NCBI RefSeq assembly: GCF_025136295.1
Contig: NZ_CP062788.1
Coordinates: forward strand, 3,861,588 to 3,925,587
Source of the DNA: Aestuariispira ectoiniformans
Lineage (GTDB): Bacteria > Pseudomonadota > Alphaproteobacteria > UBA8366 > Aestuariispiraceae
Reading direction: 5' to 3'
Length of the DNA stretch: 64,000 nt
Shown here: one piece after another, positions 1-64,000 of the stretch
Layout of the letters: each line of letters begins with the position of its first letter
Numbering within the stretch: position 1 is the stretch's first letter
The notes under the pieces: generated by a model
Databases searched by the model: none
Told to the model about the DNA's origin: nothing
Seen by the model: the letters and a program-made list of their open reading frames with translations, nothing else
Made by a program: the position numbers and the translations under genes

Positions 1-470
1 ACCTCGATGGTTACACCGGGAAGATCGGGCGTGTTCACCCCCAGACGGCTGACCTCCTCCCAGGACAGATTGTCCCGCACGGTCACCGGCACGAAGGCGC
101 GCTTGCGTTCCGTCTCTTTCAGGACCTTGCGGATTTCATGATCGTCCAGGTCGATCAGGCGGGCGAGCCGCGACAAGACGTCTGCCACGGAACCGGCGCT
201 TTTCGCCTGTTCCGGCACCAGGATCAGCCGGTAATTCTGGATATTGATGGCGAGATAATCGCCATTGCGGTCGACAATGAAACCGCGCGGCGGCGGCAAC
301 AGGCGCAGGTTGACGCGATTATCTTCCGCCATCACCGCATAGCGTTCGGATTCCAGCACCTGCAGGTAATACATACGCGTTGCCAGCCCGCCGAGCAGGG
401 TCACCTTCCCCCCCAGCAGAATGGCCGCGCGGCGGCTAAACTGGCGACTGCGGTCTTGTTCGGGTTTCAT
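1..470 (-). CDS. mrdA: Penicillin-binding protein 2, N-terminal part (cut by window edge)
   Basis: Elongation-specific peptidoglycan transpeptidase of the rod complex, anchored in the inner membrane. Only the first 156 residues are in the window. They show a short basic cytoplasmic tail, one membrane anchor (about residues 15-35) and the start of the non-penicillin-binding domain with the class B PBP signature R-G-x-x-x-D-R-N-G at residues 62-70. The catalytic SxxK region lies outside. The ATG at 468-470 follows mreD by 39 bases on the same strand, the usual mreBCD-mrdA order, which supports the identification. The reading frame stays open to base 1. Confidence 0.9.
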   Translation of the reverse strand, partial: MKPEQDRSRQFSRRAAILLGGKVTLLGGLATRMYYLQVLESERYAVMAEDNRVNLRLLPPPRGFIVDRNGDYLAINIQNYRLILVPEQAKSAGSVADVLSRLARLIDLDDHEIRKVLKETERKRAFVPVTVRDNLSWEEVSRLGVNTPDLPGVTIE

Positions 471-509
471 GGCTTGTTACCTGTGGTGCGGCGCGTGAAA
501 GTCAAGGTT

Positions 510-1025
510 CTACCCCTGCTGCGGCACGGTCTTATGTGCCGCCCACAATATCACAGCCATGATGGGGAAAAAGGCCAAACTCATCAAATAGGAGAAGACC
601 GACGGCAGGAAGGAATAGAGGTTCTGGTCCAACAGACAGACCACCACCCACTTCAGTGCGATCATCAGGGCGGCGACCAGCATGAAACCCCACCAGACGA
701 TGCCAAAACCCTTCACATAGAAGAAGCGCCGCTGCGCCCCGACCAGGGCATAGCAGATCAGATAGATGAAGGAACTGACGCCCAGCACACTGCCACTCAT
801 CAGATCATCGGCCAGCCCCAACAGGAATACCGCCAGCATGGGCATAAGGTCGGGCCGGTATATCGCCCAGTAATAAATGGAGATCAGCGCCAGCAAGGGC
901 GACACCTGGGCGAAATTCGGGATATGCAGGGAGACCTGCTGCACCATGATAAAGACCAGGGTCAACAGAACAGGGGTCAGGCTTCGTGCAAAAAGGTCTA
1001 CCCGGGACCAAAAGTCCAGCTTCAT
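510..1025 (-). CDS. mreD: Rod shape-determining protein MreD
   Basis: Small inner-membrane protein of the elongasome that works with MreB and MreC to organise lateral wall synthesis. The 171 residues form about five hydrophobic segments with few charged residues, the normal size and texture for MreD. Its ATG overlaps the mreC stop by one base (TAATG at 1023-1027), so the two are translationally coupled. MreD is poorly conserved, so the call rests on size, topology and its place between mreC and mrdA. Confidence 0.92.
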   Translation of the reverse strand: MKLDFWSRVDLFARSLTPVLLTLVFIMVQQVSLHIPNFAQVSPLLALISIYYWAIYRPDLMPMLAVFLLGLADDLMSGSVLGVSSFIYLICYALVGAQRRFFYVKGFGIVWWGFMLVAALMIALKWVVVCLLDQNLYSFLPSVFSYLMSLAFFPIMAVILWAAHKTVPQQG

Positions 1026-1957
1026 TACTGTTGCCCGGATTGCGGCGTGGCGGTTGTCACCGCCGCGTCCTCTTTCATGTCATCCTGAGCATTGATGATG
1101 CCGCTTAACCCGAAGTCCATCAGACGGATATATTCGCGGCGGTCCATCTCCGCATAAAGCCGTATGCGTACGCCTTCCTCGCCAACAGACGAAACGACAC
1201 CAACCGGCAATCCCGGCGGGAAGGCTCCGCCATGACCGGAGGTCACGACCCTTTGGCCCACTTCAAGGGCGGCATCCGCCGGCAGGTAGATCAGATGGGG
1301 TTCGGTACTGTTGTCACCGGCAAGCACGGCGCGCACACGCGTGGATTCAATCACAATCGGAAGACGGCTGTTCAGGTCCGTCAGCAGCAGAACACGGGAA
1401 CTGCGGTGCCCGACTTCGGCGACACGGCCAACGACCCCCTCGCCGACCACAGCCGCAAAACCTTTGCGCACGCCGTCATTTTTCCCGATGTTCAGGGTCA
1501 CGGAACGGACGAAACTGCCTCCGACACCGATCACCCGGCCGGTAATATAACGCCGGGCGTCATCCCGCTTTAAAGCCATCAGATTACGCAGGCGCGTATT
1601 TTCAACGTTGAGCTGTTGCGCGACCGAGCGCCATTGCAGCAGGCGCAGGTTTTCCTCGCGCAGGCGTTGGTTTTCCTCATAGAGGTTCACCATCGTCTGC
1701 GTATCCCCGATCCAACGGTCGACCGTCGCGGTCGGCCGGGACAGAACATCCAGCATGGGGGAAATAATGTCGGTGACAATGGTGCGGGCGCGTTCAAACA
1801 CCCTGGGATCCGCACGGCCGACGATCATGATCGCCACGGCGCTGGCCAGGAGCAGAAGAAAAGCGAACCGTTGCACTAAGGTGCGCAACGTGGCGATGCG
1901 GGAAATCGCGCCCGAACGCTGATTCACTACAAGCCTCTCCCAGTCCTGGTTATCCAA
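1025..1957 (-). CDS. mreC: Rod shape-determining protein MreC
   Basis: Bitopic elongasome scaffold; its periplasmic part binds PBP2 and its N-terminus contacts MreB/MreD. The 310-residue protein has a basic N-terminal tail, one membrane span (about 30-46), a coiled coil rich in Glu/Asn/Leu/Arg (about 75-115, containing NLYEENQRLREEN) and a C-terminal double beta-barrel region. It ends in a Thr/Pro/Gln tail. It lies 58 bases downstream of mreB and is coupled to mreD by a one-base overlap. Confidence 0.95.
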   Translation of the reverse strand: MDNQDWERLVVNQRSGAISRIATLRTLVQRFAFLLLLASAVAIMIVGRADPRVFERARTIVTDIISPMLDVLSRPTATVDRWIGDTQTMVNLYEENQRLREENLRLLQWRSVAQQLNVENTRLRNLMALKRDDARRYITGRVIGVGGSFVRSVTLNIGKNDGVRKGFAAVVGEGVVGRVAEVGHRSSRVLLLTDLNSRLPIVIESTRVRAVLAGDNSTEPHLIYLPADAALEVGQRVVTSGHGGAFPPGLPVGVVSSVGEEGVRIRLYAEMDRREYIRLMDFGLSGIINAQDDMKEDAAVTTATPQSGQQ

Positions 1958-2015
1958 ACACTACTATAGTAAAGGTATCGACATGACTTATACAGCCATG
2001 CCGATTAACCAATAG

Positions 2016-3519
<1,504 letters not shown>

Positions 3520-3550
3520 CGGAAAAGGCCCCGCCAATTGGCGGGGCCTC
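3520..3550 (-). terminator. Rho-independent terminator of ilvC
   Basis: A perfect 22-base palindrome occupies 3527-3548 (arms GGCCCCGCCAA / TTGGCGGGGCC). On the minus strand it is followed by a short T run. It lies 27 bases after the ilvC stop. Confidence 0.85.
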
Positions 3551-3575
3551 CTCGCAATCACAAAGGCAGAACCGG

Positions 3576-4649
<1,074 letters not shown>

Positions 4650-4748
4650 CTAACGATTGTGAGCCGATGGCGCAATCTTTGAGACGTTAATTCAGGCTAT
4701 TTTTTTATCAAAATGCCTATTCCGCAGGCTCATAAGTAATGAAATTAC

Positions 4749-4775
4749 ACAAAAGGCCGCTAACAGCCGCCTTTA
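4749..4775 (-). terminator. Possible weak terminator after the binding-protein gene
   Basis: Stem AAAGGC (4752-4757) / GCCTTT (4769-4774) with a small GC-rich inner loop. On the minus strand it ends in CTTTTGTG. It lies 26 bases past the stop of the gene at 4801-5583. The stem is short, hence the low confidence. Confidence 0.45.
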
Positions 4776-4800
4776 TTAGCCTGCCACCACGCCGAAAGGG

Positions 4801-5583
4801 TCAGCCGCTTTCGGGGATATATTTGCGGATCAGCCCGCGATAGCTCTCCGACATCAGCACTTTGGACAGCGCCTTGTTGAAGGCCTCCACCTGATCCGCC
4901 GTATTCGTTTTCCGGCTCAACATGAAGTGAACCGGGTCACTGTTCAGGACATGGGGAAGCTCCGTGATATCAGCGGCCTTACCTTCGAGGATCGCGTGAT
5001 GATAACCAACATAAAGATCGGCAACCACAATATCCACGCGATGCGCCAGCAGCATGCGAATTCGCTGTGCCGTACTGCTGTTCAGTTTTAAAACACCTGC
5101 CTTGAGCGCCCGATCCTTGAGATTTCCATATTCCGGCCCATACCAACCGCCGACACCCGCCGCGATCCGGTAGCCCTGATCCACGGCATCGGCAAGGGTC
5201 AGATCTTTCAGGGTGCTATAACGGCCCTGCGACACAAACATCACCACACGTTCATCCCGATAGGGCCGGGAAAAATAGGCGAAATCCTGTCTTTGCGGCG
5301 TCAACGATGCTGCGGCCATAAGGTCAAGCCCGCCTGTTGCCAGCAAACGCTGTGCACGTTTCGGCGGAATCTCCCGCAGTTCCAGCCCACAGCCCATCGT
5401 CACCATAACGGCCTGCACGATATCAACGTCCAGACCGACGAGGCTTCCGTCTTTATCCTTGTATTGATAGGGCACATAGTCGCCGGAATGGGCCATGGAA
5501 TAGACGCGGCCACAATCAGAACGCGCCTGCGTACTTAACAGCGACAAGCCTACGATCATACCGGCGATTAACAATCGGCCCAA
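4801..5583 (-). CDS. Periplasmic solute-binding protein, family 3 (orphan)
   Basis: Probable periplasmic protein of the SBP_bac_3 fold, which usually captures amino acids for ABC uptake. A signal peptide ends near T-Q-A-R-S (about residues 18-22). The pattern G-S-L-V-G-L-D-V-D-I-V-Q-A-V and the later G-L-D-L-M-A-A-A-S-L-T are family hallmarks. The proposed start is TTG, backed by GGGAG seven bases upstream; an ATG at 5557-5559 is the alternative but would shorten the signal peptide. No permease or ATPase gene is nearby, so it is an orphan binding or sensing protein. The ligand cannot be told from sequence. Confidence 0.8.
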   Translation of the reverse strand: MGRLLIAGMIVGLSLLSTQARSDCGRVYSMAHSGDYVPYQYKDKDGSLVGLDVDIVQAVMVTMGCGLELREIPPKRAQRLLATGGLDLMAAASLTPQRQDFAYFSRPYRDERVVMFVSQGRYSTLKDLTLADAVDQGYRIAAGVGGWYGPEYGNLKDRALKAGVLKLNSSTAQRIRMLLAHRVDIVVADLYVGYHHAILEGKAADITELPHVLNSDPVHFMLSRKTNTADQVEAFNKALSKVLMSESYRGLIRKYIPESG

Positions 5584-5691
5584 TGAACGTCTCCCTGTGA
5601 AGACAACCCGAATGCCAGCCTAGGGCAGCACTATTAAAATAACGATAAAATTAAAATAACGCTAAAATGCCATATATCGTCAATTCTGCAA

Positions 5692-5719
5692 AAGAAAAGC
5701 CCCTCACGATGGAGGGGCT
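5692..5719 (-). terminator. Rho-independent terminator of ilvH
   Basis: Stem AGCCCCTC (5698-5705) / GAGGGGCT (5712-5719) with a 6-base loop. It is followed on the minus strand by TTTCTTTT. It lies 30 bases after the ilvH stop. Confidence 0.88.
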
Positions 5720-5748
5720 TCCTGTCAAACAGACATTGTCAGGGCAAA

Positions 5749-6318
5749 TCAGACTGGGGTAATATCGCTGCCACGGCTGATTGCCACGACGCCGGAGCGC
5801 GCGATTTCCACCTCACCCAGGGCGCGCATCAACTCGACAAAGCTGTCCACCTTGTCGGATTCACCGTCAATCAGGAAAACAAAGCTTTCCAATGTCGTAT
5901 CCGCAACGCGCGCATTGTAGATATCTGCGATGCGCAGGCTTTCGCGGCGCTGATGTTCTGTCGCCTTCACCTTGACGAGCGCCAGTTCCTTTTCCACATG
6001 CGGGCCTTCGACCGTCAGGTCGTGGACGTTGTGGACCGGCACAAGACGATCAAGCTGTGCCTTGATCTGTTCGATGATCATGGCCGTGCCAGTGGTGACG
6101 ATATTGATACGGCTGACGCTTTCGTCTTCGGTCACCGTACTCACCGTCAGGCTTTCAATGTTATAGCCCCGACCGGAGAACAGGCCGATGACGCGCGCCA
6201 GAACGCCCGGTTCGTTGTCGACAATTACAGCAAAGGTATGACGGCGTACGGCTTCATTGCTGGGCTGAATGTTATAGGCGGAGCCCGGTTGTTTCGGGCT
6301 GGGTCCGGTAATCGCCAT
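5749..6318 (-). CDS. ilvH: Acetolactate synthase small (regulatory) subunit
   Basis: Regulatory partner of IlvB that confers activity and feedback control by branched-chain amino acids. The 189 residues contain an N-terminal ACT domain (about 25-100: RRHTFAVIVDNEPGVLARVI onward, then G-R-G-Y-N-I-E-S-L-T-V) and the C-terminal ALS_ss domain. It follows ilvB by about 60 bases on the same strand and is closed by a strong terminator. Length and motifs are those of the full-length family. Confidence 0.96.
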   Translation of the reverse strand: MAITGPSPKQPGSAYNIQPSNEAVRRHTFAVIVDNEPGVLARVIGLFSGRGYNIESLTVSTVTEDESVSRINIVTTGTAMIIEQIKAQLDRLVPVHNVHDLTVEGPHVEKELALVKVKATEHQRRESLRIADIYNARVADTTLESFVFLIDGESDKVDSFVELMRALGEVEIARSGVVAISRGSDITPV

Positions 6319-6379
6319 GGCTTTTTATTTCCTCTTCGAAATCCCTGTATTCAATCCGACTTTGGGGTAAAGGTGCTGG

Positions 6380-8140
6380 TCAGACCAGCACCTTGCCCTT
6401 TGCGGAAATCGCTTCCTCGCCTTCACCCACCGGGCCGAGCAGCATGTCATTATGCGCCGCGCCGGACGGGATCATCGGGAAGCAGTTTTCTTTCGGATCA
6501 ACAGCAATATCGGCAATGACGGGGCCGTCATAATCGATCATTTCCTGAATGCCTGCATCCAGATCCGCTGCACTGGTAACGCGAATACCTTTCCAGCCAT
6601 AAGCCTCACCCAGCTTCACGAAATCAGGCAGCGCCTCCGAATAACTTTCGGAATAACGCCCGCCATGCAGCAGTTCCTGCCACTGGCGTACCATGCCCAT
6701 ATATTCGTTGTTCAGGATGAAAATCTTGACCGGCAGGCGATACTGGGCCGCCGTCGACATCTCCTGGATATTCATCAGGATCGACGCCTCGCCGGCAATG
6801 TCGATCACCAGACGATCCGGATGCGCCATCTGCGCGCCAACCGCCGCCGGCAGACCATAGCCCATGGTGCCCAGCCCACCGGAGGTCATCCAGCGGTTCG
6901 GCTTTTCAAAGTGGAAATGCTGTGCCGCCCACATCTGGTGCTGACCCACTTCCGTGGTGATCAGCGGATCGCGGTCTTTGGTCATTTCATAAAGACGCGT
7001 GATTGCATGCTGCGGCTTGATGACATCCGTGTCCTGATTGTAGGACAGGCATTTCTTCTCCCGCCAGCTTTCAATCTGCTTCCACCAGACATCGAGAGCC
7101 GCCTGATCCGGCTGGCGCTGTTTGGATTTCCAGATCTTGATGATATCTTCCAGCGCACGGCCCGCATCACCCACAATCGGCAGGTCCACCTGAACGTTTT
7201 TGTTGATGGAGCTTGCGTCGATATCAATATGGATCTTGGTGGAATTCGGCGCGAAGGCGTCCAGACGGCCAGTGATCCGGTCATCGAAACGCGCACCGAC
7301 GCAGAGCATGACGTCGCAGTCATGCATCGCCCAGTTCGCCTCATAAGTCCCGTGCATACCCAGCATGCCCAGGAAATGCTTGTCACTGGCCGGGAAAGCA
7401 CCCAGACCCATCAGGGTGAGCGTCACCGGATAGTTGGTCATGCGGACCAGTTCAGAAAGCAACTGGCTGGCGCCGGGCCCCGCGTTGATAACCCCGCCGC
7501 CGGCATAGATGATCGGCTTTTTCGCATTCAGCAACAGCTCAACCGCCTGTTCGATCCGGTCCTGGTCCGGCTTGACCTTCGGACGGTAGGTCTTGTGCTG
7601 AACATTGCTGGGGCCGGAATAGGTGCCCGTGTCAAACTGAACATCCTTCGGAATGTCGATGACAACCGGACCCGGACGACCCGAGGTGGCAACGTAGAAG
7701 GCCTCATGCATGGTCTTGGCAAGATCGTTTACCGACTTCACCAGATAGTTATGCTTGGTGCAGGGGCGCGTGATGCCCGTGGTGTCGCATTCCTGGAAGG
7801 CGTCATTGCCGATCAGGTGGGTCGGCACCTGGCCGGTCAGGCAGACAACCGGAATGGAATCCAGCAATGCATCGGTCAGACCGGTCACCGCATTGGTTGC
7901 ACCCGGACCGGAGGTAACCAGAACGACGCCGGGCCTGCCGGTGGAACGCGCATAGCCTTCTGCGGCGTGAACCGCGCCCTGTTCATGACGGACCAGAACG
8001 TGGCGAATGTGATTCTGCTTAAACAGTTCGTCGTAAATCGGTAGTACAGCGCCGCCCGGATACCCGAATACGACATCAACGCCCTGGTCCTTCAAGGCTT
8101 TGATGACGATGGCCGCTCCGTTATAGGCGTCTGTGCTCAT
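6380..8140 (-). CDS. ilvB: Acetolactate synthase large (catalytic) subunit
   Basis: ThDP-, FAD- and Mg2+-dependent enzyme condensing two pyruvates, or pyruvate plus 2-oxobutyrate: the first common step of branched-chain amino acid synthesis. The chosen start gives 586 residues. Catalytic Glu53 lies in R-H-E-Q-G-A-V-H-A-A-E-G. The C-terminal half carries the ThDP/Mg motif G-E-A-S-I-L-M-N ending in L-N-N-E-Y. An in-frame TTG at 8203 would add 21 residues, but ATG 8138-8140 with AGGAG just before it begins like other family members. Downstream ilvH completes the operon. Confidence 0.96.
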   Translation of the reverse strand: MSTDAYNGAAIVIKALKDQGVDVVFGYPGGAVLPIYDELFKQNHIRHVLVRHEQGAVHAAEGYARSTGRPGVVLVTSGPGATNAVTGLTDALLDSIPVVCLTGQVPTHLIGNDAFQECDTTGITRPCTKHNYLVKSVNDLAKTMHEAFYVATSGRPGPVVIDIPKDVQFDTGTYSGPSNVQHKTYRPKVKPDQDRIEQAVELLLNAKKPIIYAGGGVINAGPGASQLLSELVRMTNYPVTLTLMGLGAFPASDKHFLGMLGMHGTYEANWAMHDCDVMLCVGARFDDRITGRLDAFAPNSTKIHIDIDASSINKNVQVDLPIVGDAGRALEDIIKIWKSKQRQPDQAALDVWWKQIESWREKKCLSYNQDTDVIKPQHAITRLYEMTKDRDPLITTEVGQHQMWAAQHFHFEKPNRWMTSGGLGTMGYGLPAAVGAQMAHPDRLVIDIAGEASILMNIQEMSTAAQYRLPVKIFILNNEYMGMVRQWQELLHGGRYSESYSEALPDFVKLGEAYGWKGIRVTSAADLDAGIQEMIDYDGPVIADIAVDPKENCFPMIPSGAAHNDMLLGPVGEGEEAISAKGKVLV

Positions 8141-8215
8141 TCTCCTACCCTCAACTTCAATATCCGGCCGCGCCGGGTTGATGACAAAACTGTTCCACCC
8201 CAACCAACCGGAATT

Positions 8216-8272
8216 TCACTCGAATCTCCAATGAAAGGCCAGGGTAACGATGGTCTTTCGCCTATGTTGCAT
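8216..8272 (-). other. Candidate leader ORF upstream of ilvB
   Basis: An 18-codon reading frame (ATG 8270-8272, TGA 8216-8218) reads MQHRRKTIVTLAFHWRFE on the transcript leading into ilvB. It holds Ile, Val, Thr and Leu codons in a row, as a regulatory leader peptide might. I do not see a clear terminator/antiterminator pair after it, so a regulatory role is only a possibility. Confidence 0.25.
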
Positions 8273-8305
8273 GCGCGAAAGAAGGCGCACAATAGGAATA
8301 TGCGA

Positions 8306-9244
8306 TTAGCCGGTCAAGCCACTTTTTCGAATAAATGAAAAAATCTCAGGAAGCAAACTTTTCAAATATTGCGATTCGATTGCCTTTTTAGAAATAATCT
8401 GATTCCGAATCCATGTATTTTGCCGTTTCGCATAACGGCGGGTCGCCGTGCAGGCCTTTGTTTCCGCCTCTTCCAGGGTGATTTCCCCGTCCAGATAGGC
8501 AATCAGCTCCGGCACGCCAAGCGCCCGCATCACTGGCAGGCTGAGATCCAGATTTCGGGCCTTCAGCGCAGCCACTTCCTCAATCGCGCCCTGTTCCAGC
8601 ATAATCCCGAAACGCTTGTTGCAACGCCCGTAGAGTACATCGCGCGGCGGAATCAGGGCTAATGTCGTGAACTGCCAGTCTTCCGGCGGGGCGGCGAGCG
8701 GCGCATCGGCCTGCCAGTCCGCCAGCGACCGCCCGGTAGCCTTGAAAACCTCCATCGCCCGCGCGATACGCTGCGGATCGGTGGGATTCAGACGCCCTGC
8801 CATGACAGGGTCAACCGCCGCCAGTTCACCATGCAACGCCTCCGGCCCGATTTCCGCCAGACGATCACGAACCGCATCACGTATTTCATCGGGGATTTCC
8901 GGCATGTTCGACAGGCCTTCCGTCAACGCACGAAGATACAATCCCGTGCCGCCGCAAACGATGGGCAGGCGCCCTTCGGCCAGCGTCTCCTCAATCGCGG
9001 TCACCGCTAATTCCCGCCAGCGAGCGGCGGAACAGACCTCCGCCCCGTCCAGGGCACCGTAAAGCTTATGCGGGGCCAGCGCCTCGTCCTCTTCACCGGG
9101 ACGGGCGGACAGAACCCGCAGATCCGCGTAGATCTGCATGCTGTCGGCATTGATGATCGTGCCGGAAAATTCCCGTGCAAGATCAATGGCGAGCGCCGAT
9201 TTACCGGAGGCCGTCGGACCGGCCAGAATCAGGATATTCTTCAT
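8306..9244 (-). CDS. miaA: tRNA dimethylallyltransferase
   Basis: Transfers a dimethylallyl group to N6 of A37 in tRNAs reading UNN codons, the first step of ms2i6A synthesis. The 312-residue length is normal. The P-loop G-P-T-A-S-G-K-S is at 9-16, the D-S-M-Q-I-Y motif follows at about 35-40, and V-C-G-G-T-G-L-Y-L-R-A-L lies near residue 97. The C-terminus keeps the conserved T-R-R-Y-A-K-R-Q-N-T-W. It is divergent from serB with a 130-base gap and precedes ilvB on the same strand, separated by about 165 bases. Confidence 0.96.
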   Translation of the reverse strand: MKNILILAGPTASGKSALAIDLAREFSGTIINADSMQIYADLRVLSARPGEEDEALAPHKLYGALDGAEVCSAARWRELAVTAIEETLAEGRLPIVCGGTGLYLRALTEGLSNMPEIPDEIRDAVRDRLAEIGPEALHGELAAVDPVMAGRLNPTDPQRIARAMEVFKATGRSLADWQADAPLAAPPEDWQFTTLALIPPRDVLYGRCNKRFGIMLEQGAIEEVAALKARNLDLSLPVMRALGVPELIAYLDGEITLEEAETKACTATRRYAKRQNTWIRNQIISKKAIESQYLKSLLPEIFSFIRKSGLTG

Positions 9245-9374
9245 GCCTCTTGATTACACGAGCGGAAGGCAAGAGAGAAGTGTTAGCTTGCCCCGGATTG
9301 GCACTCTATTTGACAGATAGGGGTTACACAGGCCATTGATTAGGCAAAATTGCAAATCAGGAAGTCGAAACTCC

Positions 9375-10268
9375 ATGTCTCTGGTCGTGACCGTTGTCGC
9401 CCCCGCCGGGAAAGCCATCCCGGCCCCGATCCTCCGCCAAGTCAAAGAAGCCCTCGCCGTCAAAGGAGGCACCTTTGGCGATATCGCCTGGCTATCCCCC
9501 GATCGGGCATTTGACCTTACCTTCGACGGCGTCAAGGAAGATGCCGCCCGGATCGCGCTTGCGCTGCTGACCACCGAGGTGGATATCGCAGTCCAGCCTG
9601 CCGAAGGCCGCCGCAAGAAAGTCCTGGTAGCAGACATGGACAGCACCATGATCCAGTTGGAAAGCCTGGACAAGCTGGCCTACGAATTGGGTTTCGGTCC
9701 GGAGGTCGAGGAAATCACCGAACGCGGCATGCGCGGGGAGCTGGATTTCCGCGATTCGTTACGCAGTCGCGTGGCCCTTCTGAAAGGGCAGGAGGCCAAG
9801 GCAGCCATGGCTAAAGTCCTGGCAGACATTCCCTATACCGACGGGGCGGAGGTCACGGTCAAGACACTTGCCGCCCATGGCTGTCACTGCATCCTTGTCT
9901 CAGGTGGTTTCACCTTCACGACCGAAGTCGTCTATCAAAAGCTCGGCTTTCACGAACATCATGCCAATGAACTGGAAATTATCGACGGTCATCTGACCGG
10001 CAAAGTCATCGAACCGATCCTGGGCCGGGACAGCAAACTGGCGACGCTTGAAAAAACCTGCGGGGAACGCGGCCTGCCGCTATCCGCTGCCTGCGCCATC
10101 GGCGATGGGGCAAACGACCTGGATATGATCCAGGCCGCGGGCATGGGCGTCGGCTATCACGGCAAACCGATCCTGCGCCAGAAGGCGGCCTTCAACATCA
10201 ACCACGGGGACCTGACAACCCTGCTTTACTTCCAGGGTTACAGCGACGCCGATTTCGTCGAGCTCTGA
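9375..10268 (+). CDS. serB: Phosphoserine phosphatase
   Basis: HAD-superfamily phosphatase for the last step of serine synthesis. Using the ATG at 9375 (an upstream in-frame TTG at 9336 is less likely) gives 297 residues. An N-terminal ACT-like region (about 1-75) is followed by the HAD motif D-M-D-S-T at 87-91, with Asp87 as the nucleophile. A Ser/Gly motif (L-V-S-G-G-F-T) and G-D-G-A-N-D-L-D-M follow towards the C-terminus. Its 3' end overlaps the convergent MFS gene by 31 bases. Confidence 0.95.
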   Translation: MSLVVTVVAPAGKAIPAPILRQVKEALAVKGGTFGDIAWLSPDRAFDLTFDGVKEDAARIALALLTTEVDIAVQPAEGRRKKVLVADMDSTMIQLESLDKLAYELGFGPEVEEITERGMRGELDFRDSLRSRVALLKGQEAKAAMAKVLADIPYTDGAEVTVKTLAAHGCHCILVSGGFTFTTEVVYQKLGFHEHHANELEIIDGHLTGKVIEPILGRDSKLATLEKTCGERGLPLSAACAIGDGANDLDMIQAAGMGVGYHGKPILRQKAAFNINHGDLTTLLYFQGYSDADFVEL

Positions 10269-11482
10269 TCCCCATCCCCGGCCTCTCTTTGGGCCTTGGG
10301 CAGCAGAATGACCACCGCATTGGCGAGGATCATCGCCACGCTCAACAGATAAAAGGCAGATGGCAGGCCATAGCGGTCTGCCAGCCAGCCACCCAACACG
10401 GGCGCGATCATGGCGAACAACGCCTGCAGGCCGAACATCAGGCTGGTGGCCGATCCGCCCATATTCTCCGGTGTCAGGTCCATCAACCAGCTATGAACCA
10501 CGGGCCGGATCGCAAAAAGCGCAAATCCCAAAACCGATACACCTGCCACATAGACCACGGAATTACTGACGAAGGTCAGGCCGATCAGCACCAGCGTCGT
10601 CGTCGTGATCCCCGCCATGACCACCGGCCGCCGACCGGCCTTGTCTGACCAGTGGCCTGCAAGTGGGGCAGCCAGGATACCCGCGCCCTGGAAGGCAAAC
10701 AGCACAACCCCCATGACGGCGGGGCTAAGCCCCATTTCATCCGCGAGATACAGCGGCAGGAACACCAGAAGCCCCGCCTGCGCCATATTGCGGAAAGACG
10801 ACATAAGACACAGTGCCAGCACCGCCCGATTGCGCAGCATACCGGCCACACCGCCGAAATAGGCACCGATTGAAAGGGGTTGATGCGCTTCGTTAGATGC
10901 ACGGCCCGTGCGCCGCAGGAAGAGAAACAATCCCAGCGCCACAAGGATTGGCACCAGAACAGACGTTTGGGCAACGCCACGCCAGCCGATCAGCAAAACC
11001 ACCGGCCCCATCACCAACGGGGCCACCGCATCGCCCATATTGGCGCCCAGGGCATGGATTGACAGGGCCAGCCCCCGCCGTTCAGGGAAACGCGCCGAAA
11101 GATAGGAAATTGCCGCGGGGTGCCACAGGTTATTGGACGCGCCAATCGCGATCAGTGCCAGAACTGCCGCCCAGTAATATTGACTGATGCCGACACAAAA
11201 CAGCGCTGCTGCACCGATCACCAGCGAGATCACCTGCCAAAGCACCCGACGCCCGGTGATATCCACCACAGGGCCACTGACCACATTGGCGCAGAAGGAA
11301 GCCATCTGAAAGACCGCGGCCAGTGCACCGGCCTGGGCGTAGGAGATTCCCAGATCCTTGGCCAGGAAGGGCAGCAGAAAATAGAAGATGGCTGCGATCC
11401 AGTGGGTGGCTCCATGCCCCGCGCCGACCAGATAGGCGGGTCCCAACACGCTCAGACCGCTCTTCATTTGTGCCATCCCCAT
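10238..11482 (-). CDS. MFS transporter, possibly Fsr-like
   Basis: Twelve-helix major facilitator carrier of the inner membrane, 414 residues from the ATG at 11480-11482. That start has GGGGGAGG 8-9 bases upstream and is preferred over the in-frame TTG at 11551. The loop 2-3 motif reads G-P-V-V-D-I-T-G-R-R and a second copy (W-S-D-K-A-G-R-R) lies in the C-terminal half. The N-terminus (G-H-G-A-T-H-W) recalls fosmidomycin-resistance type carriers, but the substrate is unknown. The gene sits between serB and degP, and its last 31 bases overlap the serB 3' end. Confidence 0.85.
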   Translation of the reverse strand: MGMAQMKSGLSVLGPAYLVGAGHGATHWIAAIFYFLLPFLAKDLGISYAQAGALAAVFQMASFCANVVSGPVVDITGRRVLWQVISLVIGAAALFCVGISQYYWAAVLALIAIGASNNLWHPAAISYLSARFPERRGLALSIHALGANMGDAVAPLVMGPVVLLIGWRGVAQTSVLVPILVALGLFLFLRRTGRASNEAHQPLSIGAYFGGVAGMLRNRAVLALCLMSSFRNMAQAGLLVFLPLYLADEMGLSPAVMGVVLFAFQGAGILAAPLAGHWSDKAGRRPVVMAGITTTTLVLIGLTFVSNSVVYVAGVSVLGFALFAIRPVVHSWLMDLTPENMGGSATSLMFGLQALFAMIAPVLGGWLADRYGLPSAFYLLSVAMILANAVVILLPKAQREAGDGDQSSTKSASL

Positions 11483-11556
11483 GGGCAGCCCTCCCCCATT
11501 TGTTATCTGCAGGCAAAGATGCCGCTTTTCCACAGCCGGGGGAAGGGCCAATCAAA

Positions 11557-11585
11557 CGAAAAAGGGCCGCCCGAAAGGACAGCCC
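11557..11585 (-). terminator. Rho-independent terminator of degP
   Basis: Nine-pair stem including G-U pairs (arms 11564-11572 and 11577-11585) with a TTTC loop, then TTTTT on the minus strand. It lies 26 bases downstream of the degP-type gene. Confidence 0.88.
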
Positions 11586-11610
11586 TCATTCTCACCGGTT
11601 TATGGCCGGA

Positions 11611-13161
11611 TCAGCCTTCAGCCTTGAAACGGATCGCGACGAAACGCAGGTCCCCTTCCACGGCCACATGCAACAGGACGCTGCGGCGACCGTCGTCATG
11701 GGCGCTTTCCACACGCTGCCGCAATTCGTCGACCGAGTTGATGGGACCACGGTTGTCACCAACGATCACCATCCCCGGTGCCAGACGTTTTTCATCAGCG
11801 CTGCTGCCCGGACGGACGGCAGTGATGACAACGCCTTTCTGGCTGTCGCTCAGGTTATACTGACGACGCAGCGCCGGCGTGATCGGGGAGACATCAACCC
11901 CCAACTGGTCAAGCGCTTCGGACTTCGCGCCACCGGACTGACCGGGGGATTTGTCACTCCCGCCAAGGGAGGCAATATCGACCTTTTCACGCTCGCCAAG
12001 CTCAACCGAAAGGTCGACCTTCTCACCGTCGCGCCAGACGACGACCGGAACGTCACGGCCCACATCGGTCGCGGCAACCATGCGGCGCAGCTTGGTCGAA
12101 TCCTCAACCACGCGATCGTTGAAGCGAATGATCACATCGCCTGCCTCGACACCCCCTGCAGCGGCAGGGCTTTTTTCATAAACGGTCGAAACCAGCGCGC
12201 CTTCGGGTTTGTCCAGTCCCATGCTTTCGGCGATATCCGGCGTCACACTCTGGATCGACACGCCCAGCCAACCACGACGGGTATGACCATATTCGCGAAG
12301 CTGCTGAACAACATGTTTTGCCTGGTTGGACGGGATTGCGAAACCCAGACCGATGGAACCACCGGAACGGGAGAAAATCGCCGTGTTGATGCCGATCACG
12401 TCACCATCCATGTTGAACAGCGGACCGCCGGAATTCCCCATGTTGATCGGGGCATCGGTCTGGATGAAATCGGTAAAGGATTCCCGGTCGATGTCACGGC
12501 CACGTGCGGAAATGATCCCGGCAGTGACGGAACCGCCCAGGCCCCAGGGGTTACCGATTGCCATCACCCAGTCGCCAATCCGCGCCTTGTCGGAATTGCC
12601 GAATTTAACGGCCGGCATCTTATGGTCGGTTTTCACCTTCAACAGGGCCAGGTCGACACCTTCGTCACGGCCGACGACCTCGGCCTCATACTGGCGGCTG
12701 TCATCACGGAAGACCACATAGATTTCGTCGGCGCCTTCAACCACATGGTTGTTGGTCACCACCATATTGTCTTCGATAATGAAACCTGAACCGGCGGCTT
12801 CGCGGCGACGCGGCCCCTGATGTTCGGGGTTGTTGCGGCGGAACCGCTCAAACAAATCGCCGAACGGGCTGCCCGGCGGGAAAGGCGACTGCATATCCGG
12901 CTGCTGGTCCCCGTTATCTGAAACGGTCTGACCATTCTGGATGGCCCGGATATCCACCACGGAAGGCAACAGCTTTTCAGCCATATCCGCAAAACTGTCC
13001 GGCACCGCCCGTGCCTGGGCCTGCCAGGCCGAAGAGGCGATCATCAAAGCTGCCAGAACAATAATCGAAAGAATCGTTGCGGGTTTATGGCCCCACAGGA
13101 AATACGCACTGCGTGCCTGCACCAAAGACTTTGCTTGTCTCGACATTGCATCACACTCCAT
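11611..13161 (-). CDS. degP: DegP/HtrA (Do-type) periplasmic serine protease
   Basis: Periplasmic protease/chaperone for misfolded envelope proteins; could equally be named mucD. The 516 residues begin with a membrane/signal segment (about 29-50), then a trypsin-like domain with catalytic His139 (N-N-H-V-V), Asp170 (G-V-D-L-A-L) and Ser244 (G-N-S-G-G-P-L). Two PDZ domains fill the C-terminal half. Starts at 13161 or 13146 are both possible; AAGG and GGAG respectively lie about 8-9 bases upstream. In related genomes this gene follows hflKC; here DUF2065 and sodB lie between. Confidence 0.95.
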   Translation of the reverse strand: MECDAMSRQAKSLVQARSAYFLWGHKPATILSIIVLAALMIASSAWQAQARAVPDSFADMAEKLLPSVVDIRAIQNGQTVSDNGDQQPDMQSPFPPGSPFGDLFERFRRNNPEHQGPRRREAAGSGFIIEDNMVVTNNHVVEGADEIYVVFRDDSRQYEAEVVGRDEGVDLALLKVKTDHKMPAVKFGNSDKARIGDWVMAIGNPWGLGGSVTAGIISARGRDIDRESFTDFIQTDAPINMGNSGGPLFNMDGDVIGINTAIFSRSGGSIGLGFAIPSNQAKHVVQQLREYGHTRRGWLGVSIQSVTPDIAESMGLDKPEGALVSTVYEKSPAAAGGVEAGDVIIRFNDRVVEDSTKLRRMVAATDVGRDVPVVVWRDGEKVDLSVELGEREKVDIASLGGSDKSPGQSGGAKSEALDQLGVDVSPITPALRRQYNLSDSQKGVVITAVRPGSSADEKRLAPGMVIVGDNRGPINSVDELRQRVESAHDDGRRSVLLHVAVEGDLRFVAIRFKAEG

Positions 13162-13330
13162 TCAATTACACCTTGCATGCCGCAAGGAGGGGCTTTCAAA
13201 TATCGACATAAGAACAGCCTTATAGTCGATCAAGTGTCCAGAGATGGCAAACAAAAGAAACCAAGAAATTGCCTAAATAGGTGCAAGAATAAGGCAAATC
13301 TGCCTTATTCCCCGACAAGACAGCCAAAGC

Positions 13331-13364
13331 AAAAGGGCGGCAGCTTTCGCTACCGCCCTTTTTG
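13331..13364. terminator. Bidirectional terminator next to sodB
   Basis: Stem AAAAGGGCGGCAGC / GCTACCGCCCTTTT with a TTTC loop and one mismatch. A and T runs flank it on both sides, so it can act in either direction. It lies 20 bases past the sodB stop. Confidence 0.85.
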
Positions 13365-13383
13365 AATCGACTGTCAGCCGCGC

Positions 13384-13974
13384 TTAGAGCTGGCTTTCAA
13401 CCCATTCCCAGTTCACCAGGTGATCCAGGAAGGTGTCGACATAGTCCGGACGACGGTTGCGGAAGTCGATGTAGTAAGCATGCTCCCAAACGTCGCAGGT
13501 CAGCAGAGCCTTTTTGCCATGAGCCATCGGCAGGTCGGCGTTCGGCGTCTTCATGATCGCCATTTTATCGCCGTCCAGAACCAGCCAGCCCCAGCCGCTA
13601 CCGAACTGGGTAACGCAGGCGGTTTTGAATTCTTCACGGAATTTGTCGTAGGAACCGAAGGCTGCTTCGATCATCTCCAGAACCTTGCCGGAAGGCTTGC
13701 CGCCGCCATTGGGCTTCATGCAGTTCCAGTAGAAGGTGTGGTTCCAGATCTGGGCAGCGTTGTTGAAAACGCCAGCCTTGGAGGCGTCGCCTGCGGATGC
13801 CTTGATCAGGTCTTCCAGGGACTTGTTCTCGTTTTCCGTGCCCTCAACAAGCTTGTTCAGGTTCACAACATAGGTGTTGTGATGCTTGCCGTAGTGGAAA
13901 TCGAGGGTTTCTTCGGAAATATGCGGCGCCAAAGCGTCTTTTGCATATGGCAGTGCCGGCAGTTCGAAAGCCAT
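13384..13974 (-). CDS. sodB: Superoxide dismutase (Fe type)
   Basis: Cytoplasmic superoxide-detoxifying enzyme. The 196 residues hold the metal ligands His27, His79, Asp161 and His165 (D-V-W-E-H-A-Y-Y). The iron-type signature A-Q-I-W-N-H-T-F-Y-W surrounds His79. It has no signal peptide and starts M-A-F-E-L-P-A-L-P-Y, as is usual for the family. It is a single-gene unit with its own terminator. Fe versus cambialistic use cannot be settled from sequence alone. Confidence 0.96.
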   Translation of the reverse strand: MAFELPALPYAKDALAPHISEETLDFHYGKHHNTYVVNLNKLVEGTENENKSLEDLIKASAGDASKAGVFNNAAQIWNHTFYWNCMKPNGGGKPSGKVLEMIEAAFGSYDKFREEFKTACVTQFGSGWGWLVLDGDKMAIMKTPNADLPMAHGKKALLTCDVWEHAYYIDFRNRRPDYVDTFLDHLVNWEWVESQL

Positions 13975-14131
13975 TGGGACACCCCTTTTGTTTTCTCTTG
14001 AGGTTGGTTTGAGGACCGTCTCTGTCCGAGAGGAAATATAGCTATTCAGCCGTGTTTGTTAAGGGCCAATTTGGAAAGATTATAAAAAATTCATCCTCTT
14101 CCCCGCAGGACCGCAGCCCATTCCGCCGCCA

Positions 14132-14338
14132 TCAGCCACCGCGAACCAGCCAGACGACGACCACACCAATCACAAGCGCCACCAGCCCGCCCAGGCGAAG
14201 AGACCCCGACGGCATGTCCAACATGGAAATGATAAGGCGCTTCATTCCATTGGGAAACAGTGCATATATCAATCCCTCGATCACCAGGATCATACCGAGG
14301 GCGGTGAATACCGCGATCCAAAACTCACTCATACCCAT
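14132..14338 (-). CDS. DUF2065 family small membrane protein
   Basis: A 68-residue protein with two hydrophobic segments (about 7-28 and 48-65) joined by a short basic loop. The pattern L-V-I-E-G-L-I-Y-A-L-F-P is typical of DUF2065 (YjeT-like). The function is unknown. In many proteobacteria it follows hflC, as here, which supports the call, although a terminator separates the two genes in this window. ATG 14332 is an alternative start. Confidence 0.85.
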   Translation of the reverse strand: MGMSEFWIAVFTALGMILVIEGLIYALFPNGMKRLIISMLDMPSGSLRLGGLVALVIGVVVVWLVRGG

Positions 14339-14348
14339 ACCATAACGT

Positions 14349-14385
14349 AAAAAAATGACGGGCGGCCCGTATTCTGGTCCGCCCG
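14349..14385 (-). terminator. Rho-independent terminator of hflC
   Basis: Stem CGGGCGG (14359-14365) / CCGCCCG (14379-14385), followed on the minus strand by a seven-T run (14349-14355). It lies between hflC and the DUF2065 gene. Confidence 0.85.
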
Positions 14386-14410
14386 CCTGATTTTTCAGCC
14401 GTTCCCGAAC

Positions 14411-15292
14411 TTACTTGGCTTCGGTCGGGTCGCCTACTTCATTGTTGAAATAACGGAAGAAGTCACCTGTCGGCGGACCGACATAAGTCGTCGACTTCTC
14501 ACCCAGCCCCTTGCGCAGGGCCTGCATGGAACGCCAGAAGTCGAAGAAATGCTCGTCCTTGCCATAGGCTTCGTTGTAAACCGCCTGGGCCTGTGCATCA
14601 CCGGCACCACGCAGGATTTCCGCCTGTTTCTTGGCGTTTGCCACAATCACACGCTGTTGCTTGTCGGCCTCGGCCTTGATCCGGCGTGATTCCTTGTCGC
14701 CTTCGGCACGGAACTTACGGGCTTCCTGTTCACGCTGGGTCTGCATCCGGCGGAAAATGGCCTGGCTGTTCTCTTTCGGAAGGTCGATACGCTTGATGCG
14801 GACATCCACCACCTCGATACCGAACTTCTTACTTTCTTCTGCAACCTGTTTGGTCACATCAGCCATAAGATCAGCGCGTTTCGGGGTCATGACCACTGCC
14901 AGGGTAACCTCACCCAGGACGTCACGCAGACCTTTATCCACAACGGAATCCAGACGCTGTTCCAAAAACAGTTCCGATCCTACGGTCTTGTAGAATTCCA
15001 GCGGATCGACAATGCGATACCGGGCAAAGGCATCAACCACGACCTGCTTCTGGTCCTTGGTCGGAATTTCACGCTTGTTTGCGTCATAGTCCAACACGCG
15101 ACGATCGACGATCTTCACATTCTGCACGAACGGAATCTTGAACTTCAACCCAGGCTCGGTCAGGACCCGACGCGGCTGGCCGAACTGCAGAACCAGGGCC
15201 TGTTCCGTCTCACGCACGGTAAATGCGGTCGACAGGGCAATAATAACGCCCAAAACCACGAGAACCAGGAGTGCAATACCACCTTTTTTCAT
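14411..15292 (-). CDS. hflC: FtsH protease modulator HflC
   Basis: SPFH-domain membrane protein that assembles with HflK around the FtsH protease. The 293 residues show one N-terminal membrane helix (about 5-25), an SPFH/band-7 domain (F-T-V-R-E-T-E-Q-A-L-V-L-Q-F-G onward) and a long charged helical region (about 190-250) rich in Arg/Glu/Ala. It lies 12 bases after hflK on the same strand. Confidence 0.96.
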   Translation of the reverse strand: MKKGGIALLVLVVLGVIIALSTAFTVRETEQALVLQFGQPRRVLTEPGLKFKIPFVQNVKIVDRRVLDYDANKREIPTKDQKQVVVDAFARYRIVDPLEFYKTVGSELFLEQRLDSVVDKGLRDVLGEVTLAVVMTPKRADLMADVTKQVAEESKKFGIEVVDVRIKRIDLPKENSQAIFRRMQTQREQEARKFRAEGDKESRRIKAEADKQQRVIVANAKKQAEILRGAGDAQAQAVYNEAYGKDEHFFDFWRSMQALRKGLGEKSTTYVGPPTGDFFRYFNNEVGDPTEAK

Positions 15293-15304
15293 TGTCTTGC
15301 CTCC

Positions 15305-16429
15305 TTACTTCGACTTCTTCTGACCGGTCAGCTCATTGAGCGGCAGATAGGGCAAAACCCCTGCGCTGCCGTCCGGGCCGTTTTCGATCAGAACCTTGTC
15401 CATGCCACCGAGAATCTCTTCCATCGTTTCCAGATAGATTCGACGCTGGGTCAGGGACTTGGCCTTTTTGTATTCCTCGTAGACCTGCAGGAAGCGGGAC
15501 GCGTCACCATCGGCGCGGTCGATCGTTTCCTGTTTATAGGCCTCACCGGCGCGGACGATCTGTTCCGCCTGCCCCTGGGCACGCTGGGTTACCTCGTTCA
15601 GATAAGCCGTCGCCTCGTTGATGGCGCGCTCCTTATCTGCACGGGCTGCCTGCACGTCACGGAAGGCATCAAGGACAGATTTCGGCGGGTCGACCTTACG
15701 GGCGTTGACGTTGGTGATCAGGATACCGGCGTTGTAGCTGTCCAGGATTTGCTGGATCAGATCACGGGCCTGATTACTGACGTCGATACGGCCGTCGGTA
15801 CGGGCATATTCGAAGTCACTTTTACCGATAACTTCACGCATGGCCGCCTCGGACACATTTTTGACTGCATCGGCGGGATTGCGGACGTTGAACAGAAACT
15901 TGCCTGCGTCCTTGATGCGCCAGAAAACCGTGAACTGATAATCGATGATGTTTTCATCGCCGGTCAGCATCAGGCTTTCTTCGCTGATCTCACGGGAAAC
16001 GTTATTCCGGCCGGCACCGGCACTGCGATAGCCGACTTCCACCTGGTTAACAGCCTCGACGCTTGGCGTCAGGACTTCACCGATCGGCGCCGGGAAATTA
16101 TAGTTAAGACCGGAGCCCGTGGTGTCATAGAGCTTGCCAAAGACCAGCTCGACCCCCTGCTCGCCAGGTTTGACGGTGTAAAAGCCGGTGGCGAACCACA
16201 AGGCGACCGCCAGCAACACGATCACCAGAATCCCTTTGCCGCCGAAGTCCCCCGGCAGCATCTTTTTCAGCTTTTCCTGGCTTTCGCGGACCATCTGTTC
16301 CATGTCGGGTGGCTGTTGGCCGCCACCACCTCCGCCGCCACGTCCCCAGGGGCTGTTACCGCCCCCGCCACCGCGATTTCCGCCGCCGCCCCATGGGCCG
16401 CCGCCTCCAGAATTATTTTGCCAAGGCAT
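15305..16429 (-). CDS. hflK: FtsH protease modulator HflK
   Basis: Partner of HflC in the FtsH holo-complex. The 374 residues start with a Gly/Asn/Trp-rich low-complexity cytoplasmic tail (about 1-40), then a membrane helix (about 64-84), a band-7 domain (V-K-P-G-E-Q-G-V-E-L-V-F-G) and a C-terminal helical segment. The glycine-rich tail is normal for HflK. It is the first gene of hflK-hflC and is divergent from mrp across 265 bases. Confidence 0.96.
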   Translation of the reverse strand: MPWQNNSGGGGPWGGGGNRGGGGGNSPWGRGGGGGGGQQPPDMEQMVRESQEKLKKMLPGDFGGKGILVIVLLAVALWFATGFYTVKPGEQGVELVFGKLYDTTGSGLNYNFPAPIGEVLTPSVEAVNQVEVGYRSAGAGRNNVSREISEESLMLTGDENIIDYQFTVFWRIKDAGKFLFNVRNPADAVKNVSEAAMREVIGKSDFEYARTDGRIDVSNQARDLIQQILDSYNAGILITNVNARKVDPPKSVLDAFRDVQAARADKERAINEATAYLNEVTQRAQGQAEQIVRAGEAYKQETIDRADGDASRFLQVYEEYKKAKSLTQRRIYLETMEEILGGMDKVLIENGPDGSAGVLPYLPLNELTGQKKSK

Positions 16430-16694
16430 ATAAACTATCCCGTTTTTCAGCTATTTGCCGTTTTAGACATACCCTCTTTCGCAAGGCGTGAACAGGGTCT
16501 AGTCCGTTATCTATTCTGCCGCCGGGAATAGCGCACCCCAAGGTCAAACGCAATTCCTGCGACCGAAAGTCCCTTTTCCCCGGCCTCGCGACACCATATA
16601 TGTGTTGCGTTGGCTGATATTCTAGCCCTTTAGACATAACGAACAACAATAAGCCTATAAACCGACAGAGAATTCTGCAAACCGGAGTAAATTC

Positions 16695-17807
16695 ATGGCA
16701 CAGATCAGCGAAGCCCAGGTTTTGGATGCCCTGGTTGGAATCATCGACCCGCGCAGCGGCGGGAACCTGGTTGAATCGGATATGATCTCAGGCCTCGCCA
16801 TCAAGGACAATATGGTCCAGTTCAGCCTCGAAATCGGCGACCCGGCCCTGGCAGAGGAAATGGAGCCCTTGCGCAAGAAGGCCGAGACGGCTGTTGGGGA
16901 GATCCCCGGCGTGCTGTCCGTGACCGCCATCCTGACGGCAGAGCGTCCACGCGCCCAGGCACAGAATACCGCCCCGCAGAAACAGCAGAAACAGCCCGGT
17001 AAGGGTGCTGCCAAAATCACCCATATCATCGCTGTGGCCAGCGGCAAGGGCGGCGTCGGCAAATCCACGACCTCGGTCAATATCGCCCTTGCCCTGAAGG
17101 CGCGGGGCCTGGAAGTCGGCATGTTGGACGCTGATGTCTACGGCCCCAGTATGCCGCGGATGCTGGGTGTGCAGGGCCGTCCCGACAGCGCAGACGGCAA
17201 GACCCTCGATCCCAAGGAAAGCAACGGCATCAAAGTCATGTCCATGGGCTTCATGGTGGAAGAGGACCAGCCTGTCGTCTGGCGCGGACCGATGGTCATG
17301 GGCGCACTGCAGCAGATGCTGAACGACGTGAACTGGGGCAAGCTGGACGTGCTGGTGGTCGACATGCCGCCGGGCACCGGCGATGCACAGCTTACCATGG
17401 CGCAGAGCGTCCCCCTGGCAGGTGCGGTCATCGTTTCCACCCCGCAGGACATTGCGTTGCTGGACGCCCGCAAGGGCCTCAACATGTTCCGCAAGACGGA
17501 CGTGCCGGTCCTGGGCATCGTTGAAAACATGAGCTATTTCCTCTGCCCGAAATGCGGTGAACAGTCCGATATCTTCGGCCATGGCGGCGCACGCGACGAA
17601 GCGGCCAAGCTGGGCTGTGATTTCCTGGGCGAAATCCCGCTGCATATGGATATCCGCACCACCTCCGACAGCGGCACCCCGATCGTGGTCAGCCAGCCGG
17701 ACAGCGCCCATGCGCAGGCCTACAAGGCAATTGCGGAGAAGGTCTGGCAGAAACTGTCCGGGGAAACTGCATCAGGCCGCGCCGCGCCCAATATCGTGAT
17801 GAGCTAA
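16695..17807 (+). CDS. mrp: Fe-S cluster carrier ATPase Mrp/ApbC
   Basis: Cytoplasmic P-loop NTPase that carries and delivers Fe-S clusters. The 370 residues have an N-terminal MIP18/DUF59 domain (about 5-85), an Ala/Gln-rich linker, then the deviant Walker A motif G-K-G-G-V-G-K-S-T at 117-125. A C284-P-K-C287 pair forms the cluster site. It is a single-gene unit with a good terminator just downstream. Confidence 0.95.
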   Translation: MAQISEAQVLDALVGIIDPRSGGNLVESDMISGLAIKDNMVQFSLEIGDPALAEEMEPLRKKAETAVGEIPGVLSVTAILTAERPRAQAQNTAPQKQQKQPGKGAAKITHIIAVASGKGGVGKSTTSVNIALALKARGLEVGMLDADVYGPSMPRMLGVQGRPDSADGKTLDPKESNGIKVMSMGFMVEEDQPVVWRGPMVMGALQQMLNDVNWGKLDVLVVDMPPGTGDAQLTMAQSVPLAGAVIVSTPQDIALLDARKGLNMFRKTDVPVLGIVENMSYFLCPKCGEQSDIFGHGGARDEAAKLGCDFLGEIPLHMDIRTTSDSGTPIVVSQPDSAHAQAYKAIAEKVWQKLSGETASGRAAPNIVMS

Positions 17808-17844
17808 CCGCCGGAGAACTCTGGCGACGGCTGGGACAAAATAG

Positions 17845-17880
17845 CGCAAGGGTCGTCAGGCGGCCCTTGCGTTTTCTTTT
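17845..17880 (+). terminator. Rho-independent terminator of mrp
   Basis: Stem CGCAAGGG (17845-17852) / CCCTTGCG (17864-17871), followed by TTTTCTTTT. It lies 38 bases after the mrp stop. Confidence 0.9.
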
Positions 17881-17980
17881 TAATCTCCTAGATAAGGCCT
17901 CGAAGCGAGGACGACCTCCCCCATTCTGGGTTATTCATGCCGGGACGGCCCGGCCGGAAACATTAGGGGGGGAGCATTCC

Positions 17981-18412
17981 ATGCGCACCACCAAGGATCG
18001 TATTCGCCACGCCGTCAGCTTTGAAATCATCGGGCTTGTCGTCGTGACACCACTGGGCGGGTATGTGTTCGACCTGCCGATGCATGATATCGGCATGCTT
18101 GCCATCATCGGGGCAAGCCTCGCGACAGGTTGGAATTACCTTTATAACCTGCTCTTCGACCGGGCAATGCTTCGCCTTGCAGGACATGTCCACAAGACAG
18201 TCACGATCCGCATCTTTCACGCCATCCTGTTCGAGGGCGGATTGCTGGTCGCCTTCCTGCCGATTGTTACCTGGCATCTGGGCGTGAGCCTTCTCGACGC
18301 CTTTATGATGGATATCTCATTCGCGTTGTTTTATCTGGCTTACGCCTTCGTCTTCAACTGGGCCTATGACCTGGTCTTTCCCATTCCCAACCTTCAGACC
18401 GAGGCCGGATGA
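17981..18412 (+). CDS. PACE-family efflux transporter
   Basis: Small inner-membrane protein of the proteobacterial antimicrobial compound efflux family (AceI type, paired BTP domains). From the ATG at 17981, which has GGGGGGGAG about 8 bases upstream, it is 143 residues with four hydrophobic helices arranged as two similar halves. Conserved charged and aromatic positions are visible (R-H-A-V-S-F-E-I, G-W-N-Y-L-Y-N, F-N-W-A-Y-D). Its 3' end is 7 bases from the convergent binding-protein gene. Substrates cannot be inferred beyond the family. Confidence 0.88.
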   Translation: MRTTKDRIRHAVSFEIIGLVVVTPLGGYVFDLPMHDIGMLAIIGASLATGWNYLYNLLFDRAMLRLAGHVHKTVTIRIFHAILFEGGLLVAFLPIVTWHLGVSLLDAFMMDISFALFYLAYAFVFNWAYDLVFPIPNLQTEAG

Positions 18413-18419
18413 CGTTTGA

Positions 18420-19211
18420 TCAGTTCAGGTCAAATCCGCCGATATATTTGGCAACAATGCGGTTTACCTCACCTTCCGACTGAAGCGCCAGAATCGCATC
18501 GTTGATGCGGGGCAGAAGTTTTCTGAAACGGCCCTGCAGCCGGATCACAAGGCTACCCTCTGAGTGAACGGGGCCAAAGCCCACCTTTGCATTCAACGCA
18601 CGCGCCCAATAGCGGCCCGGCAGTTCGCCGATGATCGCCACGGGCAATTGCCTTGCGCCCACCATGCGCACAAGGTCAATTTCATTGGATACGTCGAACC
18701 GCCTGAAAGTGATGCTGTTGCGGTAGGTGTAGCCTCGGATGGTGCCGACCTTGTGCCCCTGGATAAGCTGAGGCATCAGCCAGCGTTGTTTGTCTCCCTT
18801 CGGAAACATCAGCACTTCACGGACGGGGAGAACGGGCACGCTCGCAAGGTCTGTTTCCGGAAACTCATTGCCCGGGAACCAGGCCGGACTGGCCCATTCA
18901 AAATCAACGTCACTGTTTGCATAGGCATTAACGGCCCGGCGTTCCGGAATAGGCACTTCACGCCCTTCAATACCCGCGCGTTTCAGGATCATGCGGGAAA
19001 GCTCCACGACGATTCCCGGTTTGTCCGGCGCAGTGGAGGGCGTCATATAGGGAACCCAGGCATCAGACCCGGTATCCACCACATAGCGCAGGACCGGCTT
19101 GCCCTGTGCAAGGGCGGTGCCTCCCAGCGAGGTTACAAAGAGCATAACGAGAGCGGATTTGAAAATTTTCCACGGCCAGCCGGGGCGGCTTGTCGTTTCC
19201 GGGGCTTTCAT
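18420..19211 (-). CDS. Periplasmic solute-binding protein, family 3 (orphan)
   Basis: 263-residue SBP_bac_3-type protein with a basic N-terminus and a signal peptide ending at G-T-A-L-A-Q (about residues 31-36). The body keeps the family pattern, with a ligand-Arg region near R-A-V-N-A-Y-A-N-S-D-V-D-F-E-W-A. No ABC permease or ATPase is adjacent. It is convergent with the PACE gene (7-base gap) and divergent from the CAP protein (53 bases). It is one of three such orphans in the window. Confidence 0.75.
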   Translation of the reverse strand: MKAPETTSRPGWPWKIFKSALVMLFVTSLGGTALAQGKPVLRYVVDTGSDAWVPYMTPSTAPDKPGIVVELSRMILKRAGIEGREVPIPERRAVNAYANSDVDFEWASPAWFPGNEFPETDLASVPVLPVREVLMFPKGDKQRWLMPQLIQGHKVGTIRGYTYRNSITFRRFDVSNEIDLVRMVGARQLPVAIIGELPGRYWARALNAKVGFGPVHSEGSLVIRLQGRFRKLLPRINDAILALQSEGEVNRIVAKYIGGFDLN

Positions 19212-19264
19212 GACTTATACTACCAGGTCCGGGCCAAATCGTTAGCGGAATCGCGAGGCTTCCC

Positions 19265-20164
19265 ATGCACAGAAACCACGGGTGTTTGCAAAAAGTTTTT
19301 ATCTGTGCGGCAGTTATTTTTTCGTTAATGCTGCAATCAAAAGTTGTTGAGGCGGAAGGAATAGATTTTCTCTCTCTCGTCAACCTTGATCGCCGCGGCG
19401 CCCACCGGCCCGAACATCAGTCCAGCAGACGCCTGGACCGGGTTGCCGATGGACTGGCGGAAAGGCTGGTGGCCCATGGGACAGATCACCTGCCCGAACG
19501 CTGGCTGGATCAGGAAATGGATGCTGCAGGCTACAGATGGCGGCTGCGGCATCTGCTTCACGGCGCAAATTTTCCCGATGCACGCAGTTTTGCAAGGGCC
19601 ATGCGGTCGCAGGCAACCGGACGGCAAATTCTTGCCTCTCCCCTTGCACTCGACCTTGCGATATCCCAGCGTGAGGCCGACGAACGCCTCAGGAAGCAGG
19701 GCATTCAGAATATCTGGGTAGCAGTCGCCGCCCTGCCCGACCGCCCGGCCAAAGACGGTTGGCGGGCGGCTGTTCTGGACGAGGTAAACCGGTTCCGGCG
19801 GCTGAACGCCCTCCCGCCACTGACCCTGAACAAAGACCTGAACCGCGCCGCACAGCTCCATGCAGATAATATGGCCATCCGGGATTTTTTTGCCCATCGC
19901 GCGCCAGACGGCAGCGGCCCCGGCGACCGGGCGCTGAGATCCGGCTATCGCTATCGCCTGGTTCTGGAAAACCTGGCAGCGGGCCAATCCACACCGCATG
20001 GCGTGGTGGAGGGGTGGAAGGCCTCGACGGACGGCCATCGCGAGGCCATGCTGGACCCGCGCCCGACAGAAGTCGGGATCGGCTATCGCTATAACCCGAC
20101 CGACAAGGGCCGGGTGCGGTATTTCCATTACTGGGCCATGACCATGGGCCAACCTCGCGGTTGA
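19265..20164 (+). CDS. Secreted protein with two CAP-like domains, the first degenerate
   Basis: 299 residues. An N-terminal hydrophobic segment (about 9-30) suggests a signal peptide or anchor. Residues about 165-298 are a recognisable CAP/SCP (YkwD-type) domain: A-Q-L-H-A-D-N-M, F-F-A-H, E-N-L-A-A-G, G-W-x(4)-D-G-H-R-E-A-M-L and a closing Y-W-A-M-T-M-G. Residues about 35-160 look like a second copy: G-Y-R-W-R-L matches G-Y-R-Y-R-L and N-I-W-V-A-V-A-A matches the closing strand, but the His and Glu of the cavity are gone. The function of bacterial CAP proteins is mostly unknown. Confidence 0.82.
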   Translation: MHRNHGCLQKVFICAAVIFSLMLQSKVVEAEGIDFLSLVNLDRRGAHRPEHQSSRRLDRVADGLAERLVAHGTDHLPERWLDQEMDAAGYRWRLRHLLHGANFPDARSFARAMRSQATGRQILASPLALDLAISQREADERLRKQGIQNIWVAVAALPDRPAKDGWRAAVLDEVNRFRRLNALPPLTLNKDLNRAAQLHADNMAIRDFFAHRAPDGSGPGDRALRSGYRYRLVLENLAAGQSTPHGVVEGWKASTDGHREAMLDPRPTEVGIGYRYNPTDKGRVRYFHYWAMTMGQPRG

Positions 20165-20353
20165 CGCCGGTGCATAATCGATTTATCAAGGCCTCCTCGG
20201 TTCCGGACACCGGCCGCTCGCAGACAGTCATGTCACGGTGAAGTTCCGCATCTGACGCTTTCGACACGACCGATCCCTTATCCGCGCATTTCGTGCGGGT
20301 GGCAAGGCGAGCCCCATCCAAGTCCACGGAATGCCTGTGACAAGGAGGCCGGG

Positions 20354-21799
20354 ATGTCGTCTGACGCCTTCCCCAAGAATACATTCACCCAGGGCCCGCT
20401 TGCGGCCATCTTTGCCAAGACCGCCCTGCCGATCATTTTCGTGATGGGCATGAACGGCCTGCTGGCCGTTGTCGATGCCATCTTCCTCGGCGTTTATGTC
20501 GGCCCGGACGCCTTGGGCGCGGTGACGCTGATGTTCCCGCTTTATATGATGCTTGCGGCGCTTGCCACTCTGGTCGCCAGCGGCATGTCGAGCCTGGTTG
20601 CCCGTCACCTGGGCGCCCGGCGTTTTGACGAGGCCCGGACCAGTTTTGCCAGCGCCCATGGTCTGGGGCTTGCGGTAAGTGCCATTCTTATCGCGCTCTT
20701 CCTGGTCTTTGGCAGTGACATGACCCTGCTGGTCGCCAAAGGATCGGTTGCCCTGGCGGACATGGGCCGAACCTATCTGGGCATCACCATTCTTTACTCA
20801 CCTGTCACCTTCCTGCTGTCGGTCAATTCCGATGCCTTGCGCAACGAAGGCCGGGCCGGTCTCATGGCCGCAATGAGCCTGCTCGTTTCCCTGAGCAATA
20901 TCCTGTTCAATTACATTTTGATTGCACAGATGGATCTGGGCGTCGCCGGGTCCGCCTATGGCACGGTCATGGCGCAGGTTCTGGCGCTGTTTATCATTCT
21001 GGTCTTTCGCCTGCGGGGCCGGACCGTACTTCGCCCCCAAGCCCTGTCCCGTCACAGCTTTGCGGAATGGCGAAACATCCTCGCGCTCGGCGCGCCGCAA
21101 AGCCTGAACTTCCTCGGCATCGCCCTGGTTTCCGCCGCGATTATCACCTCTCTGCAACTTGTGGCGGGAGACGCCTATGAGACGACAGTGTCGGCCTATG
21201 GCATCGTGACCCGGATCATGACGTTCGTCTTCCTGCCACTTTTGGGGTTGAGCCAGGCCCTGCAGTCGATCACCGGCAACAATTATGGCGCAGAGGAATG
21301 GCAACGTTCCAACAGCAGTCTGCGGCTGGGCGTGGTTATCGCACTTGTCTATTGCGCCGTAGCAGAGCTTGCGTTGATTGGATTGGCCCATGCGATCAGC
21401 AGTCTTTTCGTTGACGACCCTGCCGTCAAAAGCGAAGTCAGCCGGATCATGCCGGTCATGGTGATCCTCTACTTCGTGGCCGGGCCGCTCATCATGGTCG
21501 CCTCCTATTTCCAGGCCATCGGGGCGGCAGGCCGTGCCGCCATTCTGGGACTGGCGAAACCCTATTTCTTCGCCATTCCCCTCACATTCCTGCTGCCCCT
21601 TGCCTTCGGGGAACAGGGCATCTGGATGGCAGGACCCGTGGCGGAGGCATTGCTGCTGTGCCTGACCCTGATCGTCCTGGCAAAAACGGCACAGCGTAGC
21701 GCCTTGAAATGGGGTCTGTTCAAAGCCATCCCCCAAGTTGCAGCCCCGTCGGCAATCGCGCATCATGAGACAACCAGTGACCAGGAGATTTCGGCATGA
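20354..21799 (+). CDS. MATE-family multidrug/Na+ antiporter
   Basis: Inner-membrane efflux carrier of 481 residues with about twelve helices in two MatE repeats. The first repeat begins F-A-K-T-A-L-P-I-I-F-V-M-G-M-N-G and the second is near S-L-N-F-L-G-I-A-L-V-S-A. AAGGAGG stands 7 bases before the ATG. It overlaps the next gene by four bases (ATGA), so the two are coupled. The substrate is not deducible. Confidence 0.93.
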   Translation: MSSDAFPKNTFTQGPLAAIFAKTALPIIFVMGMNGLLAVVDAIFLGVYVGPDALGAVTLMFPLYMMLAALATLVASGMSSLVARHLGARRFDEARTSFASAHGLGLAVSAILIALFLVFGSDMTLLVAKGSVALADMGRTYLGITILYSPVTFLLSVNSDALRNEGRAGLMAAMSLLVSLSNILFNYILIAQMDLGVAGSAYGTVMAQVLALFIILVFRLRGRTVLRPQALSRHSFAEWRNILALGAPQSLNFLGIALVSAAIITSLQLVAGDAYETTVSAYGIVTRIMTFVFLPLLGLSQALQSITGNNYGAEEWQRSNSSLRLGVVIALVYCAVAELALIGLAHAISSLFVDDPAVKSEVSRIMPVMVILYFVAGPLIMVASYFQAIGAAGRAAILGLAKPYFFAIPLTFLLPLAFGEQGIWMAGPVAEALLLCLTLIVLAKTAQRSALKWGLFKAIPQVAAPSAIAHHETTSDQEISA

Positions 21800-22230
21800 C
21801 CGGAACATTACCAACAGTGGATGCTGTCAAAAAACAGGCAAAAGAACTGCGAAGCGCCCTGGAAAAGGACGGCCAGACGGTCAGCCACGGCCATGCGCTG
21901 GAGCTGATTGCCCATCAACATGGCTATCGCGACTGGAACACCTTCCGCGCGGCGATTGACGAACGCCCGCCGGAAACCTGGACAAAGGGCACCCGCGTCA
22001 CCGGCCATTACCTGTCACAGCCGATCGAGGCGGAAATCATTGCCATCGAGGCGATCCGACCGGGCTGGGTCCGGGTAACACTTGACCTGGACCAGCCCGT
22101 CGATGTGGTCACCTTCGACAGCTTTTCCGCCTATCGCAAGCGGGTGACGGGCAACATCGGCCCGGCTGGCCAGTCTCAGGAGCGAACGTCCAACGGACGC
22201 CCGCAGCTCGACCTGACATTACTGGACTAA
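21796..22230 (+). CDS. Small glyoxalase-superfamily protein (Glyoxalase_8-like)
   Basis: 144 residues. The N-terminal motif HALELIAHQHGYRDWNTF with A-K-E-L-R-S-A-L before it is typical of proteins annotated as glyoxalase superfamily (PF20066-like, from memory). The C-terminal half is a short beta-rich segment (V-T-G-H-Y-L-S-Q-P). The biochemical role is not known. Translational coupling to the MATE gene and a shared strong terminator indicate one two-gene transcript. Confidence 0.65.
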   Translation: MTGTLPTVDAVKKQAKELRSALEKDGQTVSHGHALELIAHQHGYRDWNTFRAAIDERPPETWTKGTRVTGHYLSQPIEAEIIAIEAIRPGWVRVTLDLDQPVDVVTFDSFSAYRKRVTGNIGPAGQSQERTSNGRPQLDLTLLD

Positions 22231-22234
22231 CCCT

Positions 22235-22301
22235 GATGACGCCGCCTTAGGCAAATTTCCTATCGCCCTGCAATTTGCCTAATGGACGGCGTCATTTTTT
22301 C
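22235..22301 (+). terminator. Long-stem terminator after the MATE operon
   Basis: Two nested arms pair almost perfectly: ATGACGCCG (from 22236) with CGGCGTCAT (to 22295), and TTAGGCAAATT with AATTTGCCTAA inside. A TTTTTT run follows on the plus strand. It is unusually long for a terminator. Confidence 0.9.
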
Positions 22302-22337
22302 CGGCCACTCTCGTTGAGAACATTAGACGAGGGAAGA

Positions 22338-22790
22338 TCAGCCGTGGTCGACGGGCGTGCCCAAAACAAAAACCGTATTGGTGGACGCCACATTTTCGTG
22401 GCCCCAAAGCTGTTGGCAGATTTCGCGGATACGGTCCTGCGGCGCATCTTCCAAAAGCACGACAAGGTCGCCCTCGCCGCTGACATTGTGAACCTTCTGA
22501 ACCTCCGCTATCCGGCCAAGGAAGGCCAGAACGCCCCCCTGACGCAGGCGATCTTTCAGCTTGACCTCCACAAAGGCCGCGGTTTGTTTCGCCGTTGGGG
22601 TCACACGCGTATCCGCACCCAACCGGACGGTATATCCACCTATGGTGCCATCCCGTTCCATCCGGTCCAGGCGATGCTGGACCGCTGTGCGCGACAGACC
22701 AACCCGCGCCGCCAACGTGGTGATTGGCAGCCGCGCATTGCGGGCCAGCTCGGCCAAAATCTTCCGGTCGGTTTCGTCCAATTCACTCAT
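22338..22790 (-). CDS. Lrp/AsnC-family transcriptional regulator
   Basis: 150 residues from the ATG at 22788-22790; in-frame ATGs at 22799 and 22808 are possible alternatives. The N-terminal HTH (about 20-45: I-T-T-L-A-A-R-V-G-L-S-R-T-A-V) follows the signature L-D-E-T-D-R-K-I-L. The C-terminal RAM/ACT-like domain holds V-S-G-E-G-D-L-V. It lies 54 bases from the divergent aminotransferase, the usual arrangement for a local regulator of amino acid metabolism. Confidence 0.92.
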   Translation of the reverse strand: MSELDETDRKILAELARNARLPITTLAARVGLSRTAVQHRLDRMERDGTIGGYTVRLGADTRVTPTAKQTAAFVEVKLKDRLRQGGVLAFLGRIAEVQKVHNVSGEGDLVVLLEDAPQDRIREICQQLWGHENVASTNTVFVLGTPVDHG

Positions 22791-22844
22791 CAACCGCATC
22801 CCCAACATGCGTTTCCCCATTCCCTCTAACGGTAGAAAGCAGAA

Positions 22845-24041
22845 ATGGAAAGCCCGTCTCCACATCCGGCCCAGCCGCCCGTCAGCAACAGTACCATTCG
22901 AGACCGCATCGCACGGATGCCATCCAGCAAGATTCGCGAAGTGGCTGCCCTGGGCTTTGACGACCCCGCCGTCATCCCCCTCTGGTTCGGTGAATCCGAT
23001 CAGCCCACGCCCCCCTTCATCAAGCAGGCCGCAACCGATGCCCTGCAGGCAGATGAGACCTTTTATGCCCCCAACCATGGCATCCGCCCCCTGCGCGAGG
23101 CGTTGAGCCGCTATATGGAAGGCCTTTACGGACGCGCCGTGGATGTCGACCGGATCACGGTCACGGCATCCGGCATCCAGGCTGTCATGCTGACCACGCA
23201 ATTGCTGGTGGGGCATGGGGACAATGCCGTCATCATCGGCCCGGTCTGGCCCAATATCCCCGGCACGGTGGATATCCTGGGTGCAGAGCCGCGTATGGTC
23301 GGCCTGACGGAAACCGACGGGCAATGGTCGCTGGATATGGACCATCTGTTCAGCCACTGCGATGACCGCACCCGCGCCATCATCGTGAACTCCCCCGGCA
23401 ACCCGACCGGCTGGGTCATACCACGGGAACAACAGCAGGCCCTGCTGGACTTTGCCCGCGCGCGCGGCATCTGGATCGTCAGCGACGAAGTCTACAGCCG
23501 CATTGTCTATGATGCGCCATATGCCCCTTCCTTCCTGGAACTCATTGAGCCGGATGACCGCGTGGTGGTCATCAACAGCTTTTCCAAGGCCTGGCTGATG
23601 ACCGGCTGGCGTCTGGGCTGGATCACGGCCCCGGCAACGCTGCTGGAGCATTACGGCAAGGTTGCCGAATATAATACGTCCTGCCAGCCGCCCTTTGTTC
23701 AAAAGGCAGGCATTGCCGCCCTTGAGCAGGGCGAAGACAGTATTGCAGCGATGATGGCCGGCCTTGGCAAAAACCGGGCGATGCTGACCGCTTATCTCGG
23801 CAATCACCCGAAGATTCGTTATGCGGAACCGGAAGCGGCCTTTTATGCTTTCTTTGCCGTCGATGGCATGCGCGACAGCACCCAGTTTGCCAAGGACCTG
23901 CTGCGGGAAGCAAAAGTCGGCCTTGCGCCGGGTGCGGCATTCGGGGTGGAGGGCGAAGGATATTTGCGGCTGTGTTTTGCCAAAAGCCCGAACCTTCTGG
24001 AACAGGCACTGGACCGCCTGATCCGCTTCGTCGATAAATAG
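22845..24041 (+). CDS. PLP-dependent aminotransferase, class I/II
   Basis: Fold-type I aminotransferase of 398 residues, cytoplasmic, aspartate-aminotransferase-like in layout. PLP lysine is Lys248 in S-F-S-K-A-W-L-M-T-G-W-R-L-G. N-S-P-G-N-P-T-G-W and the D-E-V-Y motif are in place. It follows a divergent AsnC regulator and runs 29 bases ahead of an HpcH/HpaI aldolase, suggesting a small catabolic unit (amino acid to oxo acid). The actual substrate is unknown. Confidence 0.93.
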   Translation: MESPSPHPAQPPVSNSTIRDRIARMPSSKIREVAALGFDDPAVIPLWFGESDQPTPPFIKQAATDALQADETFYAPNHGIRPLREALSRYMEGLYGRAVDVDRITVTASGIQAVMLTTQLLVGHGDNAVIIGPVWPNIPGTVDILGAEPRMVGLTETDGQWSLDMDHLFSHCDDRTRAIIVNSPGNPTGWVIPREQQQALLDFARARGIWIVSDEVYSRIVYDAPYAPSFLELIEPDDRVVVINSFSKAWLMTGWRLGWITAPATLLEHYGKVAEYNTSCQPPFVQKAGIAALEQGEDSIAAMMAGLGKNRAMLTAYLGNHPKIRYAEPEAAFYAFFAVDGMRDSTQFAKDLLREAKVGLAPGAAFGVEGEGYLRLCFAKSPNLLEQALDRLIRFVDK

Positions 24042-24070
24042 TCGAAACAGACCATAACAGGGAAACAACC

Positions 24071-24829
24071 ATGCGAGAAAATCTGGTCACATCAAAAATC
24101 GCCAAGGGAGAGAATGTACCCGGCGTCTTCATCGACCTGGACAGCAGCGCCGCAGCGGAGGGCATGGCCCATGCAGGATATGGGTTCCTGCTGGTGGACC
24201 TGCAACATGGGGTGATCGACACGCGTTCGGCCGTGTCGATCCTGACCGCGATTTCGACCACCGACTGCATGCCCTTCGTCCGCGTTCCTGGCAACGAACC
24301 GGCGGCGATCATGCAGGCACTGGATTTCGGGGCGATGGGTGTGGTCTGCCCGTTGATCAACACGGCGGATCAGGCCGCAAGATTTGTAGACGCCATGCGC
24401 TATCCGCCACAGGGCAGCCGTAGCTGGGGTCCCTTCCGGGCAGCCATCTATGCCGGGGAGAATTATACCCAGGAAGCCAATGACACGCTCATGGCCATCG
24501 CCCAGATCGAAACCAAAGAAGCCATGGACAATCTGGACGCAATTCTGGCAACACCGGGCCTGGACGGTGTGCTGGTCGGCCCCAACGACCTGGGCTTTTC
24601 CTATGGCAACTGGCCCCAGGCCATGCCGGAAGACCCGCAGGTCGTGGAGGCGATCAAAACCATTGCCGCCAAATGCCGGGACCATGGCGTGATCCCGGGC
24701 ATCCACAGCGGCGACGCCGCGATGGCCCGCCAGATGTTCGACTGGGGCTATCGCTTCAGTACGATTTCAACGGATATGGGACTGATGATCAAAGCGGCAA
24801 AAGAAAGCCTGGCGGCCCTTGAGGGCTAA
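24071..24829 (+). CDS. HpcH/HpaI-family aldolase
   Basis: Class II, metal-dependent aldolase of 252 residues that in this family cleaves 2-keto-3-deoxy or 4-hydroxy-2-oxo acids to pyruvate and an aldehyde. Seen: L-V-D-L-Q-H-G near residue 45 (catalytic His), Q-I-E-T-K-E (metal Glu) and V-G-P-N-D-L-G (metal Asp). It follows the aminotransferase closely. Its TAA interlocks with the stop of the convergent TPR gene (4-base overlap). Confidence 0.92.
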   Translation: MRENLVTSKIAKGENVPGVFIDLDSSAAAEGMAHAGYGFLLVDLQHGVIDTRSAVSILTAISTTDCMPFVRVPGNEPAAIMQALDFGAMGVVCPLINTADQAARFVDAMRYPPQGSRSWGPFRAAIYAGENYTQEANDTLMAIAQIETKEAMDNLDAILATPGLDGVLVGPNDLGFSYGNWPQAMPEDPQVVEAIKTIAAKCRDHGVIPGIHSGDAAMARQMFDWGYRFSTISTDMGLMIKAAKESLAALEG

Positions 24830-26757
24830 GCCTTCCTGTTAGCGAGATCCTGGGCGACCTTGCTCAGGATCTCCGGCCAGGACTGGTCGTGGCGGCGGCC
24901 ATAGACCTTCACGCAGGCATAGGGCGGCAAGCGGTCCGTCCCCATAAGCGGCCAGGATGGCGTGCGCAGCAGGGTCCAGCATTCGGTGCCGACCGCCGCC
25001 GCCATGTCGCCGACCGACGTGCCCATGTTGATCACCAGATCGACAGAGGCCGTCAATGCCATCGCGCGCTCTATATCGTCCTTCAGGTCCACATCGGGCC
25101 AGCGATGGATGGTGACGCCAAAGCGTTCCTCCGCAGCCGCCAGTTCCGCGTCCCGGTCACCATATTGCAGGTTGACGAAGGTGACATCCGGGACCGCGAA
25201 TACATCACCCCATTGTTCCAGCCGGGACAAGGCCGTCGCACGGCGGGCGGTCACCAGCCCACTGCCCCAGGCAATCCCCACCTTCGGCCTGTCACCCAAG
25301 GCAGCAAGACGTTTCCGACAGTCGTCCAACAGGGCCGGGTCAGGGGTCAGGAAAGCCGCACGCGGCGTGATATCGTCTACAGAATTCGGCCAGGAGAGAC
25401 GCATCAGGTCGAAATAGGGTGCCTGGACCGTTGCCTTTGAGACATCAAAATCTCCCTCGGGCATGACTGTCGCCCAAGGGAAGTTACGCTGGAAAAGTCC
25501 TACCAGACGTGGATCGCATTCAATTGCGATGTCAGCCGATGCGCCTGCCCGTTGGCGCATCTCCTCGAACAAGGCCGCCGCCCCGATTTCATCGCCGATC
25601 CCCTGTTCCGGCCAGAGATGCAGACAGCCGCCGTCCAGCGCCTCGCCTTGCCAGCGACCCGCCGGGTGGTCTGTCAGCCGGTTGGGACGGCGTTCCCCAC
25701 AGTCGAAACCCGCATCATAAAGCGGCCAGGCCTCACGCAGGTTGCCCCTTACGAAATGGCTGATCGCCAGATGATAGCGATGGCGCGGATTGTCTGGTTC
25801 CAGGTCTGCCGCACGACGATAGAGCGTCTCCGCCTCTTCCGCCCGCCCGGAATCTTCCATCAGGTTGGCCAGATTACCGATCACCTCCGAAAAGTCCGGC
25901 TCAATGTCCAATGCCTTGTGGAAGGCCTGTTCCGCCTCTGCATTCTTGTCCTGGGCGGACAAGGCATTTCCCAGATTGTTCCAGGCGGGAGCCAGATCGG
26001 GGCCCCCCTCCACCGCCTTGCGGCCATAGGCCTCGGCCTCTTCCAGGCGTCCCGCGTCATAGTAAACAGACGAAAGATTGGTCAGCGCACCGGGGTTGCC
26101 GGGCATCAGGTCCAACAGCTTTTCCTGGGCACGGCGTGCATCGTCCAGCCGCCGCAGGCGCTGTAACGCCACACCATAGTTGATCAGGAATTCCGGATGG
26201 GCCGGTTCAATCGCCAGACCACGTTCGAAATAGGCGATCGACTGATCCGACCGCCCCGTATTCAGCATCAGCACGGCCAGATTATAAAGGGCCTGCAGAT
26301 AATTGGGCGCCAATTTCACCGCACGGGAATAGGCAGTCTCCGCCTCTGCCACGCGGCCCTGCGGCAGCAGGAAGGTGCCAAAATTATTCCATGCCTCCGC
26401 GTTGCCCGGCTGCAGGGTCAACGCCTTGTCATAGGCCTCCTCCGTTGCCTCCGCATTGCCGAGGTTTTCTTCAACGGAGGCCAGACTGACCCAATAGCCC
26501 ACATTGTCCGGCGACAGTTTAAGCGCCTTGCGGATCGACAGCCGCGCCGCCTTGGCCTGGCCCATATTGAATTGTGTAATCCCGCTCAGATGCAGGGCAT
26601 CCGCATCATTGGGGAAGGATTTGACGACGGCGTTGAACATCCGGGCGGCCTGCTGCATCTGTCCCGCCCGCAACATCGACAATCCCTGCTGCAAAGCCTG
26701 GTCACGTTGAGCCGGGGCAAGCACCCCTTTTGCCTGACGGCGTTGTTTTCGATTCAT
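24826..26757 (-). CDS. TPR protein with glycosyltransferase-like C-terminal domain
   Basis: 643 residues. The N-terminus M-N-R-K-Q-R-R-Q-A-K leads into about ten tetratricopeptide repeats (about 20-360; for example A-E-A-W-N-N-F-G and A-P-A-W-N-N-L-G). Residues about 370-640 resemble the GT-B-type domain seen after TPRs in O-GlcNAc-transferase-like and heptosyltransferase-like proteins (G-I-A-W-G-S-G, D-L-V-I-N-M-G-T-S-V-G-D-M-A-A-A). No signal peptide, so it is probably cytoplasmic. The acceptor and sugar donor are unknown. msrB lies just upstream on the same strand, 9 bases away. Confidence 0.82.
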   Translation of the reverse strand: MNRKQRRQAKGVLAPAQRDQALQQGLSMLRAGQMQQAARMFNAVVKSFPNDADALHLSGITQFNMGQAKAARLSIRKALKLSPDNVGYWVSLASVEENLGNAEATEEAYDKALTLQPGNAEAWNNFGTFLLPQGRVAEAETAYSRAVKLAPNYLQALYNLAVLMLNTGRSDQSIAYFERGLAIEPAHPEFLINYGVALQRLRRLDDARRAQEKLLDLMPGNPGALTNLSSVYYDAGRLEEAEAYGRKAVEGGPDLAPAWNNLGNALSAQDKNAEAEQAFHKALDIEPDFSEVIGNLANLMEDSGRAEEAETLYRRAADLEPDNPRHRYHLAISHFVRGNLREAWPLYDAGFDCGERRPNRLTDHPAGRWQGEALDGGCLHLWPEQGIGDEIGAAALFEEMRQRAGASADIAIECDPRLVGLFQRNFPWATVMPEGDFDVSKATVQAPYFDLMRLSWPNSVDDITPRAAFLTPDPALLDDCRKRLAALGDRPKVGIAWGSGLVTARRATALSRLEQWGDVFAVPDVTFVNLQYGDRDAELAAAEERFGVTIHRWPDVDLKDDIERAMALTASVDLVINMGTSVGDMAAAVGTECWTLLRTPSWPLMGTDRLPPYACVKVYGRRHDQSWPEILSKVAQDLANRKA

Positions 26758-26766
26758 GAAGGGTAA

Positions 26767-27168
26767 TCAGCCTTTGTCTTTAAAAAGCTCGACCGCCACG
26801 GAGTTGATGCAATAGCGCAGCCCCGTGGGGGCCGGACCGTCATCAAATACATGGCCCAGGTGCGATCCGCAATTGCGGCAGGTCACCTCCGTGCGGGTTT
26901 TGCCAAGGGAATAGTCTGGAGCTTCCTCAAGGACGTCATCGGAAATGGCAGCGTAAAAGCTGGGCCAGCCGCATCCGGCATCGAATTTGGTTTCCGACCG
27001 GAAAAGTGGCTCCCCGCAACAACTGCAGGCATATACCCCCGCATCCCAGGCGTTCCAGTAGGCACCACTGAAAGGCTGCTCTGTACCCTTGTTGCGGCAG
27101 ACGTCGTATTGCTCCGGGGTCAAATCCGCCTTCCACTGCGCGTCGGTCTTGGTCACCTTTCTAGTCAT
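26767..27168 (-). CDS. msrB: Peptide methionine (R)-sulfoxide reductase
   Basis: Repairs R-methionine sulfoxide in proteins. 133 residues, cytoplasmic. Zinc cysteines C48/C51 and C97/C100, the G-C-G-W-P-S motif and catalytic Cys120 (R-Y-C-I-N-S) are all present. The start overlaps the end of the ChaC-like gene by 8 bases, so the two are probably co-translated. It belongs to the run of minus-strand redox genes at 26.8-31.0 kb. Confidence 0.96.
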
Positions 27169-27841
27169 TTCCTATGTGTTCCAATTCCCTGACCTGGACC
27201 AGAAGACGATGCATCGGCCCGTCTGCAATCCCCAATTCATCCAACGACTGTACGGTGTTTTCGAGATATTCCGCACATCGCCCGATACGGCCTTCGGCCT
27301 CCGCGATCATGCGCGCAATGGTCTCCTGCGGCAAACCTTTTACGTAACGTTCATAGGTGCGGTTCATTACGAATGTGATGGCCGGAACCGGCCCTCGTTC
27401 CGTATGCATGGTGACCCAGGTCGGGCAATAGCCGTCGGCCACCATTTCCCGTGACCAGACCACATCCAACTCCTCTTCCAGATTGCCGGGATCAACCCGA
27501 AAGGCAATGCCCTGACAGGAACCGCCATAATCCAGGCCCAGCACCAGTCCCGGCTTGTCGGGCGATCCACGGCCGATGAAGGTTTTCAGGCAAAAAGCAC
27601 GATGATAGCCGTAAATCCGGCCACGCAGACGATCCACATGATGAAAAGCCGGGTTCCACATCAGCGAACCATAGCCGAAGACCCAGACATCGTTAACACC
27701 GGGCGGGCGGGCAGCCAGCGTTTTCTTGCGGCTGGCAATCCGTTCTTCCAGGCTCAGCCGACGGATCAGCCCCAGCCGTTCACCTTCTTCAGCGATCTCC
27801 TGAACAATGCCATTGCGGATACTGTCCCTATTTAAAACCAC
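27161..27841 (-). CDS. ChaC-like gamma-glutamylcyclotransferase
   Basis: Glutathione-degrading cyclotransferase family (ChaC), cytoplasmic, releasing 5-oxoproline and Cys-Gly. 226 residues. The signature [11 protein letters not shown] is at about residues 53-63, followed by a G-Y-H-R-A-F-C-L strand and [14 protein letters not shown]. The start is GTG at 27839-27841 with AGGA six bases upstream. It overlaps msrB by 8 bases. The link between glutathione turnover and methionine repair is inferred from position. Confidence 0.9.
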
Positions 27842-27891
27842 GCTTTTCCTGTCCCCTAAAACCCTGAAAACATCTTAGGGAAACTGTCTGT

Positions 27892-28671
27892 TTAATCAAA
27901 GGCAAAGGACCGCATGGACGCAGCCGGACCGCGAAAACTGTTGTGAATTGTGCGACCTGATACGCCGTCCCCAGCCCCGGCAGCAACCAGAAGGGGCACG
28001 AAATGCTCATCTGAGGGATGGGCGCGACGATAGTCGGGATGGCGGTTAGCTTCCCGCAGTCCATCCCAATCGCCGGCCTTGATGAGCGCAGCAATATCAC
28101 GGTCAAAACGGGCGGCATAATCAAACGGCTCCCGGTCATACTGACCGAGGCTGCCGAACAGGTCCCGCAGGTTGTGGGTCATGGTGCCGCTGGCGATGAT
28201 CAGCACGCCATCATCCCGCAAGGGCCGCAAGGCCTCTCCCAATTTCCAGTGGTGGTCAAAGCCAAGGCCCGGTTGCACCGATAGCTGCGCCACCGGAATA
28301 TCCGCATCCGGGAACATCAGCATCAACACATTCCACGCCCCGTGGTCCAATCCCCGCGTTGGATCTGTTGCAAGACCAGCGGGAATATTCAAGCCGGCCA
28401 ACCGTTCCGCCAGATACGGCGCACCTGGGGCCGGGTATTTCATCTCATAGAGTTCCGGGGCAAAACCGCCAAAGTCATAGATCGTTTCAGGCAATTCAGC
28501 CGTGGATATGGTCGGGCGGTCCGTCACCCAATGGGCGGAAACAAACAGGATTGCATCCGGCCGGGGAATGGAAGCCCCGAGTGCCCCCATGAATTGCCCT
28601 GCCTCGCGCGGGTCCAGCACCAGGTCCGGCCCCGCATGGCTGATGAAATAGGCAGCGTGACGGTTACTCAT
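27892..28671 (-). CDS. DODA-type class III extradiol ring-cleavage dioxygenase
   Basis: Metal-dependent LigB-superfamily enzyme like E. coli YgiD (4,5-DOPA dioxygenase) and plant DODA. 259 residues. Candidate metal ligands and active-site His: His12 (I-S-H-A-G-P), His46 (S-A-H-W), His109 (G-L-D-H-G-A-W) and a later T-M-T-H-N-L. Its ATG overlaps the pirin stop by four bases. The physiological substrate is probably a catechol-like compound; the quinone-related neighbours fit that. Confidence 0.9.
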   Translation of the reverse strand: MSNRHAAYFISHAGPDLVLDPREAGQFMGALGASIPRPDAILFVSAHWVTDRPTISTAELPETIYDFGGFAPELYEMKYPAPGAPYLAERLAGLNIPAGLATDPTRGLDHGAWNVLMLMFPDADIPVAQLSVQPGLGFDHHWKLGEALRPLRDDGVLIIASGTMTHNLRDLFGSLGQYDREPFDYAARFDRDIAALIKAGDWDGLREANRHPDYRRAHPSDEHFVPLLVAAGAGDGVSGRTIHNSFRGPAASMRSFAFD

Positions 28672-29384
28672 TCGCCGCGTCCCCTGGGCAGGTCGATCAG
28701 GATCAATTCCACATCGTCGCGCGCCGTAATAGCCAGCTCCCCTTCGTCCCTGACGACGACACCATCGCGGGCGGACACCGGTTCGTCATTCAGCAGGAAG
28801 CTGCCCCGTGCCGCCACCAGATAGGCCTGCCGGTTTGCACGCAAGACATGTGTCACCACCTCTCCGGGCGCCAGCGTCGCCGCGAACAGGGTTGCATCCT
28901 GGTCGATGGGGGCGGCATCGGAATATTCCGCCTGCCCGGACGCAAGAGCCGTCAGACGACCATCATTGTGTCCTTTTGGAAACTGCCGGGTTTCCCAGCG
29001 GGGTTTCAGGTTGCTGGTACGCGGCATGATCCAGATCTGGAAAAGTGTCGTTTCCTCGTCTTCCAGATTATGTTCGGAATGGAAGATGCCCGACCCTGCG
29101 CTCATAACCTGAATGTCACCAGCCTCGGTCCGGCCCACATTGCCCATGCTGTCGCGATGAGTGATCGCACCGGTCCGCACATAGGTGATGATTTCCATAT
29201 CCCGGTGCGGATGCATGTCAAAGCCGGTGCCCGGCTGTATCCGGTCGTCGTTCCAGACACGCAAGGGGCCGACGTGCACGCGGGACGGATCGTAATATTC
29301 GCCAAAGCTGAAATGATGGTGCGCATCCAGCCAACCGAAATTGGCGTGTCCAAGGCTATCGAAATTCCTTATTTCAACTCCCAT
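28668..29384 (-). CDS. Pirin-family bicupin protein
   Basis: Non-haem iron bicupin; bacterial pirins such as YhhW act as quercetinases. From the ATG at 29382-29384 (AAGGAGG with ideal spacing; longer in-frame starts are rejected) it is 238 residues. Fe ligands His58, His60, His102 and Glu104 line up with those known in pirins. It overlaps the dioxygenase gene by four bases and lies 10 bases after the Xi-class GST, so it is part of one operon. Confidence 0.93.
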   Translation of the reverse strand: MGVEIRNFDSLGHANFGWLDAHHHFSFGEYYDPSRVHVGPLRVWNDDRIQPGTGFDMHPHRDMEIITYVRTGAITHRDSMGNVGRTEAGDIQVMSAGSGIFHSEHNLEDEETTLFQIWIMPRTSNLKPRWETRQFPKGHNDGRLTALASGQAEYSDAAPIDQDATLFAATLAPGEVVTHVLRANRQAYLVAARGSFLLNDEPVSARDGVVVRDEGELAITARDDVELILIDLPRGRGE

Positions 29385-29394
29385 GACATCCTCC

Positions 29395-30369
29395 TTAAGC
29401 ACCACGTCCATGCGGCACTGTAAAATCAATATCCGGTCCCGTGGGAACGATGCCGGTTGGATTGATCGTCCCATGGCTCTCATAATAATGGCGTTTGATG
29501 TGATCCATATTCACCGTCTCCGCGACACCCGGCATCTGGTACAACTCCCGAGTGAAGCCCCAGAGATTGGGATAGTCCGCAATACGCCGGATGTTGCATT
29601 TGAAATGTCCGACATAGACCGGATCGAAGCGCAGTAAAGTGGTGAACAGCCGCCAATCCGCTTCCGTCAGGCGGTCACCAGCCAGATAGCGGTTTTCACC
29701 CAACCGCGCCTCCAATATGTCCAGAGCCGAAAAAAGCGCATTGACCGCTTCTTCATAAGCCTCCTGGGAGGTGGCAAATCCGGCCTTGTAGACACCGTTA
29801 TTCACCTTGTCATAAACGAAGGCATTTACGGTATCGATCTCCTGGCGCAGGTCTTCCGGATAATAGTCGCCGGACATCGCACCAACACCGTCAAAGGCAC
29901 TGTTGAACATACGGATGATTTCCGCCGATTCATTGGAGACGATGGTGTTCTCCTGCTTGTCCCACAGCACCGGCACGGTTACGCGCCCGCTGTATTGGGG
30001 ATCGGCGGCGGTGTAGACCTGATGCATGAAGTCGGCGTTATTCACCGTATCCGCCAGCACACCCTGCCCGTCTGCAAAGGTCCAGCCGTTGTCGGCCATA
30101 TACCAATGCGCGGCAGACAGGGAGATCACATCGTCCAGCCCCTTGAGCTTGCGGAAGATCAGCGTCCGATGGGCCCAGGGACAGGCATAGGAGACATAGA
30201 GGTGATAGCGGCTTGGCTCTGCCTTGAAGCCGCCCTCACCGCTTGGGCCGGGCTCGCCGTCGGCGGTCACCCAGTTGCGGAACTGGCTGTCCTTGCGGAC
30301 GAATTTTCCGCCGGTGGATTTGGTGTCATACCACTGATCCACCCACTGACCGTCGACGAGCTTGCCCAT
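29395..30369 (-). CDS. Xi-class glutathione transferase (glutathionyl-hydroquinone reductase)
   Basis: Reduces glutathionyl-hydroquinones, as YqjG and PcpF do. 324 residues, the long form typical of the Xi class. Catalytic Cys63 is in S-Y-A-C-P-W-A-H-R. A helical GST C-terminal domain follows with Y-N-G-V-Y-K-A-G-F-A-T and R-F-D-P-V-Y. It sits between azoR and the pirin gene, all minus strand, consistent with a quinone-handling operon. Confidence 0.94.
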   Translation of the reverse strand: MGKLVDGQWVDQWYDTKSTGGKFVRKDSQFRNWVTADGEPGPSGEGGFKAEPSRYHLYVSYACPWAHRTLIFRKLKGLDDVISLSAAHWYMADNGWTFADGQGVLADTVNNADFMHQVYTAADPQYSGRVTVPVLWDKQENTIVSNESAEIIRMFNSAFDGVGAMSGDYYPEDLRQEIDTVNAFVYDKVNNGVYKAGFATSQEAYEEAVNALFSALDILEARLGENRYLAGDRLTEADWRLFTTLLRFDPVYVGHFKCNIRRIADYPNLWGFTRELYQMPGVAETVNMDHIKRHYYESHGTINPTGIVPTGPDIDFTVPHGRGA

Positions 30370-30412
30370 AATCTGTCTCCTATGCCTTGCTTGGTTCTTT
30401 GCCTATCGAACG

Positions 30413-31039
30413 TTAGGCCGCCAGGGCCCCGGTTGCCTCGGAGATGGCATTGCGTGCGGCTTCCAGGCTTTTCTCACGGACTTCGTCGCCCATCGCCAGG
30501 CCATGACCGTGGATGAAGGTCACGTCGGTGATACCGACAAAGCCCAGGACCGTTTTGATATAGGGCGCCTGAATGTCCATGGCAGCCGCCGGGCTGGTTT
30601 CGCTGTAGTCACCACCGCGGGCAGTAATCACATAGACCTTCTTGCCACCCAGCAGGCCCTGCGGACCGTTTTCGGTATACTGGAAGGTCTCTCCGACACG
30701 GGCAACGTGGTCGAACCAGGTTTTCAGGGAGGACGAGATGCCGAAATTATGCATCGGAGCACCGATCACGATCACATCGGCATTCTTCAACTCGGAAATC
30801 AGGGTATCGGACAGGGCCACAGCCAGTTTCTGTTCCGCACTGCGATTTTCTGCGGGGGTATAGAATGCGCCGATTGTGGTCTGGTCCAGATGCGGCGGCG
30901 GCGTGGCACCCAGGTCACGGTTGACAACAGTCAAATCACCCAACTGGGAGGCCAGCGTGTCTGCGAATTCCTTGCTCAAACCGCGGGTAACGGATGCGTC
31001 CAGGTTCGGGCTGCTGTTTACAACGAGAAGATTGGTCAT
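30413..31039 (-). CDS. azoR: FMN-dependent NADH-azoreductase/quinone reductase
   Basis: Flavodoxin-fold two-electron reductase of azo dyes and quinones. 208 residues. S-S-P-N-L-D-A-S-V-T-R near the N-terminus binds the FMN phosphate, P-M-H-N-F-G-I-S-S and A-R-G-G-D-Y-S also contact flavin in this family. It is first in the azoR-GST-pirin-dioxygenase run and divergent from a LysR regulator 137 bases away that probably controls it. Confidence 0.95.
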   Translation of the reverse strand: MTNLLVVNSSPNLDASVTRGLSKEFADTLASQLGDLTVVNRDLGATPPPHLDQTTIGAFYTPAENRSAEQKLAVALSDTLISELKNADVIVIGAPMHNFGISSSLKTWFDHVARVGETFQYTENGPQGLLGGKKVYVITARGGDYSETSPAAAMDIQAPYIKTVLGFVGITDVTFIHGHGLAMGDEVREKSLEAARNAISEATGALAA

Positions 31040-31095
31040 GGCTTTGGTCCTTTGCGTTTCCGGGAAACTTCCCGTCTTGTGTGTCTCTTAAGAAC

Positions 31096-31164
31096 CAATA
31101 TATTGTTGCCACATAAATGATAAACAGGCAGATTAGAAACTGTTTGTTTCCCCATGAATGATAA
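31096..31164. promoter_or_regulatory. Candidate LysR operator region between azoR and lysR
   Basis: Within the 137-base divergent gap are three elements. CAATATATTG is a perfect palindrome at 31096-31105. CATAAATGATAA (31112-31123) and CATGAATGATAA (31153-31164) are near-identical direct repeats 41 bases apart. AAACAG (31122-31127) and CTGTTT (31140-31145) form an inverted repeat between them. The layout suits a LysR-type site, but binding is inferred. Confidence 0.5.
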
Positions 31165-31176
31165 TATGGCGCCGCT

Positions 31177-32085
31177 ATGGACAAATTGAATGGGATGGTG
31201 GTTTTCGCTGCCGTCGTTGAAACAGGCAGCTTCACCGCCGCCGCCCGCGAATTGGGTCAGTCAAAATCAGCCGTCAGCAAACAGGTCTCCAAACTGGAGG
31301 ACCGTCTGGGTGCGCGGCTTTTACATCGCACGACCCGCCAGTTGACACTGACCGATGTGGGCCAGGCTTTTTACGAACGTTGCCAACGCATTGTAGAGGA
31401 GGCCGAAGAGGCCGAACTGGCCGTAACCACCATGCAGCAATGCCCGCAGGGACGCCTGAAGCTATCCCTGCCGCACAGCTATGGCGGACGGCATATCACG
31501 CCGATCCTGCCCATATTCATGGAGCGCTATCCCGATATCACGGTTGATATATCTTTCAACGACCGCCGCGTCGATCTGTTGGAAGAAGGGTTCGATCTGG
31601 CGGTTCGCGTCGGAATTCTGCAGGATTCCAGCCTGATCGCCCGCAAAATCACAGAGGTCCGAAGCCATGTGATCAGTGCACCGTCCTATTGGGACAAAAA
31701 CGGCAGGCCCACCCATCCGCAGGAACTGGCAGACCACAACTGCTTCACCTACGCCAATATCGACACCCCGAATATCTGGCGCTTCCCGCAGGCCGGCGGC
31801 GGAGATATATCCGTCCGCGTCGATGGACGCCTGCACAGCAACAACGGCGACGCCACACTGGAAGCTGTGAAGGCCGGGCTTGGCGTCGCCCGCCTTCCCA
31901 CCTTCTTTTTCTGCGAAAATGAACTGAAATCCGGCGACCTGGAAGAAGTGCTGTCAGATTACTCCCAGGCACGCATGGGCGTCTACGCGGTCTATCCACA
32001 TGCCCGCCATCTGACCACCAAGGTCCGCGTCTTCATCGACTTTCTCGTAGAACAACTGGCGAAAAGCTATGAGGATGTTCTTTAG
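31177..32085 (+). CDS. LysR-family transcriptional regulator
   Basis: 302 residues: a winged HTH at about 1-60 (M-V-V-F-A-A-V-V-E-T-G-S-F-T-A-A-A) and a substrate-binding domain from about 88. The S-K-S-A-V-S-K-Q-V recognition helix is clear. It is divergent from azoR. The likely target is the azoR-GST-pirin-dioxygenase unit, with a quinone or electrophile as a plausible inducer. Both points are inference from position. Confidence 0.93.
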   Translation: MDKLNGMVVFAAVVETGSFTAAARELGQSKSAVSKQVSKLEDRLGARLLHRTTRQLTLTDVGQAFYERCQRIVEEAEEAELAVTTMQQCPQGRLKLSLPHSYGGRHITPILPIFMERYPDITVDISFNDRRVDLLEEGFDLAVRVGILQDSSLIARKITEVRSHVISAPSYWDKNGRPTHPQELADHNCFTYANIDTPNIWRFPQAGGGDISVRVDGRLHSNNGDATLEAVKAGLGVARLPTFFFCENELKSGDLEEVLSDYSQARMGVYAVYPHARHLTTKVRVFIDFLVEQLAKSYEDVL

Positions 32086-32165
32086 GCCGACAAGGAATCT
32101 TTAACCCCTGCGACTTAGATTGACGAGGTTGACAATTCGCCCGACTTGGAGCCGATTTTGAACTC

Positions 32166-32960
32166 ATGAAGTCTCTGCTTACAATTTTCTGTACAGCAAT
32201 ACTGACTGTGTCGAGCTTGGCGCAGGCTGACGAGGCAGGCCTGATTACATTCGGCTTCAACGATGCAAGCGCCTATCCCTATCTTGCGGGCACAGGTACG
32301 GAGCTTGCCAGTCCGCCCGGATTGTCCGTGGAACTGGTCCAATATGTCGCTGACCGGCTCGACCTGCCGATCCGCTTTGAGCGCCAGCCCGGCATGCGTG
32401 TCCTGCACAGCCTCCGCGTCGGCAAGCTGGATGGCGCCTTCCTGTTCTCCTATCGCAAGGCACGCGAGGAATTCGGTGTCTACCCCATGTCGGACGGCAA
32501 GCCCGATGCCAACCAGCGCCTCGCGACCCTGGGCTATACCCTCTACAAGCGACCAAAGACCCGAATTAACTGGGATGGTAAAAAATTCACGGGTTTCACA
32601 GGCCGGATCGCAGCGAACCTGAATTATTCGATTGTCGCGGACCTGCGTAAACTGGGGATCACGGTCACGGAAGGACGCTCCACCGCACAAAGCTTTCGAA
32701 TGTTGTTCGCCGATCGTGTGGATGCTGTGGCCGACCAGGAGACCATCGCCGATTCCTACCTGACAACCATTGATCACCCTATGTTGGAGAAGGTCACCCC
32801 GCCTCTGTCGAAGAAGGCTTATTTCCTGCTATTCAGCCACCAGTTCATGCGCGAACATGCCGATATCGCCCGACGGTTCTGGTCAGAAATCGCACGAACA
32901 CGCGACAGGTTCACTGACAGGATAGCCTATCGTTACGCCAACGGAGCGCCCGCCGACTAG
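32166..32960 (+). CDS. Periplasmic solute-binding protein, family 3-like (orphan)
   Basis: 264 residues with a clear signal peptide ending at L-A-Q-A-D (about 18-22). The remainder looks like an SBP_bac_3/TctC-scale bilobed protein: G-L-S-V-E-L-V-Q-Y-V-A-D-R-L-D-L-P and K-L-D-G-A-F-L-F-S-Y-R. No transporter partners are adjacent. Its TAG interlocks with the stop of the convergent MHYT-GGDEF-EAL gene. The ligand is unknown. Confidence 0.72.
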   Translation: MKSLLTIFCTAILTVSSLAQADEAGLITFGFNDASAYPYLAGTGTELASPPGLSVELVQYVADRLDLPIRFERQPGMRVLHSLRVGKLDGAFLFSYRKAREEFGVYPMSDGKPDANQRLATLGYTLYKRPKTRINWDGKKFTGFTGRIAANLNYSIVADLRKLGITVTEGRSTAQSFRMLFADRVDAVADQETIADSYLTTIDHPMLEKVTPPLSKKAYFLLFSHQFMREHADIARRFWSEIARTRDRFTDRIAYRYANGAPAD

Positions 32961-35020
32961 ATGGCAAACTCATAAGCGATCTGTTCTTCCGCCGGATCAG
33001 GGGCCACATCATATATGTTCCTGAGTTCCGCCTGCGGCAGGGGCCGCCCCAGCAGATAACCCTGCGCCTCGTGACAGCCTTCTTTTTCAAGCAGGGCAAT
33101 CTGCCCACTGGTCTCCACACCTTCCGCCAGAACCGGAATATCAAGACTGCGGCTCAGGGCCAGAACGGCGCGAATGATCGCCCTCGCCTGCTTGCTTTCC
33201 TCCAGTTCAATGACAAAAGACCGGTCCAGTTTGATCTTGTCGAAAGGAAAAGACCGCAACGTGTCCAGGGAGGAATAGCCCGTCCCGAAATCGTCCAGCG
33301 CGATGGAGACACCCAGTTTCCTGATCTGCTTCAAGATAGCGAGAGAACGCTCCTTGTCCTCGATGATCGTTGTTTCCGTCAATTCAAGCTCAAGCCGATC
33401 AGCAGGCAACCCGCTTTCCGCCAGGACTTCCTGAACCCGTTCCGGCAGACAGGAATGGTTGAATTGTGCGGGCGACAGGTTGACCGCCACTTTATAGGGC
33501 TGATCCCAGGCCGAGGCATCCAGGCAGGCCTGCCGCAGCACCCAGTCCCCCAGTTCGACGATCAGGCCATTCTCCTCGGCCAGCGGAATAAAATCGGAAG
33601 GAGGGATGACGCCTTTCCGCGGATGCACCCATCGCAGTAACGCTTCAAAACCGCAGACTTCACCTGAATTGACACGGGTCTGAACCTGGTAATGAAGCTG
33701 CAATTCGCCATTATCCACAGCCTGCCGCAAATCCGCTGCCAGTGCCCGGCGCGCCCGGACAGTCTCGTCCATGGACTGCTCATAGAAACACACGGTTCTG
33801 TTTCTGTCGGCCTTGGCGCGATACATGGCCAGCGTCGTATTATTCACAAGACCCTCGCGGCAGTCCGCATCGTCCGGATAGAAGGACACGCCTAGACTCG
33901 CCTGCAGTGAAAGCCCATGGCCTTCCAGCCGTACCTCCCGGGACAGAGCCCCTTCAAGGCGCGACAGAAATTCATCCAGACTGCCATGATCGTGCTGGCG
34001 ATAGACGGCGGCAAACTCATCCCCGCCAACCCGCGCAACAAATTCGCCGTCGCGCAGCAAAGCCGCCAGCCGCCGCGCAACGACCTGGAGAACGGCGTCA
34101 CCAATCGCATGGCCCTTCAAGTCATTTATTTCCTTGAATGAATCCAGATCAATACTGACCAGCGCAAGCCGCCCCCCGGTCTCCCGCGCCAGATAGATTT
34201 CATGGTCGAGATGCGCATTGAAGCTGCTGCGGTTCGGCAGGCCGGTCAGATTGTCGTTCATCGCCATCTGCATCAGTTGCTGATGAGATTCCGCACGGAC
34301 CTGATCATCAATGAGATAACTGACCATCCCTGCCCCGGTAATGATCAGGGTCACCACAGCAACAGCAAGGGCAAGGGCCTCCATCGCCTGTGGGTTTGTG
34401 TAGGCGAGGTCAATCAGGATCGGTTGAATTTCAAGCGCCGTCATGGCTGTGAAATGCAGACTGACAATACCGACCACCAACGACACGGTCGCGGCGGCCT
34501 TGTTTATGCCGGACGACACGCGCATGGCGAAAGACATGGACAGCGCACAGAAAACGACAGCCATGACAATGGAGGCCACCAGGTATGTCATGTCCCAGCC
34601 GACGAACCCCTGGACACGATAGGCCAACATGCCTGTGTAATGCATGGTGGAAACAGCCGTCCCGACCACGGCCCCGCCGATCAGTGGCATCGGGCGAAAA
34701 ACCGCCCCTGCCGCCAGGACAAAGCCAATGCAGGTGCCAATCATGGCAACCAGGAGCGAAAGAATGGTGAGAATGGGGTCCAGATCCACCGGCGCGCCCG
34801 GCGCATAGGCCAGCATCGCGATGAAATGCGTGCACCAGATTGAGGACCCGCCCCCGACAGCCGTCAGAAAATGCCAGCCGATCTGCTGCATCCCCTTGGC
34901 AGTTGCTGCGCGCTGAAAAAGCCTGATCGTCGCCCAGGAACCAGCGGCACAGACAGCCGCGGCAACCAGGACCAGCCAGATATTATGGTCATAATATATG
35001 CAGCCAATAACTTTCAGCAT
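32957..35020 (-). CDS. MHYT-GGDEF-EAL cyclic-di-GMP protein
   Basis: Inner-membrane c-di-GMP signalling protein of 687 residues. Residues about 10-235 are a seven-helix MHYT sensor with His-containing motifs at 63-70 (C-T-H-F-I-A-M-L), 126-129 (M-H-Y-T) and 188-193 (L-H-F-T-A-M), proposed to bind copper and sense a diatomic gas. A GGDEF domain follows with intact G-G-D-E-F at 332-336, then an EAL domain with E-A-L at 459-461 and D-D-F-G-T-G-Y-S-S. Both output motifs look competent. The inhibitory-site position reads R-D-G-E rather than RxxD. Confidence 0.95.
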   Translation of the reverse strand: MLKVIGCIYYDHNIWLVLVAAAVCAAGSWATIRLFQRAATAKGMQQIGWHFLTAVGGGSSIWCTHFIAMLAYAPGAPVDLDPILTILSLLVAMIGTCIGFVLAAGAVFRPMPLIGGAVVGTAVSTMHYTGMLAYRVQGFVGWDMTYLVASIVMAVVFCALSMSFAMRVSSGINKAAATVSLVVGIVSLHFTAMTALEIQPILIDLAYTNPQAMEALALAVAVVTLIITGAGMVSYLIDDQVRAESHQQLMQMAMNDNLTGLPNRSSFNAHLDHEIYLARETGGRLALVSIDLDSFKEINDLKGHAIGDAVLQVVARRLAALLRDGEFVARVGGDEFAAVYRQHDHGSLDEFLSRLEGALSREVRLEGHGLSLQASLGVSFYPDDADCREGLVNNTTLAMYRAKADRNRTVCFYEQSMDETVRARRALAADLRQAVDNGELQLHYQVQTRVNSGEVCGFEALLRWVHPRKGVIPPSDFIPLAEENGLIVELGDWVLRQACLDASAWDQPYKVAVNLSPAQFNHSCLPERVQEVLAESGLPADRLELELTETTIIEDKERSLAILKQIRKLGVSIALDDFGTGYSSLDTLRSFPFDKIKLDRSFVIELEESKQARAIIRAVLALSRSLDIPVLAEGVETSGQIALLEKEGCHEAQGYLLGRPLPQAELRNIYDVAPDPAEEQIAYEFAI

Positions 35021-35206
35021 GATGGAAACGCTGACCTAAACTCCACTTTTTTTTACGGTATCCGGCGATACCCCTACTGCCTCCTCCGGCGCCCCTTTGC
35101 ACGGATGCTAATTCACGACAGTAGGGGCTGTATAAATATAATTCCATACCAAAAGGTTAATTTTCCCAAAAAACCATAGACTTTACTATGGTATTCCATT
35201 CACCCT

Positions 35207-35239
35207 CTAAAAAAGAGGGCGGACCGATCAGGCCCGCCC
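35207..35239 (-). terminator. Rho-independent terminator of the first PRC-barrel gene
   Basis: Stem GGGCGGACC (35217-35225) / GGCCCGCCC (35231-35239), one mismatch. It is followed on the minus strand by a CTCTTTTTT run. It is 28 bases past the stop. Confidence 0.85.
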
Positions 35240-35267
35240 CGGAGAGGCTTCTTGGGAGGGAGAAAAT

Positions 35268-35777
35268 TTACTGCACGGTCGTTTCGGCCTTGGGCAGGCC
35301 TTTCACTTCCTTCAGGGTCATATCGACGGACAGGGCGTTGTCATCGGCCAAGGCCAGCTTCTGGATGGGCAGTGACACCGGCTTGGCACCGAACCCGAAG
35401 AAACCGCCCACGCCGACGATCACATGGGTAATGTGATTATCCTTGTCCACCAGCAGGTCGTTCACATCACCGGCTTCTTCGCCGTCGGCAGTGACGATCT
35501 TACGGCCCAGAATTTCATCCTTCGGCAATTGCGCAACCGGGTTCATGGGCGCGGCCGGTTTCTCAGCCTGGGTATTGACTTTTTCTACCGGAACAGAGGC
35601 GTTGGCCGCCGCATTGAGGTCTTCGGACACCGGCAGTTTTTCTTCCGCCGCGTCGTTGATTTCCATCTCGTCTGTCATACGGACAGTATCGGCATCATTA
35701 ATCGTCGTTTCCGCCATTGCCGGCAGAGCGAATGCGATCGCCAGTGCGGAGATACTCGTAAGAACAGTTTTCCGCAT
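35268..35777 (-). CDS. Exported PRC-barrel protein (short paralogue)
   Basis: 169 residues. A signal peptide of about 22 residues ends A-L-P-A-M-A-E. A Pro/Ala/Glu-rich linker leads to a PRC-barrel domain (about 90-165: I-L-G-R-K-I-V-T-A-D-G-E-E-A-G-D-V). It ends K-G-L-P-K-A-E-T-T. It closely resembles the C-terminal domain of the larger neighbour at 36001-36789 (G-V-G-G-F-F-G-F-G-A-K-P-V versus D-V-G-G-F-M-G-F-G-E-K-T-V), so the two arose by duplication. Function unknown; envelope location inferred. Confidence 0.85.
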   Translation of the reverse strand: MRKTVLTSISALAIAFALPAMAETTINDADTVRMTDEMEINDAAEEKLPVSEDLNAAANASVPVEKVNTQAEKPAAPMNPVAQLPKDEILGRKIVTADGEEAGDVNDLLVDKDNHITHVIVGVGGFFGFGAKPVSLPIQKLALADDNALSVDMTLKEVKGLPKAETTVQ

Positions 35778-35808
35778 AATATCCTCCTTGCGGTCAGGTT
35801 TGGTTGAT

Positions 35809-35821
35809 CAGCATCCCTCAC
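35809..35821 (-). promoter_or_regulatory. Leader motif shared by the two PRC-barrel genes, copy 1
   Basis: GTGAGGGATGCTG on the minus strand, about 30 bases before the ATG. The identical 13-mer precedes the other PRC-barrel gene. Both genes also share CGCAAGGAGG as ribosome-binding region. Confidence 0.5.
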
Positions 35822-35938
35822 GTTTCGTGACAGGCAATAAGCCAGCGAAACGGTCAGATTTGGCGGCAGGATTTTGACGATTTTGAGAAAGTTACGGCAA
35901 TTTTCGGGCAACCCTTTCTGCCAACCCGTCCAGGCTTG

Positions 35939-35971
35939 CAAAAAAAAGAGGCGGACATGCTGGCCCGCCTC
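35939..35971 (-). terminator. Rho-independent terminator of the second PRC-barrel gene
   Basis: Stem GAGGCGG (35948-35954) / CCGCCTC (35965-35971), then a seven-T run on the minus strand. It is 30 bases past the stop. Confidence 0.87.
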
Positions 35972-36000
35972 AGTTCGCCTCTTGCCACTGGGAGACAAGG

Positions 36001-36789
36001 TTAATCCGTTTTGCCCGTATATTCGGGCAGGCCTTCCAATTCCTCCTGGGTCATACTGACGTATAGCGACTTGCCTTCGGCCAGTGAAATGTCCTTCATG
36101 GGAACAGACACCGTCTTTTCGCCGAAGCCCATGAAACCGCCAACATCCATCAGGACGGAGACAATAGCCTTGTCCTTGTCCAGGATGAGGTCGCTGACTT
36201 CACCGGCGCGATAGCCATCCGATGTCAGGACTTTTCGACCAAGAATATCGTCGGCGGCCATATCCGCTCCCCGCGGGCCCACCTTTTCCATCAGCGTTTG
36301 CGTGTTCCCTTCCGAAGGGCCGGACGCCGTCATGAGACCATCATCCACGCTGTCTGCGACCGCCCAGAACTCCCCCATGGGTTCATAGGATGGAAGACGC
36401 GCCAGTTCTGGGTCAGACAATGACGTCAGCAGGGCATCCCGTTCCTTCGGCGCAGGGTGCAACGACTTAACAGGCAGGGCGATATATTTGCCCTCCATAC
36501 GCAGATCAACCACCACATGGGTCACGCGGTTGTTTTCCGGATTGATCAACAGGTCTTCCACCCAACCGATGGTCACCCTGTTCCGGTTCAACACATTGCT
36601 GTCCAGATAACGGGTAATGGTGCCCAGATCGTCACCCTTCACATCCATCGTGCCTTCGACTTCGCGATAGGAGAAAAAGCCGCTGTCATCTTCCTGAACA
36701 CCGGGTTTCGGCGAGGCTTGCTCCGCCGCTGCCGGCAGGGCCAGACCAAGGGCCAAAACAGAAATCGTCGTGAGCAGTAACTTCCGCAT
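36001..36789 (-). CDS. Exported protein with two PRC-barrel domains
   Basis: 262 residues from the ATG at 36787-36789, which has AAGGAGG six bases upstream; an earlier in-frame ATG is rejected. A signal peptide ends A-L-P-A-A-A-E. The first PRC-barrel is at about 50-110 (I-G-W-V-E-D-L-L-I-N-P-E-N-N-R) and the second at about 180-255 (I-L-G-R-K-V-L-T-S-D-G-Y-R-A-G-E-V). PRC-barrels usually mediate protein contacts; the partner is unknown. Tandem paralogue of 35268-35777. Confidence 0.86.
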   Translation of the reverse strand: MRKLLLTTISVLALGLALPAAAEQASPKPGVQEDDSGFFSYREVEGTMDVKGDDLGTITRYLDSNVLNRNRVTIGWVEDLLINPENNRVTHVVVDLRMEGKYIALPVKSLHPAPKERDALLTSLSDPELARLPSYEPMGEFWAVADSVDDGLMTASGPSEGNTQTLMEKVGPRGADMAADDILGRKVLTSDGYRAGEVSDLILDKDKAIVSVLMDVGGFMGFGEKTVSVPMKDISLAEGKSLYVSMTQEELEGLPEYTGKTD

Positions 36790-36831
36790 CGTAACCTCCT
36801 TGCGATAAGGTATGGGCGACAAGGTTTAGAC

Positions 36832-36844
36832 CAGCATCCCTCAC
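36832..36844 (-). promoter_or_regulatory. Leader motif shared by the two PRC-barrel genes, copy 2
   Basis: Same 13-mer GTGAGGGATGCTG on the minus strand, 42 bases before the ATG. Upstream of it, GTTCTTG and CAAGAAC form a spaced inverted repeat in an AT-rich stretch. Confidence 0.5.
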
Positions 36845-36935
36845 AGTTCTTGGCGTACTATAGTATGTAATCAACAAGAACCTTACGCCACCGGATGACG
36901 TATACGCAAGACTTATTGCAACCTATAAGAGAATT

Positions 36936-38099
36936 TTATCCGCCCAGGCGCTGGCGGAACGGCCAGGCAAGTACCACCAGGAAGCAGCCCCCGCCCATGA
37001 CCAGCAACAACCCCGGCGCGCCAATTGTCTGCATCGCCGCCCCTGTCGCCGGGCCGCCCGTCATGATCCCGATCTCAAAACACATGATGAAAGCAGCATT
37101 CGCGGCAGCCAGACCGCCACTCTTGAAACGTTGCCCCAGGATCGACAGGGCCACGCTGTAAAGCCCCATCATGAAACCGCCTGCGCAGAAAAGGGCCAGC
37201 CAGAAGACCGGCGTCCCCGGCCCTGCCAGCCACATCACAAGGGCCGTCAGGCTGCTCAACCCCGCCATGACGGCAAGGACCGCCGACTTGTCCATCCGGT
37301 CCGCAATCCAGCCGACCGGTGCCTGCAGGACAAGGGCGCCAATCAGATGCACCGAAGGCAGCAAAACCGCCACGCCTTCATCTATACCGACCAACAGCCC
37401 GTATAGCGACAGCATCGACCAGGCAGCACCGTCAGCAACACCTGCCATTGCCCCGGCCAGAAGTAGGAAGACGGCAGCCTTCACCACCGTCCGCATGGCA
37501 ATCCGGCCCTCTCCCTGAAAAGACGGGGCGGCGTTATGGGCAAGTGCGATCGGCACAATCGAGAGCAGCGTCAGCCCCACCACCGCCCAGAACGGCACTG
37601 TCCCTTCCAGGCCCGTCAATTGAAGAACCAGCGGTCCCACAGCAGCACTGCCCGCAAAAAGCGCCGCATAAAGCGCAATAAGTCGGCCACGCAGATGCTC
37701 AGGCGATGCTTTACTGATCCAGATTTCCTCGCCGATCCAAAGCAGCGCCACACCAATGCCGAGGACAAAACGAAAGAAGAACCAGGCGATCAGATTTTCC
37801 CAATAGGCCATACCGATCAGGGAAACGCAGAACAGGGCGACACCCACATAAAGTACATTAGGCAGGTAAAAGTGGGCCAGAAGCGGTTGCATCCGCACCG
37901 CAACGATGAAAATCGCAACGGAGCTGGCCGCCGCATTCAGGCCGATCCAGAAAGGCTCCACGCCCCAGCTTTCCATGCGCAGAGGCAACAGGGGCATGAT
38001 CATGCCCACCGCAACCCCGAACAGGCCTGCGGCAATGATCGAGCAAATCACCCCAAAGAACTGGCGACGCTCTGCATCCGCGTGAACAGCCACCTGCAT
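36936..38099 (-). CDS. MFS transporter, YcaD-like
   Basis: 387 residues from the ATG at 38097-38099, with GGAG eight bases upstream; the in-frame TTG at 38117 is less likely. Twelve hydrophobic helices. The segment G-E-E-I-W-I-S-K-A-S-P-E-H-L-R-G-R-L-I recalls YcaD-type carriers, which lack a well-defined substrate. It resembles the MFS gene at 52306-53463. It lies 38 bases after the gamma-glutamyltransferase on the same strand, so the carrier may move a substrate or product of that enzyme. Confidence 0.85.
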   Translation of the reverse strand: MQVAVHADAERRQFFGVICSIIAAGLFGVAVGMIMPLLPLRMESWGVEPFWIGLNAAASSVAIFIVAVRMQPLLAHFYLPNVLYVGVALFCVSLIGMAYWENLIAWFFFRFVLGIGVALLWIGEEIWISKASPEHLRGRLIALYAALFAGSAAVGPLVLQLTGLEGTVPFWAVVGLTLLSIVPIALAHNAAPSFQGEGRIAMRTVVKAAVFLLLAGAMAGVADGAAWSMLSLYGLLVGIDEGVAVLLPSVHLIGALVLQAPVGWIADRMDKSAVLAVMAGLSSLTALVMWLAGPGTPVFWLALFCAGGFMMGLYSVALSILGQRFKSGGLAAANAAFIMCFEIGIMTGGPATGAAMQTIGAPGLLLVMGGGCFLVVLAWPFRQRLGG

Positions 38100-38137
38100 C
38101 CTCAACACTCCAAGCAAGAAAACCGGAGAAACCGGAC

Positions 38138-39937
38138 CTAGCGCCCGACGGCGTATCCCTGCATTCCCCGCGGATTGGCCGCCGCCCGCATGACACCATC
38201 GGTCCAGCTTGCCGCAGACATCCGCCCTTCGGACCAGTCCGCCCCCACGGCCACATCGTGGCCACGGCGCTTCAATTCCGCGATAACTTCCGCGTCGAAA
38301 CGCCCTTCCATCACCAGACGGCCCGGCGAGGCCTGACGCGGATAGAAGGACCCTGGGAAATGTTCAATATGGAAGCTGGGGCAATCAATCGCTTCCTGCA
38401 GGTTCATACCGTGATGGATATGGCGCAGCAGGAAGATCAACTGCCACTGGTCCTGCTGGTCGCCACCCGGCGTGCCATAAGGCATATAGGCCTTGCCATC
38501 TTTCAGCGCCAGGGACGGCGTCAGCGTTGTACGCGGGCGTTTGCCCGGCACGAGGCTGGCGGCTGTTCCTTCGTCCAACCAGGCCATCTGCGCCCTTGTG
38601 CCCAGAGGGAAACCCAGTTTCGGGATCACCGGGGAGCTTTGCAGCCAGCCGCCGCTGGGCGTGGCGGAAACCATATTGCCCCAACGGTCAATCACATCCA
38701 GATGACAGGTATCACCCACATGCAGCTTCGGCCCCGCACCGGGACCTGCCGTCGGTTCACCGCCGCCGAAGCCATCCAACTGATCCGCCGGCAAGCGACG
38801 CGCCACCGCGCCATCGTAATCCACAACACCACCAAAGCCCTCGACCGTTCCCGGACGGAATTCCATGCTGGCCTCCTCGCCGATCAGCTTGCGCCGTTCC
38901 GCGTTATACTCCTCGGACAAAAGCACGTCCAAGGGCACGTCGATGAAGTCCGGATCACCATAGAAAGCCTCACGATCGGCATAGGAAAGCTTCATCGCCT
39001 CCACGATGGTGTGGATGAAGTCCGCCCCCCTGGGGTCCATCTTCTCCAGCCCGGCGTCCTTCAACAGCGCCAGCGACTGAAGCTGCACCGGCCCCTGGCT
39101 CCAGGGGCCGCATTTCAGTACCGTGTGGCCGTGATAATCCATGCTGACCGGGTCCTCGTAAGAGGCCGACCATTTGCCCATGTCATCAGCCGTCAGGAAG
39201 CCGGTATTTTTCTGGCCGGTCACATCGAAATGGGGCTCCTCCCGGCAGAAGCGGTCGATTTCCTCCGCCACGAATCCACGTGACCATGCATCGCGCGCCG
39301 CATCCACCTGGGCTTTACGATCAGCCCCGGCGGCCTCCCCGATCTCCAAAAGACGCCGCCAGGTTTCCGCCAGAGCCGGATTTTTGTACAGCGACTGCGG
39401 TTCCGGAAGCGTCCCGTCAGGCATATAAATCGCAGCATTGGCGGGCCAATGTTCCGTCAGCAGCCTTTCCGCGGCGCGCAGGATATCCACCGCACCCGCA
39501 GGAATCGGGCACCCCTCTTCCGCATAATGAATTGCCGGTTCCATCACATCGCGCAAGGACAGGCTGCCATAGTCGCGGAACATCAACATCCAGGCGTCGA
39601 ACGCCCCCGGCACAACCGCCGCCAGAAGGCCGGTACCCGGTACAATTTCCAGCCCCAGCGCCCGGTAGGCATCGATCGTCGCCTTTTCAGGCAACGGTCC
39701 CTGTCCGCAGACCACCCGGTTCTTGCCGGTTTTGGCGTCATGAATAATCAAGGGAACGTCCCCGGCCGGGCCATTCATATGCGGTTCACAAACCTGCAGC
39801 ATCAGCCCCGCGGCGGTCGCCGCATCAAAGGCATTGCCATCACGTTCCAGCAAGCGCATCGCCACCTGGCTTGCCAGCCAATGGGTAGATGCTGCCATCC
39901 CGAAAGTCCCGCGCAATTCCGGCCGTGTCGTGAACAT
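38138..39937 (-). CDS. Gamma-glutamyltransferase family protein
   Basis: Ntn-hydrolase of 599 residues; members cleave gamma-glutamyl bonds or related amides after autoprocessing. The probable nucleophile is Thr410 in V-G-D-T-C-H-L-D-V, exactly where the small subunit would start. P-S-G-G-W-L-Q-S-S-P and the T-P-G-G-D-Q-Q-D-Q-W motif follow. No clear signal peptide is seen, so it may act in the cytoplasm, unlike classical Ggt. It may therefore be an acylase or hydrolase rather than a true glutathione hydrolase. Confidence 0.88.
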   Translation of the reverse strand: MFTTRPELRGTFGMAASTHWLASQVAMRLLERDGNAFDAATAAGLMLQVCEPHMNGPAGDVPLIIHDAKTGKNRVVCGQGPLPEKATIDAYRALGLEIVPGTGLLAAVVPGAFDAWMLMFRDYGSLSLRDVMEPAIHYAEEGCPIPAGAVDILRAAERLLTEHWPANAAIYMPDGTLPEPQSLYKNPALAETWRRLLEIGEAAGADRKAQVDAARDAWSRGFVAEEIDRFCREEPHFDVTGQKNTGFLTADDMGKWSASYEDPVSMDYHGHTVLKCGPWSQGPVQLQSLALLKDAGLEKMDPRGADFIHTIVEAMKLSYADREAFYGDPDFIDVPLDVLLSEEYNAERRKLIGEEASMEFRPGTVEGFGGVVDYDGAVARRLPADQLDGFGGGEPTAGPGAGPKLHVGDTCHLDVIDRWGNMVSATPSGGWLQSSPVIPKLGFPLGTRAQMAWLDEGTAASLVPGKRPRTTLTPSLALKDGKAYMPYGTPGGDQQDQWQLIFLLRHIHHGMNLQEAIDCPSFHIEHFPGSFYPRQASPGRLVMEGRFDAEVIAELKRRGHDVAVGADWSEGRMSAASWTDGVMRAAANPRGMQGYAVGR

Positions 39938-40131
39938 GATCGCTCCCCGATTAATTCGAAAATTTTATAATTGTACGCTAATGCAACTAGCGAAGGTTGC
40001 CGAAACCCCTAGAACTGGCAAGGAAATTCTGTTGTGCCCAATGATCGGCAATGCCCCATGGACAGCCCCAACGCTTGCCTATACCAAAGATAGACGAAAT
40101 CCATTCACTTTTGGGCTGGGATTTTCCTCCA

Positions 40132-41058
40132 ATGGCAAAACAGGCGACACAAGCCACCTCGACCCCCGACACAACGGCGGCGGGCGTTGCCTATGTGCTG
40201 GCCAGTATCCTCTGTTTTTCAGCCATGGACGTGATGATCAAACATCTGGGCGGCGACTATCCCGTGGTCCAGATCATCTTCTTCCGCTGTTTTGTCGCGA
40301 TGTTCCCGATTTTCTTCCTGATCCACCGTGCCGGTGGTTTCAAGGTTCTGAAAACCGACCGCCTGCATACGCATCTTCTGCGCGCCACTTTCGGGATGAG
40401 CGCCATGTTCTGCGTATTCAATGCCTTTGTAAAATTGCCCCTGGCCGATGCGGTCACCATCATCTTTTCCGCGCCGCTCGCCATGACCGCGCTGTCCGTG
40501 CCCTTCCTCGGGGAAAAAGTCGGCCTTCATCGCTGGTCTGCCGTATTTCTTGGGTTCATCGGGGTGATCGTAATCGTCAATCCGGGCGGCGGTGTTTTTG
40601 AAATCGGCGCCCTCTACGCTGTCGGGGCCGCCCTTTTCATGGCCATGGCGATGATCACCGTTCGCCGCCTCAGCAGAACGGAACATTCGGTTTCGATCAC
40701 ATTCTACTTCACCTCCGCCGGTGTGGTCGTCTCCGGCATCGCCCTGTTCTTCTCCGGTTGGGTTATGCCCAGCTGGCAAGATTTACTGATGTTGAGCTCT
40801 GTTGGCATATTGGGCGGCATTGCCCAGTATTTCAAAACCCAGGGCTTCCGGATGGCGGAAATCGCCGTGGTTGCACCGCTGGAATATACCCAGATGGTCT
40901 GGATTGCGGCACTGGCCTTTTTCATCTTTGGCGAAGTACCGGACGTCAGGCTCTGGATCGGCGGTGCGATCATCATCAGCAGCGGGCTCTACATGCTGCA
41001 CCGTGAAACCCGCAAGGCAGGCACCCGCCTGCCCCGTCTGCGCGGCACGAACAGCTAA
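40132..41058 (+). CDS. DMT/EamA-family transporter
   Basis: 308 residues from the ATG at 40132; an earlier ATG at 40051 would add a polar, non-helical tail and is less likely. Ten hydrophobic helices form two EamA repeats. The first contains M-D-V-M-I-K-H-L-G-G-D-Y-P, the second P-L-E-Y-T-Q-M-V-W-I. Such carriers export metabolites or amino acids. It is divergent from the gamma-glutamyltransferase and its stop is 6 bases from the convergent acetyltransferase. Confidence 0.9.
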   Translation: MAKQATQATSTPDTTAAGVAYVLASILCFSAMDVMIKHLGGDYPVVQIIFFRCFVAMFPIFFLIHRAGGFKVLKTDRLHTHLLRATFGMSAMFCVFNAFVKLPLADAVTIIFSAPLAMTALSVPFLGEKVGLHRWSAVFLGFIGVIVIVNPGGGVFEIGALYAVGAALFMAMAMITVRRLSRTEHSVSITFYFTSAGVVVSGIALFFSGWVMPSWQDLLMLSSVGILGGIAQYFKTQGFRMAEIAVVAPLEYTQMVWIAALAFFIFGEVPDVRLWIGGAIIISSGLYMLHRETRKAGTRLPRLRGTNS

Positions 41059-41064
41059 CCGTCC

Positions 41065-41550
41065 TTAAAGGGCAACGGGCTTTTCCATCCGCGCATAGGT
41101 GGGGTGATCATAGCCCTTGTGGGCGTGAAGGGAGACTTCACGAAAGCCCCGGCTGGCGAACAGCTTCCGGTTCTTGTCAAGCGACAGCCGCACATTCAGC
41201 GCAACCTTCCCCACCCCTTGCCCCTTTGCGGCGCGTTCCACATGGGCAATCAGCCGTTTGGCAATGCCACGGTTGTAGCAGTCAGGGTCAACGGACAGGC
41301 GATAGAGATAACAGGCATCCCCTTCCTGCCTAAAAAAGACGCAGCCGACTATTTTTCCGGCATCGTCGCAGACGGCCACATCCACCTTGCCCAAGCTGTC
41401 ACGGATGGCATCAAGCGTCGCCTGACCGGCACTCGATGGCGGGTCGATCTTGCCTGCCAGGGTCGCGAAAGCCTTGCGATAGACCGTGTAGATGGCTTCG
41501 GCATCGTCAAGCCGGGCAGGCCGGATAAGAAACTGTGTGAGTGCCGTCAT
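41065..41550 (-). CDS. GNAT-family N-acetyltransferase
   Basis: 161 residues from the ATG at 41548-41550 (GGGG about 9 bases upstream); a longer in-frame start gives implausible sequence. The acetyl-CoA-binding motif A reads L-S-V-D-P-D-C-Y-N-R-G-I-A-K-R-L and motif B lies near N-V-R-L-S-L-D-K-N-R-K-L-F-A-S-R-G-F. The substrate cannot be told. Convergent with the DMT gene. Confidence 0.9.
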   Translation of the reverse strand: MTALTQFLIRPARLDDAEAIYTVYRKAFATLAGKIDPPSSAGQATLDAIRDSLGKVDVAVCDDAGKIVGCVFFRQEGDACYLYRLSVDPDCYNRGIAKRLIAHVERAAKGQGVGKVALNVRLSLDKNRKLFASRGFREVSLHAHKGYDHPTYARMEKPVAL

Positions 41551-41629
41551 GAAAATTTTCCCCAGTCGGGACATCCCGATGATGTCCGCCCTTGGGGAGT
41601 ACAGCAAGAGAAATGCCAAATTGATGGTG

Positions 41630-41860
41630 TTAGCGCGCCCGGCGGCGGCGGCGTGGCCTGAGGTCGCTTTCACTGACGCGACCGGCAGCAATGCGGCGCT
41701 GTTTGAGTTCCTGCAGGATGGCATAGCGGGTTTCGTTATCGGACCGGAACCAGACGCGGATTTCCTCAATAGTGCGCAGACAGCCCTCGCAGTATTTCCG
41801 CTCGCTGTCCATCTTGCACACACCCACGCAGGGCGACGGGATATCGGGCAGAGTCGCCAT
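41630..41860 (-). CDS. DUF1289 Cys-rich small protein
   Basis: 76 residues. Four cysteines C11, C15, C24 and C27 (P-C-V-G-V-C ... Y-C-E-G-C-L-R-T) followed by E-E-I-R-V-W are the DUF1289 signature, probably binding a metal ion or Fe-S cluster. The C-terminus ends in an Arg-rich tail. ATG at 41858-41860 is preferred, with a tandem ATG just before it; AGAGG lies upstream. The biological role is not known. Confidence 0.88.
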   Translation of the reverse strand: MATLPDIPSPCVGVCKMDSERKYCEGCLRTIEEIRVWFRSDNETRYAILQELKQRRIAAGRVSESDLRPRRRRRAR

Positions 41861-42019
41861 CATCGTCCTCTCATTCCATCCATATTGGCAAATAAGCCAG
41901 AATGGTCCCGCCTTCAAGCATAACAGCGACAGAAGCAGCACCAAAACGACAAGCCGCCACAGTTGTTATTTCGATAATTCCGGTAATATGGTTGACAACA
42001 GCAAATTCCTGCTTCATAT

Positions 42020-42035
42020 TTCGACAATGATCGAA
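42020..42035. promoter_or_regulatory. Candidate ArsR-type operator overlapping the regulator start
   Basis: TTCGA (42020-42024) and TCGAA (42031-42035) form a perfect inverted repeat with a 6-base spacer around the proposed ATG at 42027. A related TTATTTCGATAA lies about 50 bases upstream. Autoregulation is an inference. Confidence 0.4.
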
Positions 42036-42368
42036 TTAGACCACGCTGCAGATTGTTTGGACGCCTTGGGCAACCCCACCCGGTTAATGCTTTACCGGTT
42101 GCTGGTGCGCGCGGGCGTCGATGGCAAGGCGGTTGGCAAGTTGCAGGAAGCGCTGGATATTCCTGCCTCGACCCTGACCCACCACCTGAAACATCTGGAA
42201 CTGGTCGGCCTGGTCAAGCGCGAGAAAGTGGGCACCACCCATATGTGCCGCGCCGATTACCAGGAGATGGACGAGTTGATCCTGTTTCTGGCGGAAAATT
42301 GCTGCAAGGACGGCAAACACCCGCATCAGGAAGAGCATGTGGCCCACCATATTCGCGAAGGCGAATAA
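42027..42368 (+). CDS. ArsR-family metal/metalloid-responsive repressor
   Basis: 113 residues from the ATG at 42027; ATG 41988 is an alternative. The winged HTH is at about 38-65 (L-D-I-P-A-S-T-L-T-H-H-L-K-H-L) after L-G-N-P-T-R-L-M-L-Y. Cysteines at 10, 74 and the vicinal pair 92-93, followed by a His-rich tail (H-P-H-Q-E-E-H-V-A-H-H), are candidate metal or metalloid ligands. It lies 58 bases before an ArsP-like permease and probably represses it. Confidence 0.9.
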   Translation: MIELDHAADCLDALGNPTRLMLYRLLVRAGVDGKAVGKLQEALDIPASTLTHHLKHLELVGLVKREKVGTTHMCRADYQEMDELILFLAENCCKDGKHPHQEEHVAHHIREGE

Positions 42369-42426
42369 AGGGCAGAAACACCCAAGGTTAGAGCGCAACA
42401 AGGCGCGGGACTGAAAGGATAGCGTT

Positions 42427-43506
42427 ATGGCTTGCGAGCATCCCGGACATTCTCACACGGCCGATAATTTCGAAACTTCTGGTAATACCGGATTTATAAA
42501 TCGCCTCAAGAATCTGGATCGTGTGGTGCTGGCCTTCGTCCTGTTGATGGCCGTTGTCGGCATTGCCACACCGCAGCAATTCTGGCCCTCACTCAGTTTT
42601 GTCGGGAACAGCCTGGCAGACATCGCCCCCTTCCTCCTGCTGTCAATTGCCATTGCGGCAGGCGTGAAGGCGACAGGGGCGGATCAGTTGATCGGGGCCG
42701 CCTTCCGCGCCAATGCAGGCAAGGCGGTGATGGTCGCCGCGCTGGTAGGCGCCCTGTCCCCCTTCTGCTCATGCGGTGTGGTGCCGCTGATCGCTGCCCT
42801 GCTGGCCGCGGGCGTGCCGCTTGGTCCGGTCATGGCCTTCTGGCTTGCCTCCCCCGTGATCGACCCGGAAATGATGCTGGTGACCGCCGGCGTTCTGGGC
42901 GTGGAATTCACTGTCGCCAAAACCCTGTCGGCCATCGTAATTGGCGCTGTCGGCGGTTATGCCACGGTAGCGATCCAGAAGGCGGGCGGCTTTTCCGATC
43001 CCCTGCGCGGGATCGAGGTTTCCACCTGCGGCACCAGCGCCATCACCAAACCGGCCAAACCTCATTGGAAATTCTGGGACGACAAGGACCGGATGAAAGA
43101 CTTTGTCGGTGAGTTCCGCCGCACCGGCTGGTTCCTGCTGAAATGGCTGTCGATCGCCTTCCTGCTGGAAGGCCTGATGACCAACAACCTGCCCATGGAT
43201 AATATCGGGCAAACCCTGGCCGGCCTGGGCCTCTGGTCCATTCCCGCGGCGGCCTTTGTCGGCGTACCGGCCTATCTGAACGGTTATGCCGCAATCCCGC
43301 TGGCGGATACCCTGATGCAGATGGGCCTGAGCAAGGGTGCGGCACTCAGCTTCATGGTGGGCGGCGGCATCACCTGCATTCCGGCCATGGTCGCGGTGAA
43401 GGCCATGACCAGACTGCCGGTCTTCCTGACCTATGTGGCAATCGCCTTGACCGGTTCGGTCGCCGTCGGCCTACTCTATGCCCTGTGGGGCGGCGTTATC
43501 GGCTGA
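42427..43506 (+). CDS. ArsP/DUF318-type permease
   Basis: Inner-membrane permease of 359 residues with about eight to ten helices. The motif S-P-F-C-S-C-G-V-V-P at 111-120 (Cys114, Cys116) is characteristic of ArsP_1 (PF03773) proteins, some of which export trivalent methyl- or aryl-arsenicals. The N-terminus C-E-H-P-G-H-S-H could bind metal. Co-oriented with the ArsR regulator. Copper or zinc efflux has been suggested for relatives, so the substrate is left open. Confidence 0.88.
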   Translation: MACEHPGHSHTADNFETSGNTGFINRLKNLDRVVLAFVLLMAVVGIATPQQFWPSLSFVGNSLADIAPFLLLSIAIAAGVKATGADQLIGAAFRANAGKAVMVAALVGALSPFCSCGVVPLIAALLAAGVPLGPVMAFWLASPVIDPEMMLVTAGVLGVEFTVAKTLSAIVIGAVGGYATVAIQKAGGFSDPLRGIEVSTCGTSAITKPAKPHWKFWDDKDRMKDFVGEFRRTGWFLLKWLSIAFLLEGLMTNNLPMDNIGQTLAGLGLWSIPAAAFVGVPAYLNGYAAIPLADTLMQMGLSKGAALSFMVGGGITCIPAMVAVKAMTRLPVFLTYVAIALTGSVAVGLLYALWGGVIG

Positions 43507-43510
43507 CGCC

Positions 43511-45766
43511 TCAGCCCTTCTGCAATGCCCGCCATATCCGTTCCGGTGTGGCGGGCATATCTATGTCGTCATGGCCCAGGGCATCACAGATGGCATTCAT
43601 AACCGCGCCCGGCGCGCCAATGCAGCCCACTTCGCCAGCCCCCTTCATGCCCAGACTATTAGCCGCCGTCGGCACATCAGCCTCTACCAGATCGAAATCC
43701 GGCAGGTCATCAGCGCGCGGCAGACAGTAATCCATGAAGGAACCGCTCAACATCTGGCCGCTGTCGGGGTCATAGACGGTGTTTTCCAGAAAGACCGGAC
43801 CGATCCCCTGCGCCAGCCCGCCATGAAGCTGTCCGTTGGCAATCAGCGGGTTCAGCCTGCGGCCCAGATCGTCGACGGCGGTGAATTTATCCAGACGCAC
43901 ACGGCCCGTTTCCGGGTCGATTTCAACCTCCGCCACATAGGCGCCATGGGGTACGGTCTGGTGGTCACCCTCAAAATGGGCAAGCCCCGCACATTGCCCG
44001 GCCTTTTCCTCCGACAAATCTGCCGCCAACTCGAACAGGCTGACGGACTTATCGGTGCCGACCACCGCGAAGCCGCCTTTCGAATATTCCAGGTCCAGCG
44101 GAGAGGCCTCCAGGTGGTCCGCCGCCAGGCCACGGGCATTCTCCAGCAGATTTGCCGTGGCCCGCGTGATCGTGGTCGCCGCGATGGGCAGTGAACTGGA
44201 CCCGCCGGTGCCGCCGCCCTGCGCCACTTCTTCCGTATCCCCTTCGATGATGCGGATACGGCCGGGGTCAATTTCCAGGCGGTCGGCGACCAATTGCGCA
44301 AAGGCCGTCTCATGCCCCTGGCCGGAGGCCTGCACGCCGGTTTTCACCAGCACCTCGCCTTCGGTCGTAACGATAACCTCGCTGAGTTCCGGCCCCGCAT
44401 CGCCGCCGGTCAGATGCAGATAAAGACCGACCCCGATCCCCCGGCGCAGCCCGTTTGCCGCAGCCGCCGCTCGCCGCGCTTCAAAGCCTGCCCAGTCACC
44501 GGCTTGCAGCGCCTGATCCAGGACCACCTCGAAACGGGCCGAATCGTAGGTGTTATTATTGGCCGCCTTATAGGGCATGGCGCTTTCCGGGATCAGATTA
44601 CAGCGGCGCAACTCCACCCGGTCAATACCGATCTCCCGCGCCGCCTTGTCCAGCAACCGCTCGACCAGCGCCACCGATTCCGGCTTTCCCGCCCCACGAT
44701 AGGCGTCGGTCGGGGCCATGTTCGTATAGACACCTTTGGACGTAATATGCAGCGCGGGCAGGTGGTAGACATGCCCGGCAGGCTTGGCAAACCCTGTGGA
44801 GACGATCGACGGTCCCAAGGCGGAGGCATAAGCCCCGATATTGCCGATATTGTCGATCCGAAGGCCCAGAATCTTCCCTTGGCCGTCGAAGGCGGCGGTT
44901 GCGGTGCTGACATCGTCACGGCCATGGGCATCGGTCAGGAAGGCATCCTGACGGCTAGCGACCCAACGCACCGGTCGCCCCAGATCCTTAGAGGCAAAAA
45001 GCACCATGCTCTGTTCCGGGAAATTCACCAGTTTCATGCCGAAACTGCCGCCAACATCCTTGGTAATCACCCGCAGTTGATCTTCAGAAACACCCAATGT
45101 CTCCGCCACCACGTTGCGCATGAAATGCACGCCCTGCGTCTGGGTGTGCAGGGTGTAATGACCGGTCGCACTGTCGTATTCGCCAACGGCGGAACGTGTT
45201 TCCAGCGGGCTGATAACGACGCGGTTGGCGGTTGCCGTGATAGACACCACATGGGCGGCCGCATCCATGGCCGTCTCCACAGCCGTGCGATCCCCCATCG
45301 ACCAGTTGAAGGCAACATCGTCGGATTTCGCCGGTTCCACGCAATGGTCCTGATCGTCGTAATCAACGTCGATCAATTCCAATGCATCCAGCGCCGCCTC
45401 CGGCGTCTCCGCCACGATCATCGCCACTGCATCGCCGACGAAACGCACCTCATCAACGGACAGCGGAAGACGCAGGCGCGCTTTGAACGGCGTGCCATCC
45501 GCACTGTCGATCGGGGTCTTGCAAGGCAATGGCTTCAGGCCCGCCTCAACCACGTCCTTACCGGTATAGATCGCCAGAACACCTGGCACATCGCGGGCGT
45601 CATCCAGGTCGATTTTGGAAATTTTCGCATGGGCAACGGGAGAGCGCAGCATCACCGCATGGGCCATGCCCGGCAGGTGGATATCTTCCACATAATTGCC
45701 CTGTCCGGTCAAAAGGCGCTTGTCTTCCAAACGCGGCAGCGGCTGTCCCGTCCACATATATTCCAT
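43511..45766 (-). CDS. Xanthine dehydrogenase-family molybdopterin-binding subunit (orphan)
   Basis: Large subunit of a Mo hydroxylase of the CoxL/XdhB type, 751 residues. Seen: the N-terminal a/b hammerhead domain, G-G-S-F-G-M-K at 239-245, A-Y-R-G-A-G-K-P-E, and the catalytic Glu712 in G-A-G-E-V-G. The S-loop Cys of true CO dehydrogenases (A-Y-x-C-S-F-R) is replaced by A-Y-R-G-A-G, so CO oxidation is unlikely. No FAD or 2Fe-2S subunit gene lies nearby. It is divergent from a TetR gene and ends 4 bases from the permease stop. Confidence 0.9.
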   Translation of the reverse strand: MEYMWTGQPLPRLEDKRLLTGQGNYVEDIHLPGMAHAVMLRSPVAHAKISKIDLDDARDVPGVLAIYTGKDVVEAGLKPLPCKTPIDSADGTPFKARLRLPLSVDEVRFVGDAVAMIVAETPEAALDALELIDVDYDDQDHCVEPAKSDDVAFNWSMGDRTAVETAMDAAAHVVSITATANRVVISPLETRSAVGEYDSATGHYTLHTQTQGVHFMRNVVAETLGVSEDQLRVITKDVGGSFGMKLVNFPEQSMVLFASKDLGRPVRWVASRQDAFLTDAHGRDDVSTATAAFDGQGKILGLRIDNIGNIGAYASALGPSIVSTGFAKPAGHVYHLPALHITSKGVYTNMAPTDAYRGAGKPESVALVERLLDKAAREIGIDRVELRRCNLIPESAMPYKAANNNTYDSARFEVVLDQALQAGDWAGFEARRAAAAANGLRRGIGVGLYLHLTGGDAGPELSEVIVTTEGEVLVKTGVQASGQGHETAFAQLVADRLEIDPGRIRIIEGDTEEVAQGGGTGGSSSLPIAATTITRATANLLENARGLAADHLEASPLDLEYSKGGFAVVGTDKSVSLFELAADLSEEKAGQCAGLAHFEGDHQTVPHGAYVAEVEIDPETGRVRLDKFTAVDDLGRRLNPLIANGQLHGGLAQGIGPVFLENTVYDPDSGQMLSGSFMDYCLPRADDLPDFDLVEADVPTAANSLGMKGAGEVGCIGAPGAVMNAICDALGHDDIDMPATPERIWRALQKG

Positions 45767-45972
45767 CCCTGTTTCACAGTTGACGCCGGTTGGCCTTCCC
45801 CACCGGCCGGCTATTTTGTGGCGATCCTATCAAGGGGTTTCCGGCCGGGCAATCAATGCGCTATGTCTGTCTCGTCAGGACTATTTGAATTTCCGTTCCA
45901 AAACCACATATATTAGCCAGGCATAAGCCACGCCCGCCCGGCGCAGTATCAGGTAAGGACAAGACAGGCACA

Positions 45973-46557
45973 ATGGCGCGACCGAAGACATTTGATCCCG
46001 AACAGGCCCTGGACCAGGCCGTGGAACTATTCTGGTGCAAAGGGTTTGAGAATACTTCCATGCAGGACCTTGTGGACAGGATGGGCATCAACCGGGGCAG
46101 TCTCTACGACACATTCGGTGACAAGCACGCCCTCTATCTGAAGGCACTGGACCGGTATATCAATCGCCACTCCATCCGGCTTGTTGCCGAACAGGAGGCC
46201 GGAAAGCCCGCCCGCGATATCCTCCGCAGCATGCTCTACCGCCTTGCCGACTGCACCACGGAAGAATGCCCGGAATTGAAACGCGGCTGCCTGATGACCA
46301 ACACCATCTGTGAGCTTTGCACCCGCGACGGCGATGTTGCCACCGTCGTCCGAGACAGCCTGCAACGCATGGAAGACGCCGTTGCCGGCATTATTGCCGA
46401 AGGGCAGGCCCAGGGCCAGATAGCCCCCGACAAGGACAGTCGCGCCCTGGCGCGTTTTTTCCTGACCACCCTGCAGGGCATGCAGGTTATGCGGAAGGCG
46501 CACACATCTCCTGACGTCCTGCGCCAGATCGCCAATCAGGCGCTCAGCCTGATTTAA
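45973..46557 (+). CDS. TetR/AcrR-family transcriptional regulator
   Basis: 194 residues. The N-terminal HTH is at about 10-55 (M-Q-D-L-V-D-R-M-G-I-N-R-G-S-L-Y-D-T-F-G-D-K). The ligand domain contains two Cys-rich spots (C-T-T-E-E-C and C-E-L-C) that could be redox or metal sensitive. It is divergent from the Mo-hydroxylase subunit across 206 bases and is its likely regulator. Confidence 0.93.
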   Translation: MARPKTFDPEQALDQAVELFWCKGFENTSMQDLVDRMGINRGSLYDTFGDKHALYLKALDRYINRHSIRLVAEQEAGKPARDILRSMLYRLADCTTEECPELKRGCLMTNTICELCTRDGDVATVVRDSLQRMEDAVAGIIAEGQAQGQIAPDKDSRALARFFLTTLQGMQVMRKAHTSPDVLRQIANQALSLI

Positions 46558-46583
46558 CTGTTTCCAGCACCATTATAGCCATA

Positions 46584-46617
46584 AGAAAAAGCGCCGGACC
46601 TGATCGGGCCCGACGCT
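46584..46617 (-). terminator. Rho-independent terminator of the BCCT gene
   Basis: Eleven-pair stem (46590-46600 with 46607-46617, two G-U pairs) and a TTTTTCTT tail on the minus strand. It lies between the BCCT gene and the convergent TetR gene. Confidence 0.88.
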
Positions 46618-46648
46618 AATTCATTCCAGTCTTTTAACTGGCCGGAAC

Positions 46649-48277
46649 CTACCTCGGTTCACTCATCAGACCTTTGACCGTTGCGAAGGCCGCAACCAAA
46701 AGCACGATGGCAAACGGAAAGCCTGTGGACACAGCCATGGCCTGCAAGGCAGTCAGACCACCGCCCAGCAACAGTGCAATAGCAACCAGACCTTCGAAGG
46801 AAGCCCAGAAAACACGCTGTGGCGTCGGCGCATCGACCTTGCCGCCCGCAGTGATCGTATCAATCACCAGCGAGCCGGAATCCGACGAGGTCACGAAGAA
46901 GACGATCACCAGCACGATACCAAGGAATGACGTGATCATCGTCAGCGGAAGTTCCTTGAACATGGTGAACAGCTTCAGTTCCAGCGGCGCTTCGGTAACC
47001 GCCATGTAGCCATCCTTGATAATCTGGTCCAACGCCACACCCCCAAAGGCCGTCATCCAGAGAACGCAGACCAGCGACGGGATCAACAGCACGCAGGTGA
47101 TGAATTCGCGCACCGTACGCCCCCGGGACACACGGGCAATGAACATGCCGACAAACGGTGACCAGGAAATCCACCAGGCCCAGTAGAAGGATGTCCAGCC
47201 CTGGGAGAAATTGGTGTCTTCACGGCCAATCGGATTGGACAGCGCCGGAAGTTCCGTCACATAGGCAACCAGATTGTCGACAAAACCGGTGAGAATCGCC
47301 AGTGTCGGCCCGACAATGATCACGAACAGCAGCAACAGAGCCGCCAGAACCATATTGATCTCCGACAGGCGTTTAACCCCGGCCTCAAGGCCTGCCACAA
47401 CGGAAGTAAGCGCCAGGGCTGTAATCCCGATAATCAGCAAAATCTTGTAAGTGTCGGAAACCGGCATACCGAAGAGGAAGTTCAGACCCGCATTCGCCTG
47501 TGAAGCCCCAAGGCCAAGCGACGTCGCCAATCCGAACAAAGTCGCAAAAACGGCAAGGATGTCGATGACATGGCCCGTCCAGCCCCAGACACGTTCCCCG
47601 AAAATCGGATAGAACATGGACCGGATCGTCAACGGCAGCCCCTTGTTATAGGCAAACAGCGCCAGCCCTAACGCGACGATTGCATATACCGCCCAGGGAT
47701 GCAGCCCCCAGTGGAAAATGGTGGCCGCCATGGCAAGTGCGCTTGCCTTGGCCGAATCGCCTTCAGCACCACCCAAAGGCGCCCAGTCGGTCCGCACACC
47801 GTCCTCGCCAACCGTAATCCCGCCCATTGACGAACTGAAATGCGAGATCGGCTCGGCCACACCATAGAACATCAGGCCGATACCCATACCGGCCGCAAAC
47901 AGCATGGAGAACCAGCCCGAATAGGAGAAATCGGGCTTTGCCTCCATACCACCCAGCCGGACCTTGCCCAGCGGCGATACGACAAGCCCCAGACACAGGA
48001 TCACAAAGATGTTGCCTGCGCTCAGGAAGAACCAGTCGAATGTGGATGTCAGCCAGCCTCTCAAATGGCCGAAAAGTTCCCCGGCATCTTCCTTGAACGC
48101 CAGGGTCAGGAAGACGAAAGCGACAATCGTCAAACCTGAAATCAAAAAGACCGGATTGTGAATATCTAAACCGAATGGACCGATGTTCGCCTGGATATTA
48201 TCCTGGCCGATCTCGTAGTCGGTGTCGATGACATCAGCAGCACCATCAGGTGTCAGGATATCATTATCTTCTGCCAT
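46649..48277 (-). CDS. BCCT-family betaine/choline/carnitine transporter
   Basis: Inner-membrane Na+ or H+-coupled carrier for quaternary ammonium compounds, 542 residues with about twelve helices. The family signature T-S-F-Y-W-A-W-W-I-S-W-S-P-F-V-G is present, and the aromatic ligand box around it looks intact. The N-terminus is acidic and the C-terminal tail is very short, without the long osmosensing extension known from BetP. Uptake for osmoprotection or nutrition is likely. Confidence 0.94.
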   Translation of the reverse strand: MAEDNDILTPDGAADVIDTDYEIGQDNIQANIGPFGLDIHNPVFLISGLTIVAFVFLTLAFKEDAGELFGHLRGWLTSTFDWFFLSAGNIFVILCLGLVVSPLGKVRLGGMEAKPDFSYSGWFSMLFAAGMGIGLMFYGVAEPISHFSSSMGGITVGEDGVRTDWAPLGGAEGDSAKASALAMAATIFHWGLHPWAVYAIVALGLALFAYNKGLPLTIRSMFYPIFGERVWGWTGHVIDILAVFATLFGLATSLGLGASQANAGLNFLFGMPVSDTYKILLIIGITALALTSVVAGLEAGVKRLSEINMVLAALLLLFVIIVGPTLAILTGFVDNLVAYVTELPALSNPIGREDTNFSQGWTSFYWAWWISWSPFVGMFIARVSRGRTVREFITCVLLIPSLVCVLWMTAFGGVALDQIIKDGYMAVTEAPLELKLFTMFKELPLTMITSFLGIVLVIVFFVTSSDSGSLVIDTITAGGKVDAPTPQRVFWASFEGLVAIALLLGGGLTALQAMAVSTGFPFAIVLLVAAFATVKGLMSEPR

Positions 48278-48434
48278 GATCGTCCCCCTACTTGGTTATA
48301 AATTTGGTCTACCCCTAAGTCAGATCGATCAATCTGCCCGCCCTGAAATTGTCTCAGAAAGCGCAGGGGTCGGTCAATTCCCTAAGATTTTTTCCAGAAT
48401 TCAGCGGGAAGGCGCACAAATCAACCCTTCCATA

Positions 48435-48472
48435 TATTTAACGAATATGTTAATTAATATATACGTTAAATA
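48435..48472. promoter_or_regulatory. Candidate ArsR operator with 9-base inverted repeat
   Basis: TATTTAACG (48435-48443) and CGTTAAATA (48464-48472) are perfect inverted repeats around a 20-base AT-only core apart from one G. It lies 24 bases before the ArsR start and in the divergent gap to the BCCT gene. Confidence 0.6.
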
Positions 48473-48495
48473 AAAAAGTGAGCATAGCAGGCTAT

Positions 48496-48888
48496 ATGGA
48501 CAAGTTGAGTAGCACCTTTGCCGCCCTGGCCGACCCGACCCGCCGCGCCATTCTGGCCCGGCTGGCGGAAGGCAGCGCCACGGTCAACGAATTGGCCGAG
48601 CCCTTCTCCATTTCGCTGCCGGCCGTCTCCCGGCACCTGAAAGTTCTGGAGCAGGCGGAATTGATCAGCCGCGAAGCAGTGGCCCAGAAAAGGCGCTGCA
48701 CCCTACGCCCGGAAAACCTGCGCGATGCGGCCAACTGGATCGAAGATCATGCCCGGTTCTGGACCGAGAGCCTGGACCGGCTGGACAGTTATCTGGACAC
48801 AATAGACATGGACACCCAAACAGGGGAGGAAGCACAGGATGACCGACGCAGTCACGGCAACAAGACCGGAACCGCCGACGAAAAGTAA
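48496..48888 (+). CDS. ArsR-family transcriptional regulator
   Basis: 130 residues from the ATG at 48496; an upstream in-frame GTG at 48478 lacks a ribosome site. The HTH reads A-D-P-T-R-R-A-I-L-A-R-L then S-L-P-A-V-S-R-H-L-K-V-L. No metal-binding Cys set is present. Members of this type are commonly paired with SRPBCC genes, as here, and probably regulate them. Its last 50 bases overlap the start of the SRPBCC gene in another frame. Confidence 0.92.
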   Translation: MDKLSSTFAALADPTRRAILARLAEGSATVNELAEPFSISLPAVSRHLKVLEQAELISREAVAQKRRCTLRPENLRDAANWIEDHARFWTESLDRLDSYLDTIDMDTQTGEEAQDDRRSHGNKTGTADEK

Positions 48889-49321
48889 TATCGAGACGCT
48901 GACGATCGAGCGGAAATTCAAGCAACCGCCCAACGTGGTCTTCAAGGCCTGGACCGATCCGACCGCCTTGCGGCAATGGGTTGGGCCATTGCATTTCACC
49001 TGCCCAGCGGCAGAAATGGATGCACGGGTCGGCGGCAGCTATGTCTTTCCCATGATATCGGCCGACGGGAAATTTTTCACCGTCCGCGGTGTTATCAAAG
49101 ACCTTATCCCCAACGCGCTTATGCGCTTTTCCTGGGCCTGGGACCAGGAGGACGGTTCAGCCGGCAGGATGATGGAAGTGACCCTGGAATTTCGGAAGTC
49201 CGGCAGCGGCACCCTCCTCATTCTTCATCAAAGCAACTTCATCGACGAGGAGGCCCGTACCTCGCACAACCACGGCTGGCAGGGTTGCCTCGATTCCCTG
49301 GCCGCTTATCTGGAAGAATGA
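48839..49321 (+). CDS. SRPBCC (AHSA1-like) domain protein
   Basis: 160 residues forming one START-like ligand-binding domain: F-K-Q-P-P-N-V-V-F-K-A-W-T-D-P at about 28-42, G-G-S-Y-V-F-P-M in the middle and N-H-G-W-Q-G-C-L-D-S-L near the end. GGGGAGG stands about 9 bases before the ATG, so the long overlap with the ArsR gene is probably real. The ligand is unknown. Followed 3 bases later by a GST gene. Confidence 0.9.
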   Translation: MTDAVTATRPEPPTKSNIETLTIERKFKQPPNVVFKAWTDPTALRQWVGPLHFTCPAAEMDARVGGSYVFPMISADGKFFTVRGVIKDLIPNALMRFSWAWDQEDGSAGRMMEVTLEFRKSGSGTLLILHQSNFIDEEARTSHNHGWQGCLDSLAAYLEE

Positions 49322-49324
49322 TCC

Positions 49325-49966
49325 ATGCACAAACTGCAAATTCTAGGCATGCCGCAAAGCACCTTCGTTCGTACAGCCTGTATGGCCGCGATTGAAAAAG
49401 GCATTGATTATGAGTTGATCGAAACCATGCCGCAAAGCGATGCCATGAAGGCAATTCACCCCGCAGGCAAGATGCCGGTCATGAGCCATGGCGACGTGCA
49501 TCTGTTCGAAACCCTCGCGATCACCCATTATATCGACCACGCCTTTGACGGGCCTGCCCTGCACCCGGCCAACCCGCTCAAGCAGGCCAAGATGTATCAA
49601 TGGATCAGCTTCTCCAATGACCGGTTGTACCAGGTGATCGCCCGCGGGATATTGCTGCCGAGATTTTTCCCCAAAACCGAGGACGGACAGCCGGATATGG
49701 CCCTGATCAATCAGTCGGTCGAGGAGGCCCGCCCCCTGATTGCCGCCCTTGAACAGGCCTATGACGGCCATGATTATCTTTTAGGTGAGGAATGTTCGCT
49801 GGCAGATCTGTTTGTCGCCCCGATCCTCTACTACCTCTACGTCGTTCCGGAAGGAGGCGATCTGTTCGCCAACACCCCCAATATCGAGCGCGCCGCAAAC
49901 GCCATGAAAGAGCGAGAAAGCTTTATCAAATCCGCCCCGCCGCCCCTGCCTCAGGCTGCTGATTAA
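49325..49966 (+). CDS. Glutathione S-transferase family protein
   Basis: 213 residues: thioredoxin-like N-terminal domain with S-T-F-V-R-T-A near the start and G-K-M-P-V-M ... F-E-T-L-A-I-T-H-Y-I (cis-Pro and Glu-Thr glutathione contacts), then a helical C-terminal domain with C-S-L-A-D-L-F-V-A-P. Third gene of ArsR-SRPBCC-GST, a likely detoxification unit. The class cannot be assigned with confidence. Confidence 0.93.
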   Translation: MHKLQILGMPQSTFVRTACMAAIEKGIDYELIETMPQSDAMKAIHPAGKMPVMSHGDVHLFETLAITHYIDHAFDGPALHPANPLKQAKMYQWISFSNDRLYQVIARGILLPRFFPKTEDGQPDMALINQSVEEARPLIAALEQAYDGHDYLLGEECSLADLFVAPILYYLYVVPEGGDLFANTPNIERAANAMKERESFIKSAPPPLPQAAD

Positions 49967-50020
49967 TTATTATCCCGGCAGCAGCCTCTGCCGCTGCCGG
50001 GCCATTATTGGGGAAGAAAC

Positions 50021-50698
50021 ATGACAGATCATCACAAGCGGTTTCCCGGAGAAGACGATGACTACCGTTCCTGCCGCCTGGGCCTGCTGGAGCAGGAGAT
50101 CAAATTACGAAAGAAGATCGAAGCGGTTGCCAAGCAACGCCGTCAACTGCCCCTCGGCGGCAAAATCCCGGAGAATTATACCTTCGATGAAATTCGGGAC
50201 GGACTGACGGTCCACACCCAATTCTCCGACCTGTTTGAGGCGGACAAGGACACCCTGCTTCTATATAGCTTCATGTTCCCGCCGGGCGGCACGCCCTGCC
50301 CCGGATGCACCTCCCTCACGGACAGCTATCACGGTGACCTGGTCCATTTGCAACAGCGCGTGAATTTCGCCGCCGTCGCAAAGACCGACATTGCAACCTT
50401 CCGCGCCTGGGGCCAGGAACGCGGATGGCATAACTTGCGTATGCTCTCATCTGCCGGGAACAGCTTTAACCGCGACTATCACGCGGAAAACGAAGAGGGA
50501 TCCCAGGCCCCCCTGATGCATGTTTTCAAGCGTACTGCGAAGGGTATCCACCATTTCTACACCACGGAGTTGCTCTTCGTTCCTCCCGAACCGGGCCAGC
50601 ACCCCCGCCATGCTGACTGCATGTGGTCACTTTGGAACATGCTGGATTTGACTCCGGAGGGAAGGCCAGACTGGAACCCATCCCTCCGGTATGACTAG
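50021..50698 (+). CDS. DUF899 thioredoxin-like protein
   Basis: 225 residues of the DUF899 family, a thioredoxin-like fold of unknown activity. Seen: F-M-F-P-P-G-G-T-P-C-P-G-C-T-S-L (C-P-G-C pair), W-H-N-L-R-M-L-S-S and G-I-H-H-F-Y-T-T-E-L, all usual for the family. It lies 54 bases after the GST gene and may be co-transcribed with it. Its TAG interlocks with the stop of the convergent Rieske-fusion gene (CTAG at 50695-50698). Confidence 0.88.
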   Translation: MTDHHKRFPGEDDDYRSCRLGLLEQEIKLRKKIEAVAKQRRQLPLGGKIPENYTFDEIRDGLTVHTQFSDLFEADKDTLLLYSFMFPPGGTPCPGCTSLTDSYHGDLVHLQQRVNFAAVAKTDIATFRAWGQERGWHNLRMLSSAGNSFNRDYHAENEEGSQAPLMHVFKRTAKGIHHFYTTELLFVPPEPGQHPRHADCMWSLWNMLDLTPEGRPDWNPSLRYD

Positions 50699-52287
50699 CC
50701 CTCATTCGCAACAAAGCTCAGCGCCTGGCGAGCAGTGCGCAGCACATGTTTTCGCTTCAGCGTTGCATTGAGAAACCGGTTCCCGGCCGCCAACAGCATT
50801 TGCGCGGCCGGGCCATCGGGCGAGGCTTCATATTCCTCACGGATCGCCGCCGTCGTCTTCACCAGATGACAGGCAACAATATATTCAAACTGGGCATGAT
50901 CGAAAAAGCCGTGCTCCACCTCGGCAAAGAAGGCCCTGGGGTCGGACAGATACCAGCGATCCGCCACATAGCCCTTATCGACAAAACCCGCATTGCGGCC
51001 GATGAAACAGCCCATCTGCAACAGCCCCTGCGGCCATAATTCCGGAAAACGCGAACATTGCACATGCACCGCGTTGGCAAAGGTCAGGCCATGGGTAAAG
51101 CTGAGAAAGCTTTGATTGGCGGCCACATTGCGGTCCGTGTGAAACTGATGCGCTTCATCGAAATGCAACATATTCCAGGCGAGCGCACCAAGCGCCGCAT
51201 CAAACAGCGCCGCGGTGTTGGAGGAGGATGCCTGCATCCGTTCCAGAACCTTGGCCACCGAACGGCCGGTCAACTCATCCCAGACAACCGGCTCGTCATC
51301 CCACGTCGCCTGCCCCCAGGATTGTAGTGCCGGCGCATAGGCTCGGAATTCCGGAATCAAATCCTCCCGCCGCCCATAGATCAGTGACCGCACCAGCGCC
51401 AGCAAAAGCGGTTCTGCCACATCCGCGCCCAACCGGTCGATCAGGCCCATGGTCTTGTAGACGTATATCAGGCTGTGACCAAAATCCAGGAAGTGGTCAA
51501 GGGCCGCACGGGTCAGGGCCTCTTCAAAATCCCGGTGGGTCATACCGCAGGCCAGACCACCACGGATCATACCAATGGCTGTCTCCTCATCCTCTGCATC
51601 CACCGCCCGGACAAAGCCATCGACCGTGAAGTCCACCAACTTCACAGGATAGGGATAAATTTTTTCACGCCGCGTATCCCAGGCCATATGGGCGACCACC
51701 TCTACGACAGGGATCAGGGCCAGTGCCTCGTCGTCTGCACCATAACGGTCGCGCAGCGTCAGCCAGTCCAGTGCCGCACCATAGGCGTGGGTCGCGCCGA
51801 ATTCCATCCGGTCATGGGTCCAGTGAATGGTCCTGCGCAATGCATCCAGCGGATCACCGCCCGCCTTCACCAGGCGCGCGATTTCGCGGGCCATACGGTC
51901 GTATTCATGATCGTCGAAACAATCCAGAAGATTGTCCAGCGCCTTGCCGATCGCCTGTTCGGGCGACGGATCACTGACGTCCAAAAGCAAGTCCCCACCA
52001 TCCAGCCGGGCCGGGTAGGTGCGGACCTGATCGCCGCCGACCATGGTCTCGCCACTTTCCAGATCAAACTTCCAGTTGTGCCAGTTGCAGGTAAGGACAC
52101 AGCCTTCGGTCAACGTGCCCTCAGACAGCGGATAACCTTCGTGAGGGCATTTGTTATTACAGGCGAATATTCCCTTTTCCCCCTGAAAGACCGCGATCTG
52201 GCGTCCCCCTTCCTTCACCAGGATGCGGCCCTTTTCCGCCAGCTTTTCCGCAGCACCCTTAATTCGTAATTCCCGTTCAGCCATCAT
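50695..52287 (-). CDS. Rieske 2Fe-2S domain fused to a His-rich helical domain
   Basis: 530 residues. Residues 5-105 are a complete Rieske ferredoxin-like domain with cluster ligands C47-P-H49 and C67-x2-H70. After a short linker, residues about 112-530 are alpha-helical and unusually His-rich: H155/H158, H167, H200, H265/H271, H375/H380/H383, H399, H408, H459/H464 and H474. Parts (D-H-F-L-D-F-G-H-S, F-T-H-G-L-T-F-A-N-A-V-H) recall questin-oxidase-like (DUF4243) proteins. It could be an oxygenase with a built-in electron donor; that is inference. M2 at 52284 may be the true start. It lies 18 bases after an MFS gene, same strand. Confidence 0.75.
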   Translation of the reverse strand: MMAERELRIKGAAEKLAEKGRILVKEGGRQIAVFQGEKGIFACNNKCPHEGYPLSEGTLTEGCVLTCNWHNWKFDLESGETMVGGDQVRTYPARLDGGDLLLDVSDPSPEQAIGKALDNLLDCFDDHEYDRMAREIARLVKAGGDPLDALRRTIHWTHDRMEFGATHAYGAALDWLTLRDRYGADDEALALIPVVEVVAHMAWDTRREKIYPYPVKLVDFTVDGFVRAVDAEDEETAIGMIRGGLACGMTHRDFEEALTRAALDHFLDFGHSLIYVYKTMGLIDRLGADVAEPLLLALVRSLIYGRREDLIPEFRAYAPALQSWGQATWDDEPVVWDELTGRSVAKVLERMQASSSNTAALFDAALGALAWNMLHFDEAHQFHTDRNVAANQSFLSFTHGLTFANAVHVQCSRFPELWPQGLLQMGCFIGRNAGFVDKGYVADRWYLSDPRAFFAEVEHGFFDHAQFEYIVACHLVKTTAAIREEYEASPDGPAAQMLLAAGNRFLNATLKRKHVLRTARQALSFVANEG

Positions 52288-52305
52288 CCGTCTCCATCGT
52301 CCAGA

Positions 52306-53463
52306 TTATACCAGTTTTTCAGTGGCCCTGCCTGCCCGCATCGCTGTCCAGGCCGTCGCGGGAAAAATCAGGATTGCCGCACCGGCCAGATAGAGCATCA
52401 GGCCGTCACCCTGCCACACGTCCACCATCACACCTGCCGTGGATGGCCCGACCAGCACGCCAACGTTATACATGGCGGAAAAGGCCGCACTGCCCACAGC
52501 CAGAGCATGACCCTTGAAGAAATGTCCGACCAACAACACGCCCATGCCATATAACGCACTGCCTGCCGTGCCCCAGAAAAGGAAATAGATAATCCCCGCG
52601 GGCTCCGCGGTCAGGAAGTGCTGATAGCCCAGGATCATGAGGAATTCCCCAAGCGTCAGCCCCGCCACCAGGGCCAGCCTGTTCATCCGGTCCGCCAGCC
52701 ATCCCATGGGATATTGGCTGAGCATTCCCCCAACCCCCAGCAGGCCCAGCAGCAGGAAAATGTCCTTCTCACCCACCCCCGCAGGCACAAGCGGCAGGAA
52801 GGCATGGGTCGCCTCATAGCTGGCCGACATCACCAGATTGATCACCATCGGCAGGGGCGCGAACAGCAAACAGGCGATAAGACCGCCCTTCCCTTTGCTC
52901 TTTTCAACGCTGTAACTACCGCCATCCGCCAGCATCACCGGTATCAGGCAGATCAGACAGAGGCCCGCGCCGATCAGAAAAGGCTCAATGGTCGCAGTGC
53001 CGGTCAGGGCAAGGATAAGCGGCCCAATCGCCAGGCCCGCGCTGCCCGCCGTGGCATAGACGCCAATTACCCGCCCCCGGCTATGGTCTTCGGCCAGATC
53101 ATGGATCCAGGCCTCGCTGACAACCCAGAGCGCACAGGCCGCCGCCCCGGCGAAGGCCCGCAAGACAAACCACCCCGACAGACTTTCCATCACCGTAAAC
53201 AAGGGAAACACCACACCAATTGTAACCAGAGCCGTGATCAGGATTGGTTTTGCGCCGAAACGCGAAAGCAGGGCGGGAAAGAATGGCGCGACCAGGACAC
53301 CCGCCAGTGGCTGCACCGCCGTATTCAGCCCGATTACAGTCTCCGTAATGCCCATGGCATCCAGCCGCACCGCCAAAAGCGGCAGCGACAGCGAGTAGAC
53401 CATATTCACCACGAACATCGCCGCGATCACGCAAGCCAGATTGAACCTCTTGGAATGCCCCAT
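52306..53463 (-). CDS. MFS transporter, YcaD-like
   Basis: 385 residues, twelve helices. The segment V-S-E-A-W-I-H-D-L-A-E-D-H-S-R-G-R-V-I-G-V-Y matches the YcaD-type signature and parallels the MFS gene at 36936-38099. Located between a DUF1127 gene and the Rieske fusion, all minus strand with gaps of 34 and 18 bases, it probably transports the substrate or product of the Rieske-fusion enzyme. Confidence 0.87.
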   Translation of the reverse strand: MGHSKRFNLACVIAAMFVVNMVYSLSLPLLAVRLDAMGITETVIGLNTAVQPLAGVLVAPFFPALLSRFGAKPILITALVTIGVVFPLFTVMESLSGWFVLRAFAGAAACALWVVSEAWIHDLAEDHSRGRVIGVYATAGSAGLAIGPLILALTGTATIEPFLIGAGLCLICLIPVMLADGGSYSVEKSKGKGGLIACLLFAPLPMVINLVMSASYEATHAFLPLVPAGVGEKDIFLLLGLLGVGGMLSQYPMGWLADRMNRLALVAGLTLGEFLMILGYQHFLTAEPAGIIYFLFWGTAGSALYGMGVLLVGHFFKGHALAVGSAAFSAMYNVGVLVGPSTAGVMVDVWQGDGLMLYLAGAAILIFPATAWTAMRAGRATEKLV

Positions 53464-53497
53464 GCCCTCTTTCCCTCACTCGCCCTCGACAACGCCA

Positions 53498-53653
53498 TCA
53501 GCGGCGGCTGCGCAGGCGTTTGATATCGTCCCGCTGAATCCCCAGATCGCGCAGCACATGATTGGACAACGCATCGGGGTAAATGGTTTTTTTCCGACGC
53601 CGGAACAAATGCGCCAGCCTCAGAACTTTTGTCATTGCACGCATGTTTCTCAT
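53498..53653 (-). CDS. DUF1127-like small basic protein
   Basis: 51-residue ORF (ATG 53651-53653, TGA 53498-53500). It is very basic, and its C-terminus L-S-N-H-V-L-R-D-L-G-I-Q-R-D-D-I matches the DUF1127 pattern L-x-D-[IL]-G-[IL]-x-R-x-[DE]-I. Related small proteins in alphaproteobacteria affect RNA and phosphate or stress metabolism. It lies 34 bases before the MFS gene and may lead that operon. Confidence 0.72.
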   Translation of the reverse strand: MRNMRAMTKVLRLAHLFRRRKKTIYPDALSNHVLRDLGIQRDDIKRLRSRR

Positions 53654-53742
53654 CAGCTTCACCATTCAATTTAATAAAGTTTTTTCTTTATAAAACATAT
53701 GACCGAAGAAATTTGACTTAATCAAGAAAAATCTTTAGAAAA

Positions 53743-54405
53743 ATGTTTATGAGCAAACCACAATCCAAACCGAAGGATGTGAAGGGCCGCCGCCGCATCC
53801 AGGAAATCCTGAAAACCGAAGGACCGCAGGAAGCCGCCGTGCTGGCGGAAAAGCTGGGGGTTTCGGCCATGGCCGTGCGCCAGCATCTTTATGCGATGCA
53901 GGAAGAAAAGCTGGTCACCTTTACGGAGGAACCGCGCCCCAAGGGCCGCCCGGCCAAGCTGTGGCAACTGACGGAAGAGGCCAACCGGCTTTTCCCCGAT
54001 GCCCATGCGGACCTGACAATCAACCTGATCGAGGTGATGAAGGAAACCTTTGGAGAAGACGGTCTCAACAAGTTTCTCGATGCCCGTGCTGCCAAGCAGG
54101 TCGCAGACTATCGAACGCGAATGGAGGGTACGGACGACCTGCGCGACCGGCTGGTCAAACTGGCCCGAATTCGTGAGGACGAAGGCTATATGGCCTGTGT
54201 CACGGAAGATGACGACGGCCTGCTGTTTGTTGAAAACCACTGCCCCATCTGTGCGGCCGCCCATGCCTGCAGCGGCCTTTGCGCCATGGAACTCAAGGTC
54301 TTCCAACTGGTGATGGGCTCAGGCGTGGACGTCAGCCGCACCGACCACATCCTGGCAGGCGCGCGCCGCTGTGCCTATCGGATAACGCCAAAGGCCCGGA
54401 CATAA
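53743..54405 (+). CDS. SufR-like HTH regulator with C-terminal Cys cluster
   Basis: 220 residues. Winged HTH at about 18-75 (A-A-V-L-A-E-K-L-G-V-S-A-M-A-V-R-Q-H-L then G-R-P-A-K-L-W-Q-L). The C-terminal region has C167, C170, C176, C180 and C210 in N-H-C-P-I-C-A-A-A-H-A-C-S-G-L-C, resembling the Fe-S-binding segment of SufR. No suf operon is in the window. It is preceded by an AT-rich gap and has no strong ribosome site; M3 is an alternative start. Targets unknown. Confidence 0.82.
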   Translation: MFMSKPQSKPKDVKGRRRIQEILKTEGPQEAAVLAEKLGVSAMAVRQHLYAMQEEKLVTFTEEPRPKGRPAKLWQLTEEANRLFPDAHADLTINLIEVMKETFGEDGLNKFLDARAAKQVADYRTRMEGTDDLRDRLVKLARIREDEGYMACVTEDDDGLLFVENHCPICAAAHACSGLCAMELKVFQLVMGSGVDVSRTDHILAGARRCAYRITPKART

Positions 54406-54436
54406 AAAAAACGCCTGCAGGCATAACCCGCAGGCG
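54403..54436 (-). terminator. Terminator of the first VPAPG-CTERM gene
   Basis: Stem CGCCTGC (54412-54418) / GCAGGCG (54430-54436) and an eight-T tail on the minus strand. It lies between the convergent regulator and VPAPG-CTERM genes. Confidence 0.87.
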
Positions 54437-54460
54437 CTTCTTCAAAAGATCGAAATCGGA

Positions 54461-55075
54461 TCAGACTTTACGCCGACGCGCAAAAACCATCCCGAACAGG
54501 CCGAGCCCCAGAAGGCCGAACATGCCCGGTGCCGGAACCGCCTTTGCACCGTTGATCACGATATTATCGAACTGATGGAAGGGACCTTCCTGAACCCAGG
54601 AAACCCGCAGAAGGTCGGAAAACACGCTGTCAAAGAAGAAGGTTTCAAAACCCAGCGTACCATCCAGGGTAAAGGTCTGACTAACTGTGCCCCCGCCGAG
54701 CAGCGTCCCGATGAAAGTCACGTTAGCACTGTTGTTTCCATTCAATTCGGATAAGTCGATGGAGGTCAGGTCAAAGGCCGAACCGTTATCGGCCACCAGC
54801 TCGATCCCACCGCCAATCGTATTGTTGAAAAGCGCCGTGGACCCGGCGTAGCGGAATTCCTTTGTACCGAATGTCGCGAAAGACTGGCTGCCCCCCAGGT
54901 TGTGCAGGGAGTATCCGTCTTCGGAATAGTTCCAGCCCGCAGAATTGACGCTGCTGTTATTCTGTTCCAGGCTCTGGAAATCAATAACAGTGGCTTCCGC
55001 CGCCATGCCGCTCGCAAACAGAACCGTTGTTGCCAGCGCCACGCCCGTGGCCAAATTTTTCATAGCTTTCAACAT
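54461..55075 (-). CDS. VPAPG-CTERM (PEP-CTERM-like) secreted protein 1
   Basis: 204 residues. Signal peptide to about residue 28 (A-A-E-A-T). A beta-rich body with N-S-A-G-W-N-Y-S-E-D-G-Y and F-H-Q-F-D-N-I-V-I-N. The last 25 residues (180-204) are a sorting tail: V-P-A-P-G, a Gly/Leu-rich helix and A-R-R-R-K-V. Such tails direct exosortase processing in Gram-negatives. AGGGG precedes the ATG at a good distance. It is the same length as, and clearly paralogous to, the protein at 55733-56347. Confidence 0.88.
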   Translation of the reverse strand: MLKAMKNLATGVALATTVLFASGMAAEATVIDFQSLEQNNSSVNSAGWNYSEDGYSLHNLGGSQSFATFGTKEFRYAGSTALFNNTIGGGIELVADNGSAFDLTSIDLSELNGNNSANVTFIGTLLGGGTVSQTFTLDGTLGFETFFFDSVFSDLLRVSWVQEGPFHQFDNIVINGAKAVPAPGMFGLLGLGLFGMVFARRRKV

Positions 55076-55234
55076 ATTCGCCCCTTAAGAACAGCCCATA
55101 GACACTGAGGCACATTGCAGCAATACATGTGCCAAAGCACTTTTTCTTTTATTTTCAGATTATTATCCAAAACCCTCACGACCCAACCGTCAAGAAACCC
55201 GACATTAGATTTCTATCCATCAGGCAGCTTGTAA

Positions 55235-55492
55235 TCAGGCTTTGCGGCGGCGGCCCAGTCCAATGCCAATCAACCCCAGCCCAAGGAGCCCCACAGCCCC
55301 CGGTGCGGGCACGGCCTGCGTCGCATAGGCCGCCGTTTCGACGTGAGAGAGCGCACCAGAAGACTCAGGAGAATGACGGGTGGGTGCGAAATGTTCTGAC
55401 TGAATGGCGGCTGCTCGGGAAGGGCCATGCAGCACAATCGCGCCTGCCAATACCAAAGCCACCGCGGGCAGGGCCCTTCGCATACAAATCAT
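55235..55492 (-). CDS. Short VPAPG-CTERM protein 2
   Basis: 85 residues from the ATG at 55490-55492 (GGGGGGA six bases upstream). A signal peptide of about 28 residues is followed by only about 30 residues of low-complexity mature sequence and then the V-P-A-P-G sorting tail ending R-R-R-K-A (61-85). It lacks the beta-rich body of its two neighbours. It may be a small surface peptide or a remnant. Confidence 0.75.
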   Translation of the reverse strand: MICMRRALPAVALVLAGAIVLHGPSRAAAIQSEHFAPTRHSPESSGALSHVETAAYATQAVPAPGAVGLLGLGLIGIGLGRRRKA

Positions 55493-55676
55493 TGCTATTC
55501 CCCCCAAAAAAGAACGTACATCAATGGGGATAATTCAATTATCATGCCACACGCATAAGTTGATTTTCTTCAACAGGTTGCTAATTGCGGCAAGCAGGCA
55601 ATGTAAAGGATACCGACACCCGGAAGCAGTCCTCCCTCCACGCCATTCCGAAAGGATTCCATCAAAAGACGAACCG

Positions 55677-55710
55677 AAAAAAAACGCCTGCGGCAATACC
55701 TGCAGGCGTT
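55677..55710 (-). terminator. Terminator of the third VPAPG-CTERM gene
   Basis: Stem CGCCTGC (55685-55691) / GCAGGCG (55702-55708) and an eight-T tail on the minus strand. The stem arms are identical to those of the terminator at 54412-54436. Confidence 0.87.
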
Positions 55711-55732
55711 TCCCAGTCAGATCATTGTGTGA

Positions 55733-56347
55733 TCAGGCCTTGCGGCGACGCGCAAACCCAAGTCCGAACAGTCCCAGCCCCAGCAGGCCCAGTGCCCCCG
55801 GCGCCGGGACGGCTGATGCGGCATTGACCACAATATTATCGAACATGTGATAATCAGCCTGCTGCACCCAGGTAACATCCAGAAGATTGTTGAATGCGGC
55901 GGTAAATAAGAAGGTTTCAAAGCCCAACACGCCATCCAGCGAGAACGTCTGGGTAACGGTTCCTCCGCCCAGCAGATGCCCAATAAAGGTAACATCGACG
56001 TCAGTGCCGTAGCCAGCACCGAATTCTGTCAGATCAATAGAGTTCAGGGAAAATACGGCCCCACCGTCAGCCGTCAGCTTGTTAGTGCCGTTGGGAGTGT
56101 CATTAAACAGCGCCGTAGAACCATAATAGCGTGATGCGGCAGTGCCGTAGGACTTCAATCCAAATGTACTCAAACTGGCAACTGTGAAACCATCTTCGGA
56201 ATAGCTATATCCCGCATCGTGTGCATTGTTGTCGTTAACTTCCAGTCCCTGGAAATCAATCACCGTTGCCTGTGCTGACATGGCACCGCCAAAGGCAGCC
56301 GCAACAGCAAAGGCCGCACCCATGGCCCAATGTTTAAAAGAATTCAT
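55733..56347 (-). CDS. VPAPG-CTERM (PEP-CTERM-like) secreted protein 3
   Basis: 204 residues from the ATG at 56345-56347, with GGGGGGA upstream; a longer in-frame start is rejected. Signal peptide to A-Q-A-T (about 26-29). The body has Y-S-Y-S-E-D-G-F, S-T-A-L-F-N-D-T and F-D-N-I-V-V-N, all matching the paralogue at 54461-55075. The C-terminal tail V-P-A-P-G then a G/L-rich helix and A-R-R-R-K-A fill residues 180-204. Confidence 0.88.
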   Translation of the reverse strand: MNSFKHWAMGAAFAVAAAFGGAMSAQATVIDFQGLEVNDNNAHDAGYSYSEDGFTVASLSTFGLKSYGTAASRYYGSTALFNDTPNGTNKLTADGGAVFSLNSIDLTEFGAGYGTDVDVTFIGHLLGGGTVTQTFSLDGVLGFETFLFTAAFNNLLDVTWVQQADYHMFDNIVVNAASAVPAPGALGLLGLGLFGLGFARRRKA

Positions 56348-56530
56348 CTCATCCCCCCTGAATTGGTTTATTTGGAACTGGGACGGGTAGCCGCAATATT
56401 TGGGCCAAAATACTAATCGTTTATTATCAGTCACTTAATTCAGCGGTCGATCAACGTTGAAAAGAATACCGACATTAGCATTCTATCTATTATTGAAGAT
56501 TCACGAAGGCAACTGCATCCAACAAGGACG

Positions 56531-56561
56531 AAAAAAGCCCTCCGGCGTGGCGGAGGGCTTT
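56531..56561 (-). terminator. Terminator of the DUF1127 gene
   Basis: Perfect 11-pair stem AAAGCCCTCCG / CGGAGGGCTTT (56534-56544, 56551-56561) with a T tail on the minus strand. Confidence 0.9.
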
Positions 56562-56588
56562 CTCGTCAAATTCTACGGGCGGGCGCTG

Positions 56589-56762
56589 TCAGGAGCGGGT
56601 CAGCCCCATATCCCGCAGCAGGTATTCCGGCAGCCCGTCCAGATGTTCTTTTGCCAGAACCATCTGCCACTTACGGGCAGCCCAGCGAACGGGCGTCTCA
56701 AGACTACGCATCAGGCCGAAGCCGAAAAAGCCATGAGCGATGCGGGTATCAATTGCGTTCAT
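56589..56762 (-). CDS. DUF1127 small protein
   Basis: 57 residues from the ATG at 56760-56762, preceded by AGGAGG at ideal distance; longer in-frame starts are rejected. The C-terminal half H-L-D-G-L-P-E-Y-L-L-R-D-M-G-L-T-R-S is the DUF1127 signature. Single-gene unit with a strong terminator. Function unknown; relatives bind RNA in some alphaproteobacteria. Confidence 0.87.
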   Translation of the reverse strand: MNAIDTRIAHGFFGFGLMRSLETPVRWAARKWQMVLAKEHLDGLPEYLLRDMGLTRS

Positions 56763-56941
56763 GATGCGTCCTCCTAAGTCAGGGTATAATGCATTGATTG
56801 ATTGCGAAGAATGTAACGTCTGGGTTAGATGAATAGTGCGCAAAGAAAGGTTTTTTCTGCGTGTATTTCGCAAAATCGAGCGGCGGAGCGATAAATTTTC
56901 GCAAAGCCTGTAAAATTATTACCAAGCAAAGTTTTTAGCCG

Positions 56942-57379
56942 ATGCCCGACCTTGATAATTTCGACCGCCGCATTTTGAAGCTGATGCAGGAAAACAGCCG
57001 CCGCACCGGCGCGGAACTGGCCGAGAAAGTGGGACTGTCTGCCGCCGCATGCCTGCGCCGGGTACAGCGATTGCGCGAAAACGGTGCGATCGAGAAAGAA
57101 GTCGCCATTGTCTCACCCAAGGCGCTGGGCAAGAAGTTGAAGATGATCGTGCTGGTCACCGTCGAACAGGACCGCCCCAACCGCGACCGCGACGTAACGG
57201 AGAAATTCCGCAACCTGCCGGAAGTGACGAAATGCTATCACGTGACAGGTGCCGCCGATTGGGTAATGGCCGTCGAGACTGAGGATATGGACGCCTACAA
57301 CGACTTCGTCGAAGCCCATTTCAGTGCCCCTTACGTCAAACGCTATGAAAGCTTCGGCGTGTTGAGCACGGTGAAGTGA
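56942..57379 (+). CDS. Lrp/AsnC-family transcriptional regulator
   Basis: 145 residues. HTH at about 20-45 (A-E-L-A-E-K-V-G-L-S-A-A-A-C-L-R-R-V) after D-N-F-D-R-R-I-L. The C-terminal RAM domain holds C-Y-H-V-T-G-A-A-D-W-V. It is divergent from the DUF1127 gene and runs towards the lipoprotein gene 42 bases on. The effector amino acid is unknown. Confidence 0.93.
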   Translation: MPDLDNFDRRILKLMQENSRRTGAELAEKVGLSAAACLRRVQRLRENGAIEKEVAIVSPKALGKKLKMIVLVTVEQDRPNRDRDVTEKFRNLPEVTKCYHVTGAADWVMAVETEDMDAYNDFVEAHFSAPYVKRYESFGVLSTVK

Positions 57380-57421
57380 CTGCATCCCTATTATTCACAT
57401 TACAAAAACAAAGAGACTTTC

Positions 57422-58012
57422 ATGAACAGGTTAAAATCTCTGGCAATCGCCGTCGCTGCCCTGCTGTCCCTGACCGCTTGCGTCACCAGCAGCAGCAGCC
57501 AGACAAATTGGGCTGCGGAAACGCCCCCGCCAGCACCGGTTAAGTTTCACTGGTCCCACGACTACGCCTGTGCGGACAGCAATCTGGTTGGCGCGAAGCA
57601 AAATCCGGTATCTTTGGCCGCCGTCGCCTACGATTGCGTAAGAAAAAATCAGTTTGAGGAAGCCGCCTACCCCTTCATGCTCGGTATGCTCTATGGCGAT
57701 TATGATAAAAAGCGTGTGGCCGACGGGTCCAAGCACGAGGTCGTCGACAAGGCCTATAGAGATCGTTTCACTCGCCTGGACAAGGCGACAAGCGACGCTT
57801 TCTCTTCCTACCTCGGAGAAGCCTTCAAAAAAGGCGACAAAGGCGGCAACCGTTCCATGCAGAGGCTCTGCGCTTATATCACGGCTGTCGGGGCGCCCGA
57901 CTATGCCCCTTATTATATGACCAGAAATACCAACGATGACAGTTGGCGGGTAAAAGGCTTCGATAAGGACACTGCCTGGCGGTCTGTGCTCAAGAGTGCC
58001 GACTGCCTCTAA
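57422..58012 (+). CDS. Putative lipoprotein of unknown function
   Basis: 196 residues. A lipoprotein signal ends in L-T-A-C, with Cys20 as the modified residue, followed by V-T-S-S-S-S. The mature part is mostly helical in look, with several Cys (C55-like D-Y-A-C-A-D, Y-D-C-V-R, C-A-Y-I and a C-terminal D-C-L) that could form disulfides. I do not recognise the family. It probably sits in the periplasm, anchored to a membrane. Confidence 0.75.
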   Translation: MNRLKSLAIAVAALLSLTACVTSSSSQTNWAAETPPPAPVKFHWSHDYACADSNLVGAKQNPVSLAAVAYDCVRKNQFEEAAYPFMLGMLYGDYDKKRVADGSKHEVVDKAYRDRFTRLDKATSDAFSSYLGEAFKKGDKGGNRSMQRLCAYITAVGAPDYAPYYMTRNTNDDSWRVKGFDKDTAWRSVLKSADCL

Positions 58013-58094
58013 GATCACTTAAACAGCGGCTTTTACGCCCAATATTGACGGCAGAGCCAAAATCCATATAAGTCCGCGCATACGGTTTTTGGGG

Positions 58095-58118
58095 CCAGGT
58101 TTGTATTGCCTGGTTTTA
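58095..58118 (+). terminator. Hairpin with T run upstream of the queuosine transporter
   Basis: Stem CCAGG (58095-58099) / CCTGG (58109-58113) and TTTTATT after it. It may end the lipoprotein transcript or attenuate the queuosine transporter gene. The stem is short. Confidence 0.45.
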
Positions 58119-58148
58119 TTCGCCCAATAACGAAAGGATATATAGGAC

Positions 58149-58820
58149 ATGAGTTCCGCCACACAGCCGCTGACGCGGTTGCTGGCACCGATCTTTGCGA
58201 TGGGTGCCGTTATTCTCGCCTCCAATGAATTGGTCCAGCATCCGGTCGACTATACGGTCGCGGGCATGAATCTTGCCGACCTGCTGACCTGGGGGGCCTT
58301 TACCTATCCGGTTGCCTTCCTGGTGACCGACACCACCAACCGCCTGTTCGGTGCCGCCACGGCGCGCATGGTGGTTTATGTGGGGTTTGCGCTGGGCGTC
58401 TTCCTGACACTGGCCTCCGCCTTCGGCATCGCCTTGGCCGCCACGGCGGGCACCAACGCCACCGCGCTTCATATGCTGTTCAACGATCCGGACGCTTTCG
58501 GCATGCTGCGCACTGCTGTCGCCAGCGGTTCCGCCTTCCTGACCGCGCAACTGCTGGACATTTTCGTCTTTGACCGCCTGCGCAACCAGACCTGGTGGAA
58601 AGCGCCGCTGATCTCGTCACTGATCGGTTCTCTGGTAGACACGATGCTGTTCTTTTCCATTGCCTTTGCGGGTACTGGCCTGCCCTGGACGAACTGGGCC
58701 TTTGGCGATTTCGCCGCCAAGATGGTGATGATTGCGGCCCTGCTCTACCCGTTCAAACTGCTGGTCAGCCTTTATCCAGCGCGCCTGCGGGAAGCAGGCA
58801 ATAATGCCACATTCATCTAA
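58149..58820 (+). CDS. yhhQ: YhhQ/VUT-family queuosine precursor transporter
   Basis: 223 residues, six hydrophobic helices. Conserved charged residues are present: A-S-N-E-L-V in helix 1, L-V-T-D-T-T-N-R-L-F-G after helix 3, and Q-L-L-D-I-F-V-F-D-R-L-R near the end. This family takes up queuosine precursors such as preQ0/preQ1. It lies just upstream of queA and tgt, which use the precursor, so function and context agree. Confidence 0.92.
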   Translation: MSSATQPLTRLLAPIFAMGAVILASNELVQHPVDYTVAGMNLADLLTWGAFTYPVAFLVTDTTNRLFGAATARMVVYVGFALGVFLTLASAFGIALAATAGTNATALHMLFNDPDAFGMLRTAVASGSAFLTAQLLDIFVFDRLRNQTWWKAPLISSLIGSLVDTMLFFSIAFAGTGLPWTNWAFGDFAAKMVMIAALLYPFKLLVSLYPARLREAGNNATFI

Positions 58821-58821
58821 G

Positions 58822-58910
58822 CCGTCATACGCGGGCTTGACCCGTGTACCCACGAATTCTCTGACGTCAATATGGTTCGTGGGTGGCCGGATCAAGTCCG
58901 GCCATGACGG
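58822..58910. repeat. REP-like intergenic palindrome between yhhQ and queA
   Basis: An 89-base element with nested inverted repeats. The outer arms are CCGTCAT (58822-58828) / ATGACGG (58904-58910). The middle arms are CCCACGAA (58849-58856) / TTCGTGGG (58876-58883). A perfect hairpin GGCCGGA-TCAAG-TCCGGCC occupies 58885-58903. It would fold into a cloverleaf-like structure. Elements of this style are dispersed in many alphaproteobacterial genomes. No coding potential. Confidence 0.8.
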
Positions 58911-58943
58911 AGAAAAAAGACGCTCTTTGGGAGACATCCATTC

Positions 58944-61122
<2,179 letters not shown>

Positions 61123-61135
61123 AGCAAACGAGAAA

Positions 61136-61153
61136 GGCGGCCGATTGGCCGCC
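61136..61153. repeat. Left copy of the 18-base tgt terminator stem (IS flank)
   Basis: GGCGGCCGATTGGCCGCC directly abuts the left IS end and is repeated exactly at the right end. This copy no longer has the T run that makes a full terminator. Confidence 0.85.
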
Positions 61154-62670
61154 TCAGACCGTTGACAAACCCCGTCGATATTCGGCGGGGTTTAGTTTTG
61201 GATGTTTGCCGGTTGTTATTGAGGGAGAGTGAGAAGTCCCCTTTCGATCAGATCGGGCTGGTTTCGGTTTTTGGAACCATTGCGAGGGCGATTTTCTTGA
61301 TGTTTTGGGCGGCGGCGGCGAGCAGGCATTGCGTTTTGACGGCGATGAGGCCGCGGAAGCGGGCGTATCGGTGTCCGAAGAGCTGCTTTGCGTCGGCAAA
61401 GGAGCGTTCTACAGTTTCCTTGCGTCTTTTATAGAGCCTTTTGCCCCAGTCGGTGAGACGGTGGGCGTCCGTGCGCTCCCGGGCGTCCTGCCAGACATGG
61501 CGGGTGACGGTTTTGGTGTGTTTGGCGCTGCCGGTGCAGGAGGCAAGCAGCGGGCAGGTGGCGCAGACCTTCGGGTCGCTTTTGTAATGGCGATAGCCGT
61601 TGCGGTCGGTGGTGGCATAATTCAGGAGCTGGCCCTGCGGACAGCGGTAGCCGTCTGACTGCCGGTCGTAATGATAGTCGCGCTTGCGCAGCATGCCTGC
61701 CCGGTGGTTCGGACGGCGATAGCCGGTTACACCGAGGATATCCCTGTCTTCCAGCCCTTTGGCGATGCCCGCCGTGGCATAGCCTGCATCCAGCCCGACC
61801 GCCTGGACATCCAGGCCGAAGCGATCCCGCTGCCGGTCGAGCCGGTCCAGATAGGGGATACTGTCATGCACAGTGGCCGGGGTGGCGTGAGTATCGGTGA
61901 TGATGCCATAACGCCCGTCCACCGTGCGGTGATCCAGATAAAAGAACCCCTTGGGCTTGCCTTCACGCACCATGTAACCGGCTTCCGGGTCGGTGCGGCT
62001 GACCTTGGTCTCCTTTTGCCCGGGCGCGCGTTCCTTCGCCTTCAGCGGCTTTTTGGCATGGGCCGCCCGATCCTCCTCAACCGCCAGGTCCAGCGCGTCC
62101 CAATAGTCGGCCCGGGACTTGGCGACCACTTGGCTGTCCCATTTGTTCTTGTTGGCATTGGCCTTCAGATGGGTGCTGTCGGTATAAAGCACCGTGCCGT
62201 CCACAAGACCCTTGGCAATCGCCTGTTCGACAATGTGATCGAAAATATCCTGCGCCACAGACACATCCCGGTAGCGGCGGCGGCGGTTCTGCGACAGTGT
62301 CGAGGCATCGAACACCTTGTCGGTGAGGCCCAAGCGCAGAAACCAGCGATAGGCCACATTCACCTCGATCTCCCGCACCAACTGCCGCTCCGAGCGGATG
62401 CCGAACAGGTAGCCGATGAACAGCGCCTTGAACAGCATCACCGGGGCAAGCGCCGGGCGGCCGTTATCCGCGCAATACAGACCGGCCACCCGGTCGTGGA
62501 TAAACGAAAAGTCGATCACCGCATCGATCTTGCGAAGCAGGTGATCCGCAGGCACCAGACCCTCCAATGTCACCATCTCAAGTCGGCCCTGTTCAGGCTG
62601 GGGCTTCTTCAACATAAGACAATAGAATCACAAAGGCCCCGCTTGCGCGAGACCTTTGTCAGCAGTCTGA
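61154..62670 (-). mobile_element. IS1182-type insertion sequence
   Basis: A 1517-base element with imperfect terminal inverted repeats. The left end is TCAGACCGTTGACAAA (61154-61169). The right end read inwards is TCAGACTGCTGACAAA (62670-62655), with 14 of 16 positions matching. It holds one full-length transposase gene and is flanked by 18-base direct repeats. A hairpin AAACCCCG/CGGGGTTT (61167-61193) just inside the left end could block transcription from tgt. It looks intact and recent. Confidence 0.88.
61248..62615 (-). CDS. IS1182-family transposase
   Basis: 455 residues, uninterrupted. N-terminal DUF772-type region (D-F-S-F-I-H-D-R-V and the Y-L-F-G-I-R-S-E-R-Q-L segment) followed by a DDE domain: first Asp in L-Y-T-D-S-T-H-L-K-A-N, second in V-G-L-D-A-G-Y-A-T, Glu in K-E-T-V-E-R-S-F-A-D-A-K. 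A Cys-rich knuckle (C-A-T-C-P-L-L-A-S-C) lies between. All catalytic residues are present, so the element may be active. Confidence 0.95.
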   Translation of the reverse strand: MLKKPQPEQGRLEMVTLEGLVPADHLLRKIDAVIDFSFIHDRVAGLYCADNGRPALAPVMLFKALFIGYLFGIRSERQLVREIEVNVAYRWFLRLGLTDKVFDASTLSQNRRRRYRDVSVAQDIFDHIVEQAIAKGLVDGTVLYTDSTHLKANANKNKWDSQVVAKSRADYWDALDLAVEEDRAAHAKKPLKAKERAPGQKETKVSRTDPEAGYMVREGKPKGFFYLDHRTVDGRYGIITDTHATPATVHDSIPYLDRLDRQRDRFGLDVQAVGLDAGYATAGIAKGLEDRDILGVTGYRRPNHRAGMLRKRDYHYDRQSDGYRCPQGQLLNYATTDRNGYRHYKSDPKVCATCPLLASCTGSAKHTKTVTRHVWQDARERTDAHRLTDWGKRLYKRRKETVERSFADAKQLFGHRYARFRGLIAVKTQCLLAAAAQNIKKIALAMVPKTETSPI

Positions 62671-62693
62671 GGCGGCCGATTGGCCGCCTTTTT
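62671..62693 (+). terminator. Right copy of the tgt terminator, with T run
   Basis: The same 18-base stem GGCGGCCGATTGGCCGCC (62671-62688) followed by TTTTT. It is the original terminator of tgt, now 1.5 kb from it. Confidence 0.85.
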
Positions 62694-64000
62694 CTACAAG
62701 TTTTCTTTTTTTGCCTTCTTGATGTGACGCTCGACCGCAACTACAAAAGCATTCCCCTTACTAAGTGTTCCATCCACTAATGCGCACAGGTGTTCCGTCG
62801 TTTCATGCGTCGAACCTATATAACCCGAACGCACCAGTTCATAGAAAGCGCGCGGTCGCATATAATTGCCGTTCAATGCCTTGTAGCTAATTCTTACCCC
62901 ACCTCGTTCGCCTAATGCAGCATCACAGTCTTTCCACTTCATGTAGTGCTCTATTGGCATCAAAAACGTTTGCTCGGTCAGAGCTCCGTCTCGAGGAACG
63001 AATTTCAGGTAAAAATGAGCAGGGTTCAGTCTATATTCGTCGTGGCTAGTATCATGAGTTTCCGCAAAACGCTCCATGCGAGCGATTTCATCAAGTAACT
63101 GCGCATCTTGCCTGTAGATTGTGTCCTTGTCGCCCTTCACCTTTTCCATCATTTTATACTGCACCATTACAGTATTACCGTTGGTGTGGTTATGGTAGAT
63201 TAAGTCGACTCCAAACAGCTTCTCTAAAGGCTGTTTATTCCCCAATATTATATCGAGGCGGCTATTCCCCTTCTGGAAGCTGGCGATTCCAGTATTGGAA
63301 CTACTGATGAAATCATAATCGAGAAATCTCCGACTATCATCAACAACAACCATGTCTTCATACAAATGAAGTGGGTGATCACCTTCAAATTTCTCACTAA
63401 TGTGGATGCGCTCAGCAGGATCGTTTTTGTCAAACCCAAAGGCTGTAAGCGCAGTATTGACAGCATCAACTTGCAGAGAATATGCGTCGTGAAAAACGTC
63501 GTTATGTAGAAGTTTTCGTACAATTTTTTCGATAACTGGTCTGTTCTCATCAATTCTGTAAAGAGTGGTGAGAACAATCTTTGCCAAATCTGTATGCAAT
63601 ATGAACGCAAAACCCCAAGGTCTTTTTTGCAGATCGAATAATCTTGGTAAGTTCTCGGATTTGACTATCGAAAGCAGTGTATCCAAGTCGTCTGGCTGAA
63701 TTTCAAGACTATGAATAAGCTTGATTCTCGACTGTACGGTGGTGACTGCTCTGTGCGAGTTAATAATACCTAAGAAAATTTTAGGTTTTCCATCCACGTC
63801 ACCGAAAGTCATACATAGAGATTTTTGCTCAAAGCCGCCTAAGACGGAATGATCTGTCGCCCATGAAAACGCTATACTTCCAGAATGCGACAGTAAAACT
63901 CTCCGCCAGGCGTCATTCGGTAACCTCAACATGCATAGCTTATGCGATTCTATGTAAGTAAGGAGCCTTTCTAATGTTTGTAGTTCGCTTTCAACGAACT
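62694..64000 (-). CDS. Unknown protein with PD-(D/E)xK-like motif, 5' end beyond the window
   Basis: The frame is open from the window edge to TAG at 62694, at least 434 residues; the ATG at 63930-63932 is probably internal because the upstream codons read as plausible protein without a stop. I do not recognise the family. Residues near the middle read F-G-V-D-L-I-Y-H-N-H-T-N-G-N-T-V-M-V-Q-Y-K, matching the D-x(n)-Q-x-K layout of Mrr-like PD-(D/E)xK nucleases. The base composition is clearly AT-richer than the rest of the window and an IS sits beside it, suggesting acquisition by transfer. A role in defence is only a guess. Confidence 0.6.
   Translation of the reverse strand, partial: FVESELQTLERLLTYIESHKLCMLRLPNDAWRRVLLSHSGSIAFSWATDHSVLGGFEQKSLCMTFGDVDGKPKIFLGIINSHRAVTTVQSRIKLIHSLEIQPDDLDTLLSIVKSENLPRLFDLQKRPWGFAFILHTDLAKIVLTTLYRIDENRPVIEKIVRKLLHNDVFHDAYSLQVDAVNTALTAFGFDKNDPAERIHISEKFEGDHPLHLYEDMVVVDDSRRFLDYDFISSSNTGIASFQKGNSRLDIILGNKQPLEKLFGVDLIYHNHTNGNTVMVQYKMMEKVKGDKDTIYRQDAQLLDEIARMERFAETHDTSHDEYRLNPAHFYLKFVPRDGALTEQTFLMPIEHYMKWKDCDAALGERGGVRISYKALNGNYMRPRAFYELVRSGYIGSTHETTEHLCALVDGTLSKGNAFVVAVERHIKKAKKENL

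Follow-up and report, generated by a model that had tools for sequence, protein, structure and literature searches.

Rieske oxygenases are conceived as one architecture, in which a Rieske domain is combined with a START-type catalytic domain. Enzymes of the questin oxidase family (PF14027, DUF4243) have a different iron site: in BTG13, the iron is held by four histidines and a carboxylated lysine, K377. To our knowledge, no questin-type enzyme carries a Rieske domain. In the questin route, GedF reduces questin to the hydroquinone, which is then cleaved by the dioxygenase GedK (PMC9474520).

We analyzed a stretch of 64,000 nucleotides from Aestuariispira ectoiniformans (hereafter the window), in which one gene encodes a Rieske ferredoxin domain fused to a large helical domain. 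We lean toward the reading that this protein is a Rieske-coupled non-heme iron oxygenase with a questin-oxidase fold, processing redox-active quinoid or aromatic compounds and inducible through Fe-S sensors.

A Rieske ferredoxin domain fused to a helical domain

The fusion gene was confirmed as a real open reading frame (Table 1). A sequence-only reading of this DNA had described its product as having a complete Rieske site and lacking the usual Rieske-oxygenase catalytic domain, and both points were borne out. The site reads C47-P-H49 and C67-N-W-H70, and the closest solved sequences are the ferredoxins of biphenyl and naphthalene dioxygenases and T4moC. Pfam and NCBIfam scans detected no START-type catalytic domain with a 2-His-1-carboxylate iron (PF00848, PF19112 and the like) in the protein and no match of any kind in residues 106–530; Pfam gave the same result for each of 42 relatives. 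In the AlphaFold model, these residues are predicted to be entirely helical. The two domains account for the whole chain, which comprises a ferredoxin domain and no FAD/NAD(P)H reductase domain, so that the qualification 'self-sufficient', as used in the sequence-only reading, is unsupported. Furthermore, a search of the genome for Reductase_C, the one reductase domain sought, found no BphA4-type domain; this counts against the oxygenase reading.

Table 1. Features of the fusion gene and its upstream region, in window coordinates
Feature	Position	Strand	Evidence
Fusion gene, Rieske ferredoxin + questin-oxidase-fold helical domain (530 aa)	50695..52287	-	ORF, full-length homologs, AlphaFold pLDDT 94.8
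Rieske [2Fe-2S] ferredoxin domain, residues 11-105	51973..52257	-	Pfam PF00355 E 1.2e-14, Foldseek to Rieske ferredoxins
2Fe-2S ligands C47, H49, C67, H70	52078..52149	-	Invariant in 42 relatives; also in 48 with the distant branch added
Helical, presumed catalytic domain, residues 106-530	50698..51972	-	AlphaFold pLDDT 95.5, pTM 0.94; Foldseek 8yxs, 8z4q
H167, putative metal ligand 1 (BTG13 H55 position by spacing)	51787..51789	-	42/42; absent in distant relatives
E196 and H200, conserved helix	51688..51702	-	E196 42/42, H200 40/42
H265, extra conserved histidine	51493..51495	-	42/42, 47/48
H271, putative metal ligand 2 (BTG13 H158 position)	51475..51477	-	42/42, 48/48
H399-G-L-T402, putative metal ligand 3 + HxxT (BTG13 H296/T299)	51082..51093	-	H399, T402 48/48; motif in PaD, BTG13
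H474-x-x-K477, putative metal ligand 4 + HxxK (BTG13 H374/K377)	50857..50868	-	H474 48/48; K477 42/42 in near family, Q in distant
MFS transporter, 18 bp upstream of fusion gene	52306..53463	-	PF07690 E 1.6e-29
DUF1127-like small ORF, 55 aa, first in minus-strand run	53498..53665	-	PF06568 22.6 bits, just under 23.3 cut-off
Operator-like palindrome TAAAG-N6-CTTTA	53675..53690		≤1 mismatch in 12/15 orthologous intergenic regions
Second operator-like palindrome, one mismatch	53722..53737		
Divergent SufR-like winged-helix regulator	53743..54405	+	TIGR02702 E 2.5e-31, below equivalog cut-off; five invariant Cys

How often the fusion occurs, a question raised with the sequence-only reading, was answered by counting. 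Every one of the 13 other genomes in the family has a full-length match, as do 3 of the 25 others in the order; in a sample of about 397 other genomes from across the phylum, no more than 4 have one. When 84,980 genomes were scanned for the helical domain by itself, 38 loci were recovered, from Alpha- and Gammaproteobacteria, Burkholderiales and Planctomycetes. In the alignment, which omits gene fragments at contig ends and genes with apparent frameshifts, all 41 relatives kept have the Rieske domain with every ligand invariant. The presence of the fusion in every complete gene, although the phylum sample and the 84,980-genome scan were searched with the helical domain by itself, supports the oxygenase reading. 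At two loci (L045 and L049), the gene is split into two overlapping frames, by a frameshift or an assembly error.

More distant Rieske-fused relatives, 24–28% identical and of about 590 residues, were found on plasmids of cyanobacteria, haloarchaea, Priestia (a Bacillus relative) and Paraburkholderia, annotated merely as 'Rieske (2Fe-2S) protein' or similar. Their helical domains are homologous to those of the near family (hhalign probability 97.9, E 3.3e-13). This distant family (L059–L064) has motifs of its own, GHxxDFxNKAxE, HxxTxAxA and LRExxxFHxxQxxEA, HxxQ replacing HxxK. The fusion is a new joining of known parts, and it defines a broad, unnamed prokaryotic family.

Five histidines of the helical domain (H167, H265, H271, H399 and H474) are invariant in 42 of 42 sequences, as are T402, K477, E196, D204, R300, R307, E308, R504, R517 and Q521; H200 is kept in 40 and H464 in 39. 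There are thirty-odd invariant columns, many of them polar or charged, with the ligand-like histidines among them. When the distant branch is added, H271, H399, T402, H474, R504 and R517 are found in 48 of 48 sequences and H265 in 47; in that branch H167 and H200 are lost and K477 is replaced by Q. The 'many clustered histidines' of the sequence-only reading were thus partly noise, beneath which four to five histidines are truly invariant: H265, H271, H399 and H474 are invariant, and H464 nearly so, but H155, H158, H375, H380, H383, H408 and H459 vary among the 42 sequences, and the conserved H167 and H200 had been missed. An internal four-fold repeat of histidine-bearing helix hairpins was considered and rejected; the histidines of R2/R3 and of R3/R4 do coincide when these repeat segments are aligned, but the E-values are 0.05–0.11, no better than those of controls.

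Predicted fold and candidate-ligand register of the helical domain

From these alignments, AlphaFold2 modelled the full-length protein with high confidence (pTM 0.92). Because Foldseek with this model was dominated by Rieske hits, the helical domain was also modelled alone and compared with 350,542 PDB chains. The first hit was AflY from Aspergillus (8yxs; probability 1.00, E 3.6e-3, TM 0.52/0.50), followed at ranks 2 and 3 by the hydroquinone dioxygenase PaD (8z4q, probability 0.97; 8z4r, probability 0.90). A sharp gap separates these from rank 4 (probability 0.06). TM-scores to AflY and PaD are moderate, about 0.4–0.5 over the full length. A bacterial questin oxidase profile searched against the PDB found the same AflY and PaD chains plus BTG13 (7y3w–7y3y), and because a single profile retrieves them all, the three top hits represent one family.

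At the sequence level, no proof of this kinship was obtained by Pfam, hmmsearch or hhalign. PF14027 matched none of the 42 members, even at E 1, and had no match in the host's own genome. An hmmsearch of the PDB with the helical-domain profile revealed no sequence-level link to questin oxidases, and hhalign against them was not significant in any setting (local, global, or with PaD and BTG13 added), with probabilities below 1.5% throughout. Since profile–profile comparison was not significant, the case for kinship is made by fold and motif.

The motif was compared by the order and spacing of residues in the sequences, without alignment. The window protein reads H167 -104- H271 -128- H399xxT402 -75- H474xxK477, to be compared with H55 -103- H158 -138- H296xxT299 -78- H374xxK377 in BTG13 and H63 -103- H166 -151- H317xxT320 -77- H394xxK397 in PaD. 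When letters were permuted among the 84 conserved columns, the pattern recurred once in 200,000 trials, a figure that applies to a pattern chosen post hoc and in which H265 also fits position 2. Provided that the ligand set given above for BTG13 holds, K477 would be the counterpart of K377. Rhizobial proteins of the questin oxidase family (L065–L069) carry HDxS, the lysine of the HxxK motif being missing, and for this reason a carboxylated lysine may serve as ligand in only part of that family.

These findings indicate that the helical domain, as modelled, has the questin-oxidase-type fold and is probably a distant relative of that family, not a member of it by sequence. The Foldseek gap, the order and spacing of the candidate ligands and the permutation result support the oxygenase reading; the moderate TM of about 0.5, the Foldseek E-value of 3.6e-3, the null profile comparison and the loss of K477 in the distant branch count against it. 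The likeness to questin oxidases and DUF4243 that the sequence-only reading had drawn therefore stands for the fold, AflY and PaD being the sole confident PDB matches, and for the order and spacing shared with BTG13 and PaD, but not for sequence profiles. Its description of these relatives as Baeyer–Villiger enzymes, and its mention of a flavin site, are outdated: the PDB titles of AflY and PaD are those of non-heme iron dioxygenases, and in the questin route GedK acts after GedF (PMC9474520).

We considered the possibility that the likeness is a mere analogy between helical bundles and that the protein belongs to some unrelated kind of metal enzyme, such as a diiron oxygenase built on E196/H200/D204 and H265/H271. 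The lack of significance of the sequence profiles would be expected in this case, the E196-xxx-H200-xxx-D204 motif and H265/H271 are conserved as well, and the distant branch, which has lost H167 and K477, still has D204, H265, H271, H399 and H474 in almost every sequence. Yet, an analogy would hardly place one small family at the top three ranks with a large gap to the next hit, nor reproduce both the HxxT and HxxK motifs and their spacing, and we regard it as distinctly unlikely.

Regulators, operators and neighbors

The fusion gene is the last of a minus-strand run, after the DUF1127-like ORF and the MFS gene. The sequence-only reading had correctly placed the MFS gene 18 bases upstream, on the same strand, and had proposed that the carrier could carry the substrate or product of the fusion protein. 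The association is loose. MFS genes adjoin the fusion gene in the window, L007, L008, L028 and L061 of Priestia. In L010, L021 and L027 the adjoining genes are of glyoxalase/VOC type, and no conserved metabolic operon surrounds the fusion gene in the loci examined.

The neighbors that recur are regulators, as emerged from the tabulation that the sequence-only reading had suggested. In Alphaproteobacteria, 15 loci have a SufR-like regulator close to the fusion gene, the series extending down to relatives about 34% identical; C167, C170, C176, C180 and C210 are present in 14 of 14. TIGR02702 gave 109 bits for the window regulator and 132.8 for one relative, against an equivalog cut-off of 178.8, and by this score the window regulator is SufR-like and not SufR. 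When one mismatch is allowed, 12 of the 15 intergenic regions contain the palindrome TAAAG-N6-CTTTA, versus about 0.1 expected in mononucleotide shuffles. Both copies in the window lie between the regulator and the minus-strand run, and four sites in the 4.36-Mb genome match the palindrome exactly. The canonical cyanobacterial SufR box, CAAC-N6-GTTG, was sought and is absent, this different palindrome being found instead.

A second genomic copy of the operator (L070 2002–2017; genome 511901–511916) is identical to the window site over a run of 24 bases. About 75 bp downstream of it begins a gene for an arylamine N-acetyltransferase, a family known for handling xenobiotics. This gene is possibly a second member of the SufR-like regulon.

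In Gammaproteobacteria, the neighbor of the fusion gene is SoxR (207–214 bits; cut-off 116.9). Seven of the eight intergenic regions contain TTGACT-N19-TATA(C/G)T, oriented to read into the fusion gene, and the N19 spacer includes a palindrome. The E. coli-type soxbox CCTCAA...TTGAGG was absent when searched as an exact pattern, and a related palindrome occupies the promoter with the 19-bp spacer; the gammaproteobacterial relatives thus combine the adjacent SoxR and the spacer palindrome looked for in a SoxR regulon. In the eighth region (L037 1874–2200), the soxR–fusion promoter is split by a MITE-like insert with inverted ends, its -35 and -10 halves lying on opposite sides. In the tree, a single branch separates the SufR-like from the SoxR neighbor type.

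The SoxR and SufR-like neighbors, the conserved operators and the operator copy near the arylamine N-acetyltransferase gene all support the oxygenase reading. That the gene is paired divergently with Fe-S sensors in two lineages, and lacks a conserved metabolic operon, would also fit a protein that has the questin fold without catalysis and acts as a sensor of redox state or of iron or oxygen, or in Fe-S stress; its linkage to regulators would then reflect its own Fe-S cluster. We hold this to be very unlikely: the thirty-odd invariant columns of the helical domain look catalytic, and the transporter and glyoxalase-type neighbors fit small-molecule chemistry.

Other features flank the locus. 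An apparent operon at 48478–49966 of the window encodes an ArsR-type regulator, an AHSA1-like protein and a glutathione S-transferase; it is followed by a gene for a DUF899 protein, which is convergent with the fusion gene and overlaps it by 4 bases. Two paralogous secreted proteins (54461–55075 and 55733–56434) end in a VPAPG...GLLGLGLFG...RRRK tail resembling PEP-CTERM/VPLPA sorting signals.

Proposed function and comparison with known systems

In the mechanism we propose, a separate NAD(P)H-dependent reductase would pass electrons to the N-terminal Rieske ferredoxin domain, which would deliver them to a mononuclear non-heme iron in the C-terminal domain of BTG13/AflY/PaD fold. The iron ligands would probably be H271, H399, H474 and H167, with K477, perhaps carboxylated, nearby. 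The compound oxygenated at this site would be a redox-active aromatic, quinoid or of another kind, and the reaction would belong to a response that is induced under SufR-like or SoxR Fe-S sensors and is sometimes accompanied by an exporter. SoxR regulons of Pseudomonas and Streptomyces contain transporters and oxygenases (monooxygenases) or oxidoreductases for redox-active antibiotics (PMC4146615). Taken with the GedF/GedK route and the predicted fold, this makes an inducible Rieske-coupled iron oxygenase for quinoid compounds the simplest reading. Two points count against it: a Rieske domain is not known from questin-type enzymes, and GedK depends on a separate quinone reductase for reducing power.

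The protein could instead be a questin-type dioxygenase that needs no electrons at each turnover, its Rieske domain serving to re-reduce Fe(III) or to reduce the quinone to the hydroquinone in place of GedF. There is a precedent in XylT, a ferredoxin that reactivates the ring-cleavage dioxygenase XylE. Furthermore, the fold relatives are dioxygenases acting on hydroquinones, and GedK acts once GedF has reduced the quinone (PMC9474520). The invariable fusion suggests that electrons matter at every turnover, though it does not decide the step, and we judge this alternative unlikely but worth serious consideration.

In its widest form, the proposal is that of an undescribed class of Rieske-dependent oxygenases in Bacteria and Archaea, in which the ferredoxin is permanently fused to a questin-oxidase-type (four-His/Lys) iron fold instead of a START domain and which, in Proteobacteria, serves as a SoxR- or SufR-like-controlled defense against redox-cycling quinones. 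We advance it tentatively, rating it a little short of even. If it is true, a second, unrelated iron-oxygenase fold is wired to a Rieske domain and the module has been recruited more than once; the small questin-oxidase fold, so far characterized in fungi, would widen to a large prokaryotic family annotated as 'Rieske protein' and could represent a new way of resisting natural-product quinones. The SoxR and SufR-like linkage offers a physiological test, the response to redox-cycling quinones or phenazines.

Among known systems, the questin oxidase family (BTG13, 7y3w; AflY, 8yxs; PaD, 8z4q; GedK) has the same overall helical fold by Foldseek with AflY and PaD, and four histidines in the same order and at similar spacing, with HxxT and HxxK in common. 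It differs in that identity is about 10–14%, that PF14027 does not detect the window protein and that the latter has five or more conserved histidines. The plasmid-borne 'Rieske (2Fe-2S) proteins' share the Rieske plus helical architecture, but do not keep H167, H200 and K477 and have different neighbors. Rieske non-heme iron (ring-hydroxylating) oxygenases likewise unite a Rieske 2Fe-2S cluster and a mononuclear iron site, here presumed, in one chain; in contrast to them, the window protein has no Ring_hydroxyl_A/START-type domain, its presumed catalytic part is all helical and its Rieske sequence is nearest to free ferredoxins. With those ferredoxins, from multicomponent dioxygenases (BphF/BphA3, NdoA) and T4moC, it shares the same domain by sequence and fold, but they are separate proteins, whereas the Rieske domain of the window protein is fused to its presumed oxygenase.
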